Source: Melioribacteraceae bacterium
GTDB lineage: Bacteria; Bacteroidota; Ignavibacteria; Ignavibacteriales; Melioribacteraceae
Direction of reading: 5' to 3'
NCBI GenBank assembly: GCA_030584085.1
Contig: CP129490.1
Coordinates: forward strand, 2,575,511-2,639,510
DNA length: 64,000 bases
A model generated the notes under the pieces. The model searched no databases, had not been told where the DNA came from, and saw nothing but the letters and a program-made list of their open reading frames with translations. Positions 1 to 64,000 of the stretch are shown here, in pieces; positions within the stretch are counted from its first letter, which is position 1; each line of letters opens with the position of its first letter. The position numbers were made by a program, and so were the translations under genes.

Positions 1-118
1 TATCGGACCCAAGAAAATAATCTCTGGTGGTTTTTTGTTTACCACCGGAAAAATATCCTATTAAAGCAATGATAAGTAGATATATTGATATAATTACAAA
101 ATCGAGTGTACGATCCAA
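1..118 (-). CDS. Sodium:solute symporter (SSS family), N-terminal fragment, runs off the left edge
   Basis: Reading the minus strand from a TTG at 118 gives an open frame to the window edge: Met-Asp-Arg-Thr-Leu, a hydrophobic helix, then GYFSGGKQKTTRDYFLGSD. The Gly-Tyr ... Lys-Thr-Thr-x-Asp-Tyr-Phe-Leu-Gly pattern after the first transmembrane helix is the hallmark N-terminus of the solute:sodium symporter family (PutP/SGLT-like). An in-frame stop nine bases upstream makes TTG the only sensible start. It begins 10 nt after the STAS gene stop, so the two are probably co-transcribed. The substrate cannot be told from this fragment. Confidence 0.8.
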   Translation of the reverse strand, partial: MDRTLDFVIISIYLLIIALIGYFSGGKQKTTRDYFLGSD

Positions 119-128
119 TAGGAATTAC

Positions 129-488
129 CTATATTTTCTTTAGGTCCTCGATTGCTTGCTCGACGGTTTCTGTGATTGGCAATATTCTATCTAGTTGTGA
201 AATTTCTATCAGACTTTTGACGTTCTTTGTTGGTGATGCGATTCTGATATGTCCTTCTTCCGATTGTAAAATTCGGTAGGCTAAAAGAATAGCGCTTAAA
301 CCAGAACTATCACAATAATCAACTTCAGCTAAATCAATAACTAATTTATTAACATCGTCTGTATGCAGAAGAATTGTGAATTCGCCTTTAACTAAACCGG
401 CAATTTGTGAATCAAATCTTTTTTCATTTAATCTGAATACGGCAATATCGTTGATTCTTTTTAGTTCAAAATTAATATTTTCGTTCAT
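129..488 (-). CDS. STAS-domain anti-sigma-factor antagonist
   Basis: A 119-residue single-domain STAS protein. The family signature CDSSGL lies at residues 59-64, with the serines at 61/62 being the expected phosphorylation site. Proteins of this class (SpoIIAA/RsbV) bind an anti-sigma or switch kinase when unphosphorylated and are reactivated by SpoIIE/RsbU-type PP2C phosphatases. No anti-sigma kinase is adjacent, but a SpoIIE-type phosphatase lies at 45562-47988. The next gene downstream is a sodium:solute symporter, which does not help to define the role. Confidence 0.88.
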   Translation of the reverse strand: MNENINFELKRINDIAVFRLNEKRFDSQIAGLVKGEFTILLHTDDVNKLVIDLAEVDYCDSSGLSAILLAYRILQSEEGHIRIASPTKNVKSLIEISQLDRILPITETVEQAIEDLKKI

Positions 489-525
489 AATTGAATATCT
501 CGTCTGTAAAATGAATTATAAATTT

Positions 526-3913
<3,388 letters not shown>

Positions 3914-3924
3914 CCATATGACCC

Positions 3925-5292
3925 TTATCTAATTCTTTTTAACTTAGCTGCAAATGATCCATCTATTCCATGAATGTTTGTATAGGTCTGAACACAACCA
4001 TTAGAATCGCATAACTCATCACCGAAAATATTATTTGCCTTGACAAGTTCAAAATCGGGATTCTTTTGCAAAAAAGCACTCACAATTTCAAAATTTTCTT
4101 CAGGTTCTATTGTACACGTGCTGTAAACAATAAAGCCACCAACTTTTAATTGTTTGGCAGCATTCTGAAGCAATTCAGATTGTGTTACATTCAATTTTCG
4201 TATATCACCAATATCTCGTTTCCATTTGATATCGGGTTTCTTTCTTAAAGTTCCTAAACCCGAACATGGAACATCAACTAGTATTCGATCAAATTTTTGT
4301 TCGTCTTCAAATTGTCTGGAATCAGCGACTATCGGTTTGACAATTTTAACATGCATTCTCTCTAAGTTCTTGTTCAATATACTTAAGCGGCTTTCAAATT
4401 GATCGAGTGCTATAATCTCCCCTTCATTACGCATCAATTCAGCAAGGTGGGCTGATTTACCTCCGGGTGCGGCACAAAAATCCAAAACTCTCATACCGGG
4501 TTTAGGGTCAAGAAGGATTGGAGGGAAACCTGTACTTTCATCCTGAACACTAAAATAACCTTTCGCAAAATATTCCCACGCTGTTATGTTTGTAAGATTT
4601 GCTAACCTTATATATTCAGGTAAATATTTTGTATCCCCATGCTCAAGATTTACCTTATTTAAAAGCTGCTTTAATTCAATCTTGTTTGTAACAAGATTAT
4701 TAACTCTTAATGTTAAATCGGGTTTATTATTGTTGGATTTCAGTAACTCTTCAGTAAAATCTCTGTTGAAATTTTTGAGCCATCTTTTAATCATCCATGT
4801 TGGATGAGAGTAATAAGCGGATAGATAATTTACTTCCTCCTCTTTTTCATCCGGGTAACGTATTCCGTTTTTGCTTCGTATAATATTTCTTAATACTGCA
4901 TTAGTTAAATCGGCTGGTTTCTGACCTTGTATTTTTTTTACAAAATCGACTGCTTCATTAACCGCTGCATATTCCGGAATTTTATCTAAAAACAATATTT
5001 GATAAAGTGCTACTCGCATCGCATTTTTTACATTGGGAATACATTTGGAGAATTGCCCTTTGTAAAATCCGTTAAGTATCCAATCAATTTTTCCAAGCCA
5101 ACGAATTACCCCGTGAACAATTTCGAAAAGTAGTGCTTTATCGACTCCGGAGAGTTCGGAATTTTTAATTTCTATATCTAATAATTTATCTAGGTAAGCA
5201 TCTGTTCTATCAACTCGATTGAGAATCTTAACAGCTAGCCCTCTAACCCCTGTGTAAATTTCCGGTCCTTTATAAATAATATCCTGTTCCAT
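3925..5292 (-). CDS. rsmB: 16S rRNA (cytosine-C5) methyltransferase RsmB
   Basis: 455 residues. The first 150 form a NusB-like RNA-binding domain, the rest a SAM-dependent methyltransferase. The SAM-binding loop DFCAAPGGKSAH is around residue 275, the DVPCSGLG motif IV cysteine around 342, and the motif VI catalytic Cys393 lies in VYSTCTIEPEEN. This two-cysteine pattern is specific to RNA m5C methyltransferases; the NusB domain identifies RsmB (C967 of 16S rRNA). First gene of the rsmB-rodZ-ligA run; a 157-nt gap containing the rpmE terminator precedes it. Confidence 0.95.
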   Translation of the reverse strand: MEQDIIYKGPEIYTGVRGLAVKILNRVDRTDAYLDKLLDIEIKNSELSGVDKALLFEIVHGVIRWLGKIDWILNGFYKGQFSKCIPNVKNAMRVALYQILFLDKIPEYAAVNEAVDFVKKIQGQKPADLTNAVLRNIIRSKNGIRYPDEKEEEVNYLSAYYSHPTWMIKRWLKNFNRDFTEELLKSNNNKPDLTLRVNNLVTNKIELKQLLNKVNLEHGDTKYLPEYIRLANLTNITAWEYFAKGYFSVQDESTGFPPILLDPKPGMRVLDFCAAPGGKSAHLAELMRNEGEIIALDQFESRLSILNKNLERMHVKIVKPIVADSRQFEDEQKFDRILVDVPCSGLGTLRKKPDIKWKRDIGDIRKLNVTQSELLQNAAKQLKVGGFIVYSTCTIEPEENFEIVSAFLQKNPDFELVKANNIFGDELCDSNGCVQTYTNIHGIDGSFAAKLKRIR

Positions 5293-5399
5293 GAAATATA
5301 AATTCCTTGCTTATCAATACAATGAAGTTTATTAAAATAGTAAAAATAATGGATTAATTTTGGATGTAATGAGTGTTGAGGCGATCTAAAATTTAAAAC

Positions 5400-5429
5400 A
5401 AAAAAGGGCTGCAACTTTTGTTACAACCC
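5400..5429 (-). terminator. Rho-independent terminator of rpmE
   Basis: On the minus strand GGGTTGTAAC, loop AAAA, GTTGCAGCCC, then TTTTTT. The two non-Watson-Crick positions are G-U wobbles only in the minus-strand RNA and A-C mismatches in the plus-strand RNA, which fixes the direction. It starts 20 nt after the rpmE stop. Confidence 0.9.
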
Positions 5430-5449
5430 TCTTTTTGAAAACAAAAAAA

Positions 5450-5701
5450 TTATTTTTCCTTGCGACCATATTTTCTATTAAACTTCTCAACACGTCCGGC
5501 TGAATCAAGCATCATCTGTTTACCTGTAAAAAATGGATGTGAAGCGCTTGAAATTTCTAATTTAACAAGAGGATATTCATTCCCATCTTCCCAAATGATT
5601 GTCTCTTTGGTATCGATAGTAGATTGTGTAAGAAAAGCATAGTCTGCTGACATATCTTTAAAAACAACCGGTCTGTAATTAGGATGTATTCCCTGTTTCA
5701 T
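5450..5701 (-). CDS. rpmE: Ribosomal protein bL31, type B
   Basis: 83 residues of the large-subunit protein L31. It starts [16 protein letters not shown] and has the type B features: no zinc-binding cysteines and an internal segment (residues 20-45) longer than in the zinc-containing C+ form. It probably helps bridge the 50S and 30S subunits. AGGTGA lies 4 nt ahead of the ATG. It is followed by a strong terminator, so it ends a transcription unit; the ECF-type sigma factor and its partner lie upstream. Confidence 0.97.
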
Positions 5702-5762
5702 TTGTCACCTAGTATAATTTTATACGAACTGTAAATATATTTAACCTAAGTCTTAAATACAA

Positions 5763-6446
5763 CTATTTTCTTTCAACATTTTCGGCTTTTTTGAGCGAAT
5801 CGAGCATATTTTTGTGCAATTTCAGTGCTTCCGGGCTGGGTCTTTCTTTGAACAAAAATCCATCAAATTGAGTTGGTTGAGAACCTCCGCCAACCAAACG
5901 CCCTCTTTGCAATGATGCAGGTTGATTTCTATTTCCGCTTACAAAAGAATCAAGATCGAGTGAATTTGAATCATCAAATGGCAAATTTACTTCTTCAACA
6001 GTAACGGCATCGGAAGGTTCAACAACAACTCGAACCACATTATTTACATTTGATTGAGCAACAATTGCAGCTTGATTTGCTTCATTCGTTATTGTTTCAG
6101 AAATGGTTTCAGGATTAGAAAGTACAATTGTATCAGTTTTTGCAATCGAATAATTAGCCCTTACCGGTGGTGTGGCTTGAAACGGATTTTCTAAATTTAC
6201 CTCTGAATCACTTAGAACAAAAAACAATAAAATAGTTGAAAACGCCAATGCAGCGGCCGGTACAATTTGTTTACTAAAATAGAATCTTTTTTCCGGTTGA
6301 GAAAGTTCAAAATTCTTATTCTGGATTTTAACCATGAGGCTATACTCAAAGTTATCGTCCGCCTTTTCTTTAGGTAGATTCTTTAAGTCGTTTATCAGTT
6401 TGGTAAATTTTTCTTCTTCATTAGATTTGTAAATATTAATTCCCAT
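5763..6446 (-). CDS. Putative membrane-bound regulator of the adjacent sigma factor
   Basis: 227 residues with one transmembrane helix at about 63-83 (IVPAAALAFSTILLFFVL), a short cytoplasmic N-terminal part and a low-complexity extracytoplasmic part rich in Asn, Val and Ser. It begins 4 nt after the sigma-factor stop, which is the usual place for an anti-sigma factor. The N-terminal segment KFTKLINDLKNLPKEKADDNFEYSLMVKI resembles the helical start of anti-sigma proteins, but no HxxxCxxC zinc motif is present. The role is inferred from position only. Confidence 0.65.
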   Translation of the reverse strand: MGINIYKSNEEEKFTKLINDLKNLPKEKADDNFEYSLMVKIQNKNFELSQPEKRFYFSKQIVPAAALAFSTILLFFVLSDSEVNLENPFQATPPVRANYSIAKTDTIVLSNPETISETITNEANQAAIVAQSNVNNVVRVVVEPSDAVTVEEVNLPFDDSNSLDLDSFVSGNRNQPASLQRGRLVGGGSQPTQFDGFLFKERPSPEALKLHKNMLDSLKKAENVERK

Positions 6447-6450
6447 AGGC

Positions 6451-7044
6451 TTACTCTTTGTATATATTTTTTAATAATTTCTGAAGTTGTGTTCTTCCTC
6501 TGTTAATTCTTGATTTTACAGTACCGATTGAAAGTCCGGTGATATCAGCAATTTCTTCATATGAAAATTCTTCAACATCTCTGAGAATAACTACTTCTCT
6601 ATAAACAGGTTTTACTTTTAACAGTGCACTTTGGATGATTTTACTTTTGATATTGCTATCTGCTAATCTATCCGGTTCAAAATAAGACTTGTCCTCAATT
6701 TGGAGTTTCTTACTTTCGTCATCATCAATCGAATTATCGAGAGAGTAAATTTTCCTTCTCTTTCTTCTCTTTAATTCATTTTTAGCTAGATTACCGGCAA
6801 TAGTATAAATCCAAGTCGAAAATTTCGCAAATGATTTGTATGAGTCCTTGTTCAAGTAGAATTTTATCATCGTATCTTGAACGATATCGGTACTGGCATC
6901 GCGATCACCAACAAATCTAAAAACAAAATTGGTCAAGGGGTCTTTGAATCTCTTAACCAAAATTTCATACGCTTCAAGAGTTTCGTTATCCTGAAACTCT
7001 TTGATAAGTTCTTCGTCCGTAAATTCTGTAAGCTTTCTACTCAA
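6451..7044 (-). CDS. RNA polymerase sigma factor, ECF (sigma-70 family)
   Basis: 197 residues with sigma region 2 (DIVQDTMIKFYLN at about 58-70 and FSTWIYTIAGNLAKNELKRRKRR) and region 4 (SYEEIADITGLSIGTVKSRINRGR near the C-terminus). Regions 1.1 and 3 are missing, as in extracytoplasmic-function sigma factors. The frame opens with TTG at 7044; a stop lies four codons upstream and AAAGG precedes it by about 12 nt, so TTG is probably real. It is co-transcribed with the membrane protein just downstream, its likely anti-sigma factor. Confidence 0.92.
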   Translation of the reverse strand: MSRKLTEFTDEELIKEFQDNETLEAYEILVKRFKDPLTNFVFRFVGDRDASTDIVQDTMIKFYLNKDSYKSFAKFSTWIYTIAGNLAKNELKRRKRRKIYSLDNSIDDDESKKLQIEDKSYFEPDRLADSNIKSKIIQSALLKVKPVYREVVILRDVEEFSYEEIADITGLSIGTVKSRINRGRTQLQKLLKNIYKE

Positions 7045-7132
7045 TGGATTTTATACCTTTTACGATAAAAAATGTTTCAAACAAATTAGTCTAATTTCTA
7101 TCTCTTTTCAATTTTTTTGATGTCAAAACTAA

Positions 7133-8146
7133 TCAATCCGGAATCATCTCACTTATTAATATTGTTAGGACAGTCCTTGGGTCAGCGGATGTTGTTTTCA
7201 GAATTAAATCTGCCTTAAAAAGTGCTTCGGCGGCTTTTTTAAGATGACCCGGATTATTGTAAATTTTGGAATTGGTAGTATTCTTATAATAGAAGAAATT
7301 TGCCCCGGCTTCCTTTGCAGCTTCCGCCAATTCAAAACGTTTACTTTTTAACTCAATTGACTGCATGTTAAGCAAAAAATATCGGCTCAAATTGGCAATA
7401 AGTTGCCCCATTTCAGTCCCACTATCTAACAAATTTATTGCGATTTCTAGTGCCTTAGCTTTGTTTCCCCTGCCAATTTCGTCTTGCAAATTGAAGGTAG
7501 TATATTTTCTTGTGGTCGAAGCAAGCGAAGAAATTACATCAAAAGTTAGTACTCCTCCCTCACCAACATAATCATACATCTTATTCACCTGATTCTCAAG
7601 AAGTGATTTTTCATCACCAACAATTTCAGTTAACGCGACAGCATTTTCATAGGATAATACTACCCTGTTCTTTTTAGCATGCTTTACCAACCAATCAGCA
7701 AGTTCATCCGGCTTTAACTTTTTTGCTTCAAACATCAATTTATTTTTGTGAAGTGACGCATAAGGTTCAGTCTTAGTTGCCGTTACTGTGCCATATTGAA
7801 TAAGTATTAAGTGAAGATATTCGGGAGGGTCGGTTATTAATTCCACAAATTTATTTTTTTCATCAAGATTATTAAAATCTTTTATAACAATTAATTTTTT
7901 CATCCCTCCAAAGGGAAATGCCAAAGCTAAATCGATAATATTTTGTGATGAACTATTTTTATCTGCTGAAATAATTTCTTTGTCAAACTCAGAACCGATT
8001 GACGGTTCGATCCAGTCAATTAAAATTTTTAACGCACCATCGATTGCAAAAGTATCCTCACCGCATAGAAAATTAACATGCGGTAATTTATTTGATTTCA
8101 CCAATTCCGGAATTTCATAAATTGATCTATGTTGAACTTTTGCCAT
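7133..8146 (-). CDS. holA: DNA polymerase III delta subunit
   Basis: 337 residues. The N-terminal clamp-loader-type ATPase fold begins LPHVNFLCGEDTFAIDGAL and lacks a functional Walker A, as expected for delta, which opens the sliding clamp without hydrolysing ATP. The middle segment KKLKPDELADWLVKHAKK and the C-terminal collar helices (LSRYFLLNMQSIELKS) match HolA. Its ATG overlaps the end of the small MetS-like gene by 20 nt, so its expression is tied to the amino-acid transporter upstream. Confidence 0.9.
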   Translation of the reverse strand: MAKVQHRSIYEIPELVKSNKLPHVNFLCGEDTFAIDGALKILIDWIEPSIGSEFDKEIISADKNSSSQNIIDLALAFPFGGMKKLIVIKDFNNLDEKNKFVELITDPPEYLHLILIQYGTVTATKTEPYASLHKNKLMFEAKKLKPDELADWLVKHAKKNRVVLSYENAVALTEIVGDEKSLLENQVNKMYDYVGEGGVLTFDVISSLASTTRKYTTFNLQDEIGRGNKAKALEIAINLLDSGTEMGQLIANLSRYFLLNMQSIELKSKRFELAEAAKEAGANFFYYKNTTNSKIYNNPGHLKKAAEALFKADLILKTTSADPRTVLTILISEMIPD

Positions 8147-8255
8147 TTTGTTTCTTCTTTTTTTCGTGCTTTATAGCTTTTGAAAGAAAATATAGAAATC
8201 CACCCCAGACTATAGCTGTAACAAATAATAAAGTTAGAATGAAAACAAGATTCAT
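8127..8255 (-). CDS. metS: MetS-like small subunit of the NSS amino-acid transporter (42 residues)
   Basis: The ATG at 8255 overlaps the NSS transporter stop as ATGA. The 42-residue product is one transmembrane helix (NLVFILTLLFVTAIVW) followed by GGFLYFL and a lysine-rich tail (KHEKKKKQNGK). This is the size, topology and Val-Trp-Gly-Gly signature of the MetS family, the small partner of MetP in Corynebacterium methionine/alanine import. Spacing, frame change and family pairing all support it as a real gene. Its 3' end overlaps holA by 20 nt. A different-frame 60-codon reading of the same stretch has no such features. Confidence 0.85.
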   Translation of the reverse strand: MNLVFILTLLFVTAIVWGGFLYFLSKAIKHEKKKKQNGKSST

Positions 8256-9718
8256 TTGCTAAGCCAGTTTGGATGAACAATTTTTTTATTAAAAAAGTAA
8301 AATACTAAAATAAAGAGTCCCCATTGAACTAAACAAGTTCCGGCATTTTCTGCATGAAATGGGTTCCACCATAGAGGATCCCACGTTACCGATGAAATTA
8401 ACCACCAGAACAATAATACAATTGCTTGCAGAGGTATTAAATACTTCATCGAAACATTGAACCATTTTCCAATTTTTATATCACTTCCCGGAGCATTTAT
8501 TATTTCCTGCCTAAACTTATCGACCCCAAATTTATTGACAGCGAATGCAATAAATGCACCGCTCAAAACTAATCCAACCCCCCAGACCCAATCCTGGTTT
8601 GTAAAAAAATCAAGATTTAAAGCCGAGGGTAAGCCTAGAACAAAACCGGCAGCCGCAACAATTTTAATAGCTTTCTTCCGATTCATTCCATAATCAATAA
8701 ATACACGAGTTGTTAATTCAATCAAAGATATTAGTGAAGTTAGTGCAGCAAATGAGAGAGCAAGGAAAAATATTACTGCAAAAAAAGAATTTAATCCAAC
8801 ACTGTTGGATATTTTCGAAAAGAGAATAGGCAAATAGATAAATGTCAATCCAGTATTTGCCGGACCGGATTGAGATATTTGATTCATCGCATCAACCGAG
8901 CTTAACGCAAACACCGTTGAAAAAATTGTAATCCCGGCAATAAGTGAAATGGAGTTATTTCCAAACCCAATAAGTGCGGCATTTAAGGGGATGTCCTCTT
9001 TCTTTCTCATGTAAGTAGCATAGACTAAAATTAATCCCCAACCGGCACCGGTATCCCAAGCATTTTGTGTAAGTGCATTTAGCCAAACTTTATAATCAAG
9101 TAAAAATTCTGATTTTGGTGTAAAGAAATATTCAATTCCCTCGATAGCGTTTGGTAATGTAATGGCTCGAATAAAGAGTATAAGTAAAATGACAACTAAT
9201 GAAGTGACCAGTATTTTATTAGTTTTCTCAATTCCTTTTACAATTCCCCTATAAATTACAATTGCACCAATACCGATTGCTAATGCGTGAAATAAAACCG
9301 GCAAAGAACTTGTTGAGAAATTATTCCAGTACTCTAAGTGACTTTGAGTCTCAAATAAATTTCCTGAAATTGCAGAAGAGAAATAATATAAACACCATCC
9401 GGTAACCACCGAGTAATAGAACATAATAGCTGTGGATACGAGAGCAATGAATGCCCCCATCCAACCAAATTGTTTGCCTGCAGTTTTTGAGATTGCCCCA
9501 ACCGGTCCGAGGCGTGTTGATTTACCGATAGCAAATTCAGCAATGATAAGAGGAATAGACCAAAATAAAAGGAATACAACCCAAGGGATTAAAAATGAAC
9601 CGCCGCCGTTCTGTGCAACAATTCTAGAAAATCGCCAGATATTCCCGGTACCGACGGCAATACCGAGAGTAGCAATTATCAATCCCCATCGAGATGTAAA
9701 AAACTCTTGTTGCTTCAT
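8252..9718 (-). CDS. Neurotransmitter:sodium symporter (NSS) family amino-acid transporter
   Basis: 488 residues, 11-12 transmembrane helices, LeuT fold. TM1 carries the unwound-helix motif GTGNIWRF at residues 23-30, which binds substrate and sodium; the paired IAEFAIGKSTRLGP in TM2 is also typical. It imports amino acids with sodium. The tiny MetS-like gene directly behind it suggests a MetP-type methionine or alanine carrier, but substrate is an inference. It follows the cyclophilin gene by 7 nt within a long minus-strand run. Confidence 0.93.
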   Translation of the reverse strand: MKQQEFFTSRWGLIIATLGIAVGTGNIWRFSRIVAQNGGGSFLIPWVVFLLFWSIPLIIAEFAIGKSTRLGPVGAISKTAGKQFGWMGAFIALVSTAIMFYYSVVTGWCLYYFSSAISGNLFETQSHLEYWNNFSTSSLPVLFHALAIGIGAIVIYRGIVKGIEKTNKILVTSLVVILLILFIRAITLPNAIEGIEYFFTPKSEFLLDYKVWLNALTQNAWDTGAGWGLILVYATYMRKKEDIPLNAALIGFGNNSISLIAGITIFSTVFALSSVDAMNQISQSGPANTGLTFIYLPILFSKISNSVGLNSFFAVIFFLALSFAALTSLISLIELTTRVFIDYGMNRKKAIKIVAAAGFVLGLPSALNLDFFTNQDWVWGVGLVLSGAFIAFAVNKFGVDKFRQEIINAPGSDIKIGKWFNVSMKYLIPLQAIVLLFWWLISSVTWDPLWWNPFHAENAGTCLVQWGLFILVFYFFNKKIVHPNWLSK

Positions 9719-9725
9719 TCAATAA

Positions 9726-10364
9726 TTAATTTACCTTAGCTCTTCTTTCGATTGTAACCTTTTCCATAACCACCGGATCTATTGGGCGGTTAAATTGTGG
9801 ATCTGTTGGCACTTTCCCAATTTTTGATATCACATCCATGCCGCTGATGACTTTTCCGAAGACTGTATGTCTGTCATCAAGGTGCGGTGTTGGAGCAAGA
9901 GTTATAAAAAATTGGCTTGTATTTGTGCTTGGTCCTCTGTTTGCCATTGAAAGAATTCCAGCCGAATTATGTCTCAACGATGGAACGAACTCATCGGCAT
10001 AAGGTTTGCCGTCATAAATACTTTTTCCACCGGAACCCGTTCCGGTCGGGTCACCACCTTGGATAACAAATCCATCAATTATTCTGTGAAAAGTTACACT
10101 GTCATAAAAATTTTCTTCTGCTAATGTTACAAAGTTTGTAACTGTAATAGGAGTTTCGTTTGGGTATAGTTCCATTTCAAAAGTACCCATATTTGTTTTG
10201 ACTACTGCTACCAAAATTGAATCCGGTCCAATAGTAACATAATTATAGCTTTCTTCTTTATTCACTTTAGTCTCTTGTTTTATGTGTTGTTGTTCATTTT
10301 CTACTTTTTCGGTACAATTTGTTACTGTAAATAAAATAATTACCATTAGGATTATTTTTTTCAT
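9726..10364 (-). CDS. Cyclophilin-type peptidyl-prolyl isomerase, probable lipoprotein
   Basis: 212 residues: a hydrophobic signal followed by Cys17 (VTNC, an imperfect lipobox), a 35-residue polar linker, and a full cyclophilin domain. The catalytic Arg94 is in FHRIIDGF, Gln102 in FVIQGGDPTGTG, and the active-site strand reads GPSTNTSQFFITL. It isomerises Xaa-Pro bonds, here probably in the periplasm while anchored to a membrane. The Asn before the cysteine makes lipidation likely but not certain. Confidence 0.93.
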   Translation of the reverse strand: MKKIILMVIILFTVTNCTEKVENEQQHIKQETKVNKEESYNYVTIGPDSILVAVVKTNMGTFEMELYPNETPITVTNFVTLAEENFYDSVTFHRIIDGFVIQGGDPTGTGSGGKSIYDGKPYADEFVPSLRHNSAGILSMANRGPSTNTSQFFITLAPTPHLDDRHTVFGKVISGMDVISKIGKVPTDPQFNRPIDPVVMEKVTIERRAKVN

Positions 10365-10404
10365 AAAATTGCTCCTTCATAATTTATAATTGATCTAAAA
10401 TAAT

Positions 10405-11055
10405 TTATCTGATAAAATATGAAACACCTATTTTAACACCGAAAGCTAGAGTATTAAAATCAACTTTTTCTTTTAATCCGGCAGCCCCCAAAGTATTTCC
10501 GTTATTTGATGCTTCACCTATGATATCATAACGAATATCGGCACCGATAGATGCATAAAAATCTCCACCTAATAGTGTATGAGCTAACGATTTTAATACT
10601 ATTCCAAAACCATTAGCAGTATAATTTATAACACTATTCGAAGTAGGAAGTTCTTCATCAATTGAAATAATTCTATAACCGACTCCTCCTCCAAACTTAA
10701 ATTTGTAACCAACGCCTTGAACTACATAGAACGCAAGTAATGAAGGACTATGAGCAGTGTAAGATAAATCGTATGTGCCCAAACCTCCATAAGAAGTATT
10801 GTATGAAAATAATTTATTTTCATATTCCAAACCGAGATCGAATGTTTTACTTATTGAGTAATCAATTTCACCGAAGAAGGTGACTGCACTTGAGTATTGG
10901 GCTAATTCTTCACCCGCCGGTGCTAGGTTGTCTATATAATCTTTTAGTGAAGGAGTTGACTGAAATGAAATTCCCATACCCCCAGTGATGTCAAATTGAG
11001 CACTAAGATTAATTAAGCTTATCAAAAATATGATCGATGCTAAAATATTTTTCAT
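10405..11055 (-). CDS. Exported beta-barrel-like outer-membrane protein, function unknown
   Basis: 216 residues: signal peptide (KNILASIIFLISLINLSAQ) and alternating Gly/aromatic strands ending in Tyr-Phe-Ile-Arg, a pattern typical of an eight-stranded outer-membrane beta-barrel. I recognise no named family beyond this. The ATG overlaps the upstream LPG-synthase-TM gene stop by one base (TAATG), so it is translationally coupled to it. Confidence 0.75.
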   Translation of the reverse strand: MKNILASIIFLISLINLSAQFDITGGMGISFQSTPSLKDYIDNLAPAGEELAQYSSAVTFFGEIDYSISKTFDLGLEYENKLFSYNTSYGGLGTYDLSYTAHSPSLLAFYVVQGVGYKFKFGGGVGYRIISIDEELPTSNSVINYTANGFGIVLKSLAHTLLGGDFYASIGADIRYDIIGEASNNGNTLGAAGLKEKVDFNTLAFGVKIGVSYFIR

Positions 11056-12125
11056 TATGACTCTCTCGAATTTTTGAGTACGGTAAAGAAATTTTCCTTA
11101 TTATAACCGAGTTTAACTTGTCTCTTGTTAACAAGATATGTAAATAAAACAGTAGATAGAATAAATGCGATGTAAGAAATAAAGTGGGTCAGCAATGCAA
11201 AAGCTGCACTAATTTCTTGTCCAAATCCATATAAAGTCGTTAAGACTAAAATGGTTATAGCGTGATATGAACCAGTTCCACCCGGAGTTGGGATTATTAT
11301 ACCAAAGGCACTAATTGTCATAAGAACCCAGGCCATTTCAAAAGTAACATCTTGAATCTCATTCATATTCAGCATATAAAAACCGATATATGAATTCAAT
11401 CCGTAAACAACCATAATTACTACACTTAATAAAAAAGTGTAGAAGTAACTTTTGCTCGTTTTAAGAGCTGCAAACCCATCTGTAAGAGTATGAAAAATGT
11501 AAGCTACTTTTTCCGCAGAGTTTTCAGAAATTTTTCCGATAAAACGAACAATTGCATTATAAAATTTTTCCTTAAATTTTACCGTTAAGTATAAAACTAT
11601 AATTAACAACAAAATTACCGCTGCTCCTAATATCAATGCTGATGAAAGCCATGTGACTTCTTTATAAAGATCTCCTGAGTATATCGTTACACTTATTAGC
11701 ACAGATATACCGAGAGCAAGTATATCGATAATTCTTTCCACGATGATCGTTCCAAGCATTGAAGTGCGAGAAATACCTTCCCACTTTGCAAGAAATAAAC
11801 CTCTGTAAACTTCTCCGAGACGCGGGATCACACAGTTAACTCCATAACCAATCATCGTCGCACCCAATAAATTAAACACGTGTGTATCTTTCTTGACAGA
11901 ACCAATAATTATTTTCCACCTAACCGCACGTATATAATGTGAAAGTGAGAATACTACAAGAAATACCAAGAAGTATGGAATTGATATATGCGAAATTAAT
12001 TCGAATGCTTCCGAAAGATTTACATCTTTGAATGCCAAATAAAGAAATAAACCGGTTAGTAAAAACGGGAATACATAACCGACCGTTTTTCTAAATGTAT
12101 GTTTTTCATTTTTATCTGAGGTCAA
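11055..12125 (-). CDS. Lysylphosphatidylglycerol-synthase TM region family protein (UPF0104)
   Basis: 356 residues with about eight transmembrane helices. The early RAVRWKIIIG and the central GYGVNCVIPRLGEVYRG and PTPGGTGSYHAI segments are the signature motifs of the LPG_synthase_TM (flippase-like, DUF2029/UPF0104) family. The catalytic lysyl-transferase domain of MprF is missing, so it is a membrane-only member. Such proteins are thought to act in lipid or glycan translocation. It overlaps the LolA-like gene by 14 nt and the barrel-protein gene by 1 nt, forming one envelope-related set. Confidence 0.88.
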   Translation of the reverse strand: MTSDKNEKHTFRKTVGYVFPFLLTGLFLYLAFKDVNLSEAFELISHISIPYFLVFLVVFSLSHYIRAVRWKIIIGSVKKDTHVFNLLGATMIGYGVNCVIPRLGEVYRGLFLAKWEGISRTSMLGTIIVERIIDILALGISVLISVTIYSGDLYKEVTWLSSALILGAAVILLLIIVLYLTVKFKEKFYNAIVRFIGKISENSAEKVAYIFHTLTDGFAALKTSKSYFYTFLLSVVIMVVYGLNSYIGFYMLNMNEIQDVTFEMAWVLMTISAFGIIIPTPGGTGSYHAITILVLTTLYGFGQEISAAFALLTHFISYIAFILSTVLFTYLVNKRQVKLGYNKENFFTVLKNSRES

Positions 12126-12714
12126 TTACCTGAATCCCGTCAGATGGTTCGAAGATAAAGAACTTGTCACTTAGTTTTCGGTTCACTTTTGTGCTTGATA
12201 AGTAAACTCTATAACCTTGATCCATAAAATCTGTAAGATGAATTTCATCTATTAGTTTCTCGGAATTAACAACTATTTTCATTTCTTTAAAATTCAGTTC
12301 GGTTGATTTTGGTTTCAGCAATAAGATATCTCTGCCCTTTTCGTCGGTTCCTCTCGTCACATTGCATTTTGCCGGAAACTCAAACACATAATCATTTATT
12401 GAAAATGAATTTTCATTATCTTCAATCGGTGTTATAATTACTTTATTATTTCTTTGGGTATAATTCCAAACTGATTCTCCATCGCTAATCATTGTTCTTG
12501 ATTTTAATTCTATTTTAAACTTGTCAACTGATTTATAATAAAACTTACCGGTTTCTACATTACCGGTGACTGTTTCCAATCTAAAATCAGCATGGAAATC
12601 ATTTACACTCTCATATTTTTCCTGAAGTTCATTTAATAATTTTGAACCGTCTTCAATTTGAGGATTAAATAAAAACAATAATGTTATAAAAAGTATCTGT
12701 ATTGAAATTATCAT
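12112..12714 (-). CDS. lolA: LolA-like outer-membrane lipoprotein carrier
   Basis: 200 residues: N-terminal signal helix and the LolA half-barrel, with the early ESVNDFHADFRLETVTG, GKFYYKSVDKFKIE and MISDGESVWNYTQ strands that line the lipid-binding cavity. LolA shuttles lipoproteins through the periplasm to the outer membrane. The ATGA overlap with the ftsK stop couples the two genes, a pairing also common elsewhere in this superphylum. The sequence is divergent from enterobacterial LolA, so the symbol is by family. Confidence 0.87.
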   Translation of the reverse strand: MIISIQILFITLLFLFNPQIEDGSKLLNELQEKYESVNDFHADFRLETVTGNVETGKFYYKSVDKFKIELKSRTMISDGESVWNYTQRNNKVIITPIEDNENSFSINDYVFEFPAKCNVTRGTDEKGRDILLLKPKSTELNFKEMKIVVNSEKLIDEIHLTDFMDQGYRVYLSSTKVNRKLSDKFFIFEPSDGIQVIDLR

Positions 12715-15203
12715 AATGACCTTAAAATCATTTCTAATTGTTCTTCATTTTCGACGAGAACTTCTCTAGCTTTACTGCCTTCTGATTGACCGACGACACC
12801 GGCTTGTTCAAGCTGGTCAACAATTCTTGCCGCACGAGCATAACCAAGTTTCAGCCTTCTCTGTAATAATGATACTGAACCCTGTTGATGCCGAACAATC
12901 ATCCTTGCAGCTTCTTCAAACATATCATCCAATTCAGTAATAAAACTTGAATTGGCTTTACTTTTTTTCTCAAACATTGAAGGCAAGAAAAATCGTTTGC
13001 TGAAACCTTCCTGCAAATAAATGAATTTAGTTATTTCTTCAACTTCGTCTGAAGTGATAAAGGCATTCTGAATTCTTATCGGTTTGGGCATTCCTCCCGG
13101 TAAAAATAACATATCACCACGACCAAGCAACTGTTCAGCTCCATTCATATCGAGTATTGTACGCGAATCAATTTTAGTAGCAACCTGATATGCAATACGT
13201 GCGCTAAAGTTTGCTTTAATTACACCGGTTATTACATTAACAGATGGGCGTTGTGTTGCAACAATAAGATGAATACCAACCGCTCTTGCTAATTGTGCTA
13301 ATCTCGCTATGGGCTCTTCAACTTCTTTACCGGATGTCATCATCAAATCAGCTAACTCATCAATAACAACGATTATGTACGGCATTTTATAATGCTTCAT
13401 TGAATCAGTGTCTTTCGGTTTACGTTTCGGATCGGTTACTCTTGCATTGTAATCCACAATATTTCTAACACCAATTTTAGCAAGTTTGTCGTAACGTTTT
13501 TCCATCTCAAATTCTACGGCTTTTAATACAAGCAATGCATTTTGTGGATTAGTTATTATCTCTTCGTCAATATCCGGTGAAACAGCTAAGAAGTGTCTGT
13601 TTAATCTTTTATAAAATGATAGCTCAATCTTCTTTGGATCGACAATTACAAATTTTATCTCGGAAGGATGTTTAGCATAAATCAAACTAGTTAGAATCAT
13701 GTTGATTCCAACACTTTTTCCCGAACCGGTTGAACCGGCAATAAGCAAGTGAGGCATCGTAGCTAGATCAGTTATATAAACATCACCCGAGATTGTTTTA
13801 CCGAGAGCTAACGGGAGTTCAGCTTTACTCTCTTTTAATTTTGCAACCACCGAACGTGCTTTAACTAATTGTGATTCAGCATTCGGTATTTCCACACCAA
13901 TTGCGCTTTTACCCGGTATTGGTGCGATAATTCTTATTCCTCTTGCAGCTAATGCTAAAGCAATATCATGTTCCAGACTTACAATTCTGCTGATCTTTAC
14001 TCCCGGTGCAGGTACAATTTCGTACAAAGTAACCACCGGACCCGGAGTTACCGAGATATCCTCAATTTTAATATCGAATAAAGCTAATTTTTCTTTTAAC
14101 AGTTCCGCATTTCGTTTTAATTCTTCTTCAGAAATTTGGAGTTCAGTTTCTTTCGGTGCTTCAAGTAAATCGATTCGGGGCCATTTATATTTTATTTCCT
14201 CTTCCCACTGCTCCGGTAGTTTAGCTTCTTCCATCTTGTCAATTATCGGGTCGGTATCAGTTTCTTTCGTATCTTTATCTTTTACTTTCTTGTCATCTAA
14301 TTTAGCGATGTAGGGATCTTCAACTTTGGATTCTTCTTCTATAATTCCTTCGGGTTCATCTTTTTGTAAAATTCTAATTTTTGTATCAAGTTCGGGTTCA
14401 ACCGATTCCACTTCTATTGAGCCGGGTGTAAATCCTACTTCAACATCAGCATCCTTTTCTCGAAGCTTTTTAATCTTGGCTAGATTGCTTTCTTTTTCTT
14501 CATCATCAGGTTTCTTGATGCGAATAACTTCCTTTTGTTTCTTTTCTTCTTTCTCAAACGTCTCCACCCAAAGATTCTTAAAGAATTCTAGAATCGGTGT
14601 AAATTTTATATCGAACGATATTATTAGTGTTATGACTAATGCGGTAACAAGGAAAATAATTCCACCGAGACCACCGAGAAGATTGCCAAGAAGATTACCC
14701 AAGAAGTCTCCTATCTTACCTGAGTATTCTACATTGTCCGTTAGTAAATCAAATTCAGTTGAGTTTCTGAGCAGACCAAAGAATGCCGAGAAAATTAAAC
14801 CTATAACCAAAAAAAAGTTTGAAAGATAAACTGCGGTTTTTGATTCTTCATTTTTAAGAATTGTATATCCCCAAATAAACATAATTACGGGAAATATAAT
14901 TGAAGCATAACCGATAGTTGAATGTGTGAGGAAATAAGAAATATGCGCACCGATTATCCCAATCCAGTTATTTATCGAAACTATTCTGCCCGCTTTTTCT
15001 GAAGAGAGATTAAATATATTTAAGTCATTTCCACCCATTAATTGAGAAACATCTTTAGAAGAATATGAAAGAATACTCAAAAAAATGAGCATGGCAAATA
15101 CAGAAAGAATTATTCCGAATAATTTTTTCTTTTTCTCAACAGAAATGATAAAATAATTATTCCCGTTTTTTGAATTATTTTTCTTCGCTTTAGTTTTTGC
15201 CAT
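12711..15203 (-). CDS. ftsK: DNA translocase FtsK/SpoIIIE
   Basis: 830 residues from ATG at 15203 (a GTG one codon upstream is also possible). Four N-terminal transmembrane helices (about 30-205) anchor it at the septum, then an acidic/lysine linker (about 225-345), then the RecA-like motor with Walker A AGSTGSGKSVG near residue 490 and Walker B IIVVIDELADLMM. The C-terminal winged helix (SVSLLQRRLKLGYARAAR) is the gamma domain that reads KOPS-like DNA. It moves the chromosome terminus during division. Confidence 0.97.
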   Translation of the reverse strand: MAKTKAKKNNSKNGNNYFIISVEKKKKLFGIILSVFAMLIFLSILSYSSKDVSQLMGGNDLNIFNLSSEKAGRIVSINNWIGIIGAHISYFLTHSTIGYASIIFPVIMFIWGYTILKNEESKTAVYLSNFFLVIGLIFSAFFGLLRNSTEFDLLTDNVEYSGKIGDFLGNLLGNLLGGLGGIIFLVTALVITLIISFDIKFTPILEFFKNLWVETFEKEEKKQKEVIRIKKPDDEEKESNLAKIKKLREKDADVEVGFTPGSIEVESVEPELDTKIRILQKDEPEGIIEEESKVEDPYIAKLDDKKVKDKDTKETDTDPIIDKMEEAKLPEQWEEEIKYKWPRIDLLEAPKETELQISEEELKRNAELLKEKLALFDIKIEDISVTPGPVVTLYEIVPAPGVKISRIVSLEHDIALALAARGIRIIAPIPGKSAIGVEIPNAESQLVKARSVVAKLKESKAELPLALGKTISGDVYITDLATMPHLLIAGSTGSGKSVGINMILTSLIYAKHPSEIKFVIVDPKKIELSFYKRLNRHFLAVSPDIDEEIITNPQNALLVLKAVEFEMEKRYDKLAKIGVRNIVDYNARVTDPKRKPKDTDSMKHYKMPYIIVVIDELADLMMTSGKEVEEPIARLAQLARAVGIHLIVATQRPSVNVITGVIKANFSARIAYQVATKIDSRTILDMNGAEQLLGRGDMLFLPGGMPKPIRIQNAFITSDEVEEITKFIYLQEGFSKRFFLPSMFEKKSKANSSFITELDDMFEEAARMIVRHQQGSVSLLQRRLKLGYARAARIVDQLEQAGVVGQSEGSKAREVLVENEEQLEMILRSL

Positions 15204-15209
15204 CACTAA

Positions 15210-15947
15210 TTATTGAACTTGTTCAATTTCATATTTTTTGATAACACCATTTTTATAAAAAGGGACTATATTACTTTTAGAAAGTTTTGCAGCGTGAGTA
15301 ATATCGTCTTTAAAACCATTCTCAATTAGTCTCTTACCGTGTTCTGTTTCGGCAAGCATTTTAGAAATACTTTTTCCGAAGGATTTATTCAGTGAAACGC
15401 TCGCTCTTGACGAATCGGTTAACTCGATATCCTCTTTTAATTTTATTATTTCCGAAATTAATCTGCCGGCACAAATTGTATCCTCTAAACTGAATCTGCC
15501 ATTATCGCCTGAACACAGAATATCAAAATCAATATTCATTGCAGTCATCTGTTCGGCAACCGAACTCAAATTATAAAAGGAACATGTAAATAAATTTTCA
15601 GAAAATTTTGCTTTCACAATCGCTTTTGATCCGTTTGTGGTATAAAGAATAATAGATTTTCCATCAACAATTTCTTTTGAATACTCTAAAGGTGAATTAC
15701 CTAGATTAAATCCTTCAATTTTTTTTGTGTTACGTTCACCGCCTAACAAACGATGTCCTCCAAATGCATCACCGGAAATCTTCATCGCAAATTCTATAGT
15801 GCCAACCGGAATAATTTCCTTTGCACCATTCTCAAGCGCTGTTGAAATAACCGTCGTTGCACGAAGAACATCAATTACAACAGCAGTTTTACCGGCAAAA
15901 TACATTTCCTCAGCATTAAGCGGAGATAACAATACGTTAATTTTCAT
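15210..15947 (-). CDS. comB: 2-phosphosulfolactate phosphatase family protein (ComB)
   Basis: 245 residues. The start MKINVLLSPLNAEEMYFAGKT is followed by VVIDVLRATTVISTALENGA and the LGGERNTKKIEGFNLGNSPLEY and CSGDNGRFSLEDTICAG motifs, all typical of ComB. The enzyme removes phosphate from 2-phosphosulfolactate to give sulfolactate; in methanogens this leads to coenzyme M. No ComA or other sulfolactate gene is near, so the substrate here is open. Its ATG directly abuts the gcvT stop. Confidence 0.92.
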   Translation of the reverse strand: MKINVLLSPLNAEEMYFAGKTAVVIDVLRATTVISTALENGAKEIIPVGTIEFAMKISGDAFGGHRLLGGERNTKKIEGFNLGNSPLEYSKEIVDGKSIILYTTNGSKAIVKAKFSENLFTCSFYNLSSVAEQMTAMNIDFDILCSGDNGRFSLEDTICAGRLISEIIKLKEDIELTDSSRASVSLNKSFGKSISKMLAETEHGKRLIENGFKDDITHAAKLSKSNIVPFYKNGVIKKYEIEQVQ

Positions 15948-17057
15948 TTACTTCACCACAAATGGAAGTTTTACAACAGTAGCAGGAATTTCCTTTTCTC
16001 TAATTAAAAAACTTACAACTTTACCTTCGCTGGCATATTCACTATCAACATATCCAAGTGCAATCGCTTTATTTAGAATAGGACTAACTGTGCCGCTGGT
16101 TATATATCCAATTTTTTTACCATCGGCAACAATATCATAACCGTGACGCGGGAAAGCTTTTTCATCTGTCTGCATGGGGACTAATTTTTGTTTTAATCCT
16201 TCTTCTTTCACCTTAACAAGAACATCTTTAGCAATAAAATTTTCTTTTTTCAGTTTGGTTATCCAGCCAAGTCCGGCTTCAAGCGGATTAGTGGTTTGAT
16301 CAATATCGTTACCATATAAACAATACCCCATTTCGAGTCTTAAAGAGTCACGTGCACCTAATCCGGTTGGTTTAATTCCAAATTCTTCACCGGCTTCAAA
16401 AACAGAATTCCAAATTTTTTCCGCAACGGTTTCATCGCCTTTGAAATATAATTCATAGCCTAGTTCACCTGTATATCCGGTTCTAGAAAATATCATATCA
16501 ACCCCGGCGACTTGTGTATTAAGGAAATGGTAATATTCCAGCGTTGAAATATCAACATCAGTCAATTTCTGCAAAACTTTCATTGAATCAGGACCTTGAA
16601 CGGCAAGTAATGAATATTCATCACTCTCATCAACAAGCTGCGCATCAAACTTGTTATTCTTCTTCATCCATTCGAAATCTTTATCTTTGTTGGAAGCGTT
16701 TACAACAAGCATATACTCTTCATCGGAGATTTTATAAACTAACAGATCATCAACAATTCCACCGTCTTCATAACACATTGCTGAATATTGAACCCTACCC
16801 GGGATTAATTTACTTGCATCATTAGTTGTTAAGTATTGAACAAAATCCAATGCACCTTTACCTCTGACAAAAACTTCGCCCATATGGGAAACATCAAACA
16901 CACCCACACTATTCCTAATTATTTTGTGCTCTTCGATAATTGAAGAATATTGAACAGGCATTTGATAACCAGCAAAGTCTACAATCTTTGCATTAAGTTT
17001 TTTATGAATATCATAAAATTTTGTTTTTTTACTAGAACTACTTTGATCACTCGACAT
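15948..17057 (-). CDS. gcvT: Glycine cleavage system aminomethyltransferase (T protein)
   Basis: Start set at the ATG at 17057 (369 residues), because AGGTGG lies 5 nt upstream and this removes a 26-nt overlap with the preceding gene; an in-frame ATG at 17090 has no such site. It transfers the methylene group from aminomethyl-H-protein to tetrahydrofolate. Seen: FYDIHKKLNAKIVDFAGYQMPVQY, DVSHMGEV, the folate-site FSRTGYTGELGYELYF, and GLGARDSLRLEMGYCLYG. gcvH and gcvP are not in the window. Confidence 0.96.
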   Translation of the reverse strand: MSSDQSSSSKKTKFYDIHKKLNAKIVDFAGYQMPVQYSSIIEEHKIIRNSVGVFDVSHMGEVFVRGKGALDFVQYLTTNDASKLIPGRVQYSAMCYEDGGIVDDLLVYKISDEEYMLVVNASNKDKDFEWMKKNNKFDAQLVDESDEYSLLAVQGPDSMKVLQKLTDVDISTLEYYHFLNTQVAGVDMIFSRTGYTGELGYELYFKGDETVAEKIWNSVFEAGEEFGIKPTGLGARDSLRLEMGYCLYGNDIDQTTNPLEAGLGWITKLKKENFIAKDVLVKVKEEGLKQKLVPMQTDEKAFPRHGYDIVADGKKIGYITSGTVSPILNKAIALGYVDSEYASEGKVVSFLIREKEIPATVVKLPFVVK

Positions 17058-17064
17058 TTTCCAC

Positions 17065-17709
17065 CTACTGATTAAGTTTTTTCCAATCACTCAAAAATTT
17101 ATCTAAACCAATATCCGTTAACGGATGATTGAATAATTTATTAATTACATCAAACGGCATTGTAGCAACATGAGCTCCCATTTTTGCCGCTTCGACCAAA
17201 TGGAGCGGGTGACGAATACTTGCTACTAATACTTGTGTTGGGAATCCATAATTTTCATAAATCTGAATTATGTCATAGATCAATCCCATTCCATCTGTAC
17301 TTATGTCATCAAGTCTACCAACGAAAGGGCTGATATAAGTTGCACCTGCCTTTGCGGCTAACAATGCTTGCGATGCCGAAAAGCAAAGTGTTACGTTTGT
17401 TTTTATTCCGTCTTCAGTTAAGGTTTTTACAGCTTTTAAACCTTCCCTAATAAGCGGAACTTTAACAACTATGTTTTTGTGAATTTTTGCAAGTTCGTTA
17501 GCTTCTTTTAATATTCCAGCATAATCAGTTGAAACTACTTCAGCGCTTATTGGGCCATCAACTATTTTAACAATTTCATCCAAGAGTTCTCTAAAATTTC
17601 TTCCCTCTTTAGCAACAAGAGATGGATTAGTTGTCACTCCATCAAGAATACCGAGAGATGCAGCTTCTTGAATTTCTTTAATATTTGCTGTGTCAATAAA
17701 AAATTTCAT
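17065..17709 (-). CDS. fsa: Fructose-6-phosphate aldolase / small transaldolase
   Basis: 214 residues, the short form of the transaldolase family. It begins [16 protein letters not shown] with the TTNPSL loop at residues 26-31 and the Schiff-base Lys83 in NIVVKVPLI. The SPFVGRLDD and ASIRHPLHL segments also match. Members act either as fructose-6-phosphate aldolase or as TalC-type transaldolase in the pentose phosphate pathway; sequence alone does not settle which. It lies 16 nt after rng and 7 nt before gcvT. Confidence 0.92.
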
Positions 17710-17725
17710 TTCAGATACCTTTCAT

Positions 17726-19288
17726 TTATTCATTATTACTTTCTGTAAGTTCTTTTTCGTTTGATGCTGAGATAAAATGGAATTCCTGCGGATTGATTTT
17801 ATTATCTTCAACCAATTTTATTTTGATAAAATATTTTGACTGCAATTTAAAGAGAGTCGAAAATAATCCTTCCTTTAATTTTGCGCCTAAAGTTGGATGA
17901 ACTTTTAATAAAAGCTTTTTCTCTTTACCATGATGTTTATACTTTTTAATCCAATCTTCGATCTCATGAATCATATGAGATTTTTTGGTTAATAAACCAG
18001 TACCAAGGCAATATGGGCAAACTTCATTTACAGATTGCAAGATATTTTCTCGAACACGTTGACGAGTAATTTGCATTAAGCCGAAGTCGGTCATAGGAAG
18101 CATCGCAATTTTTGCACGATCTTTTTTAAATTCTTTTCGAAGCTCGTCATAAATTTTCTTACGATTTTTATCATCTTCAAGATCAATAAAATCAACTACA
18201 ATTAAGCCTCCTATATCACGCAATCTAAGTTGACGAACTATTTCACGCGCTGCTTCTAAATCTGTTTTAAGTGAATTTAATTCTTGCTCTTTTTTTGCTG
18301 CGTATCTTCCCGAGTTAACATCTATTACTATCATTGCTTCGGTATGTTCAATTACGATGTGACCGCCGGAAGGTAATTGAACTTTTCTGCCCATAAGTTG
18401 TTTTGTCTGTTCTTCTATTTTGAATGCTTCAAAAATTGATTGCGAATCTTTATAGAGAACAACTTTTTCAACCAATTCGGGTTGTATAAATTGCACGTAA
18501 TCTCTTATCTCTTTATAAATCTTTTTTGAATCGATAAATATCTTGTTTACTTCGTCGGTGAATAAATCTCGGATAACACTTCTTGTGGTAGAAACATCAT
18601 TATAAACCATATAAGGAGGCTTATTATTCTTTGCTTCCTCTTCTATGGTTTTCCATGTTTTAACAAGATATTTTAAATCACTAGCAAGATGTTGCTCGGA
18701 TTGATCTTTTGCAGCAGTGCGAATAATCAATCCGCAATTATCGGGTAAAATTTCGCGTGCAATTCTACGAAGACGTTTTCTTTCACGATAATCACTTATT
18801 TTTTTTGACACACCAATTTTGGTATCGAATGGAAGCAAGACACAAAATCTTCCTGGTAAACTTAAGGACGAAGAAACTCGAACTCCTTTATCCTTAACAG
18901 GTTCTTTAATGATTTGGATCAGAATGTCCTGACCCTTATGCAACTTTGGTGAGCTGTGTTCTTGCTTTGGGTGCGGCTTTTTTGCCGGGGCATCATCATC
19001 ATCATCGTCATCTATATCACGATCATCGTCATCATCTAAAACAGATTGCAATGCTTCTAATCTGTCTCCGATATCAGAAAAATGAAGAAAGGCATCGTGT
19101 TTTAAACCGATGTCAATAAACGCAGCTCTAATTCCCGGAAGTACTCTTGCAATTTTACCGAGGTAAATATTGCCAACCATTCTCCTCTTTTCCGGGTTCT
19201 CGACAAAATAGTCAACCAAATTACCGTCTTCGGTAATAGCAACTCTTGTTTGAGAAGAGGATGAGTTGATTATAATTTCTTTTCTCAT
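17726..19288 (-). CDS. rng: Ribonuclease G (Rne/Rng family)
   Basis: 520 residues. It cuts single-stranded RNA in rRNA maturation and mRNA decay. Seen in order: S1 domain (about 35-135) interrupted by a long acidic insert (Asp-rich residues 85-99, then a Pro/Lys stretch to about 116), RNase H-like fold, catalytic Asp323 (VIDVNSG) and Asp366 (VVDFIDLEDD), and the zinc-link CPYC at 424-427 that joins two subunits. The RNase E C-terminal scaffold is absent, so RNase G is the better name. The acidic insert is unusual for the S1 domain. Confidence 0.95.
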   Translation of the reverse strand: MRKEIIINSSSSQTRVAITEDGNLVDYFVENPEKRRMVGNIYLGKIARVLPGIRAAFIDIGLKHDAFLHFSDIGDRLEALQSVLDDDDDRDIDDDDDDDAPAKKPHPKQEHSSPKLHKGQDILIQIIKEPVKDKGVRVSSSLSLPGRFCVLLPFDTKIGVSKKISDYRERKRLRRIAREILPDNCGLIIRTAAKDQSEQHLASDLKYLVKTWKTIEEEAKNNKPPYMVYNDVSTTRSVIRDLFTDEVNKIFIDSKKIYKEIRDYVQFIQPELVEKVVLYKDSQSIFEAFKIEEQTKQLMGRKVQLPSGGHIVIEHTEAMIVIDVNSGRYAAKKEQELNSLKTDLEAAREIVRQLRLRDIGGLIVVDFIDLEDDKNRKKIYDELRKEFKKDRAKIAMLPMTDFGLMQITRQRVRENILQSVNEVCPYCLGTGLLTKKSHMIHEIEDWIKKYKHHGKEKKLLLKVHPTLGAKLKEGLFSTLFKLQSKYFIKIKLVEDNKINPQEFHFISASNEKELTESNNE

Positions 19289-19303
19289 TTCTTTCTTTAA
19301 ACC

Positions 19304-20377
19304 TCAACCGAAGGACTCCGTATATACAGGTTCTTTTACCAACCAAAAGAGCACCTTCATTCTAAATTTTTGTTGAACTGCTTGTAAATTTTCTTCGGGA
19401 TACTTTTGATCGAGTATTTTCTCTGTATGATCATCAACTAAGTCAAGAATTGACTCTATTGAATTTAATTTCATTAATGAATCTATAAGTTCATTTATCC
19501 CGATATAGTTTTTGTAATACCAAATAATATTTTTCTTTATAAAATTTAAAGCTCGGAGTTCACCGTACTCAATTTTCAGCAACTTGATATGTTCTAAAAC
19601 TGTTTCTTTTACAGTTAATATTGTTGGTAATCCCGGGTCAATATTATTTTCGATTATGGAATTAAATCTTGAAAAAATAAACGGATTACCTAATGCACCT
19701 CGTGCAACCATAACTGAATCAACCCCGGTTTGTTCTTTCATCCTAATCGCATCATCGGCTGAGAAGATTGAACCGTTTCCCACAACCGGAATTTTTACTG
19801 ATTGTTTAATTTTGGAAAGCAGCTCCCACTTAGCTGCTTGATCATATTTATCTTTTCTATATCTTGTATGAACAGTAACAAAAGATGCCCCGTTATCTTC
19901 AGCAACTTTTGCGTTGTCGATTACGGATATATTCTTTTCGTCATCTCCCAATCTGAATTTGGCAGATATCATCACATCACCGGCTGCCTTTTTCATTTCA
20001 GAAATAATTTTGCCAAGTAAAGGGCGCGAATTCATTAAACAAGCACCCATACTGTATTTAACGACTTTTTCAACCGGACAACCACAGTTAAGATCAATTA
20101 CGTCCGGTTTATATTTAATAATTTCTTTTACAGATGATTTAATTATCTCGGGATCGTTACCTAAAATTTGTACACCGATAGGTTTTTCATTTTTGTGGAA
20201 AGCTAAGTAGCGAAGTGTTTCAAATTCATTTTCGAGCACTCCTTTTGCGCTTACCATCTGAGTAAATGTTAAACCTACACCATATTTTCTGGCAATAGCC
20301 CGGAATGATTCATCCGAAATATCTGCCATTGGTGCTAGGAGCAATCTTTTTGTTAGATCAACGTTACCTATTAGCAT
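19304..20377 (-). CDS. dusB: tRNA-dihydrouridine synthase
   Basis: 357 residues, a TIM-barrel FMN enzyme that reduces uridines in the tRNA D-loop. Seen: APMADISDESFRAIARKYG at the start, catalytic Cys100 in DLNCGCPVEKVV, SAKFRLG, the HTRYRKDKYD substrate-lysine/histidine region, and GNGSIFSADDA. The DusB subgroup is the usual one in this lineage; the exact target position is inferred. It is the first gene after the pnp terminator and heads the long run down to holA. Confidence 0.93.
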   Translation of the reverse strand: MLIGNVDLTKRLLLAPMADISDESFRAIARKYGVGLTFTQMVSAKGVLENEFETLRYLAFHKNEKPIGVQILGNDPEIIKSSVKEIIKYKPDVIDLNCGCPVEKVVKYSMGACLMNSRPLLGKIISEMKKAAGDVMISAKFRLGDDEKNISVIDNAKVAEDNGASFVTVHTRYRKDKYDQAAKWELLSKIKQSVKIPVVGNGSIFSADDAIRMKEQTGVDSVMVARGALGNPFIFSRFNSIIENNIDPGLPTILTVKETVLEHIKLLKIEYGELRALNFIKKNIIWYYKNYIGINELIDSLMKLNSIESILDLVDDHTEKILDQKYPEENLQAVQQKFRMKVLFWLVKEPVYTESFG

Positions 20378-20400
20378 CTTATCAATTTACATATATTTAA

Positions 20401-20433
20401 AACAAAAAATGCTGAATATTCCATTCAGCATTT
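20401..20433 (-). terminator. Rho-independent terminator of the rimP-to-pnp operon
   Basis: A perfect 11-bp inverted repeat (20407-20417 and 20423-20433) with loop of five bases; in the minus direction the stem runs into TTTTTT and then GTTTT. It lies 6 nt after the pnp stop and 24 nt before the dusB start, closing the translation operon. Confidence 0.9.
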
Positions 20434-20439
20434 CTAATT

Positions 20440-22557
20440 TTAGTTACTTTCTTCAGGCACATTTTCATCTTTCTTTTCATCAATCATCAATGCTTTTCGT
20501 GATAAACTAAATTTACCGTTTTCGATCTTTATCAACTTAACCTTTATTTTATCGCCTTCTTTTAGAACCGATTCAACTTTTTCGATTCTCTTTGTATCAA
20601 GCTGAGAAATGTGAAGCAATCCTTGAATATTAGGCAAAAACTCAACAAAAGCACCGTAATCTTGAAGTTTGATTACTTTTGCTTCGTAAGTTTTACCGAT
20701 TTCAGGTTCTTGAGTAAGCTTCTTTATATATTCTCTTGCTGCTTCGGCTTTAACTTTATCTTGACCGGAAATATGAACGGTTCCGTCTTCTTCAATTGCA
20801 ATATCAACAGTATATTCTCTTTGAATACCCTGAATAACTTTTCCACCAGGTCCTATAACCGAACCAATTTTTTCAGGATTAATTTTTGTGAATAATAATG
20901 TCGGAGCATATTGCGAAATTGCAGCTCTGGGTTCAGAAATTGATTCCTTCATAATTGAAAGAATGTGCATTCTGCCTTCTTTAGCTTGGTGAAGTGCTTT
21001 TTCCATAATTTCGAATGAGATACCTTGAATTTTGATATCCATTTGAATTGCAGTTATACCTTTTTCTGAACCGGCAACTTTGAAATCCATATCACCGAGA
21101 TGATCTTCATTCCCTAAAATATCAGAAAGTACAGCATAACTGTCACCTTCTTTTACTAATCCCATAGCAATACCGGCAATCATAGTTTTGATCGGAACAC
21201 CGCCATCTAACATAGCGAGAGTACCGGAACAAACTGTTGCCATCGATGATGATCCGTTAGATTCAAGTATATCTGAATTCAATCGAATTATATATGGGAA
21301 AGTTGCTTCATCAGGAATGATAAATTTGAGAGATCTTTCGGCAAGATTGCCATGACCAATCTCTCGTCTTCCAACACCGGTCATTCTTCCTACTTCACCA
21401 ACACTAAATGGCGGGAAGTTATAATGAAGTAAAAATCTCTTCTTATATTCCTCTTGTAATCCGTCTACAATTTGTTCATCACCTTTTGTTCCCAAAGTTA
21501 ATGTCATTAAACTTTGTGTTTCACCACGAGTAAATAACGCAGAGCCGTGAGTTCTTGGAAGTAATCCTAAATCAATCCAGATTTGTCTTACATCTGTAAG
21601 AGATCTGCCATCTAATCTCGGTTTATTTTCCAGAATTTGTTTTCTCATCAACTCTTTTTCGATATCGTGAAGAATTTGTTTGATATCTTTTTCAAACTCG
21701 AGATATTTTTCTGCTAATTCAGCGAGAACAAATTCATTTATCTCTTTATTTTTTGTAGCTCTTTCTTCTTTTTCAAGAGACATTGCTACAACTTCGGCAT
21801 ATTTATCATATGCTAATTTCTTAACATCTTCTTCCAATCCATCGGCATAGACTTTTGTTGTAACAGTCATTTTTTCCACACCGCAGGCTTCCCTAAGCTC
21901 ATGTTGAAGCTGAACAATTTTCTTTATTTCTTCATGTGCAAATCGTAAAGCTGATAAAAATTCTTCTTCAGAAATTTCTTTCGCTTCACCTTCAACCATC
22001 ATTATCGAATCCGCTGTACCGGCGACTGTAAGTTCCAAATCACTTGCTTCAGTCTGTTTAATTGTGGGATTAACAATAAATTGACCTTCGACTCTAACCA
22101 CTCTAACTTCACCGATTGGTTCAAGAAATGGAATTCTTGAAATGTGCAATGCAGCAGATGCACCTATTGCTGCAAGAACATCAGAATCATTTTCACCATC
22201 AAATGAATAAACATTTGCAATTAACTGTGTTTCATTTTTGAATTCATTCGGGAACAATGGTCTTATTGGTCGATCAATTAAGCGAGAGCTGAGGATTTCT
22301 TTTTCTGTTGGTCTTCCTTCTCTTTTAAAAAATCCGCCCGGAAACTTTCCGGCTGCATAGGCTTTTTCTCTGTATTCAACCGATAGTGGGAAAAAGTCAA
22401 TATCTTCTTTAGCTTCATTAGCAGCTACGGCTGTAACTAGTACCATAGTGTCTCCATAACGTACCATCACAGAACCATCTGCTTGTTTTGCTAGTTTGCC
22501 CGTCTCTAAAATTAATTTTTTACCGTTTATTTCAACTTCTTTACGTATAACGTTCAT
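20440..22557 (-). CDS. pnp: Polyribonucleotide nucleotidyltransferase (PNPase)
   Basis: 705 residues, standard length. It degrades RNA 3' to 5' by phosphorolysis. Two RNase PH cores (about 1-220 and 310-545) flank a helical domain; the second core holds the active residues around FTRGETQSLMTLTLGTKGDEQ and the metal-site DMDFKVAGSEKGITAIQMDIK. A KH domain (IGSVIGPGGKVIQGI, about 560) and an S1 domain (from about 620) follow. Last gene of the operon, 8 nt after rpsO, a conserved pairing. Confidence 0.98.
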   Translation of the reverse strand: MNVIRKEVEINGKKLILETGKLAKQADGSVMVRYGDTMVLVTAVAANEAKEDIDFFPLSVEYREKAYAAGKFPGGFFKREGRPTEKEILSSRLIDRPIRPLFPNEFKNETQLIANVYSFDGENDSDVLAAIGASAALHISRIPFLEPIGEVRVVRVEGQFIVNPTIKQTEASDLELTVAGTADSIMMVEGEAKEISEEEFLSALRFAHEEIKKIVQLQHELREACGVEKMTVTTKVYADGLEEDVKKLAYDKYAEVVAMSLEKEERATKNKEINEFVLAELAEKYLEFEKDIKQILHDIEKELMRKQILENKPRLDGRSLTDVRQIWIDLGLLPRTHGSALFTRGETQSLMTLTLGTKGDEQIVDGLQEEYKKRFLLHYNFPPFSVGEVGRMTGVGRREIGHGNLAERSLKFIIPDEATFPYIIRLNSDILESNGSSSMATVCSGTLAMLDGGVPIKTMIAGIAMGLVKEGDSYAVLSDILGNEDHLGDMDFKVAGSEKGITAIQMDIKIQGISFEIMEKALHQAKEGRMHILSIMKESISEPRAAISQYAPTLLFTKINPEKIGSVIGPGGKVIQGIQREYTVDIAIEEDGTVHISGQDKVKAEAAREYIKKLTQEPEIGKTYEAKVIKLQDYGAFVEFLPNIQGLLHISQLDTKRIEKVESVLKEGDKIKVKLIKIENGKFSLSRKALMIDEKKDENVPEESN

Positions 22558-22565
22558 GTGCTTCC

Positions 22566-22835
22566 TTATTTTCTAATATTGAGTTCTTTAATGATTGCTC
22601 TATATCTTTCGATATCTTTTTTAGTTAAGTAATCAAGCAATCTTCTTCTTTTACCAACCATTTTCATCAAGCCTCTTCTTGACGCATGATCTTTTGAATG
22701 TTTACCGAAATGTTCGGTTAGTTCATTTATTCTTTGTGTAAGAATAGCAATCTGCACTTCGGCTGTTCCGCTGTCGTTTTCTGATTTACCGAATTTTTTA
22801 ATTAATTCTTGTTTCTTTTCTTTTGTTAAAGACAT
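22566..22835 (-). CDS. rpsO: Ribosomal protein uS15
   Basis: 89 residues, full length, with the conserved [20 protein letters not shown] and [22 protein letters not shown] segments that bind the 16S rRNA central domain three-way junction. A clear Shine-Dalgarno site (TAGGAG) sits 6 nt before the ATG. The 50-nt spacer to ribF could hold a leader for S15 feedback, as known in other bacteria, but I could not draw a convincing structure. Confidence 0.98.
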
Positions 22836-22885
22836 TTGTTACTCCTATAAATTAGTTATTAATGTAATCCCAGTCCTCACCGAGA

Positions 22886-23827
22886 TCAATTAGTTATTAC
22901 TACATCTAAAATTTCTGCCGCTTTCTTTTTATCTAATTCTATTTGTTCAATTAGTTCTTCTTTTGAGTTAAACTTTTTTTCTGCTCTAATTCTCTTAATA
23001 AAATTTATTTTTAGAACCTCACCATATATCATTCTATTGAAATTAAATAGATGAACTTCAGGTACAAGTTCTGCTGTATCGTTAAATGTCGGTCTGTAAC
23101 CAATATTCATTACACCGCTTAGTTTTTCATTGTTCAATTCACATCCAACTGCATAAACACCATTTTGAGGAATCAATTTACTGGCATTAAACATCTGCAA
23201 ATTAGCTGTCGGGAAACCAAGTATTCTTCCTCTTTTTGCACCGGTTACAATTTCACCTTGCAATGAATAACTTCTTCCGAGAAATAAATTAGCTTGCTCA
23301 ACATTTCCTTCAATCAATGCATTACGAATTTTGCTGCTGCTTACAATCTCATCATTTTGTTTAACAGCGTCAACCGAAGTTACTTCAAAACCGTATTTGA
23401 TTCCTAAATCCGTTAACGAATCAGCATCCCCGCCTCTTCCCTTTCCAAATTTATGATCATGCCCGACAACAACATGTTTTGCATCTAATCTATCAATAAG
23501 AAAATTTTTAACAAATTCTTCCGATGATTGATTAGAAAACTCGGGGGTGAAGTTAATCAGATAAAAATTATCGATGCCAAACGCGTTAAGAATCTCTTTC
23601 TTTTCCTCAACATCGGTAAGAATTTTTATTTCGTAACTATTTGACACAACACTTCTTGGATGTGGATCAAATGAAACAACAGTGCTTTTTAATTGTTTTT
23701 CTTTTGCAATATTTATAAGAACATCTAAAATGTTTTTGTGACCAATATGAAGTCCGTCAAATGTTCCGACGGTAACACATGTATTTTTTAATTTTGGCTT
23801 ATCAACTCTATCAGAAAAAACATTCAT
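22886..23827 (-). CDS. ribF: Bifunctional riboflavin kinase / FAD synthetase
   Basis: 313 residues. The N-terminal FAD synthetase has TVGTFDGLHIGHKNIL (residues 20-35, nucleotidyl-transferase HxGH) and VGHDHKFGKGRGGD; the C-terminal riboflavin kinase has GRILGFPTANLQ and the catalytic region MNIGYRPTFN. It turns riboflavin into FMN and FAD. It shares one base with the end of truB and lies in the usual truB-ribF-rpsO order. Confidence 0.97.
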   Translation of the reverse strand: MNVFSDRVDKPKLKNTCVTVGTFDGLHIGHKNILDVLINIAKEKQLKSTVVSFDPHPRSVVSNSYEIKILTDVEEKKEILNAFGIDNFYLINFTPEFSNQSSEEFVKNFLIDRLDAKHVVVGHDHKFGKGRGGDADSLTDLGIKYGFEVTSVDAVKQNDEIVSSSKIRNALIEGNVEQANLFLGRSYSLQGEIVTGAKRGRILGFPTANLQMFNASKLIPQNGVYAVGCELNNEKLSGVMNIGYRPTFNDTAELVPEVHLFNFNRMIYGEVLKINFIKRIRAEKKFNSKEELIEQIELDKKKAAEILDVVITN

Positions 23828-24540
23828 TACTTATCAACCGTAATAGAATTAAATTCTTTTTCGAACTCTTTAATTGTAAATGCAACATCGACATTATATT
23901 GACCGATTGCTTCTCTTCTAAGTTCTTTTAAGTAACCGCCGCAGCCAAGTTTATCACCCAGGTCATTTGCAATAGCTCTAATGTATGTTCCTTTCGAACA
24001 AGAAATTCTAAAATGAATTTCGGGATTTACATAATTGGAAATCTCAAAATCGTATATCTCAACCGATCTTGAATTTCTTTCAATCTCTACACCTTTACGA
24101 GCATACTTATAAAGTGATTTACCCTTATGTTTTACCGCAGAATACATCGGTGGCGTTTGTTCAATTTTACCGACAAAAGCTTCTTTCACGGAAATAATTT
24201 TTTCAAGTGTAATATCGGAAGTATCATGTTCTTCAATTACATCTGTCTCTGCATCCATAGAAGCAGTACGTTTGCCGAGAATAATTTTTCCGGAATATAC
24301 TTTTTTCAAATCTTGGAAATGACTAATCTCTTTAGTCTTCTTTCCGGTACAGATAATTAAAAGCCCGGTTGCAAGCGGATCCAAAGTACCGGCATGCCCA
24401 ATCTTTTTAATTCCGGTAATTTTACGCAGTTTATAAACAACGTTAAAAGAACTTGCATGTAAATCTTTATCAATTAAAATTACTTCGCCATTCGTAAAGT
24501 CGAAATTACTAAAATCATTCGTCGCTTTGCTTATCATCAT
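23827..24540 (-). CDS. truB: tRNA pseudouridine-55 synthase
   Basis: 237 residues. It makes pseudouridine 55 in the T-loop of tRNA. The catalytic Asp54 is in HAGTLDPLATG, and the conserved TPPMYSAVKHKGKSLYKYAR and CSKGTYIRAIANDLG motifs follow. The PUA domain is short or missing, as in many bacterial forms. The start (ATG-ATG at 24540) lies 26 nt inside rbfA, so the two are translationally coupled. Confidence 0.96.
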   Translation of the reverse strand: MMISKATNDFSNFDFTNGEVILIDKDLHASSFNVVYKLRKITGIKKIGHAGTLDPLATGLLIICTGKKTKEISHFQDLKKVYSGKIILGKRTASMDAETDVIEEHDTSDITLEKIISVKEAFVGKIEQTPPMYSAVKHKGKSLYKYARKGVEIERNSRSVEIYDFEISNYVNPEIHFRISCSKGTYIRAIANDLGDKLGCGGYLKELRREAIGQYNVDVAFTIKEFEKEFNSITVDK

Positions 24541-24871
24541 TGTGTAATTTCTTAAAAATATTTTCCATCTTCTCTACATAATCTATAGTATCATCAATAT
24601 AAAAATGGAGTTCCGGTGTATGACGTAACTTAACTTTTTGTGCTAATTGTCCGCGTATAAAACCGGATAATTCATTTACTTTATTCAACATCATTTCTCT
24701 ATTCTCTTTATTGAAAACAGAGAAATAAACTTTTGCAATTCTAACATCCGGTGTAACTTTAACACTTGTAATTGTTGTTAAACCAAATTCCGGATCTTGG
24801 AGTTTATGTAGAAAAATTAAACTTAGTTCTTCTTTTATAAGGTGTTCTATTTTCTCTCCACGTATAGACAT
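24515..24871 (-). CDS. rbfA: Ribosome-binding factor A
   Basis: 118 residues, a single KH-like domain of the RbfA family that helps mature the 3' end of 17S to 16S rRNA on the 30S subunit, needed in the cold. Seen: RGEKIEHLIKEELSLIF, the VTPDVRIAKVYFSVF strand, and HTPELHFYIDDTIDYVEKM near the C-terminus. It follows infB by 2 nt. Confidence 0.96.
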   Translation of the reverse strand: MSIRGEKIEHLIKEELSLIFLHKLQDPEFGLTTITSVKVTPDVRIAKVYFSVFNKENREMMLNKVNELSGFIRGQLAQKVKLRHTPELHFYIDDTIDYVEKMENIFKKLHNDDKQSDE

Positions 24872-24873
24872 AA

Positions 24874-27522
24874 TTAACTTAGCTTTTTCTTTGTCTCGAC
24901 AAACTTATAACCTTCAATAACATCACCTACTTTAATATCATTAAAGTTAGCAATATTAAGTCCGCACTCGTATCCGGCGTCAACTTCTTTAACATCGTCT
25001 TTGAAACGTTTGAGTGTAGCAAGTTCACCTTCGTAAATAACAATTCCATCCCTAAACAATCTAATTCGAGTATTTCTTGTAATTTTACCTTCTTGCACAT
25101 AACAGCCGGCAATTGTACCAACTTTCGGCACCTTAAAGGTTTCACGTACTTCAATAGTTGCCGTAAGTTCTTCAGAAACAACCGGGGATAACATACCTTC
25201 AAGAGCAGATTTAACTTCATTGATTGCGTCGTAGATTACATTATAAAGTCTGATATCAACTTTTTCCTGTTCAGCCAATTTTCTAGCGTTGATATGAGGT
25301 CTTACATGGAAACCTACAATAATGGCAGAGGATGCTGCTGCAAGCAGAACGTCGCCTTCTGAAATGGCACCAACACCTTTGTGAATAACACTGACTGCGA
25401 CTTCATTGTTTGATAATTTCATCAGCGAATCCGATAAAGCTTCAACAGATCCATCAACGTCACCCTTAACAACGATTGGCAATTCCTTAAATCCACCTTG
25501 GCTAATTTGGTTTGCAATCTCATCCAATGTAATGTGTCTAACTTGTCGATGATCTTGTTCGCGTTTTAATTGCTGACGCTTTAATCCAAGTTCTCTAGCT
25601 TCTCTCTCACTATCGACAACTATAAATGTATCACCGGCTTGAGGTGCACTATCAAAACCTAAAACTAGAGCAGGAGCTGCCGGACCGGCTTCATCAATTT
25701 TATTATTTCTTTCGTCAAACATCGCACGAACACGTCCATAAGTATTGCCAGAAACAAAAGGATCGCCAACTCTCATTGTTCCTTTTTGGATCAACACTGT
25801 TGCAGTAACACCGCGTCCTTTATCTAATTGAGATTCAACTATAGTTCCCCGTGCTTTTCTATCAGGATTGGCCTTTAATTCTAGGACTTCAGCTTCCAGT
25901 AGAATTTTTTCTAATAATTCTTCAATATTCAGGCCGGATTTTGCAGAAATTTGAACACACTGATATTTACCGCCCCAATCTTCAACAAGAATATTTCTAT
26001 CGGCTAACTGTTGTTTAATTTTATCAGGATTAGCCCCCGGTTTATCAATCTTGTTGATGGCTATTACTATCGGAACGCTTGCGGCTTGCGCGTGATTAAT
26101 TGCTTCAATTGTTTGAGGCATAACTGCATCATCGGCTGCAACAATAAGCACAACAATATCCGTAACTTTAGCACCACGGGCACGCATTGCGGTAAATGCT
26201 TCGTGACCTGGTGTGTCAAGAAAAGTTATATATCTTCCGTCATCAAGTTTTACTCTATAAGCACCAATATGCTGTGTAATTCCACCTGATTCACCGGCAA
26301 CCACATTTGTCTTGCGAATATGATCGAGCAAAGAAGTTTTTCCGTGATCAACATGACCCATAATTGTAACAACGGGAGGTCTGTATATTAATGAATCTTC
26401 TGGATCATGTTCTTCTTCTATTACATCGCCTTTATATTCATCCTCAAATGCAACATCAAATCCAAATTCATCGGCAACTAAAGTAATTGTTTCAACGTCA
26501 AGTCTTTGATTTATTGAAACCATTATACCCATTTCAATGCATTTTTGAATTACTTCACTTACTTGTACACTCATAAGATTAGCTAATTCACTAACCGATA
26601 TAAATTCGGTCACATGTAGGGTGGATTTTTCAATTTCACGTTGTTCTAAACGTTTTTCCTCTTCCTCTTCTCTTTCTTTTCTTTTCTTCTTCTTGAAGCT
26701 GGCTCTTGCACTTGCTCCACTTTCGTCCATACTTAACAGTGTACGTTTAATTGCAGCTTCAACTTCACGTTTATCTACATCAAGTTTTTTAACTTTCTTT
26801 TTCTTTTTATTCTTTGGTGCTTCATCAACTTCATCTTCAGCACGCTTTTTAGCTTTTAATTTTTTCTTTTTACGTTTGCTGGCTTCTTTTTGTTCTTTCT
26901 CAAGTTCTTCGGGTGTTTTAACAGGTTTTGGTTTTGCATCCGCATCTTTTGTATCCGGAACTTTTTTCTCTTCCGGTTCTTTGATCTCTTTATTCTGTTT
27001 CTTCTTGTCAGTAAGATCAATTTTACCAACTACAGTAAGACCTTTTTTCTTTTGTGATAATTGCCGCTCTCCCTCTGTCTTAAAAGTCTCGATTGCGGCT
27101 TCTTCTTCTGGAGCTTCAACTTTTTCCTCAACATCCTTAATATCGGCTTTTGGTTCTTCGGTAGTTATAGTCTCTTCAGCGATTGGCTCTTGTTTTTCCT
27201 CAACTAAAATTTCTTGTTCACTTTCAGCAGGCTTTTCTTCAGAAGGTTTTTCTGTTTCTTCTACTTTTTCCGATTCTTCCGGTTTTACTTGATCGCCACG
27301 TTTTTTATGGAATTCAGAAATTTTACGATAATGTTTCTCTGCAGCTTCAATGTCTTTCTTAAACTTATCATTGATATCGGCAATCATTTCATCATTAAGA
27401 AGAGACATATGATTTTTAACTTCATATCCCTTTTGCTTAAGGAAATCAACAATCGTGTCTGTTGCCAAATTATATTCGGAAGCAAATTTGTAAATTCTTA
27501 ATTTCTTACTTTTTTCTGTCAT
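24874..27522 (-). CDS. infB: Translation initiation factor IF-2
   Basis: 882 residues. It recruits initiator tRNA to the 30S subunit. An IF2-N helix motif (residues 1-55), a long charged Lys/Glu linker (about 75-300), a second IF2-N domain (303-355), then the GTPase: G1 GHVDHGKT at 389-396, G3 DTPGHE at 436-441, G4 NKID; then domains II-IV ending in the fMet-tRNA-binding C2 barrel. The linker is nearly all Lys, Glu, Ala and Pro and explains the spurious Ser/Phe-rich frame on the other strand. Confidence 0.98.
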
Positions 27523-27553
27523 TTAAGATCACCCGCAATTAAGTCACAACGAC

Positions 27554-28801
27554 TTATTCTTCTTCTTCAAATTGATTTTTTAATATTTCGAGTATTTGGT
27601 TTGCTGTTTCTTCGGTTATACCGTTGATTTCTTTTAGTTTCTCCACTCCGGCTGTTAGCACTTCAACCGCTGTATCATATCGATTATTAATGAGCAGATC
27701 GACCACGGTATCACCAAGTTCCTCACGAAGTTCAACTAGTTCAATATCGCCTTCATATTCTTCGAACGGTTTTTCTTCTCGTATTACATCAATTTCATAT
27801 CCTGTTAATTTCATTGCTAGTCTAATGTTAACCCCGTTTCTTCCAACAATTAACGATACTTGATCGCTATCGGCAGTAACAGTACATTTCTTTTCATCTT
27901 CATCCAACTCAATTGATTTTAATTTTGCCGGAGATAAAGAGCGTTGAATATAAACCACAGGATCCTCTGAATAATTTATAACGTCGATATTCTCGTTGTT
28001 CAACTCACGCACGATTGCGTGAATACGAACACCTTTCATACCAACGCAAGCACCAACCGCATCAATTCTTTGGTCTTGAGATTCAACCGCAACTTTAGCT
28101 CTTTCACCGGGTTCACGAGCAATTCCTTTAATTTCTATAACACCGTCATAAATTTCTGGAATTTCAATTTCAAATAACCTTCTTAAGAATGTGTTATCTG
28201 CTCTTGAAATTATTATTACAGGTCCATTTGGTGTTTTCTTAACTTCTTTTATCACCGCACGAATTGTATCGCCTTTTCTATATTTTTCTCTAGGAATTTG
28301 TTCGTAACGTGGAAGTAAAAGTTCATTTTTATTATGGTTAACAAGAACATCGTTTCTTCTTACTTGATAGATGTCACCTACAACAATATCACCAACCATT
28401 TCATTGTATTCGTTGTGAATTAATTCTTTTTCGATTTCTCGAATACGTTGATTTAAACTTTGCCGGGCGAGATTAATCAGTCTTCTTCCGAATGCGGCAA
28501 GAGGAATTATTTCTACAAAATCATCACCAACTTCAAGTTCGTCTTCATTTCCTTTTTCATTGACTTCATCTATACTAATTTCCAGATTCGGATCTTCAAC
28601 TTCTTCGACTATTGTTCTTTCGAGGAAGATTTCTATATCACCTTTGTCCATGTTCACAACAACGTCAAAATTTGCATCGGGACCAAATTTCTTTTTAACG
28701 AGCAGACCGAAGATTTCTTCAATTATGCCAGCGAGAACATCTTTATCAACGCTCTTTTCCCTCGCCATCGCGGCAAAGGAATCAACTATCTCATTGTTCA
28801 T
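27554..28801 (-). CDS. nusA: Transcription termination/antitermination factor NusA
   Basis: 415 residues: N-terminal RNAP-binding domain (1-130), S1 domain (about 132-200, VGDIYQVRRNDVLVNHNKNELLLP), two KH domains (KVAVESQDQRIDAVGACVGMKG and VSLIVGRNGVNIRLAMKLTG) and a short acidic C-terminal helix-hairpin-helix. The long AR1/AR2 repeats of the E. coli protein are missing. It modulates pausing and termination, including its own operon in other bacteria. Confidence 0.97.
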   Translation of the reverse strand: MNNEIVDSFAAMAREKSVDKDVLAGIIEEIFGLLVKKKFGPDANFDVVVNMDKGDIEIFLERTIVEEVEDPNLEISIDEVNEKGNEDELEVGDDFVEIIPLAAFGRRLINLARQSLNQRIREIEKELIHNEYNEMVGDIVVGDIYQVRRNDVLVNHNKNELLLPRYEQIPREKYRKGDTIRAVIKEVKKTPNGPVIIISRADNTFLRRLFEIEIPEIYDGVIEIKGIAREPGERAKVAVESQDQRIDAVGACVGMKGVRIHAIVRELNNENIDVINYSEDPVVYIQRSLSPAKLKSIELDEDEKKCTVTADSDQVSLIVGRNGVNIRLAMKLTGYEIDVIREEKPFEEYEGDIELVELREELGDTVVDLLINNRYDTAVEVLTAGVEKLKEINGITEETANQILEILKNQFEEEE

Positions 28802-28819
28802 TTTTATATGCCTCCGTGA

Positions 28820-29272
28820 TCAAAAACTAATTTGAACTTTTGCTTCTTTTATTTTTTCAAAAGGAATTAAAATTTCTTCTTTGCCAAATTGAAAGGTTAA
28901 ATTTTCTCCTTCAATTTGTTTTAGTTTACCTTTTCGTTCTTTTGTTTCTTCTTCAATAATATATTTTATGCTAAATTCTCTATTGAGGTGTTTAGGATAT
29001 TGTTTGAGATATTTCAAAGGTCTATCAACGCCCGGTGAAGAAACATCAAGTCTGTAATTACCAATTTTGTCCTCATTTAATTCAAAAAACTCATTAATTG
29101 CTCTGCTTATTGCAGCACAATCATCCGTTGACACACCGGGTTCACTATCAACAAATACTTCCAGAACAAGCTGACGCTCATTACCTCTAATGACTGTCTC
29201 TATAAAAAGAAAGTCAAGTGATTCAACGATGCGTTGAATTTCAGACTCGATATATTTTTTATTAATACTCAT
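28820..29272 (-). CDS. rimP: Ribosome maturation factor RimP
   Basis: 150 residues, needed for 30S assembly. Seen: IESEIQRIVESLDFLFIETVIRGNERQLVLEVFVD, then DDCAAISRAINEFFE and the family motif YRLDVSSPGVDRPLK, and a C-terminal SH3-like domain. First gene of the operon. There is no Shine-Dalgarno sequence: instead a GC-rich hairpin with a T-tract ends 1-2 nt before the ATG (see 29274-29301). Confidence 0.95.
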   Translation of the reverse strand: MSINKKYIESEIQRIVESLDFLFIETVIRGNERQLVLEVFVDSEPGVSTDDCAAISRAINEFFELNEDKIGNYRLDVSSPGVDRPLKYLKQYPKHLNREFSIKYIIEEETKERKGKLKQIEGENLTFQFGKEEILIPFEKIKEAKVQISF

Positions 29273-29273
29273 A

Positions 29274-29301
29274 CAAATAAAAATCGCCCTCTAAGGGGCG
29301 A
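29274..29301 (-). terminator. Hairpin plus T-tract immediately upstream of the rimP start codon
   Basis: On the minus strand TCGCCC, a six-base loop, GGGCGA, then TTTTTATTTGT directly followed by ATG. It has the form of an intrinsic terminator. It may stop read-through from the DUF4870 gene, or act as a 5' stem-loop or attenuator for the rimP operon. No ribosome-binding site is left between it and the ATG. Confidence 0.65.
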
Positions 29302-29314
29302 ATTAAGAATATTA

Positions 29315-29343
29315 AATTTAACACTTATTAACGGAATTATCAA
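29315..29343 (-). promoter_or_regulatory. Putative sigma-70 promoter of the rimP-nusA-infB operon
   Basis: On the minus strand TTGATA (29343-29338), 17 nt, TAAATT (29320-29315). The predicted transcript start near 29308 lies 36 nt ahead of rimP and just upstream of the hairpin, so the hairpin would be at the 5' end of the mRNA. Supported by motif and spacing only. Confidence 0.5.
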
Positions 29344-29386
29344 GAAATATGTTGTTTTGAAATGCCAGTTACTATTGATAACAGCA

Positions 29387-29752
29387 TTACTTAATAAGTT
29401 GAATACTTAACGGATATTTGTAATTAAACCCATCATTTGCTTTTACGGCAGCAACGACAACGAGGATAAAATCAAAGAAGAAAAGTGCAATAAGTATTGG
29501 AATTCCAATTAAAATTATACTTAGCAACAATGCTGCGAAGGCATAAATTGAGACAGATATTTGAAAATTTAAGGATTCTTTCCCTTGTTCATCAACAAAC
29601 GGATAAACATCTTTCTTGATCAACCAAACTACAAGCGGACCAATAATATTACCAAACGGAAAAATAAAAAAAGCAAATGCCGAAATGTGGCAGAACATAC
29701 CCCACATTCTTTCATCTTTAGAAATTGATGTTTCCATAACTCCCCTTGTCAT
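29387..29752 (-). CDS. DUF4870 domain small membrane protein
   Basis: 121 residues with three hydrophobic helices. The pattern DERMWGMFCHISAFAF, IIGPLVVWLIKKDVYPFVDEQGKESLNFQIS and the final YKYPLSIQLIK is the DUF4870 (Tic20-like) family, of unknown function. The frame starts at 29752; a second ATG at 29737 is directly preceded by GGGGAG and may be the real start, but the spacing is short. Transcribed divergently from the DUF2459 gene. Confidence 0.88.
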   Translation of the reverse strand: MTRGVMETSISKDERMWGMFCHISAFAFFIFPFGNIIGPLVVWLIKKDVYPFVDEQGKESLNFQISVSIYAFAALLLSIILIGIPILIALFFFDFILVVVAAVKANDGFNYKYPLSIQLIK

Positions 29753-29893
29753 TCAAGCTAATTAAATTTTCCTTTATATTTCAAAATATGCTTTGGGAAT
29801 TATAATGTCAATCAGGTAAGTAAATCAGTAAATGGATTATTTTTTTATAGGTTTTTAACATATTTGATATAATTGAAAAAAGTAAGTTCAATC

Positions 29894-30544
29894 ATGCAAA
29901 GAATATCCTCAAAAATATTGATTCTAATTATTTTTATTAATTTTTCTTCGTATGCACAAACCGAGGATACACATATTTATGTAATCAAAAATTATTGGCA
30001 CACCGGGATAATAATCCAGGTTGATAGCACAACAAAAAACGATATACGAGCTTTACAATACTTCGATAATTTTGATTTTGTTGATATTGGTTTTGGTGAC
30101 CGTGTTTTTTATTTACATCCTTCAAATGATTATGTATTGGCTGCTAGAGCAATATTAGTCCCGACCGAAAGTACCATTAGAGTTGCGAAAACATATAACA
30201 TGGAGGATGAATTAATTCGATGGAGTGATTATGTTTTAAAAATTAGGATGGATAGTCAATCTATTCTCAAACTTTGTGAATTTATAGACAAATCATTCAG
30301 CAAGGATAATCAAGAAATTTTAAGAATTATTGAAAAACGTCTTAATGGGAACATTATATTTTTTGAAGCGAATCCGAAATATCACTTATTCAATACTTGT
30401 AATACATGGGTTGCGGATGCTCTAAAATTTTCCGGTTTAGAGAATATTAATCCTTCCAATGTTGTTACATCAAAAGATTTGTTCGAAGAACTTTTGTTAT
30501 ATGCAGAGATATTAAAATTTGATGAAACTGATTCGATGTTCTAA
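29894..30544 (+). CDS. DUF2459 family exported protein
   Basis: Start set at the ATG at 29894 (216 residues); an in-frame TTG at 29873 is the alternative. Residues 1-23 form a signal peptide ending at Tyr-Ala-Gln. The mature part has IYVIKNYWHTGIII, the FVDIGFGDRVFYL strand and FNTCNTWVADALKFSG near the C-terminus: the His, Asp and Asn-Thr-Cys-Asn-Thr-Trp motifs of DUF2459, a family related to NlpC/P60-like cysteine enzymes but with no proven activity. One of few plus-strand genes; it converges on MATE with an 11-nt gap and no visible terminator. Confidence 0.85.
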   Translation: MQRISSKILILIIFINFSSYAQTEDTHIYVIKNYWHTGIIIQVDSTTKNDIRALQYFDNFDFVDIGFGDRVFYLHPSNDYVLAARAILVPTESTIRVAKTYNMEDELIRWSDYVLKIRMDSQSILKLCEFIDKSFSKDNQEILRIIEKRLNGNIIFFEANPKYHLFNTCNTWVADALKFSGLENINPSNVVTSKDLFEELLLYAEILKFDETDSMF

Positions 30545-30555
30545 TCTTAAATTGA

Positions 30556-31863
30556 TCACTTGAAAGTTCTACTCAAAATATATTTTGGTGCGTATAAGGT
30601 TAACGAAACTCCTCTAACAATCATAAAACTTATCATCGCTAACCATAAAGCATCGTTTCCAAGTATGTCAACTGTAAGGTAATAAATCGGAAGATAGAAA
30701 ATTAGTACGCTTAACAACATTGAATTTCTCATCGGTTTAGTCGCTGTCGCTCCAATGAAAACTCCATCCCATATATAACAAATTGAATTTGTTAGCGGAG
30801 CAAGCAATGTCCAAATAAAATAGGCTGAAGCTAAATTAATTATTTCAGTCTTATCCGTATAAAACGCCAAAATTTCTCTATCGAGAAAGAAATAGATAAT
30901 TGTGAGAATTACCCCAAGTCCAATTCCCCAAATGAAAGAGTATTTAATTGCTGATTGCAATTTTTGTTTATTACCTGCACCGATATATTTACCGACTAAA
31001 CTTTCTGCTGCAAAAGCGAAACCATCAACACCGTACGAAAGAATCATCCAAAGTTGAAGAAGTATAGTATTCGCGGCAAGAATTTCTGTTCCTAACTCCG
31101 CAGAAACTGCTGTGAAAAATGTAAATGCAAAAATCAATGAGAGAGTTCGCAAGAAAATATCAAAATTAACTGAGAAGAATTTTTTGATTGGTTCTACATC
31201 CGTAATTTTCTTAATAATTAACGCTGCAGTAAATTCTCTATACTTTTTTAGGTAAAGAAATATCGCAAGTATTAATCCGAGGTACTGAGCAAATACTGTC
31301 CCAAGAGCAACGCCATCGACATTCATTCCATATCCATAAATAAACAAAAAATTGAATCCGATGTTCAAAACATTTACAACTACAGTTAATATTAACGGAT
31401 ACTTTGCATTTTGCATTCCAAGAAACCAACCATGGAATGCATATAGACCTAAAGTTGCGGGAGCCGCGAAAATTCTTATATCAAAATAATCTCTTGCATA
31501 TTTTTCTACTTCCGGTTCTGTGGTAACCAGATAAAAGCTAATCTCTTTTATAAAATATTGTAATCCGAAAATCAAAATAGCTGCTGCAAAAGCAACAGAT
31601 AAAGATCTTGCAAGAACGAGAATTATTTCTTCATCATTTTTTTTACCGAATGCTTGTGCGGTGAGACCTGTGGTTCCCATTCTAAGAAAACCAAAACCCC
31701 AGTAAACAAAATTGAATATCATTGAACCTATTGCTATTGCACCCAGGTATGACACTTTTTCAAGATGACCAACAATAGCCGTATCAACCGAGCTTAACAG
31801 CGGGACGGATAGATTGCTAAGAATATTAGGAATTGCAAGACGAAGTATTTTCTTGTTCATCAC
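30556..31863 (-). CDS. MATE family multidrug/organic cation exporter (DinF-like)
   Basis: 435 residues, 12 transmembrane helices in two six-helix halves. The opening LRLAIPNILSNLSVPLLSSVDTAIVGHL and the GTTGLTAQAFGKKNDEE segment are the MATE signature; the second half has GVDGFAFAAESLVGKYIGAGN. The DinF branch is the closest type. It exchanges drugs or cations for sodium or protons across the inner membrane. It starts 3 nt after proC. Confidence 0.93.
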   Translation of the reverse strand: MMNKKILRLAIPNILSNLSVPLLSSVDTAIVGHLEKVSYLGAIAIGSMIFNFVYWGFGFLRMGTTGLTAQAFGKKNDEEIILVLARSLSVAFAAAILIFGLQYFIKEISFYLVTTEPEVEKYARDYFDIRIFAAPATLGLYAFHGWFLGMQNAKYPLILTVVVNVLNIGFNFLFIYGYGMNVDGVALGTVFAQYLGLILAIFLYLKKYREFTAALIIKKITDVEPIKKFFSVNFDIFLRTLSLIFAFTFFTAVSAELGTEILAANTILLQLWMILSYGVDGFAFAAESLVGKYIGAGNKQKLQSAIKYSFIWGIGLGVILTIIYFFLDREILAFYTDKTEIINLASAYFIWTLLAPLTNSICYIWDGVFIGATATKPMRNSMLLSVLIFYLPIYYLTVDILGNDALWLAMISFMIVRGVSLTLYAPKYILSRTFK

Positions 31864-31866
31864 AAA

Positions 31867-32682
31867 TTAATCAGTTGAATAAAGTGTCTTAGCTTTTTCA
31901 GCCGAGACTGTAATCCCTTTTATTAACGATGAACTAAATCCATGATGTTCCATTTGATTTAAACCGGCAATTGTACATCCCATTGGGGTTGTAACTTTAT
32001 CAACTTCTCGTTCAGGATGATTTTTGTCTATTATTAACATTGACGCTGCACCCTTTGCAGTTTGTGCCGCCATGAACAATGCTTCTTCAGCATGAAAACC
32101 AATTTCAATTCCGCCTTGCGAGGCTGCTCTTACAGCTCTTAAGAAGAATGCAGTTCCGCATGCACACAAAGCGGTTGCCGGAACCATCAATTCTTCCTTA
32201 ATTACAATTGTTTCACCAAGATTATTGAACAGTTCAACAGCAAGATCACACGCCCTTCTATCTTTCTCATCAGAAGATATGCATGTCATCGATTCACGAA
32301 TTGCTATTGCTGTATTCGGCATTACTCTAACTACACGAATATTTTTACCAAACAATTTTTTTATCTGTTTTATTGAAACGCCGGAAACGATCGAAAAAAT
32401 TATATGTCTTCGTGGGTTCACCAAATTCTTTATTTCAGAAATAAGCGAATTTAACTGTTGAGGAGTAACAGCAATTACAATAACGGAAGAATTCTTCACC
32501 GCTTCGACATTATTTGTAGATATATTAAAACCTTCCTTACGTGCATCAGATATAGCAGTTTTATTTCTTCGAGTAATTAGAATATCGCCCTTCTTGATTT
32601 TACCGGATGAACTCAGGCCTCTTGCTATCGCAAATCCAATATTACCACCGCCGAGTATTGCAATCTTATTTTGATTATTCAT
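31867..32682 (-). CDS. proC: Pyrroline-5-carboxylate reductase
   Basis: 271 residues, the last step of proline synthesis (NAD(P)H-dependent). The Rossmann loop GGGNIGFAIARGL is at residues 11-23; RVMPNTAIAIRESMTCIS and the C-terminal PMGCTIAGLNQMEHHGFSSSLIKGI helix (active-site region) match ProC. Nine nt after the symporter gene and 3 nt before MATE, so probably co-transcribed. Confidence 0.96.
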   Translation of the reverse strand: MNNQNKIAILGGGNIGFAIARGLSSSGKIKKGDILITRRNKTAISDARKEGFNISTNNVEAVKNSSVIVIAVTPQQLNSLISEIKNLVNPRRHIIFSIVSGVSIKQIKKLFGKNIRVVRVMPNTAIAIRESMTCISSDEKDRRACDLAVELFNNLGETIVIKEELMVPATALCACGTAFFLRAVRAASQGGIEIGFHAEEALFMAAQTAKGAASMLIIDKNHPEREVDKVTTPMGCTIAGLNQMEHHGFSSSLIKGITVSAEKAKTLYSTD

Positions 32683-32691
32683 TTTGAATTC

Positions 32692-33906
32692 CTACTCAAT
32701 ATTTAAAGTTTCGCCTTCTGTTTTAGCAATCACAACTGCACCGCAACTATCACTCCAAACGTTAACAGTGGTTCGGAACATATCCAGAATTCTGTCGACG
32801 GCTAAGATCATTCCAATTCCTTCAAGTGGTAATCCGACTGCTGAGAGAACGACTGCCATCATAACCAGCCCCGCCATTGGGATTCCGGCTGCTCCTATAG
32901 AAGCAAGAAGAGCAGTTATTACAACTATTACCTGCTGCAAAATTGTTAAATCGAATCCATATGCTTGAGCAATAAACATAACCGCCACGCATTCATATAA
33001 AGCAGTTCCATCCATGTTAATTGTGGCGCCAAGCGGTAATGTAAAACTTGTAACTTTATTTGAGACACCGGAATTATGTTCGACAGCTTCCATTGTAAGC
33101 GGTAAAGTTGCATTTGAAGAAGATGTAGAAAATGCAGTAAGCAAAGGGGTAGTCATAGCTTTAAAATGTTCAAATGGTTTAACCCTACCAAAAATTTTTA
33201 CTATCATCGGTAAAGTGACCATGCTATGAATAGAGAGTGCCAATAAAACTGCAACCATATAAACTCCCAAGCTAGCTGCAACTTCAATTAAGTTATGTGT
33301 AGTTGCAACCTGTTTAGCTACAATTCCCAAAATTCCAAGCGGTGTAAACTTTATTATGAACATTGTTATCTTCATCATCACTTCAAAAGTCGATGAGAAA
33401 AAATCTGTAAGCAATGATTGATATTTTTCTTCCACGCGTGTGATAAAATATCCAAATAATAATGCGAAGAAAATTATCGAAAGCATATCTCCATTTGTAA
33501 ATGAAGTAAATACATTATCCGGGATGATTTTGAGAAGTGTATCACCAAAAGAATCTTGTGCAATATCCAAACCTTCGACTTGCTGACTTAAACCGAGGTC
33601 AGCGCCAATACCAGGTTTTAGTATATTAACAAAAAATAAACCGGTTACTATTGCAAACAAACTTGTTGACATGTAATAAATCATTGTCTTAGCACCAAGT
33701 CGACCAAGGCTGCTTGCATTACCAATATTTGTAACCCCGGAAATTATGGAACTAAGAATTAACGGTACAATTACCATTTTCAAAGCACGCAGAAATAAAT
33801 CTCCCATCCACGCCACATATTCATAGTATTCTGGTATTGACAAACCATATATTATCCCAATTATTAATGCGATTAGTATTTGCCAATGTAATTTCAATTT
33901 GAGCAT
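32692..33906 (-). CDS. gltP: Dicarboxylate/amino-acid:cation symporter (DAACS family)
   Basis: 404 residues with the glutamate-transporter fold. Hairpin 1 has the serine-rich STSSSNATLPLTMEA, TM7 carries GATINMDGTALYE (the NMDGT cation site), and hairpin 2 has ASIGAAGIPMAG; TM8 reads AVDRILDMFRTTVNVWSDS with the substrate-binding Asp/Arg. It takes up glutamate, aspartate or C4-dicarboxylates with protons or sodium. Which substrate is not decided by sequence. Confidence 0.93.
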   Translation of the reverse strand: MLKLKLHWQILIALIIGIIYGLSIPEYYEYVAWMGDLFLRALKMVIVPLILSSIISGVTNIGNASSLGRLGAKTMIYYMSTSLFAIVTGLFFVNILKPGIGADLGLSQQVEGLDIAQDSFGDTLLKIIPDNVFTSFTNGDMLSIIFFALLFGYFITRVEEKYQSLLTDFFSSTFEVMMKITMFIIKFTPLGILGIVAKQVATTHNLIEVAASLGVYMVAVLLALSIHSMVTLPMIVKIFGRVKPFEHFKAMTTPLLTAFSTSSSNATLPLTMEAVEHNSGVSNKVTSFTLPLGATINMDGTALYECVAVMFIAQAYGFDLTILQQVIVVITALLASIGAAGIPMAGLVMMAVVLSAVGLPLEGIGMILAVDRILDMFRTTVNVWSDSCGAVVIAKTEGETLNIE

Positions 33907-33921
33907 AATAATTCCAATTAA

Positions 33922-35049
33922 TTATAAAAGATTACTAACAATCTCATCACATAATGAGTAGCCCTTCGGACTAAATTTAATAAAATTATCCTCTAATACT
34001 AAGAAACCATCTGAACTGTATTTATTAATTAATTCTTCCTTTTGAGTTAACCAGTTCCCGTCAAAATTACTTTTGTAATCATTTATATCTATTCCTTTAC
34101 TTCTCAATGCTAACATAACGTATTCATCATGCCGCTGATCAGAAGTAAGTATTTCTGATCCGGCAATCGGTGAACCATTTTTCATTTTTTCTATATAAAA
34201 GTTTAACGATGAGTAATTCCACCAACGCTGTGAATTTATAAACGAATGTGCGGAAGTACCAAAACCGAGATAATCATGGTACCTCCAATATACGTTATTG
34301 TGCATACACTCCAATCCATCTTTAGCAAAGTTTGAAACTTCGTATTGCTTAAATCTTTTTTCTTCAAGTTGACTGATTGTGAATTCATAAAGATTAGCGT
34401 CATGATCGGAATCTTGCATTTGAACTTTACCATCAAGAACCATTTTATTGAGTATTGTTCCCTTCTCAAGAATTAAGCTATAGGCAGAAATATGTTTAAT
34501 CGGAAGAGATGTGGCGATCTGAAGATTCTCATTCCAAATTTCTTTTGTTTGATTTGGCAAGTTGAATATTAAATCTATTGATATATTTTCAAAACCAGCA
34601 TCTGCAGACGAATATACTGTATCAATTGCAGTTTTAGAATCATGTATTCTAGTTAGAAATTTTAGTTCACTTTCATTAAAGGATTGGATGCCGATACTTA
34701 TTCTATTTATTCCAACTGATTTGAAAGCTTGCAGTTTATCTTTTGTCACCGTACCGGGATTCGTTTCTAGAGTAACTTCCACATCTTTACGTACATCGAA
34801 TTTTACCTTGATTGATTCTATTATACGCCCGATATAATCCGGCTCCATGAATGAAGGAGTACCACCACCAAAAAAAATAGAAATTATTTCTCTGCCGGAT
34901 GAATGTTCCAGACTTCTAAGTTCTATTTCTTTAAGTAAAGCATCCAAATAATTTTTTACATTATCATAGTTTATTATAGAATAGAAATCACAATAAATAC
35001 ATTTGTGATCACAAAAAGGAATATGAATATAAATTGCGGTTTGCTTCAC
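33922..35049 (-). CDS. hemW: Radical SAM heme chaperone HemW
   Basis: 375 residues. The iron-sulfur triad is Cys13, Cys17, Cys20 in CDHKCIYCDF; the extra Phe after the last cysteine is typical for this family. FFGGGTPSFM and the C-terminal DYLGFGTSAHSF and HDEYVMLALRSKGID segments match HemW rather than HemN. It is thought to insert heme into respiratory enzymes. Follows a terminator, so begins a new transcription unit. Confidence 0.92.
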   Translation of the reverse strand: MKQTAIYIHIPFCDHKCIYCDFYSIINYDNVKNYLDALLKEIELRSLEHSSGREIISIFFGGGTPSFMEPDYIGRIIESIKVKFDVRKDVEVTLETNPGTVTKDKLQAFKSVGINRISIGIQSFNESELKFLTRIHDSKTAIDTVYSSADAGFENISIDLIFNLPNQTKEIWNENLQIATSLPIKHISAYSLILEKGTILNKMVLDGKVQMQDSDHDANLYEFTISQLEEKRFKQYEVSNFAKDGLECMHNNVYWRYHDYLGFGTSAHSFINSQRWWNYSSLNFYIEKMKNGSPIAGSEILTSDQRHDEYVMLALRSKGIDINDYKSNFDGNWLTQKEELINKYSSDGFLVLEDNFIKFSPKGYSLCDEIVSNLL

Positions 35050-35139
35050 TAATAAGAGTGTAATTTATTTCTATTGATTTGCAAATGTAATACAATAAAC
35101 GATAAGAAGTAATTTGATATGTATAATTTTATGTCGAGT

Positions 35140-35170
35140 AAAAAAAATGGGCCGGTGATAAGCCGACCCA
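35140..35170 (-). terminator. Rho-independent terminator of the exported barrel gene
   Basis: Minus-strand stem TGGGTCGG / CCGGCCCA (8 bp including one G-U wobble), seven-base loop, then eight T. Starts 12 nt after the stop of the 35182-36228 gene. Confidence 0.88.
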
Positions 35171-35181
35171 CAAAAAACAAT

Positions 35182-36228
35182 CTATAAAACTCCGAAAGAC
35201 AACCCGGCGGTAATTGTTCCGCTTTTAGCTGCTTTATAATCAATGTTAAGATTAACAACTGCTAACTTAAATGAAAGACCGGCAGTAAATCCAACTGAGT
35301 TTTTACCATCGATGTCAAACTCTACTTTTACATCTTGTGGTCCAACTGGTGTGTCATAATTGTAATTATAACTTACTGTTGTCGTAGAACTTTCGGTTGT
35401 CAAGCCAAGGTAAGGTGTAACAGCAAAAACTCCACCAAATGTTTTGCTTGCATAAAGTCCAAATTGAGTTGCGTTACTTTCAAAAATATCTCCGACAGTT
35501 AGTTTTTGATAGTAACCACCGACACTCAGATCAACTGGCAATTTGTCTTGAAACCATACATTTGTGTTGTGGATTAAACCAAAACCAAAAAATTCGAATT
35601 TGCCAAGATCTTCAATATCCAAAGATGGAAACCATCTCAATACGAGATTTGTCCCCATTACAGTACCAAGTGTTAATTGAATATTAGCCGATGGTAAAAG
35701 CGTTAATCCATCAAGATAACCGTAAACATCTTCAATAACTTCTTCATAAGGTTGAACTTGTTGACCACCAACAGTTCCGCCGCCGAATCTTACTTTAAAA
35801 TATTCATTTTCGGAACCAATAATTGTAGGTCCGCTAAATGTTACATCCCAATATTTTGAAAGTAACTCAGATTTTGCCGATTGATAACCGGGGGAACCGG
35901 GATTAATTCCAGAGTTTGCAAGAATAGCATCAGCTTGTTGAGAATTATATCTAAATGAACCACTTGAAGAAAAAGTTTCGTCATCGGATGAAAAAAATGT
36001 TCCGGTACCTACAACTCTCAATCTAGCTGTAAATCCAAATTTCACCGGAGCAGGTGGATAAGCGAACCAGCCGGAATTTAAATTAGAACCGAAACCACTT
36101 GTGATTGGTGCTACATATGCAGACGCTGCATCAGCAGAAAGATTTGAAAGTGTTTCATCCAAATTTTGTGATTTAATTGAGACAGCTAAAAATAGTACTG
36201 ACAATAAAAGGATGTATCTTTTTTTCAT
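35182..36228 (-). CDS. Exported beta-barrel-like protein, DUF6588-like, function unknown
   Basis: 348 residues with an N-terminal signal peptide (ILLLSVLFLAVSIKSQ). The mature part starts with a Ser/Ala-rich segment, then GWFAYPPAPVKFGFTARLRVVGTG and alternating strands with many Gly and aromatic residues, ending in a strand that closes with GLSFGVL. The layout fits an outer-membrane barrel and resembles DUF6588 in Bacteroidota. It lies downstream of recN and ends at a strong terminator. No activity can be named. Confidence 0.75.
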   Translation of the reverse strand: MKKRYILLLSVLFLAVSIKSQNLDETLSNLSADAASAYVAPITSGFGSNLNSGWFAYPPAPVKFGFTARLRVVGTGTFFSSDDETFSSSGSFRYNSQQADAILANSGINPGSPGYQSAKSELLSKYWDVTFSGPTIIGSENEYFKVRFGGGTVGGQQVQPYEEVIEDVYGYLDGLTLLPSANIQLTLGTVMGTNLVLRWFPSLDIEDLGKFEFFGFGLIHNTNVWFQDKLPVDLSVGGYYQKLTVGDIFESNATQFGLYASKTFGGVFAVTPYLGLTTESSTTTVSYNYNYDTPVGPQDVKVEFDIDGKNSVGFTAGLSFKLAVVNLNIDYKAAKSGTITAGLSFGVL

Positions 36229-36280
36229 TACTTCCTCATGTTGTGAATTAATTTCAAATTTATGCGAAATAGTTTTAATA

Positions 36281-37987
36281 TCACTTGACGCTCATCAACT
36301 CTTTTGCACTTTTTAAATTAGCTTCGGTTATATTTTCGCCACCAAGTAATTTTGCAACTTCATGAATTTGTTCGTCTTCAGATAATAATTTAATCGATGT
36401 TGATGATCTATTTTCTTTTTCAATTTTCTGCACAAAATAATGATGATCGGCTAAACCTGCAATTTGTGGTAAATGAGTAATTGCAATTATCTGATGATGC
36501 CTTGATAATTCTTTTAATGATTGTCCGACTTTTTGAGCAATTCTACCGCTCACACCTGTATCAATTTCATCAAAAATTAGTAGCGGCAGTTTATCATTCT
36601 TAGCTAAATTCATTTTCATTGCTAGCATCACACGTGATACTTCACCACCAGATGCCACTTTTTGTAGCGGTTTAACATCTTCACCTAAATTTGTGGAAAG
36701 ATAAAATTCAACTTTATCGGTTCCACGTGGGGTAAATTTAATTTTATTATTATCCAGTAAAATAAAATTTTCATCTGTCAACGAGGGTAACTCCTCATCA
36801 AACTTCACTTCAAAAATCGATTCGTTTATACCAAGATATTTTAGTGATTCTTCAATACCCTTTTTAATTTCTTTGGCGGCTTTTTTTCTCTTTATGGATA
36901 TCTTCTTTGCAGTCTCACCGGCTTTGATTCTAAATTGTTTTAACTCATTTTCATAAATTTTCAATCTTTCATCAAAACCTTCCACCAAGTCAAACTCATC
37001 GCCTATTTTTTTTCTATGTTCAATAACGGCTGAAATCGAACCGCCATATTTTTTCTTAAGCGGGCCAAATGTTCCTAGACGATCTCTAATTTCTTTTAAT
37101 CGTCCGGATTCGAGATCTATATTATCTTTATAACTTCTTACAAAATCTGCTACATCATTAATTTGCGTTAAAGCATTTTTCAGTTCATCTAATTTTTCAA
37201 TGAATGATGAATCAATTTCCGAAAGTTCTTCTATTTGATTTTTTATTTCGCCAAGTTTATCATAAATCGATTCGTCAGATTCGTATAGTTCCGAAAAAAT
37301 TGATGTAGTTAGTTCCAAAAGTCGTTCCGAGTTTTCAAGAATATTCAATTCATTTACTAATTCTTCCTCTTCACCTTCAATGGGATTTACAGAATCGATT
37401 TCTTTAATCTGGAATTCATATAATTCCTTTTTCTCTTTAAGTAACTTTTCTTTTTCCCTTAGTTCTCGAACTTCAGTTAAAATATTTTTTAAATCACTTA
37501 TCTGTTTTTTGAATAAAGAAAGTTCTTCGTCCAATTCGGCAAAATCATCCAGCATTTCTATGTGAGTTTCTTTTCGTAATAATGATTGATGTTCATGTTG
37601 TCCATGCAAATCAACAAGTAAGAAACCGAGTTCTTTTATAAGGTTTAAGGGAACTGGGGTATCATTAATAAAACAACGATTAGTTCCTTTTAGAGAAATT
37701 TCTCTTCTGACGATCATTTCCGGCCAGAAGTCTATATCGTTTTCCTTTAGAATCTCTTCAAGCTTTTTATTTCCTTCAGCTTCAAAAATTCCCTCGACGA
37801 TTGATTTCTCACTTCCTTTACGGACAACTTCGGTTGAAGCTCTATCACCGAGTAGTAAACTCATCGCGTCAATTAAAATTGACTTACCGGCACCGGTTTC
37901 ACCGGTTATAATATTGAGTCCTTTTTCAAACTCAACATTAATTTTTTCAATTAATGCATAATCTTTTATTTGAAGGGATTTTATCAT
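36281..37987 (-). CDS. recN: DNA repair protein RecN
   Basis: 568 residues, an SMC-like ATPase acting on double-strand breaks. Walker A GETGAGKS at 29-36, two coiled-coil arms (about 155-385) around a short hinge, ABC signature VASGGEVSRVMLAMKM and Walker B LPLLIFDEIDTGVSG near the C-terminus, then AITHLPQIAGLADHHY. Length and motif spacing are normal. No SOS box was recognised upstream. Confidence 0.97.
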   Translation of the reverse strand: MIKSLQIKDYALIEKINVEFEKGLNIITGETGAGKSILIDAMSLLLGDRASTEVVRKGSEKSIVEGIFEAEGNKKLEEILKENDIDFWPEMIVRREISLKGTNRCFINDTPVPLNLIKELGFLLVDLHGQHEHQSLLRKETHIEMLDDFAELDEELSLFKKQISDLKNILTEVRELREKEKLLKEKKELYEFQIKEIDSVNPIEGEEEELVNELNILENSERLLELTTSIFSELYESDESIYDKLGEIKNQIEELSEIDSSFIEKLDELKNALTQINDVADFVRSYKDNIDLESGRLKEIRDRLGTFGPLKKKYGGSISAVIEHRKKIGDEFDLVEGFDERLKIYENELKQFRIKAGETAKKISIKRKKAAKEIKKGIEESLKYLGINESIFEVKFDEELPSLTDENFILLDNNKIKFTPRGTDKVEFYLSTNLGEDVKPLQKVASGGEVSRVMLAMKMNLAKNDKLPLLIFDEIDTGVSGRIAQKVGQSLKELSRHHQIIAITHLPQIAGLADHHYFVQKIEKENRSSTSIKLLSEDEQIHEVAKLLGGENITEANLKSAKELMSVK

Positions 37988-38050
37988 ACACGAATATGAA
38001 GTAATTTGGCACTAAAGTTAAAACAAAAAAAACTCATTTTCAGTGCTAAT

Positions 38051-38079
38051 TTGACTTTGAGGGGGTGAAGGTTTATATT
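38051..38079 (+). promoter_or_regulatory. Sigma-70-type promoter of the initiator tRNA gene
   Basis: TTGACT (38051-38056), exactly 17 nt, TATATT (38074-38079), 47 nt upstream of the mature tRNA end. Both hexamers are one base off the E. coli consensus. Position, spacing and the following tRNA make it convincing. Confidence 0.8.
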
Positions 38080-38126
38080 TCGAATCCTATTTTGAAACGA
38101 AATTAAAGTTCTTATAAAAATTACAT

Positions 38127-38199
<73 letters not shown>

Positions 38200-38207
38200 C
38201 AAAAACT

Positions 38208-38244
38208 AAAATCCTCATTCATAAGAATGGGGATTTTTTGTTTT
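38208..38244 (+). terminator. Rho-independent terminator of tRNA-fMet
   Basis: A stem of about 13 bp (38208-38220 with 38225-38237) with loop ATAA and a T-run TTTTTTGTTTT. A T-G wobble at 38215/38230 pairs only in plus-strand RNA, which fixes the direction. Confidence 0.9.
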
Positions 38245-38269
38245 AAAGGAATATTCGATAGGGTTCATC

Positions 38270-38422
38270 CTAATTCATGTTTATATTCGATAACGAAGAG
38301 GAAAGCCAATTAACGAAGGTTGATCCAACCGAATAGATTCCAATAACCGCAATAACTACTCCTATTAACAGTAAAAAAATAATCAAATAATCATCGGTGT
38401 CTAAGTTTGATATGACTTTCAT
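38270..38422 (-). CDS. Small single-pass membrane protein, 50 residues, unknown function
   Basis: ATG at 38422 with GGAG about 8 nt upstream. The product has a short polar N-terminus with the acidic LDTDDY, one transmembrane helix (about 14-33, IIFLLLIGVVIAVIGIYSVG) and a Ser/Asn-rich tail ending NINMN. A proper ribosome site, a clean helix and an isolated position between two convergent/neighbouring units support it as a real gene. It matches no family I know. Confidence 0.6.
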   Translation of the reverse strand: MKVISNLDTDDYLIIFLLLIGVVIAVIGIYSVGSTFVNWLSSSLSNINMN

Positions 38423-38550
38423 AAATCACTCCGAAGTTAATTTTTCAATTTCCCCCCGGAATAATTTGGAATGTAATTTACCTATATGGCAAAAATAATA
38501 TAGCGAATGGATTAACTATGTGCAAGAATGATTTTTGTTAAAGAATTGCT

Positions 38551-39114
38551 TTAAAGTGCTTTTCCTTGGGGCGATTGATCATTTTGGTCAAACAGATCAA
38601 TAATATCTTTTTGATGATCGTCTAGTTTTGTGATGTGTAACTCTGCTTCTCTTCTAAAGAATCCGGCTTCGTTTAGATTCTTATTTAAATCTTGGGCTTT
38701 TGCCAGATCCTTCTTGGCACCCTGATAGTCTTTCTGTTTTAATTTTATAAGACCTCGATTTAGGTAGGCAACATCATAATCTTCTTTTAATAAAATTGCT
38801 TTTGTATAATCGGCTTTAGCTGCTTCGTAGTTCTTTAATTCTTCATGTAATTTGGCACGTTGAAAATATAGTCTTTCCATGTGAGGTTTAAGCTTAAGAG
38901 CATGATTAATATCTTCTATTGCACCTTCAAAATCTTTTGAGTAAGATTTGTAAAAACTGCTGCTTAGCAATTCCTCGAAATCATCTATCTCTGGTTTCTT
39001 GTTGAAATCGAACTGCTTAAGAAATTTCTTCTTTTTATAGTAAAGAAATATAGACAGAAATATAATCGCGAGTACTAAAGCTGTCCCAAATATTTGTAAT
39101 AGAATAACTTCCAT
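38551..39114 (-). CDS. Membrane-anchored TPR-repeat protein
   Basis: 187 residues: one N-terminal transmembrane helix (4-26) then a basic stretch and three tetratricopeptide repeats (about 50-155), each with the typical spacing of Ala, Gly and Tyr, such as YDVAYLNRGLIKLKQKDYQGAKKDLAKA. TPR stacks bind partner proteins; the partner here is unknown. Isolated on both sides by intergenic stretches of 128 and about 320 nt. Confidence 0.85.
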   Translation of the reverse strand: MEVILLQIFGTALVLAIIFLSIFLYYKKKKFLKQFDFNKKPEIDDFEELLSSSFYKSYSKDFEGAIEDINHALKLKPHMERLYFQRAKLHEELKNYEAAKADYTKAILLKEDYDVAYLNRGLIKLKQKDYQGAKKDLAKAQDLNKNLNEAGFFRREAELHITKLDDHQKDIIDLFDQNDQSPQGKAL

Positions 39115-39252
39115 CTTGTCCGATTTAATATTGAGTTGGAATATAATGAGAAAGATATAAATAGCAAACGTGAAATATCACATTAGAACAGAATCAACTT
39201 ATGAAATCGGGAGGAATACCGGTAATTATTACTTATTTTAAAATGGTAATAG

Positions 39253-39347
39253 TTGCACATTATTGTACAAATGTTAACAAAAAATCAGCAGACTAAAATA
39301 AAAATGATGATTTTGAGTGAAAACTTGCTTGGCACTTTTCTTGTTAA
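39253..39347 (+). promoter_or_regulatory. Candidate sigma-54 promoter with an upstream palindrome
   Basis: TTGGCAC (39329-39335), 5 nt, TTGTTA (39341-39346): a -24/-12 element with full TGGCAC and the correct GG-N10-G spacing; the usual -12 GC reads GT. About 90-100 nt upstream of the predicted start (near 39356) is an inverted repeat TTGCACA-TTAT-TGTACAA (39253-39270, 6 of 7 paired), at the distance where enhancer-binding activators sit. No gene follows on this strand, only the hairpin pair below. Confidence 0.5.
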
Positions 39348-39355
39348 CTATAGAG

Positions 39356-39437
39356 AAAGCACCCTCAGAAAAAATTAGTGGTTCCCTCCCACTAACATGA
39401 TGCCCTTAAAGGTGAGTCCAAAGACTCACCTTTTCTT
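39356..39437 (+). ncRNA. Candidate small RNA, about 80 nt, with two hairpins
   Basis: From the predicted sigma-54 start: a short leader, then a perfect 7-bp hairpin (39375-39381 with 39389-39395) with loop TTCCCTC, a 15-nt single-stranded part, and a terminator hairpin (39411-39430) with a T-rich tail. The loop and adjacent bases form a CU-rich TTCCCTCCC block, complementary to GGAGG-type ribosome-binding sites. No start codon of use and no longer frame is present. Transcription has not been shown; everything is motif-based. Confidence 0.45.
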
Positions 39438-39440
39438 TTA
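39411..39440 (+). terminator. Rho-independent terminator (stronger in plus direction)
   Basis: GGTGAGT (39411-39417), loop CCAAAG, ACTCACC (39424-39430), then TTTTCTTTTA. In the minus direction only TTT follows the stem, so it best serves a plus transcript, though it may also end the dsrE-like mRNA whose stop codon lies at 39438. Confidence 0.75.
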
Positions 39441-39854
39441 ATAATCAATCGTAATTATTCTACCTGATGTAAATCCGAAGAAATCTTTTCCTTCAGCAAT
39501 TTTCAATCCGGCGATTAAATCATACTGTGTGTGACCATGAGCTTCCAGACACATTTTGCAAACTGAAATCTGTACTCCGGATTTCACTAATTTATCGATC
39601 AAAGTACGTGATGCTTCAAAGTTCTTAAAACGAATACTCTCTTTATCTTTTAACATTGCAACTACACCATCGATATCTACGTAAACAAAAACAGCGTAGT
39701 CATGTGACATCTTTTCAGCAAATGTTAATGCCATTGAAACACGATGGGGATCATTGCTGGATATATGAACAAGAAATCCATCCTTTGCTAATAAAACATT
39801 TGATAGTGATAATAGTACAATACTAAATAGAAGTAGTGTTCTGAACATTTTCAT
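39438..39854 (-). CDS. Exported DsrE-family protein
   Basis: 138 residues. A signal peptide (about 1-23) precedes a DsrE/DsrF-like alpha/beta domain: FLVHISSNDPHRVSMALTFAEKM at the N-terminal side and LVKSGVQISVCKMCLEAHG with Cys99 and Cys102 on the C-terminal side. DsrE proteins carry or relay sulfur through such cysteines; an exported member would act in the periplasm. The gene starts 32 nt inside the RDD gene, with GGAGG in the RDD frame as its ribosome site, so the two are coupled. Confidence 0.82.
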   Translation of the reverse strand: MKMFRTLLLFSIVLLSLSNVLLAKDGFLVHISSNDPHRVSMALTFAEKMSHDYAVFVYVDIDGVVAMLKDKESIRFKNFEASRTLIDKLVKSGVQISVCKMCLEAHGHTQYDLIAGLKIAEGKDFFGFTSGRIITIDY

Positions 39855-40404
39855 TCATTCCTCCGTGAGGTTGTTGGTAGGTTGGTCTATCAATTATAAC
39901 TAAACAATTTGCCATCATATCGTGTAGTGCTTGTTTCTTTTCTGTGAACGCAGCCATTATATAACCGATATTAAGAATTAAACCGGAAAGAATTTTCCCA
40001 AAATATCTGCCCGTTGCACGACCGAAAGAAATTCGATTTCCTTGTAAATCTGTTACCTTGATACCAAGCGCCATCTTACCTAAGGTGGCTTGTTTCTTAG
40101 AAGATTCCATCAAAGCAAAGTAAAGCCATTGTAAAATTATTGAGAACGCAACAATGATTAGTATGACAAATACAAAAGCAACTATAACTCCCGCTTTTAC
40201 ATCATCATCATAGTATTGAGCAAACGAAACATTTGAAAAATCTTCATAAGCGTCAAAATTCTCAAAAGCAAAAATTCCAAGTCCAAATATGATATAAACC
40301 GGTAAAAGAATAATAAATGTAACAGCCCCTATTAACAATTCGTCGATTAAATAAGCAACAAATCTTCTCCAAAATCCGGCATAGTTAAATTGTAAATTAT
40401 CCAT
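39823..40404 (-). CDS. RDD family integral membrane protein
   Basis: 193 residues. The family signature FNYAGFWRRFVAYLIDELLIGAV (Arg and Asp in the first helix) is at the N-terminus; three to four transmembrane helices follow, with TLGKMALGIKVTDLQGNRISFGRATGRYFGK and the closing ALHDMMANCLVI block also typical. RDD proteins are small membrane proteins of unclear function, some linked to sodium transport. The 3' end overlaps the dsrE-like gene by 32 nt. Confidence 0.92.
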   Translation of the reverse strand: MDNLQFNYAGFWRRFVAYLIDELLIGAVTFIILLPVYIIFGLGIFAFENFDAYEDFSNVSFAQYYDDDVKAGVIVAFVFVILIIVAFSIILQWLYFALMESSKKQATLGKMALGIKVTDLQGNRISFGRATGRYFGKILSGLILNIGYIMAAFTEKKQALHDMMANCLVIIDRPTYQQPHGGMNENVQNTTSI

Positions 40405-40448
40405 AACATCCTCTTTGTTTTATTCAGTGTAAAATAATCAAGTATAAG

Positions 40449-41816
40449 TTAGGACTCAATTAGTATTTCCGATCCGGGATCTGGCGCGTAAACTTTTGTA
40501 TCCGGAAATTCTTTTAGTATGTTAAACCCGAACCAATCACGTGAACTATTTTCGCCATGAAGCAAAACTACTTCGTTTGGCTTATATTTTTTTACCAGAT
40601 CGAAAATCTCAAGTCTGTTTGAATGAGACGGGAATGTGAATTTGTTAACTTCACATTTCATCTCTATCGATTCGGAATATTCTGTTAACTTAATCATTTC
40701 ACCTTTGATTGCCGATGTTATTTTATGAGCCGGACTTTCATCGTCAACATATCCGACGAAAAATATTCCGAAATCATTTTGTCTAAGCCAATGTTTAGCG
40801 AGCTTAAACGAAGTTGTATTTTCGATCATCATTCCCGAAGCTGCAAGCACAATTCCCGGTTTTTTGTTGAAATGTGTGAAATCATTTATCTCCATCAAAT
40901 TTTCTTGAGGAATATTTCCGAGCTCAAAATTTTTATCACGCACATTAACTTTGTACCGGTTTTTATCGTACACTTGCGAAATTTTCGATGCTATTCCCCC
41001 GGTGTAAATTGGGACCTCTGTTATATTTCCTTTCATCATTATTGAATAAATAATTGCAAGTATTTCCTGAGTCTTGCCGAGCGCGAAAACCGGAATTAAA
41101 ACCGAACCGCCTTTTGAAATAATTTTATTTATTTCTTTTGCAAACCGTTTTTTTTCATCTTGAAGTGTAGGAATATTTTTTGTTGATAATGAACCGTATG
41201 TGGTTTCCGTTATCAAAGTATTGATTTGACCTTTTGGAAGTTGCGCACCATTCATTATTTGCTGAGGGGAAGTTTTTAAGTCTCCGGTATATAGATACGA
41301 TCGATGTTTAAATTTAATATGGATAGATGCTGATCCTAAAATATGCCCGGCATCGTAAAACTTGACCCAAATCGGTTCAAGCGATTTATGTCGTAATCCC
41401 TTTAATTCAATTTCATCGGAATAATCGATTGCAACAATTGATTTAACGAGCATATCAATTTCTTCATGAGTATACAGAATCATTGATGGATCATTAAATT
41501 CTTTTTCAAGGATTGAAACAGAATTATGTAATGTTAAGTGTGCAATTTCTTGCGTTTGTGAAGTTGTGTAAATAATAACATGAGGAAATTTTTTGATCAG
41601 CAATGGAAGTGCACCGATATGATCTTGATGTGCATGAGAGATTAAAACATAATCAAGCGGAAGGTTTTCAATTAATTCAAATTTAGGAAGTGAGTCCATT
41701 CCTTTTTTCTTTGGATGGACACCGCAATCAAGCAGAAACCCAGATCCATCTATATTTAAATAGATACAACTGGCTCCGATATCATCAGCACCGCCAAGCG
41801 GTATGATCTTGATCAT
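40449..41816 (-). CDS. Beta-CASP metallo-beta-lactamase-fold nuclease
   Basis: 455 residues. The metal site is His61-x-His63-x-Asp65-His66 in SHAHQDHIG; a further His is in DAGHILGSA, Asp in YTGDLK; a beta-CASP segment (about 225-345) and the RNA-specificity C-terminal motif (VVLLHGEN) follow. This is the CPSF73/RNase-J-like type of RNA endo/exonuclease rather than a small hydrolase. It sits directly next to the hemerythrin gene with a one-base overlap. Confidence 0.92.
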   Translation of the reverse strand: MIKIIPLGGADDIGASCIYLNIDGSGFLLDCGVHPKKKGMDSLPKFELIENLPLDYVLISHAHQDHIGALPLLIKKFPHVIIYTTSQTQEIAHLTLHNSVSILEKEFNDPSMILYTHEEIDMLVKSIVAIDYSDEIELKGLRHKSLEPIWVKFYDAGHILGSASIHIKFKHRSYLYTGDLKTSPQQIMNGAQLPKGQINTLITETTYGSLSTKNIPTLQDEKKRFAKEINKIISKGGSVLIPVFALGKTQEILAIIYSIMMKGNITEVPIYTGGIASKISQVYDKNRYKVNVRDKNFELGNIPQENLMEINDFTHFNKKPGIVLAASGMMIENTTSFKLAKHWLRQNDFGIFFVGYVDDESPAHKITSAIKGEMIKLTEYSESIEMKCEVNKFTFPSHSNRLEIFDLVKKYKPNEVVLLHGENSSRDWFGFNILKEFPDTKVYAPDPGSEILIES

Positions 41817-42277
41817 TAGCAGCTTTTTTTATTTTCTAAATAAGTTAAGTCTTTTCCCAGTTTTAATAGTTTACCTTCCGTAAACACTTCTTGAATTATT
41901 TCGAATAGTTCTCGCTCTTCTTTTCTCACATGCAATGAAATTAAATTCCCTAACTTATCCAAGTTAGTTTCTAGATTTTTTTCATTTCTGATGAGTTCAA
42001 CTAGAACCGATATCTCTTGATGTTCGGAGATTATTTGTTCACAAAGTTTATCAATCTTTTCAGTCTTTCCTAAAACAAAGGGAATTAAAATCAGTTCCTC
42101 GGCTTCAAAATGCGGTACAAGATGATCTCTAAACGTAATCAAAGTATATTCACGCTTACCTTTGATATCAGTAGGCAAACCTTTATAAGCCGGTGCATCT
42201 TTCTTGATTAGTTGAGCAAGTAAAAGTGTGTCGTGATGTTGACGCGATAATGGTATTAAACTTTTATGTCTTTTCAT
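41816..42277 (-). CDS. Hemerythrin-domain protein
   Basis: 153 residues, all helical. The iron ligands are visible: SRQHHDTLLLA (His14/15), HFEAEELILIPF, ISEHQEIS and LHVRKEERELF. Hemerythrin-type proteins bind a di-iron centre and sense or store oxygen, NO, or help repair iron-sulfur clusters. It overlaps YihY by 14 nt and the nuclease gene by 1 nt; the coupling is suggestive but does not define a role. Confidence 0.88.
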   Translation of the reverse strand: MKRHKSLIPLSRQHHDTLLLAQLIKKDAPAYKGLPTDIKGKREYTLITFRDHLVPHFEAEELILIPFVLGKTEKIDKLCEQIISEHQEISVLVELIRNEKNLETNLDKLGNLISLHVRKEERELFEIIQEVFTEGKLLKLGKDLTYLENKKSC

Positions 42278-43187
42278 AACTGGCTAATTCTTTTTCGCTT
42301 CTTCGTTCTCTATAAAGCTGACCAATTTCGGCACCAATTAAAAAAAGAATTGAAGAATAGTAAATCCAGAATGCAACGATAACAAGCAACGCATAAGTTC
42401 CATATATTCTATCTAATGTTGCAATATTTGTTATATAATATCCGAAAAGCTGTCTTGCGATTTCCCAAAATATTGTTGCCGTTAAAGCAGCAACAAAAGG
42501 AACACGTTTCCCAAGTTTTGCGTAAGGGATAAGCTTATAAAAAACATAGAACATCAATAAAATAATTAGCAATGAGCCAATCGAAAGCAGCCAATCTACT
42601 AGCGGGGTTAGCTGAAAAAATCTTAGGATTTCACTTTCGAGCGCAAAAGATGAGAGAATATTAATAGCCGGGAAGACTAACATAGAGAGAAGTAAGAAAA
42701 CAATTAGAAGCAGAACCATTCCCAAATCTCTTAACTTTCCTATAAGTAGATGTTTGTCGTCTGTGAAATGAAAAATACTGTTTAATATTGTTCTCAGACT
42801 ACTAAACAATCCGCTGGAAATGAATAATAAACCTCCGGCACCTATATAACCGGCTAAAGTTTTATATTCAATTACTTCGGGTACGCGAGACATAATAATT
42901 GCATGCATCTTTTTTGCGTATTCCGGATAAGGAATGATTGTATTTAAAATTGTAGTAAGTTGCTCCTCAACCGTTGCAGAATCCAAGAGATTTCCGAGAA
43001 TCGAAAACATGATCAAAGTTAGCGGAATTATACTTGCAAAAAGTGAAAAGGCAATACCACCACCGGAAAGAAACAGATGATGGTGATCCATTCTATTATA
43101 CAGTCCTATAGCGTAGTATTTAACTTCTTCAAAAAATCTTATTAAAGTATGAAGTGTAAGATATTTTTTTATACTCTTAATACTCAT
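42264..43187 (-). CDS. YihY/virulence factor BrkB family membrane protein
   Basis: 307 residues with six transmembrane helices. The family pattern [23 protein letters not shown] near residue 35, [26 protein letters not shown] and the later [22 protein letters not shown] with [27 protein letters not shown] are clear. The once-suggested RNase BN assignment for this family was wrong; function is unknown. Its start lies 11 nt inside the end of purL. Confidence 0.92.
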
Positions 43188-45402
43188 TCATCTTTGCAGA
43201 GATTGATTTATAATAAATATCTAGTAATTCCTTTAATTCAAATGTGATTTCCTTATTAACAGTAAACTTTTCTTTTGACGTTTTTCCTATCAATGTAAAT
43301 TGAGTTGCTGAAGCATTTACAATTTTTTCAAATTCTTGTTGATGATCTTTTTTAACCGAAACAATTATCCTTGACTGAGTTTCGGAAAATAAACTAAAAT
43401 CTTCTCTGAATTTTATTGGAATATCAACTTCAAGTCCAATTGGATTTTCGTCATCTAAAATTGCACATTCTGCTAAGGCTGTTATTATTCCCCCTTCAGA
43501 TATGTCATGAGCAGACTGGATCAAACCGGCTTCAATTAATTCGAGAACCGTATTATGGAGGTCCTTTTCTTTTTGTAAATCTATCTTCGGACAGTTTCCT
43601 TCAACTTTTCCGTGAATAACTTTTAAATATTCACTTCCGCCGATTTCTTCATAGTCTTCACCTAATACATAAATTAAATCGTTAAGGTTTTTAAATTGAG
43701 CGGTAGTTACATCCGCAATATCTTCAATTAAACCAACCATCCCAATTACAGGTGTTGGGTAAACTGCTGCATCGGGACTTTCATTATAAAAACTAACATT
43801 TCCGCCGGTAACGGGAGTTTCAAAGAATCTGCATGCTTCACCCATTCCTTCAATAGCTTCTTTGAATGTCCAATAAATTTCAGGTTTGTAAGGATTACCA
43901 AAATTCAAACAATTTGTTATCGCGAGGGGTTTTCCACCACTACAAACAATATTTCGTGCGGATTCGGCAACAGCTATCTTTGCCCCCTCTTTGGGATTGA
44001 GATAAACATACCTTGAATTACAATCTGTTTTTGCTGCAATTGCTTTATTAGTTCCTTTGATAAAAATAACCGCTGAATCAGAACCGGGACCAACAATTGT
44101 ATTTGTCCTTACCATTGAATCATATTGTTCATAAACCCATCTTTTAGATGCTATGTTTGGGGATGAAAGAACTTTCTTGAAAACTTCCTTTAAATCTTTA
44201 GGTTGATCTAATTTAGATAAATCAAAATTTTGTTTTTCTTTTATATAGTTCGGTTCTTTTATGTCTCGATGATAAACCGGAGCACCTCCGCCTAATGCTA
44301 GATCAAATGGGTTTACTTCGGCTTTTAATTCTCCGTGTTGAGTTACTTCTAAAACTTTTTTGTCGGTCACATAACCAATTATTTCACAATTTAGATCCCA
44401 CTTCTCAAATGTTTTTATTATATCATTTTCGCAACCCTTTTTTGCAACAACCAACATACGCTCTTGGCTCTCGGATAACATAATTTCGTAGGCTGACATA
44501 TCTGCTTCACGAAGAGGAACTTTATCAAGATTAACCTTCATTCCGGATTCGCCTTTGTCACTCATTTCAGAAGTTGAACAAGAGATACCTGCCGCACCCA
44601 TATCTTGAATACCGATTATCCAATCATTTTTTATTATTTCTAATGTTGCTTCAAGTAACAATTTTTCTGTGAAAGGATCACCAACTTGTACGGACGGACG
44701 TTTTGCTTGCGATGCTTCGGAAATTTCCTCCGAAGCAAACGTAGCACCATGTATTCCGTCTCTACCCGTTGATGAACCGACTATCATAACCGGATTACCT
44801 TCACCTTTTGAAACCGCTGATGCTGTTTGATTATGCTTAACTAAACCGATCGCCATTGCATTTACCAGCGGGTTCCCTTTATAGCATTCATCAAAGTAAA
44901 CTTCACCGCCAACCGTTGGAACACCAAAACTATTTCCGTAATCTCCGATTCCCTTTACTACTCCTTCAAACAAGTAACGAGTTCTTTTATCATCTAATGT
45001 TCCAAAACGAAGTGAGTTTAAAGCCGCAATTGGTCTTGCGCCCATTGTAAATATATCTCTCAAAATACCACCGACACCAGTAGCCGCACCTTGATAAGGT
45101 TCAACTGCCGATGGATGATTATGACTTTCAATTTTAAATGCAATAGCTAATCCGTCACCAATATCAACCAATCCGGCATTTTCTTCACCGGCACTAACTA
45201 ACAATTTACCACCATCGCGTGGTAAAGTTTTTAATAAAGCAATAGAATTTTTATAGCTACAGTGTTCACTCCACATTACACTGAAAATACCAAGTTCTGT
45301 GAATGAAGGAGTTCTACCTAAGCGTTCACAAATCCAACCGTATTCTTCAGCGGTTAGCCCATGTTCTTTAGCAAGTTCTAAATTCACTTCCGGTTCTATC
45401 AT
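43177..45402 (-). CDS. purL: Phosphoribosylformylglycinamidine synthase subunit PurL
   Basis: 741 residues, the short form that works with separate PurS and PurQ, in step four of purine synthesis. Seen: [13 protein letters not shown], the ATP-site [35 protein letters not shown], and the second half [11 protein letters not shown] with [13 protein letters not shown]. PurS and PurQ are not in the window. Divergent from the phosphatase gene; its promoter is described at 45439-45467. Confidence 0.97.
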
Positions 45403-45438
45403 ATTTCTCTCGATAATGTCAAAATTAAATTGATTATA

Positions 45439-45467
45439 AATATAACACTTTTAAAACGCTTTGTTAA
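45439..45467 (-). promoter_or_regulatory. Putative sigma-70 promoter of purL
   Basis: On the minus strand TTAACA (45467-45462), 17 nt, TATATT (45444-45439). The predicted start is about 30 nt ahead of the purL ATG, which has GAGAG 5 nt upstream. No purine-repressor site was recognised. Confidence 0.6.
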
Positions 45468-45486
45468 AATAAGGACAAAAGGTAAA

Positions 45487-45515
45487 TTGATTTCCGAGAT
45501 AAACCTTTCTATTTT
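45487..45515 (+). promoter_or_regulatory. Putative sigma-70 promoter of the PP2C gene
   Basis: TTGATT (45487-45492), 17 nt, TATTTT (45510-45515), giving a start near 45522, 40 nt ahead of the ATG at 45562. It lies inside the frame that would be read from an upstream TTG, which argues for the ATG. Confidence 0.5.
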
Positions 45516-45561
45516 TCACTCGTCTCAAGATAAAAACCTTCTTAATTATGTTGGAATTTAC

Positions 45562-47988
45562 ATGAAATCAAATTTAAACTACGATAAGTATTGGATAGCC
45601 GGCGGAATTATTATTATCATTCTAATGTTTTTCATATTCCCTTCCTCTCCATACAGTTCGGTTGATTTTCGATTAACACGTTCCGAAGCAATCAAAATTG
45701 CAAAAGATTATTTGAGCGATAAAGATATTGATTTTTCATCATACTCAGTTGAGGGATTTGTTGCCGAGCAATCAACAGTAAATAAGTATTTAAGTAAAAC
45801 TCTTGGTAATGAAGAGTACTCAAAATTACTTAATGACCCAGACTGGAATTTATTTGGATGGACTATTTTTTTCCATCAAAATATATCCGGTGATATACCT
45901 CAGACCACCTATACTATACATGTCTCAAACAGCGGAAGAATTTCAGCTTATGAACGGGAAATCCCGGATTCATTGTCCTCACCCTCACTTGATAAGCAAT
46001 CCGCATTAGATTTAATGACGGAAACTATTAATAATAACTTTCCAATTGATTTATCCGAGTATGAATTAAAGGAAAGTCGCGAAGAAAATTATTCAAACAG
46101 AACCGATCACGATTTTATATGGAAGAGAACTAACGAAATTGTTCCGGGCGAAATGGTTGTGAGAGGAAAAATTCAAGGTAATCAAGCCGGACAGTATAGT
46201 GTATCATTTCTTGTACCTGAATCTGATAGAGGTATGTTTGATACAGGTGAGGCAGTGTTTGGTACTGTCTCTGTAATCTTTGTTGCATTCTTAATGGTAT
46301 TTGCATTGTATTATTTTCTAAAGAAGTATCATCAGGGTGAAATATGGATAAATGTTGGTCGTTCATTGTTTGTTATATATTTTCTTGTAACGCTATTGGT
46401 CATAATTAACGAATGGCCGAATATAGGTTTAGGTGTTCAGATAGGCAGTCTCAATTTTTTTGCGGTTAAGTTTATTGTAGTAGTCTTAAACGGTTTGCTT
46501 TTACAATTCTTACTTGCCTTAATGGTATTTGCAACTTGGTCTGTAAGTGAATCATATGCCAGAGAATTTTGGTCTGAAAAGTTGAATGGAACAGATTCCA
46601 TAATTAAAAGGCACATCTTCACTCTTTCGGCAGGTACTAGTTTATTGAGAGGATTGATAATTGGATTAGGTATTTCACTACTATATCTAATTGCTTCGAT
46701 ATCACTTAATGAACCCGGATCAAAAATATTCTTTAGTCCTGTTGCTAGTTTTGATGTATTTTATGGCTTCATGCCTTTTATCTCAATTGTTGGTGAAGCA
46801 TTTATAGAAGCTACTTTAGGCGGAATTGTAGTGACATTTTTTATTGCCAGTTTAACTTTTTCTAAATGGAGAAAAAAATGGCTGTCAATTTTATTTGTCG
46901 GTGTATCTACCATAGCCTTCACTGTAGTTGCATCAACACCTCCGTCGGTTAATAATTTTTTAACAAATCTTCTATTTGGATTTTTATTTGGAATATTGAT
47001 CGCATATTTATTCTTCAAATTTGATTTGCTAACAATATTAGCTGCGCTTTTTTATTCGGCATTAACTTTTGATTTCTTTACTTTGTTTAGTTCTTCTGCA
47101 AAGTTTTTTGAAATTAATTCATACTTAGTATTTATTCTGTTTGCCGCAGTTCCAGCCATTTATATTATTAGCCGAATCAAAAAAGAAAAATTTGTTTTGG
47201 AAGACTACGGTTTACCATCTCATATTGAAAAAATTTCCGAGCGGGAAAGATTAAAAAAAGAAATGGAAATTGCCGCGAAGGTTCAACTAAGCTTACTACC
47301 AAAAGAACAGCCGGCGATTGAAGGATATGACATAGCCAGCCTCAGCATACCGGCGAAAGAAGCCGGCGGTGATTATTATGATTATGTTAAACTAAGTGAT
47401 GGAAGACTTGGTATTGCAATCGGGGATGTTTCCGGTAAAGGTGTGGGTGCGGCAATTTATATGACGCTAACAAAAGGAATATTGCAAGCTCATGCCGAAG
47501 AAAACGTTTCTCCGAAAGTTGTTTTAGGTAAAGTAAATAGACTGCTTTATAAAACAATCGAAAAGAATTCATTTGTAAGTATGTTCTATGCTATACTTGA
47601 TGTTAGAAATCATTCTTTGCTGTACTCTAGAGCGGGACATAATCCCGGTATATTCTGCAGTTTTGAAAAACAAGATTCAAAATTGCTAATGAGCAAAGGT
47701 ATTGCACTTGGATTAGAAGAAGGAAAAGTTTTTCAAGAAACATTAAACGAAGACACAATTCAATTGAAGAACGGTGACGTTGTAGTTTTTTATACAGATG
47801 GGTTTACAGAAGCAATGAATCATAAGATTGAACTGTACGGCGAAAAACGTTTGATAGATTTGATTCAACAGAATAGAGAAAAACAAGCAAACGAAATTTT
47901 AAATCTTATTCTAAAAGATGTGCATAAATTCACGAAAGATTATCCTCAGCACGATGATATGACCTTGGTTATTTTAAAGAGGAACTAA
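45562..47988 (+). CDS. Membrane sensor with SpoIIE-type PP2C phosphatase
   Basis: Start set at the ATG at 45562 (808 residues); the frame opens 44 codons earlier at a TTG, but a promoter lies between and GGA precedes the ATG. One N-terminal helix, an extracytoplasmic part (about 35-225), some ten transmembrane helices (230-550), a short coiled coil, then PP2C from about 570: AGGDYYDYVKL, IGDVSGKGVGAAI, FYTDGFTEAMN, HDDMTLVIL. All metal-binding Asp residues are present. Such enzymes dephosphorylate STAS proteins; a STAS protein is encoded at 129-488. Confidence 0.92.
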   Translation: MKSNLNYDKYWIAGGIIIIILMFFIFPSSPYSSVDFRLTRSEAIKIAKDYLSDKDIDFSSYSVEGFVAEQSTVNKYLSKTLGNEEYSKLLNDPDWNLFGWTIFFHQNISGDIPQTTYTIHVSNSGRISAYEREIPDSLSSPSLDKQSALDLMTETINNNFPIDLSEYELKESREENYSNRTDHDFIWKRTNEIVPGEMVVRGKIQGNQAGQYSVSFLVPESDRGMFDTGEAVFGTVSVIFVAFLMVFALYYFLKKYHQGEIWINVGRSLFVIYFLVTLLVIINEWPNIGLGVQIGSLNFFAVKFIVVVLNGLLLQFLLALMVFATWSVSESYAREFWSEKLNGTDSIIKRHIFTLSAGTSLLRGLIIGLGISLLYLIASISLNEPGSKIFFSPVASFDVFYGFMPFISIVGEAFIEATLGGIVVTFFIASLTFSKWRKKWLSILFVGVSTIAFTVVASTPPSVNNFLTNLLFGFLFGILIAYLFFKFDLLTILAALFYSALTFDFFTLFSSSAKFFEINSYLVFILFAAVPAIYIISRIKKEKFVLEDYGLPSHIEKISERERLKKEMEIAAKVQLSLLPKEQPAIEGYDIASLSIPAKEAGGDYYDYVKLSDGRLGIAIGDVSGKGVGAAIYMTLTKGILQAHAEENVSPKVVLGKVNRLLYKTIEKNSFVSMFYAILDVRNHSLLYSRAGHNPGIFCSFEKQDSKLLMSKGIALGLEEGKVFQETLNEDTIQLKNGDVVVFYTDGFTEAMNHKIELYGEKRLIDLIQQNREKQANEILNLILKDVHKFTKDYPQHDDMTLVILKRN

Positions 47989-48161
47989 GAAACACACGAG
48001 AGTAATTCGTAAAAATTAATTGTTCCAATTACTAGTTTCTTTTATCTATTTCGGATACTGTGTATTATTACTTAATGATTTTCCCCACAATTTTATTTTT
48101 ACCTACCGCTTAATGAAATAACTTTTACTAAATTTCATAGTCAAATTTTTCTTTATTCTTA
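47989..48161. other. Intergenic stretch before the ferredoxin gene
   Basis: 173 nt, very AT-rich. I see no convincing hairpin, promoter or short frame with a ribosome site. It presumably holds the ferredoxin promoter, but no -35/-10 pair stands out. Confidence 0.4.
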
Positions 48162-48173
48162 TTGGAGGTAATA

Positions 48174-48473
48174 ATGGCTGTAATGATCACTGACGAATGT
48201 ATCGCTTGTAACGCTTGCGAACCTGAATGTCCAAACAATGCAATTTACGATGCCGGAGTAAAATGGGATTTAGCCGGTGAAGAACACGATGCACTTAATG
48301 ATGAACACACTTATATTGTTCCGGAAAAATGCACAGAATGTGTCGGCTTTTACGATGAACCACAATGTATAGAAGCTTGTCCAACTGAAGCTATTGTAAT
48401 GGATCCAGACAGAGTTGAATCTAAAGAAGACTTAATGAAAAAGAAAGAGCACTTAGACGAGGTTGGTAGATAA
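48174..48473 (+). CDS. Ferredoxin, two [4Fe-4S] clusters (Alvin type)
   Basis: Start set at the ATG at 48174 (99 residues) because TTGGAGG lies 6 nt ahead; a longer reading would start in that ribosome site. Cluster 1: Cys9, Cys12, Cys15 and Cys19 in CIACNACEPECP. Cluster 2: CTEC, eight residues, C-xxx-C (CIEACP), the wide spacing of the Allochromatium-type ferredoxins. A charged C-terminal helix (KEDLMKKKEHLDEVGR) follows. It is a low-potential electron carrier; partner unknown. Confidence 0.96.
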   Translation: MAVMITDECIACNACEPECPNNAIYDAGVKWDLAGEEHDALNDEHTYIVPEKCTECVGFYDEPQCIEACPTEAIVMDPDRVESKEDLMKKKEHLDEVGR

Positions 48474-48476
48474 ATT

Positions 48477-49928
48477 TTAACGCTTAAAAAACTTTTTAAT
48501 TTTACCTACAATCTCATTTAAGAATGTCTGTTTCGAAGATTCAAAGTTCTTTTTAAATTGGATATTCACTTCACTTCGGCGGGATATTATCTCGCCGAAT
48601 TCATTTATTACATCTTCCCTAGCATCAATAATCTTAGAGATATTTTCTTTTGTAATTTCGTAAACAAGAACATCTGTTGCAGCTATAACAGTTGCACTTC
48701 TTTTATCACCTGTCATTAATGACATCTCACCGAAAAAATCACCTGGTGTTAATCTGCCCACTTTGATTTGATGACTATCTTTTGAATTTATAAACACATC
48801 AAGTAACCCTTCGATCACAATAAACATCGAATCACCATCTTCATTTTGTTTTATGAGTATATCACCCGAGATAAATTCTTTCTCTATAATATGCGTGGCA
48901 AGATCGGTTAACTCATCTTCATTTAGTGAATCGAATAAGTCTACATTACTAATTATTTTTTTGATATCGTTATTTTGTACTCCTAAAGTTTGGGAATCTA
49001 CTATTTTAGTAAGTTGAATTTCTTCTTTAGGATATGATAAAGTCAGTCCACTACGACCCAAATATTCAATTACAGTAGATGTAATTTTATCAATAGCATT
49101 TGATGGAGGAATTTTTTCCCAAGGAATTATCCAAAAATAAATTGAATATTTAACTCCATACTCAACAACTTCTCTAATAATAACTTCAGGTTCGGGTGAG
49201 TCCAGAAAAAATTCTTCTTCAATAGCTTGCTTTGCGGCGGATTTTAAAATTCTTTTAACTCTATTCGGCGATATTGAATGATCAATAATAAAATTTACTT
49301 CAAAACGCGCTTCCTTTCCGCTTCCCCAATAATTCTCAATTGCAAAATCTGCTAAACTACTTTGGGAAATTGTAACGATGTTATTGTTTTCTGTTTTTAG
49401 TTTCAGATTTTTTCTATCGATATCAGTTACTTCACCTACTAATTCAGTATCCGAATTTATGGCTTTCAATTTTATCCAATCACCAATGTTAAAAGCAGAG
49501 GAGTTTGATAGAAAAACAGTTCTTAAATAACAGATTGAATATGGTCTTAACAGCGTTCCAATAAAAGTTGCAATTAATGCAACTGCATATAAATTGTAGG
49601 AAGGTTCAATTCCAAAATAGTTCACTAATATTAAAACAATTATTATCGCATAAACCAGTACGGATAAAAAGTCTTTAATTTTATGAAGAACTAAATCGCC
49701 AACGGGAATTTTATTAATGCCTCCCCAAAAGAATTTATTTACTATAGTGTTAAAAAGAAATGCTGTAGAAAACCAAAAACTTATATGAATAATTAAATAT
49801 AATATTCTATCGATAGTTGTTTCCGTATTTACTTCTTTGAAATAGAAAACATCGGTAACAACTAAGAATAATAAAACAATGCAGATGAGTAGAGGAAGTC
49901 CAAGGTTAATAGATTTTGGAAAAGTCAT
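48477..49928 (-). CDS. MscS-type mechanosensitive channel with cyclic-nucleotide-binding domain
   Basis: Start set at the ATG at 49928 (483 residues), preceded by GGTGGG; a GTG at 49952 is the alternative. Four to five transmembrane helices, an MscS beta domain (NIGDWIKLKAINSDTELVGEVTDIDRKNLKLKTENN), and a C-terminal cNMP-binding domain with the phosphate-binding cassette FFGEMSLMTGDKRSATVIA. A channel of this build may be gated by cAMP or cGMP as well as tension. It converges on the ferredoxin gene with a 3-nt gap. Confidence 0.93.
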   Translation of the reverse strand: MTFPKSINLGLPLLICIVLLFLVVTDVFYFKEVNTETTIDRILYLIIHISFWFSTAFLFNTIVNKFFWGGINKIPVGDLVLHKIKDFLSVLVYAIIIVLILVNYFGIEPSYNLYAVALIATFIGTLLRPYSICYLRTVFLSNSSAFNIGDWIKLKAINSDTELVGEVTDIDRKNLKLKTENNNIVTISQSSLADFAIENYWGSGKEARFEVNFIIDHSISPNRVKRILKSAAKQAIEEEFFLDSPEPEVIIREVVEYGVKYSIYFWIIPWEKIPPSNAIDKITSTVIEYLGRSGLTLSYPKEEIQLTKIVDSQTLGVQNNDIKKIISNVDLFDSLNEDELTDLATHIIEKEFISGDILIKQNEDGDSMFIVIEGLLDVFINSKDSHQIKVGRLTPGDFFGEMSLMTGDKRSATVIAATDVLVYEITKENISKIIDAREDVINEFGEIISRRSEVNIQFKKNFESSKQTFLNEIVGKIKKFFKR

Positions 49929-49986
49929 TTGCCCACCAATATAAATAGACACCGAAGTATTATAAATAATTTTTAGATGAGTTGCA

Positions 49987-50697
49987 CTAAGATTTTTTTG
50001 ATGTGTTTTTCAAGTTTAGAAATTCATCCCAAATTTTATAAAGTTCAAAAGTTGCACGAATATCCTGCCCGCAATAAACTGCAATTTCTTTTATGCGTCC
50101 GGCTTCATACAACTGTTTAACATCCATCCCGGTTACGCCCTTTGATTTGGGAGATTCGATACCGAATGATTTGCAATAAAAGTCCAAATTAAACTTTTTT
50201 ATTAATCCATAAAACGTGAATTGCTCCAGAAGATCGATATGCTTTGATGTATCAAATCTATTCCCGAGAAAATTCACACTAGGCTTAATTTTCTTGATTG
50301 CTGAACGTAACATTAAAAAAGGTATATCAAAATTTCTTCCGTTGAACGAAATAAATCTATCTACTTTGGATGCATATTGCCAAAATGTCGTGAGCATTTC
50401 ATCTTCACTTTGTGCTTTATAAACAACATGTTCATCATCTGAAATAACATTCTTTTCATCAGTTTCACTTTCATAAAGAACTAAAGCTTTTTCCATTTCT
50501 GTATGATATAATCCTATTGCAATTACTTTAGCTGTGAATGGATACAGACTTAGATATCGGATTGCTTCATCAACTTTTTGTTCACGAATCTCTTTATCCA
50601 GTTCTTTTTCTGCATAGCGAAGGAGATATTCTTTTTGGGAATCGGGAAGAGAATTGAAATCGCATCCAACAGTTTCGATGTCAAATACTAATTGCAT
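49987..50697 (-). CDS. Predicted 3'-5' exonuclease (PolB-exonuclease-like, DEDDy)
   Basis: 236 residues. The three exonuclease motifs are present: LVFDIETVG (Asp6, Glu8), FNGRNFDIPFLMLRS and YCGQDIRATFELYKIWD, the last with the Tyr of the DEDDy class. The sequence between the motifs matches the PolB-like stand-alone nuclease family rather than a polymerase. It probably trims DNA; the substrate is unknown. Separated from its neighbours by about 30 nt each side. Confidence 0.9.
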   Translation of the reverse strand: MQLVFDIETVGCDFNSLPDSQKEYLLRYAEKELDKEIREQKVDEAIRYLSLYPFTAKVIAIGLYHTEMEKALVLYESETDEKNVISDDEHVVYKAQSEDEMLTTFWQYASKVDRFISFNGRNFDIPFLMLRSAIKKIKPSVNFLGNRFDTSKHIDLLEQFTFYGLIKKFNLDFYCKSFGIESPKSKGVTGMDVKQLYEAGRIKEIAVYCGQDIRATFELYKIWDEFLNLKNTSKKS

Positions 50698-50728
50698 AAC
50701 AACTTCCTTTATTAAAGAATAAAAGAAG

Positions 50729-51199
50729 TTAAGTTATATCCTTTAAAATATCCACATTTTTTTCGTGGGCCTTAACTGCATCGTAAAATTCTTGTGGCAG
50801 AGGAATCGGTTTTTGATTTAATTTGTCGATATGAACTACCACACCACCGCCGGAGGCTATTATTTTTCCGGTTGATACTTTTTGAACAACATGTTCGTAA
50901 CCATAACTGGAATTTTTAATGAAGTTTATACGAGTATAGATTATCAATTCATCATCGAGGTGAGCTGATTCATAATAATCACAATAGTTATGAACCATTA
51001 TAAAAAATGAATTACCTTGAAGAAATTCTTTGAAGTTATACTTCGCTTTCAAGTCATTAACATATTTGAGTCTTCCGTCTTCAAAATAGTTGAAATAAAC
51101 TGCGTTGTTGCATACACCTAACAGGTCAACTTCATGAAACTTAACTTGCTCTTTTGTTTGATGTGAAAAGTTCTTTATATCGATTTCTTTCTTACTCAT
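50729..51199 (-). CDS. Acyl-CoA thioesterase, 4HBT hot-dog fold
   Basis: 156 residues. The hot-dog motif FHEVDLLGVCNNAVYFNYFEDGRLKY has the active-site Asp and Asn positions of the 4-hydroxybenzoyl-CoA thioesterase class. A beta-strand block (ELIIYTRINFIKNSSYGYEHVV) and ASGGGVVVHID follow. It hydrolyses acyl-CoA thioesters of unknown chain length. Lies 15 nt after the threonine aldolase gene and may be co-transcribed with it. Confidence 0.9.
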   Translation of the reverse strand: MSKKEIDIKNFSHQTKEQVKFHEVDLLGVCNNAVYFNYFEDGRLKYVNDLKAKYNFKEFLQGNSFFIMVHNYCDYYESAHLDDELIIYTRINFIKNSSYGYEHVVQKVSTGKIIASGGGVVVHIDKLNQKPIPLPQEFYDAVKAHEKNVDILKDIT

Positions 51200-51214
51200 A
51201 CTCTTAATCTAACT

Positions 51215-52231
51215 CTAAATTTGTTCTAAAATTTCTTTTGCTTTTTCAATTTGATCAAACGTTACATCCATATGTGTGACCGCTCTAATCCAACCGACAT
51301 TTCCGACAGATAGAATTAATCCTTTACCTTTGGCTTTTTCTAAAATATCTTCCACGGTATTATTTTTTGGTTTGAAGACAATAATGTTTGTCTGAACCCT
51401 TTCCAATTCGATTTCATATTTATCTGATGCGTTTAAGAATTCAGCCAAGTTTTTAGCTTTTTGATGATCTTCTTGTAATCTATCAATATTATTTTTGAGA
51501 GCAAATAATCCGGCGGCAGCGATAACACCGACTTGACGCATACCTCCGCCCCAAGCTTTACGAATTCGAAATGCTTCTTTTATAAAATCTTTTGTCCCGG
51601 CAATTACAGAACCGATAGGTGCGCCTAAACCTTTTGAAAGACAACAAGAAACCGAATCAAAGTACGAAGCATATTTACTTGGACTAATACCAGTCGCTAC
51701 AGAAGCATTCCAAATTCTAGCTCCGTCCAAATGAAAAAATAAATTATATTTTTTAGCGAGCTGGCTTAATGCCGCAATATTTTCGATTGGATTTATTGTA
51801 CCGCCGGCACGGTTGTGTGTGTTTTCTACTTCAATAACTCTTGATCTCGGCATATAATATGCACTCGTCGGACGAATAAGAGGCTCAATTTGCTCCGGCG
51901 TAAATACACCACGTTTACCTTCAACCTGTAAAAGTTGTATGCCGCTTAGTGCAGCAGGCGAACCGGATTCGTATTGAAAAATATGTGCATCCTTTTCACA
52001 AATTACTTCATCCATCGGCTGTGTTAGCACATTTAAACAAATTTGATTTCCCATCACTCCGCTTGGGACAAAGAGAGCAGCTTCTTTACCGAGTAATTCG
52101 GCAGCATATCTTTCTAATTCATTTGCGGTTGGATCTTCTTTGTAAACATCGTCACCCAATTCGGCATCATACATTGCTTTAAGCATTTCTTTTGATGGCT
52201 TTGTTACAGTATCACTTCTTAAATCGATCAT
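51215..52231 (-). CDS. ltaE: Low-specificity L-threonine aldolase
   Basis: 338 residues, a PLP enzyme that splits threonine to glycine and acetaldehyde. Seen: IDLRSDTVTKPS, the GVMGNQI loop, the cofactor Asp169 in FHLDGARIWNA and the Schiff-base Lys200 in CCLSKGLGAPIGS. Length is normal. The start is 1 nt beyond the lnt stop, so they share an mRNA. Confidence 0.94.
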   Translation of the reverse strand: MIDLRSDTVTKPSKEMLKAMYDAELGDDVYKEDPTANELERYAAELLGKEAALFVPSGVMGNQICLNVLTQPMDEVICEKDAHIFQYESGSPAALSGIQLLQVEGKRGVFTPEQIEPLIRPTSAYYMPRSRVIEVENTHNRAGGTINPIENIAALSQLAKKYNLFFHLDGARIWNASVATGISPSKYASYFDSVSCCLSKGLGAPIGSVIAGTKDFIKEAFRIRKAWGGGMRQVGVIAAAGLFALKNNIDRLQEDHQKAKNLAEFLNASDKYEIELERVQTNIIVFKPKNNTVEDILEKAKGKGLILSVGNVGWIRAVTHMDVTFDQIEKAKEILEQI

Positions 52232-52232
52232 A

Positions 52233-53870
52233 TTATTTTTTCTTCTTTTTTATTTTATCAAACGTGAATGCAAACATAACAAATATTGATACAAGCAGAC
52301 TCAACAGAGGAAGTACATAGGCCGTGCTTGAATAAATTGTTTTCTCATTATTGATTTCAACATCAAAAGTAAAACTTGTACGAGTATACATTTCTGTGCT
52401 AATCTTTGTATTACCAAGTTTGTCAATCACGCAGCTAATTCCGCCGTTTGCCGATCTTACAACGCTGCGTCTAGTTTCAATTGCACGAAGTACACTCATC
52501 TCTTTATGTTGATAAGGACCGCTGGAGTCTCCATACCAACTGTCATTGGTAACTACTATCAAAAGCTCGGCGCCGTTATCCACAAATCCATTGATGAATC
52601 GTGGGTAAATAGATTCAATACACACAACACCGGCAACGTTAAAAGATTTATTATCTTGTTTTACTTCAAAAACTTTTTGTTCTTTTCCTTCATTCCAACT
52701 TGAGATTCCTACATTCCATTTAATAATATCCCCGAGAAATGGTATGTGTTCAACCAACGGAACTTTTTCTCCAAACGGAACAAGTTTGATCTTTCCATAC
52801 TTTGGAATTTCTCGATTACCTGGCTGAAAGAGAACTATTGAATTGTAGGAAGTATAATAAGTTCCGCTATTTGTTTTCTTAGCTTCTCTGGGTGCCTCTG
52901 TACTGTCAAAATAAAAATTTGCATGCGGCATTCCAGTTAACAAGTAAACATTGTTTGTATCACAAAACTTGTGAATGTCTTCAACTATTCTTTCATATCC
53001 ACCGGCTAATAAGTAAACCGGTAATGCAGTTTCCGGCCACACAATTAATTCTGCACCATTCTTAACTTCTTTTATCGATAACTCAAGATATAAATCTAAC
53101 TGTTGATCTAAATTACCGGCTTCCCATTTTTTCCAAGGGTTTAAATTGGGCTGAACTACACCGATTTTTAATTTTGAATTCGCTCTCGGTAAAGTATTAA
53201 TTTTAATCCCACCATAAATTAACGCAAGAGCAATCAACCCGACTCCTAAAAAAAGCGGAATGAAATAATTTCTTAGTTCAATAAAATTCTTATAAGTTAT
53301 AAAGAAAAATATGTTTATATAAATAACAAGTATACCTAAACCAAATGAACCAATTATATCGGCAATTTGAATAAATGAATTAAAGTATGACAACGAATGA
53401 CCAAGTGTTACCCAAGGAAATCTAAAATCTGATATTCCATAAAGAAACTCAGCAGTTACCCAAAAAAGAGGAAACAGATACAATCCTATCTTTCTTCCAA
53501 ATTTTTTGTAAGTCCAATAATAGATTGTTGTGGGAATTAGAAAGACGATCGGATTAAAAAATAGTAAAGCTACCCCAGCTACCATTAAGAATGAGTCTGT
53601 ATCAGGCTGCCAGCTTCCAACCCAATAAAGAGTAATGATATTATATATAAACATCGAGAAGTATGTAATTCGATTGATTTCCGCTAAAGAATTTCTCCGT
53701 TCTAAAACTTTAAATAGTGGGATAAAAGCTACAAATAGAAGTGGATAAAATGGAAGAGGCGGAAAAGCGAGTCCAAGCATTAAGCCCGATGCAAATGCTA
53801 GTAATAAATCTTTTCTATTTACGAATTTTGAATCAGATTTAAGTTCAATATTGAATTCTTTTACGCTCAT
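52233..53870 (-). CDS. lnt: Apolipoprotein N-acyltransferase
   Basis: 545 residues. It adds the third acyl chain to lipoproteins at the inner membrane. Seven or eight N-terminal transmembrane helices are followed by a nitrilase-like domain with Glu280 (WPETALP), the lysine pair 360/362 in YGKIKLVPFGE, and Cys417 (VVCIESIYP), which form the Glu-Lys-Cys triad. A final transmembrane helix lies near the C-terminus. It overlaps dedA by 4 nt. Its presence supports a true outer membrane. Confidence 0.96.
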   Translation of the reverse strand: MSVKEFNIELKSDSKFVNRKDLLLAFASGLMLGLAFPPLPFYPLLFVAFIPLFKVLERRNSLAEINRITYFSMFIYNIITLYWVGSWQPDTDSFLMVAGVALLFFNPIVFLIPTTIYYWTYKKFGRKIGLYLFPLFWVTAEFLYGISDFRFPWVTLGHSLSYFNSFIQIADIIGSFGLGILVIYINIFFFITYKNFIELRNYFIPLFLGVGLIALALIYGGIKINTLPRANSKLKIGVVQPNLNPWKKWEAGNLDQQLDLYLELSIKEVKNGAELIVWPETALPVYLLAGGYERIVEDIHKFCDTNNVYLLTGMPHANFYFDSTEAPREAKKTNSGTYYTSYNSIVLFQPGNREIPKYGKIKLVPFGEKVPLVEHIPFLGDIIKWNVGISSWNEGKEQKVFEVKQDNKSFNVAGVVCIESIYPRFINGFVDNGAELLIVVTNDSWYGDSSGPYQHKEMSVLRAIETRRSVVRSANGGISCVIDKLGNTKISTEMYTRTSFTFDVEINNEKTIYSSTAYVLPLLSLLVSIFVMFAFTFDKIKKKKK

Positions 53871-54484
53871 TTAATTTCATGCGATTTCTTTTTTCGCCAG
53901 AATATTCTAATAAGAATACCGGCAAAAATTACTATTGTCAACCCACCTATTGCATAAGAATAAGTGTTTAAATAATAATCAATCAACTCAACATTGTTGC
54001 CGACTAACATTCCGATATAAATTATTACGGCGTTCCATGCGAACGCACTGATGGCCGCATATAAAAAAGTTGTGCCAATTTTTAATTCGTGCACACCGGA
54101 AAAAAAACTAATAACCGAACGAGTTCCGGGTAAAAATCTATTTGCTAAAATTAATTTATAGCCCCACTTATTAAACCATTTGTCTGCCTTTTCAATATCA
54201 TCTTTGTGAATGAATTTGATTTTGCCCTTCCTTACAAGTTTTTCACCGAACAATTTGCCAACATAATACATGAGAACAAAACCCATTGCACTTCCGATAC
54301 TTGTAATAAATAATATCGGTAAAAAGGAGATTTCGGTAGATGCAATGAGTGAAGCACCGACAACCACAACTACATCGCTTGGAGAAGGTGGAAAAACATT
54401 TTCAATAAAGGAGAAAAAAAACAAGACTAAATAAACATATATAGTGTCAACGCTGCTTATGTAGGATAGGACTTGTTCTAACAT
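53867..54484 (-). CDS. DedA family (SNARE-associated/VTT) membrane protein
   Basis: 205 residues, four to five transmembrane segments. The N-terminal FFFSFIENVFPPSPSDVVVVVGASL and the GKLFGEKLVRKGKIKFIHKDDIEKADKWFNKWGYKLILANRFLPGTRSVISFFSG block are the DedA core with its key Arg and Gly residues. DedA proteins are implicated in recycling lipid carriers such as undecaprenyl phosphate. It overlaps ispF by 1 nt and lnt by 4 nt. Confidence 0.93.
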   Translation of the reverse strand: MLEQVLSYISSVDTIYVYLVLFFFSFIENVFPPSPSDVVVVVGASLIASTEISFLPILFITSIGSAMGFVLMYYVGKLFGEKLVRKGKIKFIHKDDIEKADKWFNKWGYKLILANRFLPGTRSVISFFSGVHELKIGTTFLYAAISAFAWNAVIIYIGMLVGNNVELIDYYLNTYSYAIGGLTIVIFAGILIRIFWRKKKSHEIK

Positions 54485-54975
54485 TAATTTTCGTCTTTAT
54501 AGATTAAAACGACAGCGTAAACTTTAACGCCTTTTTCTTCACCGACAAATCCCATCTTTTCGGAAGTAGTTGCTTTTACAGAAACTTGATCAACTTCTAA
54601 TTTAAGTATGGATGCAATGCTTCTTCTGATTTCTTTGATGTGTGGATTAAGTTTTGGATTTTCTGCAACAACTGTTGCGTCAATATTCGCAATTTTAAAT
54701 CCTTCTTGTATCACAAGATCATACGTTTTTTCTAATAATATTCTGCTGGCAATTCCCTTGTATTGTGAATCCGTATCCGGGAAATGTGTTCCAATATCAC
54801 CAAGTGCCAAAGCTCCCAACAAAGCATCGGTGATGGAATGAAGAAGAGCATCGGCATCGGAATGACCTTTTAAACCGCTATGATGTTCAATTTCAATTCC
54901 GCCGAGATATAATTTCCTATCGTTAGCGAACTGATGGACATCATAACCAAAGCCAATTCTAAAAGGTGTGTTCAA
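54484..54975 (-). CDS. ispF: 2-C-methyl-D-erythritol 2,4-cyclodiphosphate synthase
   Basis: 163 residues, an enzyme of the MEP isoprenoid route. Zinc ligands Asp12 and His14 are in GFGYDVHQF; HSDADALLHSITDALLGALALGDIG and the late VKATTSEKMGFVGEEKG complete the active site. Length is normal. It overlaps acyP and dedA. Confidence 0.97.
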   Translation of the reverse strand: MNTPFRIGFGYDVHQFANDRKLYLGGIEIEHHSGLKGHSDADALLHSITDALLGALALGDIGTHFPDTDSQYKGIASRILLEKTYDLVIQEGFKIANIDATVVAENPKLNPHIKEIRRSIASILKLEVDQVSVKATTSEKMGFVGEEKGVKVYAVVLIYKDEN

Positions 54976-55256
54976 TGTCTAATCTCGAAATTAGTAAACT
55001 CGTTTTTTGGTTCAGTCCATTTTATTGATGCATCTCTTACGGATGCGTGCATCGGACCGATTTTTAATTTTTTGAAAAACTCTTCTAAGTTTGAATACTC
55101 ACCTTCAGCAACTGAGTAAACTTCCCCGCTTATTAAATTTTTTGTATAACCTTTTAAACCAAGTTGCTGTGCAGTTTTTAATACAAACCATCGGAACCCG
55201 ACACCTTGTACTAGACCTTTAACAATTATTTCAGCTCTTTTTAATTCGCTGTTCAT
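54972..55256 (-). CDS. acyP: Acylphosphatase
   Basis: 94 residues. It hydrolyses acyl phosphates. The phosphate-binding loop VQGVGFR has the catalytic Arg22, and Asn40 follows in GYTKN. The first ATG lies 26 nt inside the end of the EamA gene, and its own stop overlaps ispF by 4 nt. Confidence 0.94.
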   Translation of the reverse strand: MNSELKRAEIIVKGLVQGVGFRWFVLKTAQQLGLKGYTKNLISGEVYSVAEGEYSNLEEFFKKLKIGPMHASVRDASIKWTEPKNEFTNFEIRH

Positions 55257-56181
55257 AAATTAGTTTGAATGTGTCATAAGCTTCGGAAACTAATAAACCC
55301 ATGAAGATTAATGCACCACCAACGATGCCAAAATTAGTGATTTTCTCATTTAATAAAAAGAACGCGAATAACGCAGCAAAAACAAGTTCAAATGAAAAGA
55401 TAATTCCTGCTTTGGTAGGTGTGACTTCTTTTTGAAATTTTGTCTGAATCGATATGTTAATGAGTGTTGCAAGTATTCCGGTGTAAAGAAGACCGAATAA
55501 TAAATAATCCGTCGGAATTAGTTTTATTGATTCAATTGAAGTAATCTCAAAAAATAGTGTTGCAAAAAACGCAAGGACTGCAACCGTGCTGAGCTGAACA
55601 AACATCAATAACCAGAAATCATATTTACGGGATACTATATCAATAAATACAATTTGAAAAGCAAAAAATACTGCACAGAGAAGAGTTAGAAAATCACCCC
55701 AATTAAAATTTGTCCCTAGTTCAGTAAAAACAGTATAAATTGAATTTCCACCCGAACTCAAAAAAGTTAAGCCTAGAAATACTAAAAGCGTTCCAATTAT
55801 AGCACCCAGTGTCGGCGGTCGTTTTTCAATTAATAATTGCAAAATCGGGACAATTACGACTGTTGTTCCGGTAATAAAACCAGATCTAGAAGCAGTTGTG
55901 TACTTTAGTCCAACTGTTTGAGTTGCAAAACCCAAGAACAGAAAAACACCCACAAGCATGCTGCCGAATAACAATTCTTTTGTGAAAAGCTTTCTTCTTT
56001 TGTAAATAAAAGGTAATAGCAATATCGAAGCTAAAGCGAAACGTAAAGTAATGAATAACATCGGAGAAGAATCATTCAAGGATTCTTTTACTATAACAAA
56101 TGTTCCGCCCCAAATTAGTGTTGCTAAAAGAAGTGCACCTTCGGCTAAGTATTTTCTTCCGGTTGGTTCTGTGCTATTCAT
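55231..56181 (-). CDS. EamA/DMT superfamily transporter
   Basis: 316 residues, ten transmembrane helices in two EamA repeats (about 10-145 and 160-300). The entry LLLATLIWGGTFVIVKESL and the LKYTTASRSGFITGTTVVIVPIL segment are typical of the RhaT/EamA group. It exports small metabolites; the substrate cannot be named. It starts 8 nt inside era and ends 26 nt inside acyP. Confidence 0.92.
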   Translation of the reverse strand: MNSTEPTGRKYLAEGALLLATLIWGGTFVIVKESLNDSSPMLFITLRFALASILLLPFIYKRRKLFTKELLFGSMLVGVFLFLGFATQTVGLKYTTASRSGFITGTTVVIVPILQLLIEKRPPTLGAIIGTLLVFLGLTFLSSGGNSIYTVFTELGTNFNWGDFLTLLCAVFFAFQIVFIDIVSRKYDFWLLMFVQLSTVAVLAFFATLFFEITSIESIKLIPTDYLLFGLLYTGILATLINISIQTKFQKEVTPTKAGIIFSFELVFAALFAFFLLNEKITNFGIVGGALIFMGLLVSEAYDTFKLIYEQRIKKS

Positions 56182-57082
56182 TATCAGTGGAGTATCCGAA
56201 GTTTTTCAGCAAGTTTGGATCACTACGCCATTTTGGTTTGACTTTTACGTGAAGTTCAAGATAAACTTCGCGATCTAAAAATTTTTCAATAGCTGCGCGA
56301 GAAATTTTACCGAGACGTTTTATTGCTTCACCTCCTTTGCCAATTATGATCGGTTTTTGTGTTTCCCTTTCGACAATAATTGAGGCGGAAATAAAATCTT
56401 TTGCATTCTCTCTTTCTTTGAAATCTTCAATCAGTACTTCTGTACTGAAAGGAACTTCGTCTTTATAATATTCAAAAATCTTTTCACGAATAATTTCCGA
56501 AACATAAAATCTTTCATTCTCAATAGTTAGCTGGTCATCGGGATAATACTTTGGTCCGTAAGGTAAAAATGATTTAATAGTCTTAAGTAATTCTTGAATA
56601 TTAAATCCTAACTGTGCAGAAATAATAATTACATCATCAAATATATTGGTTCCTTTTACTCTATTAATCAACTTCTCGACTTTAATCTCATTGGAAAGAT
56701 CAATTTTATTAATTACAGCAATCTTCTTCGATTTATTGCTGCCAATAATTTGAATAAGATTCTCATCTTCCAAAATTTCTTTCCCATCTTGATCGGAATC
56801 TATATCAAAAAGAACAAGAAGAATATCAGCATCTTTAATTGCTTGATTGATGAACTCAACCATTTTTTGCTGAAGCAAATAGTTAGGTTCTAAGATTCCG
56901 GGAGTATCAAGAAAAATTATTTGATGAGTTTCATCAGAAATAATTCCTAATATATTTTTCCGGGTAGTCTGCGGTTTACTTGTAATTATTGATAATCTCT
57001 CTCCGATGAGCGAATTCATCAATGTGGATTTACCGGCATTCGGTTTGCCGATTATTGATACGTAACCAGATTTTGTTTTCAT
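56174..57082 (-). CDS. era: GTPase Era
   Basis: 302 residues. It checks 16S rRNA 3'-end maturation and 30S assembly. The G1 loop is GKPNAGKST at 12-20, G3 DTPG, G4 NKID; the C-terminal KH domain has IIVERETQKPIIIGKGGEAIKRLG. All motifs are intact. It ends in a 8-nt overlap with the EamA gene. Confidence 0.97.
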   Translation of the reverse strand: MKTKSGYVSIIGKPNAGKSTLMNSLIGERLSIITSKPQTTRKNILGIISDETHQIIFLDTPGILEPNYLLQQKMVEFINQAIKDADILLVLFDIDSDQDGKEILEDENLIQIIGSNKSKKIAVINKIDLSNEIKVEKLINRVKGTNIFDDVIIISAQLGFNIQELLKTIKSFLPYGPKYYPDDQLTIENERFYVSEIIREKIFEYYKDEVPFSTEVLIEDFKERENAKDFISASIIVERETQKPIIIGKGGEAIKRLGKISRAAIEKFLDREVYLELHVKVKPKWRSDPNLLKNFGYSTDNE

Positions 57083-57150
57083 AGATATTCTAATTATTGG
57101 AATGAATAAAAATAGATATCGAGGATGCGAAAGGCAATTAATTGATAAAC

Positions 57151-57672
57151 TTAACGGAAGATATTTTCCAAATTATCTTTAAATGCTTTGTGAGAATTAA
57201 TAATTATATAAGTAGCAATCAAAGTAATCAGCACTAAAATGGAGACTATTAACATCAACAAATCTGAACTGATGGAGAAATTAAATGAAGGAATTAATTC
57301 ACCGAGTCTTTCAAAAAGGTTACCAAAACGGCTTTCTTCAGAATCGCTAAAGTCGAACGAAATTTGAGTAATGCCAAAAGTGAATATTCCGAGAAATCCC
57401 GCGATGAATAAAGAAAAAATTACTCTTATAACATAATTCTTTTGAGGTTTCGATTTATAGACAACATTTAAGCGTGACATCAATTTATCTGTGAACTTAC
57501 CCGGAGCGGTTTCAAATTCAAGTTCTCTTAAAATTGAATCTGCCAATTTGAGCGCTTTTAATTTTTCCAACTCGGCCGGATTTTCAGAAATATAATTTTT
57601 CAATTCATTGATTTCGGAAACTGTCAATTCGTTATCAATATATTTATTCAATAATTCATCTATCTGTTTCAT
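57151..57672 (-). CDS. Anti-sigma factor, membrane type
   Basis: 173 residues. The N-terminal half (IDELLNKYIDNELTVSEINELKNYISENPAEL) is the helical zf-HC2-like sigma-binding module, but with no HxxxCxxC motif, so it does not bind zinc. Two transmembrane helices (about 82-107 and 139-163) follow. It overlaps the sigma gene by 4 nt, the usual arrangement for a sigma and its inhibitor. Confidence 0.82.
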   Translation of the reverse strand: MKQIDELLNKYIDNELTVSEINELKNYISENPAELEKLKALKLADSILRELEFETAPGKFTDKLMSRLNVVYKSKPQKNYVIRVIFSLFIAGFLGIFTFGITQISFDFSDSEESRFGNLFERLGELIPSFNFSISSDLLMLIVSILVLITLIATYIIINSHKAFKDNLENIFR

Positions 57673-58235
57673 AATACTTCCTCTTGATAATTATGTTTGA
57701 GTAACATATCTCTCAAAATATTTCGCGATCTATGAAGAAGAACTTTTGTATTAACTAATGATATTTCCAGAATATCACTTATCTCTTTAAGCGACATATC
57801 ATCAATATAAAACAAAATTAATAATAGTGCATTTCTCGGCGGTAAATGATCAACTAATTTCATCACATATTGTTTTACATTTTCTGATTCGGAATAAATT
57901 CTTTCGTCTTCATGACCCAATTCAAAATGATCTTCAATCGATGACATTTCTTTTTCGATTTTTCGTTTTTTACTTGCAGCCATGGTTAAACCGGTGTTAA
58001 AAGTTACTTTGTAAAACCACGTAGAAAACTTCGATTCAAACCGAAATGAATTCAATGAGCTGAACACTTTCATAAATGTATCTTGTAATGCCTCTTCCGC
58101 ATCCAAATCATTTTTAAGTATTCTCTTTAAAAGTGAGAAACCTTTATCTTTATATCGATCAACTAAAAGGGTAAAATCTCCTTTATTTCCCTTTTTGATC
58201 GATTCAATAATTTGTTCGTCGGTTAAATTCTTCAT
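57669..58235 (-). CDS. RNA polymerase sigma factor, ECF (sigma-70 family)
   Basis: 188 residues: sigma region 2 (DAEEALQDTFMKVFSSLNSF and FSTWFYKVTFNTGLTM) and region 4 (SLKEISDILEISLVNTKVLLHRSRN), with no region 3. Directly behind it lies a two-helix anti-sigma gene. Its start lies almost on the expected transcript start of its own promoter (see 58242-58276), so its mRNA would be leaderless. It likely controls itself and the divergent gene at 58428. Confidence 0.93.
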   Translation of the reverse strand: MKNLTDEQIIESIKKGNKGDFTLLVDRYKDKGFSLLKRILKNDLDAEEALQDTFMKVFSSLNSFRFESKFSTWFYKVTFNTGLTMAASKKRKIEKEMSSIEDHFELGHEDERIYSESENVKQYVMKLVDHLPPRNALLLILFYIDDMSLKEISDILEISLVNTKVLLHRSRNILRDMLLKHNYQEEVL

Positions 58236-58241
58236 TTCAAT

Positions 58242-58276
58242 ACTTTTGACAGCAATTTAATTAAATAGGTTACAAA
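58242..58276 (-). promoter_or_regulatory. ECF sigma promoter driving the sigma/anti-sigma genes
   Basis: On the minus strand TTTGTAACCT (58276-58267), 16 nt, GTCAAAAGT (58250-58242). The same two blocks with the same spacing occur on the other strand at 58366-58400. The AAC core of the -35 is typical of ECF promoters. The predicted start near 58238 is 2-3 nt from the sigma ATG (58235). Confidence 0.82.
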
Positions 58277-58365
58277 TGCTACCCAAAATTAATCTGTAAC
58301 CTCCCGGGAAAAAGCCAGTCTTAATAAGCAAAAGAAAAGCAGAAAGCGCAATTAAAATTTGATGG

Positions 58366-58400
58366 TTTGTAACCTTATTCCAGAAATATTAGTCAAAAGT
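58366..58400 (+). promoter_or_regulatory. ECF sigma promoter driving the divergent membrane gene
   Basis: TTTGTAACCT (58366-58375), 16 nt, GTCAAAAGT (58392-58400), identical in both blocks to the minus-strand copy. The predicted start is about 24 nt ahead of the ATG at 58428, which has AAGGAG 8 nt upstream. A weaker CTGTAACCT with GTC at 15-nt spacing occurs on the plus strand at 58294-58320. Confidence 0.82.
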
Positions 58401-58427
58401 TTTAGAAACAATTAGAAGGAGTATAAA

Positions 58428-58760
58428 ATGGGTTCCGAAGTAATTGTAGTTCCGATAATATTTTTTACCACCGGTGCTGTCCTAATAGCTTACTATTATT
58501 TACGTTATCGCGAAAGATCAACAATAATCGAACGAGGTTTGTCAACTGAACAAATGATGGCACTCTATAACAAAAAGCGCGATCCGTTAATAATGCTTAA
58601 AATTGGTGTTGTAGTATTCTTTTTCGGTCTTGGTTTAGGAGGCGGACTTTTAATACAAGAAATGACCGGAGTAGAAGAATGGGTTCCGTTCCTAATTTTC
58701 ACCATGACAGGTTTAGGATTTATCGTTGCGTTTTTTGTCAGCAAAAAGTATCAAGAGTAA
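58428..58760 (+). CDS. DUF6249-like small membrane protein, ECF-sigma target
   Basis: 110 residues with three transmembrane helices (about 5-24, 58-78 and 85-104). Between helix 1 and 2 is a charged loop RYRERSTIIERGLSTEQMMALYNKKRDP. It resembles the DUF6249 group. It is divergent from an ECF sigma gene and has the same promoter, so it belongs to that regulon, probably in envelope stress. Ribosome site AAGGAG. Confidence 0.85.
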   Translation: MGSEVIVVPIIFFTTGAVLIAYYYLRYRERSTIIERGLSTEQMMALYNKKRDPLIMLKIGVVVFFFGLGLGGGLLIQEMTGVEEWVPFLIFTMTGLGFIVAFFVSKKYQE

Positions 58761-58787
58761 TTCGTTAATCTAATTTTGTTGTTAAAC

Positions 58788-58817
58788 AAAAAAGTCCGCT
58801 CAAAGGCGGACTTTTTT
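58788..58817. terminator. Bidirectional terminator between the DUF6249-like gene and trxB
   Basis: AAAAAAGTCCGC (58788-58799), loop TCAAAG, GCGGACTTTTTT. A perfect 12-bp stem with A/T runs on both sides serves both convergent genes. Confidence 0.93.
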
Positions 58818-58835
58818 TGCAATTCTATTATTGAT

Positions 58836-59786
58836 TTATTCAATACCTTGTTCTGCCAACCAGCGTTCGGCATCAATTGCTGCTCTGCAACCCATTCCCG
58901 CTGCTGTTACTGCTTGTCTATAAACATGATCGGCAACATCACCGGCTGCAAATACGCCATCAACGTTTGTATAAGTTGATGATCCTTTTACTATTAAATA
59001 ACCTGTTTCATCCATTTCAAGTTGACCTTTGAATAATTCTGTATTCGGTTTATGACCGATGGCAAGAAATATTCCGTCAACGTCAACTTTTTCGGTTGAA
59101 CCATCACGAGTATCTTCAAGTAAGGCACCGGTAACTTTCTTTCGTCCGTTTTCTTCTTCGCCAAGTATTTCTTTCACGGTTTTGTTCAAGATAAATTTAA
59201 TCTTCGGATTCTTTTCTGCACGTTCAAGCATAATTTTTGAAGCGCGGAATTCTTCACGTCGGTGAACTATTAAAACTTCGGAAGCGAATTTAGTTAAATA
59301 GTTTGCCTCTTCCATTGCAGAATCACCACCGCCGATAACAATAATTTTTTGATTCTTAAAAAAGAATCCGTCGCAAGTTGCACAGGCAGAAACTCCGTAT
59401 CCCATATATTTTTCTTCACTTGGAATTCCCAACCATTTTGCCGTTGCACCTGTTGAAATGATTACAGCATCCGCCGTGTAGGTCTCTTTGTCTGCTTCAA
59501 TTGTAAATGGTCTTTTAGAAAAATCTACTTTTGTAACTTGTTTAAAAAATGGTTTCGCACCAAATCTTTGCGCTTGCTTACGCATAACGTCCATCAATTC
59601 CGGTCCTTGAATACCATGTTCAAAACCCGGGAAATTTTCTACCTCGGTTGTAATAGTTAATTGTCCGCCCGGTTGTAATCCTTCAAACACGACCGGATTC
59701 AAATTTGCTCTAGCGTTGTAAAGTGCTGCTGTTAAACCCGCAGGTCCCGATCCGATAATAATCACTTTATGATGTTTGTCTGCCAT
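58836..59786 (-). CDS. trxB: Thioredoxin-disulfide reductase
   Basis: 316 residues, an NADPH flavoenzyme that reduces thioredoxin. FAD motif [14 protein letters not shown] (10-23), redox pair Cys135-Ala-Thr-Cys138 in CATCDG, NADP loop [15 protein letters not shown], and C-terminal [15 protein letters not shown]. No defects. It is the last gene of the minus-strand run that starts at kdsB and ends at the terminator. Confidence 0.97.
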
Positions 59787-59801
59787 AATAATACTCCGTA
59801 A

Positions 59802-60761
59802 TTACTCAAAAAAATAATCGAATAAAATATTTTCAATTTCGTGAACTTTTAATTTACTTGGAATTTGTATAAATGACTTATCAGAAAAGTTCATTCTGTA
59901 GTCCCAATCGGTATTGGGATCAGTTCTGATAACTTTCCATTTACCAATTTTATTAGTTTCAATTAGATTCAATTTTTCTGCTAAGGATTCAAGTGATTTT
60001 CGTGCAATTTTCTGCGGTCTTGTCGTAGAATGCCATGTAAATGGTTTATACTCTAAACTGTATAATCTTCCTTCTTCATGTTTAATTGCCGAGAGAATAA
60101 TCTCACATCCGGCTTGAGATACTTTTGCGACTGGGTGAATTTCAAAATCAGATTCCAAAACGGTTAAACGAATATCACCATAGTTTGAAAAGACTGATTG
60201 TTGTGTTTCAAATGATTGCTCGGACTTTTGATACCAATTAAAATCTTCTTTCCAATATGGTTCGAATTTTTCTATGTCGCTAATTAATTCGGGAAGAATC
60301 TCGAATCCTTTTTCAAACATTAATTGAGCTGCATGTGGAAATTGCAAATCTTTAATTAAATCCTTGAAGATACTTTTGTCATAATCTATCAAATTATTTA
60401 GCACGTAATCTGCTTTAAGAGCATCTTCGGTTGTGAACTCGGCAAAGTCACCAGTTAATGCAATATTAATTAAACTCTGCTTATTGGATAAAGAATACTC
60501 AGCATTGTTTAAAACAAAAGCTGAAATGACTCCATCGGAATCGAAATGATTATTTGATATAACTTCAATTCCTCTTAAGTATTCATCTTTTTGGGGGGAC
60601 TCAATTAACTTGAAAGCCATTTCAGTTGTCGTATCTGCAAATAATTCGGAAGGAGTTGAATGTCCCGGCCAATGACTGATTTGAATTTTCGCGGGAAAGT
60701 TTGCATCAACACAAATTACATTATCTCTATTCTTAAGAAAAGATTCAAATACAAATATCAT
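59802..60761 (-). CDS. Uncharacterised protein with a DHH-like NHFDSDG motif (DUF6687-like)
   Basis: 319 residues without signal or transmembrane segments. Residues 71-77 read NHFDSDG, which resembles the first metal-binding motif of DHH phosphoesterases (His/Asp-x-Asp), but I do not see a clear DHH motif later. ISHWPGHSTPSELFADTTTEMAF precedes it, and a C-terminal HSTTRPQKIARKSLESLAEKL lies near residue 245. It may be a member of DUF6687; the enzymatic role is unknown. It overlaps queG by 4 nt. Confidence 0.75.
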   Translation of the reverse strand: MIFVFESFLKNRDNVICVDANFPAKIQISHWPGHSTPSELFADTTTEMAFKLIESPQKDEYLRGIEVISNNHFDSDGVISAFVLNNAEYSLSNKQSLINIALTGDFAEFTTEDALKADYVLNNLIDYDKSIFKDLIKDLQFPHAAQLMFEKGFEILPELISDIEKFEPYWKEDFNWYQKSEQSFETQQSVFSNYGDIRLTVLESDFEIHPVAKVSQAGCEIILSAIKHEEGRLYSLEYKPFTWHSTTRPQKIARKSLESLAEKLNLIETNKIGKWKVIRTDPNTDWDYRMNFSDKSFIQIPSKLKVHEIENILFDYFFE

Positions 60762-61669
60762 TTTTCTAAAAACTCCGCATTACGTTTCATGCCTTTTAAT
60801 CTTGGTCTGCTAATTGGGCTGTCTGAAAATTTCTTTTTGAATTCACTGTTTGTCATATTTTTTATTTCTGAAATATTAAGTTCAGTTTCACGCGGTAAAA
60901 ATTCCTTTTCATCTGTATTCAGAGAAAATTTGTGATTCCACGGACAAACATCCTGACAAATATCACAACCGAAAATCCAGTTGTCAAACTTACTAATAAA
61001 TTCTTCGGGGACATCAGATTTACTTTCTATAGTGAGATAAGAAATACATTTATTTGCATCAACAACATATTCATCAACTATTGCATTAGTCGGGCAAGCA
61101 ACAATACAAGCCGTGCAGCTTCCGCAAAAATCAGCAATTGGTTCATTATAATCGAATTCAAAATTGGTGATAACATTTGCTATAAAAAACCAACTTCCAA
61201 TTTCACGGGAAATAACATTTGTATGTTTTCCCATCCAGCCTATTCCGGATTTAACCGCCCATGCTTTGTCCATTACAGGTCCGGTATCAATATAAGTTTT
61301 TGCCTCGAAGTGACTATCAATTTCCTTACACATCTCAACAAACTGATCTAACTTTTCCCAAATGATCAGATGATAATCTTTTCCCCAAGCATATCTTGAA
61401 ACTTTACCAAAACCATCTCTGTTATTGTGTTCAGTATCCGTGTAATAATTTAAGCCAAGCGAGATAACACTTTTTGCATTTGGGAGAATCTGTGATACAT
61501 CTTCTCTCTTTTCAAAATTACGTTCCATATAGCTCATTCCGGCTTGGAAGTTTTTTTGCAGCCAGGTTTGCAAATGTTCAATCTCTGTTTTTAATTTTTC
61601 AGCTTTTGAAAAACCGACAAGTTCAAATCCAAGTTGATGAGCGATATTTATTATTTGGTGGTTCGTCAT
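60758..61669 (-). CDS. queG: Epoxyqueuosine reductase QueG
   Basis: 303 residues. It converts epoxyqueuosine to queuosine in tRNA using cobalamin and two [4Fe-4S] clusters. Seen: N-terminal DUF1730 part with NAKSVISLGLNYY, the WAVKSGIGWMGKHTNVIS segment, and two cluster motifs CGSCTACIVACPTNAI and CDICQDVCPWN. It ends soon after, lacking the HEAT extension of the longer forms. It overlaps the DHH-like gene. Confidence 0.94.
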   Translation of the reverse strand: MTNHQIINIAHQLGFELVGFSKAEKLKTEIEHLQTWLQKNFQAGMSYMERNFEKREDVSQILPNAKSVISLGLNYYTDTEHNNRDGFGKVSRYAWGKDYHLIIWEKLDQFVEMCKEIDSHFEAKTYIDTGPVMDKAWAVKSGIGWMGKHTNVISREIGSWFFIANVITNFEFDYNEPIADFCGSCTACIVACPTNAIVDEYVVDANKCISYLTIESKSDVPEEFISKFDNWIFGCDICQDVCPWNHKFSLNTDEKEFLPRETELNISEIKNMTNSEFKKKFSDSPISRPRLKGMKRNAEFLEK

Positions 61670-61721
61670 TTAGATTTATGGTATCATTTCCGGAAATTTT
61701 ATTTGTGATCTAACTTAGTCA

Positions 61722-61752
61722 TGAATAGATTCCCGCCTTCGCGGAAATGACC
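61722..61752. repeat. REP-like palindrome remnant
   Basis: The plus strand holds GATTCCCGCCTTCGCGGAAA and flanking TGACC, which is one base away from the widespread GTCATTCCCGCGAAGGCGGGAATC element found repeated in many bacterial genomes. It lies in the 94-nt gap between queG and the Rieske gene. Only one copy is in the window. Confidence 0.6.
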
Positions 61753-61763
61753 ATTTAGTTTTG

Positions 61764-62102
61764 TCACCAGTTTAATTCTTTTTTGAATACTTTTACATAA
61801 ACATAGTCATCAATAATTTTCACTTCATAAGAATCTAAGCCTTTCCGATTATTATCCATCTTACCGTCAGATAAATTGAATTCCCATCCATGAGCCGGAC
61901 AAATTACTTTGCAATCTTCAATGAAGCCATCATAAATTAAAGCCGAATGTTGATGAGGACAGATGTTATTGAGAGCATAGATTTTTCCGTCAACTTTAAA
62001 GACTGCTACTTCAATGTCGTAAATAAAAAATCGTTTGCCGACTTTTTCTTTTAGATCGTCAACTTTACATACTTTTGAAAAACCTTCCAATGATTCTTTC
62101 AT
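61764..62102 (-). CDS. Rieske [2Fe-2S] ferredoxin-like protein
   Basis: 112 residues. Cluster ligands Cys48-x-His50 in CPHQHSAL and Cys68-xx-His71 in CPAHGWEF, the spacing of soluble Rieske ferredoxins (as in NirD and dioxygenase ferredoxins). No membrane anchor. It overlaps the MBL gene by 4 nt (ATGA), so the two form a unit; electron partner unknown. Confidence 0.93.
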   Translation of the reverse strand: MKESLEGFSKVCKVDDLKEKVGKRFFIYDIEVAVFKVDGKIYALNNICPHQHSALIYDGFIEDCKVICPAHGWEFNLSDGKMDNNRKGLDSYEVKIIDDYVYVKVFKKELNW

Positions 62103-62947
62103 TTTATCTCATTAAATAATTCTTTGTGTGTAAAACCCTTATCAGTTTTTTGAACTGTTGCCATTGCTATGTTCGGATCATGACCGAAAATTAATTTCCA
62201 GTCTTCTTCAACTGCCAATGATAAATATTTTTTCTTTTCATCAATTGTTTTAAGAGGCTGGATATCATATCCCATCAGATAAACAATCGGAATTTGTGAA
62301 TAGAATGGGACTAGATCGGCAATATATAAATATGTTTGATTGCCGTCACTCATTTTAACTAGTTGCTGTGCGATTGTATGACCGTAAACTTTTATGAATG
62401 AAATTTCATCATCAAATTGATCTATATCAAGCGTATTGAGAACTCCTTCTTCCCTAAGAGGAAGAAAACGATTTTTGATGAAACTTCCCCTATCTTTATC
62501 GGATGAATTTAATGAATACTCAAAGTGTTCTTTTTGAACATGATATTTTGCATTTGGAAATGCAGGAATGAATTTGCTATTTTCTTGTAATACAGCACCA
62601 CCAACATGGTCAAAATGAAGGTGAGTTAGAATAACATCAGTAATATCTGATGGGACAATTCCTTTCTTTTTAAGAGATTGGTATAAATCATTTTCGGATT
62701 GATCAAGGTCATAAATCTTTTTGAATTTTTCGTCCCAGCCGGTTCCAATTCCGGTTTCGATTAATATTTTTTTTGAATCACTCTTAAGTAGAAGGCAGCG
62801 AGCACCGAGTTTAATTCTATTTTGATCATCAGCTGGATTTGTTTTATCCCACAATGGTTTTGGAATAATTCCAAACATTGCTCCGCCATCAAGTGCAAAT
62901 GTGCCGGTTTTTATTTCTTCAATTGTATATTTACCAATTTTTAACAT
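62099..62947 (-). CDS. MBL-fold metallo-hydrolase
   Basis: 282 residues. The metal motif His109-x-His111-x-Asp113-His114 is in THLHFDHVGG; a further His in KVYGHTIAQ and Asp in YIADLVP complete the di-zinc site. The pattern resembles quorum-quenching lactonase-like or glyoxalase-like hydrolases. It may act on a lactone or thioester; not decided. Coupled to the Rieske gene. Confidence 0.9.
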   Translation of the reverse strand: MLKIGKYTIEEIKTGTFALDGGAMFGIIPKPLWDKTNPADDQNRIKLGARCLLLKSDSKKILIETGIGTGWDEKFKKIYDLDQSENDLYQSLKKKGIVPSDITDVILTHLHFDHVGGAVLQENSKFIPAFPNAKYHVQKEHFEYSLNSSDKDRGSFIKNRFLPLREEGVLNTLDIDQFDDEISFIKVYGHTIAQQLVKMSDGNQTYLYIADLVPFYSQIPIVYLMGYDIQPLKTIDEKKKYLSLAVEEDWKLIFGHDPNIAMATVQKTDKGFTHKELFNEIK

Positions 62948-63026
62948 ACAGATAGTGTTTAGTTATTAATAATCAAAAGATAGAAAAGAATTGCGATTAA
63001 TTGTAGATAAGCTTCAAAGTAAGAAG

Positions 63027-63060
63027 ATTTCCGTAATCAAAATGATTACGGAAATTTTTT
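63027..63060. terminator. Perfect hairpin downstream of the B12-binding gene
   Basis: 13-bp perfect stem (63027-63039 with 63043-63055) and loop AAA. In the plus direction it is followed by a T-run; in the minus direction, the one needed by the gene, it is followed by a weaker CTTCTT. It starts 7 nt after that gene's stop and probably ends its mRNA. Confidence 0.75.
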
Positions 63061-63061
63061 A

Positions 63062-63469
63062 TTAATTTCTTGGATGCTCAACAACCCAATTTTTCAAAAA
63101 CTTTATTATTTCTTGAGTGTTTGCTCCGGGAGTATAAAGTTCGCCGACTCCCATCTCTTTTAGTTTATTAATGTCTTCATCCGACATAATGCCGCCGCCG
63201 AATAACAGAACGTCATCGACTCCCTTTTCTTTCATAAGTTGTAAAACTTTTGGGAATATTGTCATATGCGCACCTGATAAAAGACTGATACCAATTGCAT
63301 CCACGTCTTCTTGAATAGCTGCTTCTACAATCATTTCCGGTGTTTGACGAAGCCCGGTATAAATAACTTCCATACCGGCATCACGAAGAGCCGCCGCGAT
63401 AACTTTTGCGCCGCGATCATGTCCGTCTAATCCGGCTTTAGCAATAATTACTCTGATTTTTTTATCCAT
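63062..63469 (-). CDS. mcmA2: Cobalamin-binding domain protein (methylmalonyl-CoA mutase small subunit-like)
   Basis: 135 residues, a stand-alone B12-binding domain. The cobalt-ligand motif GLDGHDRG (His17) is followed by SLLSGAHM and [10 protein letters not shown], the three B12-loop motifs. Domains of this size pair with a separate large subunit in heteromeric methylmalonyl-CoA mutase or related acyl-CoA mutases; no large subunit is in the window. Confidence 0.92.
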
Positions 63470-63537
63470 TTATTTTCTCATCCTCATTTTCATTCAAAAA
63501 ATAATTATTGATACACAAAAAAGTCAACGACGCATTC

Positions 63538-64000
63538 CTAATCTTCTTCATTCTTCTGGATATATTTTTGGTAATATTCTCGCACTTTTCGCAGATCGGT
63601 ATCAGTATCAACCGAAATACTTTCATGTTCGGTGACAACAATTTTAATTTTGAATCCGTTTTCTAACATACGAAGTTGTTCTAATCTCTCGATCTGTTCT
63701 AAGTCAGTCGGTTTGAGTTTAGTAAATCTCAGTAATGCATCTCTTCTATAAACATAAAGGCCAATGTGTTTATAGATTTCATAATTTCTAATTCTTTCGA
63801 AATTTGTTTTTGCATCCCGCACATGCGGAATGGGTGATCTGGAAAAGTAAAGTGCGAAATTATTGTAATCAAAAACAACTTTGGGAACAGTTGGACTAGT
63901 AAGTTCATCAACTCTCGTTATTCTTTTTGCTAAGGTTGATACTTCAACTGATTCATCGAACAACAATGGTTCAATTGCTTCGTCTATCATTCTTCCCGGT
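63538..64000 (-). CDS. kdsB: 3-deoxy-manno-octulosonate cytidylyltransferase, C-terminal part (5' end outside)
   Basis: About 154 residues visible; the frame stays open to the right edge (upstream codons read Pro-Gly-Arg before the first Met), so roughly the first 90-100 residues of the usual 250 are missing. NFALYFSRSPIPHVRD, YEIYKHIGLYVYRRDALLRF, and LEQIERLEQLRMLENGFKI are KdsB signatures. The enzyme activates KDO for lipopolysaccharide. Confidence 0.95.
   Translation of the reverse strand, partial: PGRMIDEAIEPLLFDESVEVSTLAKRITRVDELTSPTVPKVVFDYNNFALYFSRSPIPHVRDAKTNFERIRNYEIYKHIGLYVYRRDALLRFTKLKPTDLEQIERLEQLRMLENGFKIKIVVTEHESISVDTDTDLRKVREYYQKYIQKNEED

Follow-up and report, generated by a model that had tools for sequence, protein, structure and literature searches.

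A sigma factor, an anti-sigma factor and a DUF6249 protein

Within the 64,000-nt stretch of Melioribacteraceae DNA analysed here (the window), two genes on the minus strand and one on the plus strand diverge from a gap of 192 nt, counted from start codon to start codon (58236–58427); a first-pass annotation had recognised this gap and put it at 194 nt. The minus-strand gene next to the gap (57669–58235) encodes a 188-aa protein made up of sigma2 and sigma4 domains only (Sigma70_r2 and Sigma70_r4_2, both above the Pfam cut-off), which is the architecture of an ECF sigma factor. A further ECF sigma homolog, with 30% identity, lies elsewhere in the window (6454–7026, minus strand). The next minus-strand ORF (57151–57672; 173 aa) shares 4 nt with that of the sigma factor, the arrangement of a cognate anti-sigma factor in the same operon, and as a query it matches beside the sigma gene in most ortholog loci.

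Taken alone, the window anti-sigma protein has no Pfam match above the cut-off. A profile built from 42 orthologs (42 of 43 alignment rows, L163 being omitted) matches the RsiW structure 5wuq in the PDB with E = 5.3e-4, and at E<=0.1 the orthologs match RseA_N in 15 of 42 cases and zf-HC2 in 8 of 42. The top Foldseek match of the predicted structure is RsiW, with a probability of 1.00 yet a weak E of 0.046, and MucA is among the weak fold matches. We conclude that this anti-sigma factor is an RsiW homolog which, as judged from profile and model, carries an RsiW/RseA-like N-terminal helical domain of class I. The model contains helices only, including two hydrophobic ones which, from their hydrophobicity, are predicted to be membrane helices. 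The H-x3-C-x2-C zinc ligands that would define a ZAS domain are missing from the window protein; among the alignment rows shown, the orthologs L180, L190 and L193 retain them.

Downstream of the anti-sigma gene, era is found in 23 of 25 named relative loci examined (sigma/anti-sigma/era; 56174–57672 in the window). Because era is kept behind this pair, the sigma promoter may also feed it, and given the kept gene order, transcription under stress might run on into this gene for a GTPase of ribosome assembly.

On the other side of the gap, the plus-strand gene (58428–58760) encodes a 110-aa membrane protein that belongs to DUF6249 (PF19762, E = 2.3e-12, 47.2 bits against a Pfam gathering cut-off of 33). 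Its AlphaFold2 model has three long helices and one short one (pLDDT 87.9) and matches nothing among PDB folds at E<=0.001; a literature search on DUF6249 listed a single paper, which concerns an unrelated plant gene family. Reading the sequence, we find a Shine-Dalgarno element, AGAAGGAG, ahead of the gene (58414–58421, plus strand) and an intrinsic terminator behind it, the hairpin GTCCGC-TCAAAG-GCGGAC followed by seven T (58794–58818, plus strand). This hairpin closes the transcription unit of the membrane gene and faces trxB; a pattern scan missed it, perhaps because the stem runs into the T run. An Rfam search gave 11 matches up to E = 1, all under their gathering scores and all over the terminator hairpin, and these were taken as chance. 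Together with the conservation described below, the domain and profile results back the sigma/anti-sigma/membrane-protein module that had been proposed from the sequence.

Three probable ECF-type promoter sites in the gap

The gap holds the arrangement TTTGTAACCT-N16-GTCAAAAGT twice, at 58242–58276 on the minus strand and at 58366–58400 on the plus strand. As the first-pass annotation had stated, both blocks and the 16-nt spacer agree between the copies, which gives 19 identical positions. In the minus-strand copy, the putative autopromoter of the sigma gene, the -35 element TGTAAC lies at 58274–58269 and the -10 element GTC at 58250–58248, with the ATG 12 nt on. In the plus-strand copy, the putative proximal promoter of the membrane gene, the same elements lie at 58368–58373 and 58392–58394, with the ATG 33 nt on. 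A search with a looser core uncovered a third site that had been overlooked, so that the two copies first recognised, both of them real, are part of a set of three. This site, TGTAACCT-N15-GTC = TGTAACCTCCCGGGAAAAAGCCAGTC (58295–58320, plus strand), has a promoter-like TGTAACC-N16-GTC core and stands in tandem with the proximal one, 107 nt upstream of the membrane gene. Its -35 element is back to back with that of the sigma promoter at a distance of 20 bp.

The core is ECF-like in having AAC in the -35 element, GTC in the -10 element and 17–19 nt between TGTAAC and GTC, with each copy aimed at its own gene. Judged by sequence and conservation, then, the sigma gene has its own promoter with an AAC-type -35 and a GTC/CGT-type -10 element, as expected for an ECF factor. 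A sigma-70 promoter scan gave a signal no higher than in shuffled sequence. With spacers of 14–18 nt, the two window copies are the sole matches to the block pair in the whole genome (3,742,376 bases, one contig), where the reversed control gave 0. In the 64-kb window at up to 3 mismatches the block pair matches twice, while 100 dinucleotide shuffles averaged 0.04 matches, with 1 of them reaching 2. These figures agree with the earlier judgement that chance is an unlikely source of the repeat.

Conservation within the order

Among 79 genomes of the family, a sigma ortholog was found in 59 at E<=1e-25 and was absent from 20 at that threshold, so the module is not universal. A search for DUF6249 in 164 genomes of the order was positive in 119. 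Among the regions taken from around these hits, 103 distinct ones have the sigma start intact, and 100 of them (the window's own included) also have a divergent DUF6249 gene. Outside the 100 stand L083, where the sigma N-terminus is missing, and L153, L159 and L160, where the stretch contains no DUF6249 gene; about 15 lower-scoring order-level DUF6249 genomes and the contig-end sigma genes G038 and G068 likewise lie outside the set, which is thereby tilted towards better-scoring loci. In L153, from the relative G039, the sigma gene has its promoter site in a stretch without DUF6249. In a Melioribacter relative (L083/L134, genome G056) the sigma factor is matched only at residues 142–187, the C-terminal part, while DUF6249 and the anti-sigma factor match over their full length, as if the module were decaying or had been rearranged there.

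TGTAAC-N17..19-GTC is aimed at DUF6249 in all 100 regions and at the sigma gene in 93. In the remaining 7, the sigma side reads AGTAACC or CGTAACC, and since the first base alone differs, GTAAC...GTC faces the sigma gene in 100 of 100. Two copies are aimed at DUF6249 in 44 regions, and in 33 of 93 loci the -35 element of the sigma promoter stands back to back with that of the closest oppositely oriented site, 18–21 bp away. The core is strongly concentrated: the same order loci contain 240 sites in 22,379 bp of upstream regions vs 5 in 350,643 bp outside them. The earlier assignment to ECF-type promoters with an AAC core in the -35 is thus supported both by the character of the core and by its conservation across the order. 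The bases flanking TGTAACC...GTC are far less conserved in the relatives, except for an A-rich stretch directly after GTC; given these poorly conserved flanks, the 19-base string is over-specified for searching.

A sigma message that is probably leaderless

ECF transcripts are expected to begin about 8–10 nt after the GTC. In the order set, the distance from the sigma-side GTC to the ATG is 9–12 nt in 88 of 96 sites, and with this promoter geometry the predicted leader of the sigma message is 0–5 nt. An SD-like 4-mer 4–20 nt before the sigma ATG is present in 14 of the 100 regions, which equals the background (13%). Before the DUF6249 start it is present in 91 of the 100, counting from starts that are alignment estimates. 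Because the site lies 9–12 nt from the ATG and SD signals are at background, the sigma mRNA made from its own promoter probably has its 5' end on the AUG or a few nucleotides from it, and would be translated as a leaderless message. The earlier reading overlooked this near-zero leader.

The same geometry extends beyond the order, as GTAAC-type sites across the phylum have an in-frame ATG at 8–15 nt in 32 of 32 cases (two of these loci being order members). At GAAAC and GCAAC sites, a start codon lies within 15 nt in 6 of 17 cases. Leaders are often longer in those lineages, which makes the leaderless sigma message a feature of the GTAAC type. Few of the mRNAs mapped to date in Bacteroidota are leaderless or nearly so, according to the portions of the studies consulted: about 3.7% of 5' UTRs are shorter than 10 nt in B. 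thetaiotaomicron (PMC7366714), and 5.5% of mRNAs are leaderless in F. psychrophilum (PMC9723704). In the literature surveyed, which covered titles and abstract openings and part of PMC3616915, no title or abstract opening described a leaderless, self-driven ECF factor from the Bacteroidota, a result that falls short of proving that none exists.

Matched promoters across the phylum, and a possible link to sigma residue 165

A Pfam search of 296 Bacteroidota genomes found DUF6249 in 89. Each of the 30 best-scoring DUF6249 loci has an ECF gene within its 3.3-kb stretch (30 of 30; 24 divergent and 6 same-strand), two of these loci being members of the order set. The full phylum table of 190 loci, which consists of these 30, 40 further ones and the order set, comprises 171 divergent loci, 10 same-strand loci and 9 without one of the two genes in the stretch. 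Judged from sequence, the pairing of promoter and gene recurs in many Bacteroidota families.

The second base of the -35 core (GNAAC) differs between lineages and is matched within loci. In 164 divergent loci with sites on both sides, counted by locus and not deduplicated, the base on the two sides is TT in 144, AA in 13 and CC in 2; in four more, TT is accompanied by an additional variant site facing DUF6249, and a single locus disagrees (C/A). The other divergent loci have a site on one side only (2) or none (5). The sites are matched and are conserved in sequence and position, and their agreement within each locus is nearly invariable.

Position 165 of the sigma factor, in region 4.2, tracks this base. 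In the deduplicated set of 152 sigma factors, 124 of the 129 T-type proteins have V or I there (the rest being 4 gaps and 1 Thr, in the exceptional L092, a T-type sigma), and all 13 A-type proteins have T, A or N. The residue may correspond to a -35-contacting residue of E. coli sigmaE. Residue 149 separates the -35 types slightly better than 165, and 145 and 161 do so about equally well. On a sigma tree of 84 of the 152 rows, built with residues 155–172 excluded, the -35 base changes about three times and yields 2 independent pairs, both in the direction expected for residue 165. Two pairs are not significant, and with other columns separating the types as well we do not regard residue 165 as a proven specificity residue; with so few changes on the tree the link is suggestive only. 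Residue 165 of region 4.2 is therefore best described as one candidate for -35 specificity. The matched GTAAC, GAAAC and GCAAC promoters would constitute a natural record of promoter-sigma coevolution.

The motif has no excess beyond the locus

The first-pass annotation had expected its string to reveal a wider regulon and had proposed a genome search with the two blocks as a check. That search (spacers 14–18) gave no matches beyond this locus, the full string being found here alone. With the shorter motif TGTAACC-N16..18-GTCWWA, the 57 family genomes that are at least 90% complete contain 145 sites, 87 in the gap (42 genomes) and 58 elsewhere. Outside the gap, these 58 compare with 75 in the reversed control, which is no excess for this form of the motif, weaker or variant sites being beyond its reach. 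"Regulon" is accordingly too wide a term for what the motif marks across the 57 genomes.

Searches of single genomes gave the same picture. In the window's genome, TGTAAC-N18-GTCAA with at most 1 mismatch has 75 sites vs 111 in the reversed control, TGTAACC-N15..18-GTC has 19 vs 15, and TGTAAC-N17..19-GTCWWA has 9 vs 7; in a second genome (G050) there are 5 motif sites vs 2 in the control. Among the 19, the intergenic matches upstream of ORFs are the three gap sites, one ahead of a Toastrack gene and one ahead of a 489-aa gene, putatively labelled serine-hydrolase-like from its sequence. The 9 sites of TGTAAC-N17..19-GTCWWA add one more intergenic match, which precedes a 303-aa secreted protein without a Pfam match at E<=0.01. 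The site L211 was rejected as an extra target, as it sits in coding sequence.

The best extra candidate in the window's genome is the gene for the secreted Toastrack (DUF4097) protein (G000:C1:1278508), which has a core site 28 nt upstream (G000:C1:1278453-1278482; L206, L282). Of 30 Toastrack loci, 22 have TGTAAC-N17..18-GTC upstream. In the 20 of these outside the window's species, TGTAAC is followed by T or A, vs the C usual at sigma and DUF6249. This variant -35 argues against Toastrack as a shared target and suggests that another ECF factor may read those sites. A second DUF4097 gene lies just 3' of the ECF paralog L035 on the same strand (G000:C1:3508552-3510650), an adjacency that suggests another sigma/Toastrack unit.

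Which factor reads the sites

The assignment of the sites to the adjacent sigma factor has to be weighed against the other ECF factors of the same cell, one of which could read them and so make the module a target in a cascade. The genome encodes 12 other ECF homologs, and one of these paralogs, L042 (G000:C1:3465926-3466417), has TGTAACA-N17-GTC (TGTAAC-N18-GTC) upstream of itself, so that cross-recognition, cross-talk or a cascade is possible; ECF factors with overlapping promoter use have also been described, in the part of the source available (PMC9723704). Against this, the motif tracks the sigma gene: of the 57 family genomes, the 13 without an ortholog hold 7 sites in all, whereas 42 of the 44 with an ortholog hold 87 gap sites. 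Moreover, sigma residue 165 varies in step with the two promoters phylum-wide, and TGTAACC occurs in none of the upstream regions of 9 of the 12 other ECF homologs. We therefore regard control by another ECF factor as improbable.

It is more improbable still, to a degree that we give it little weight, that the blocks serve a DNA-binding regulator as operators, or that they are a repeat arisen by chance or recent duplication. Nearby identical half-blocks can come from gene conversion or form operator pairs. The present blocks are asymmetric and each is aimed at a gene, their spacers differ in sequence but vary in length by no more than 1 nt, families across the phylum have retained the pair, and the shuffles and reversed control described above argue against chance. 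Almost certainly wrong is a reading as Bacteroidota primary-sigma promoters (-33 TTTG, -7 TAnnTTTG) with the TTTG of TTTGTAACCT as the -33 box: both window copies do start with TTTG, which occurs near -33 in Bacteroides fragilis promoters (PMC7366714, in the part consulted), yet TAnnTTTG follows neither of them, and the two bases before TGTAAC are poorly kept in relatives (commonest base 41–65%) while TGTAACC and GTC are kept. It is thus very probable that the sites are ECF promoters and that the neighbouring sigma factor reads them; this factor would in turn be held by the RsiW-like anti-sigma factor.

Comparison with known sigma/anti-sigma systems

Autoregulation of an ECF factor together with its anti-sigma factor is known already, RpoE/RseA and MucA/AlgU being the textbook cases; what is unusual here is the likely leaderless sigma message and the concerted switching of the -35 element. 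The RseA_N matches of 15 of 42 anti-sigma orthologs (E<=0.1) and the weak MucA fold match recall these two systems. The RpoE-type -35 element is GGAAC, whereas that of the module is TGTAAC.

SigW/RsiW of Bacillus is similar in its sigma/anti-sigma operon and in the profile and weak Foldseek matches of the anti-sigma factor to RsiW, and SigW is also the best-scoring NCBIfam model for the window sigma. With 111.1 of 209 bits and 99.1 of 243.1 bits on the SigW equivalog NF007223/TIGR02948, the score is far under the curated cut-off and the protein is not a SigW member. The window system differs further in an anti-sigma factor that has two hydrophobic helices and no zinc ligands, and in the lack of a wide regulon for this motif.

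Two systems from the Bacteroidota were compared as far as the consulted parts of the sources describe them. ECF21 Das/Dma of Bacteroides likewise places an ECF gene beside that of a membrane-bound anti-sigma factor; Dma, unlike the window protein, has a disordered tether and a C-terminal beta-barrel (PMC13088901), and neither appears in the helices-only model of the 173-aa window anti-sigma factor, so that the module does not belong to ECF21/Dma. The SM6 promoters of Flavobacterium psychrophilum share a CGT box in the -10 region and the link to an ECF sigma/anti-sigma operon, but extend to several further genes, among them some for type IX secretion (PMC9723704).

A probable local self-activating switch

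We have high confidence in a reading in which the gap carries three copies of an ECF promoter, all read by the adjacent sigma factor, so that the locus would act as a local, self-activating switch with a leaderless sigma message. With the same assurance, and at least for this motif, we consider the module a dedicated local device and not the head of a large regulon. Of the first-pass proposal of an autoregulated regulon, then, autoregulation is probable in view of the conservation and the matched sites, and the wide regulon falls away.

One promoter copy would drive the sigma and anti-sigma genes, possibly with era downstream, and the two tandem copies would drive the small DUF6249 membrane protein. 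In an unstressed cell, the membrane-anchored RsiW-like anti-sigma factor would bind the sigma factor; a membrane signal would free it, and freed sigma would raise its own operon, inhibitor included, plus the DUF6249 protein. Four elements of this scheme are inferred: recognition of the sites by this sigma factor, the points where transcription begins, the freeing of sigma and what the membrane protein does. The deep linkage of DUF6249 to the sigma gene suggests that the protein may be a membrane effector or a feedback partner.

A further step is speculative, and we hold it to be rather doubtful. In GTAAC-type lineages the loop might also be gated at translation: only self-promoted transcripts that begin with AUG would make sigma factor, SD-less transcripts from read-through or the primary sigma factor would make little, and DUF6249, whose gene has an ordinary SD signal in this order, would be the dedicated membrane output or feedback partner. 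If true, the self-activation loop would be closed at transcription and translation alike. Because the AUG lies at a short, fixed distance, the leaderless translation of an ECF factor can be tested directly here.

What had appeared as an isolated repeat is thus part of a module found in many Bacteroidota families, in which the sigma factor and its anti-sigma factor are open to joint experiments with the membrane partner and the promoter, and which offers a functional handle on DUF6249.
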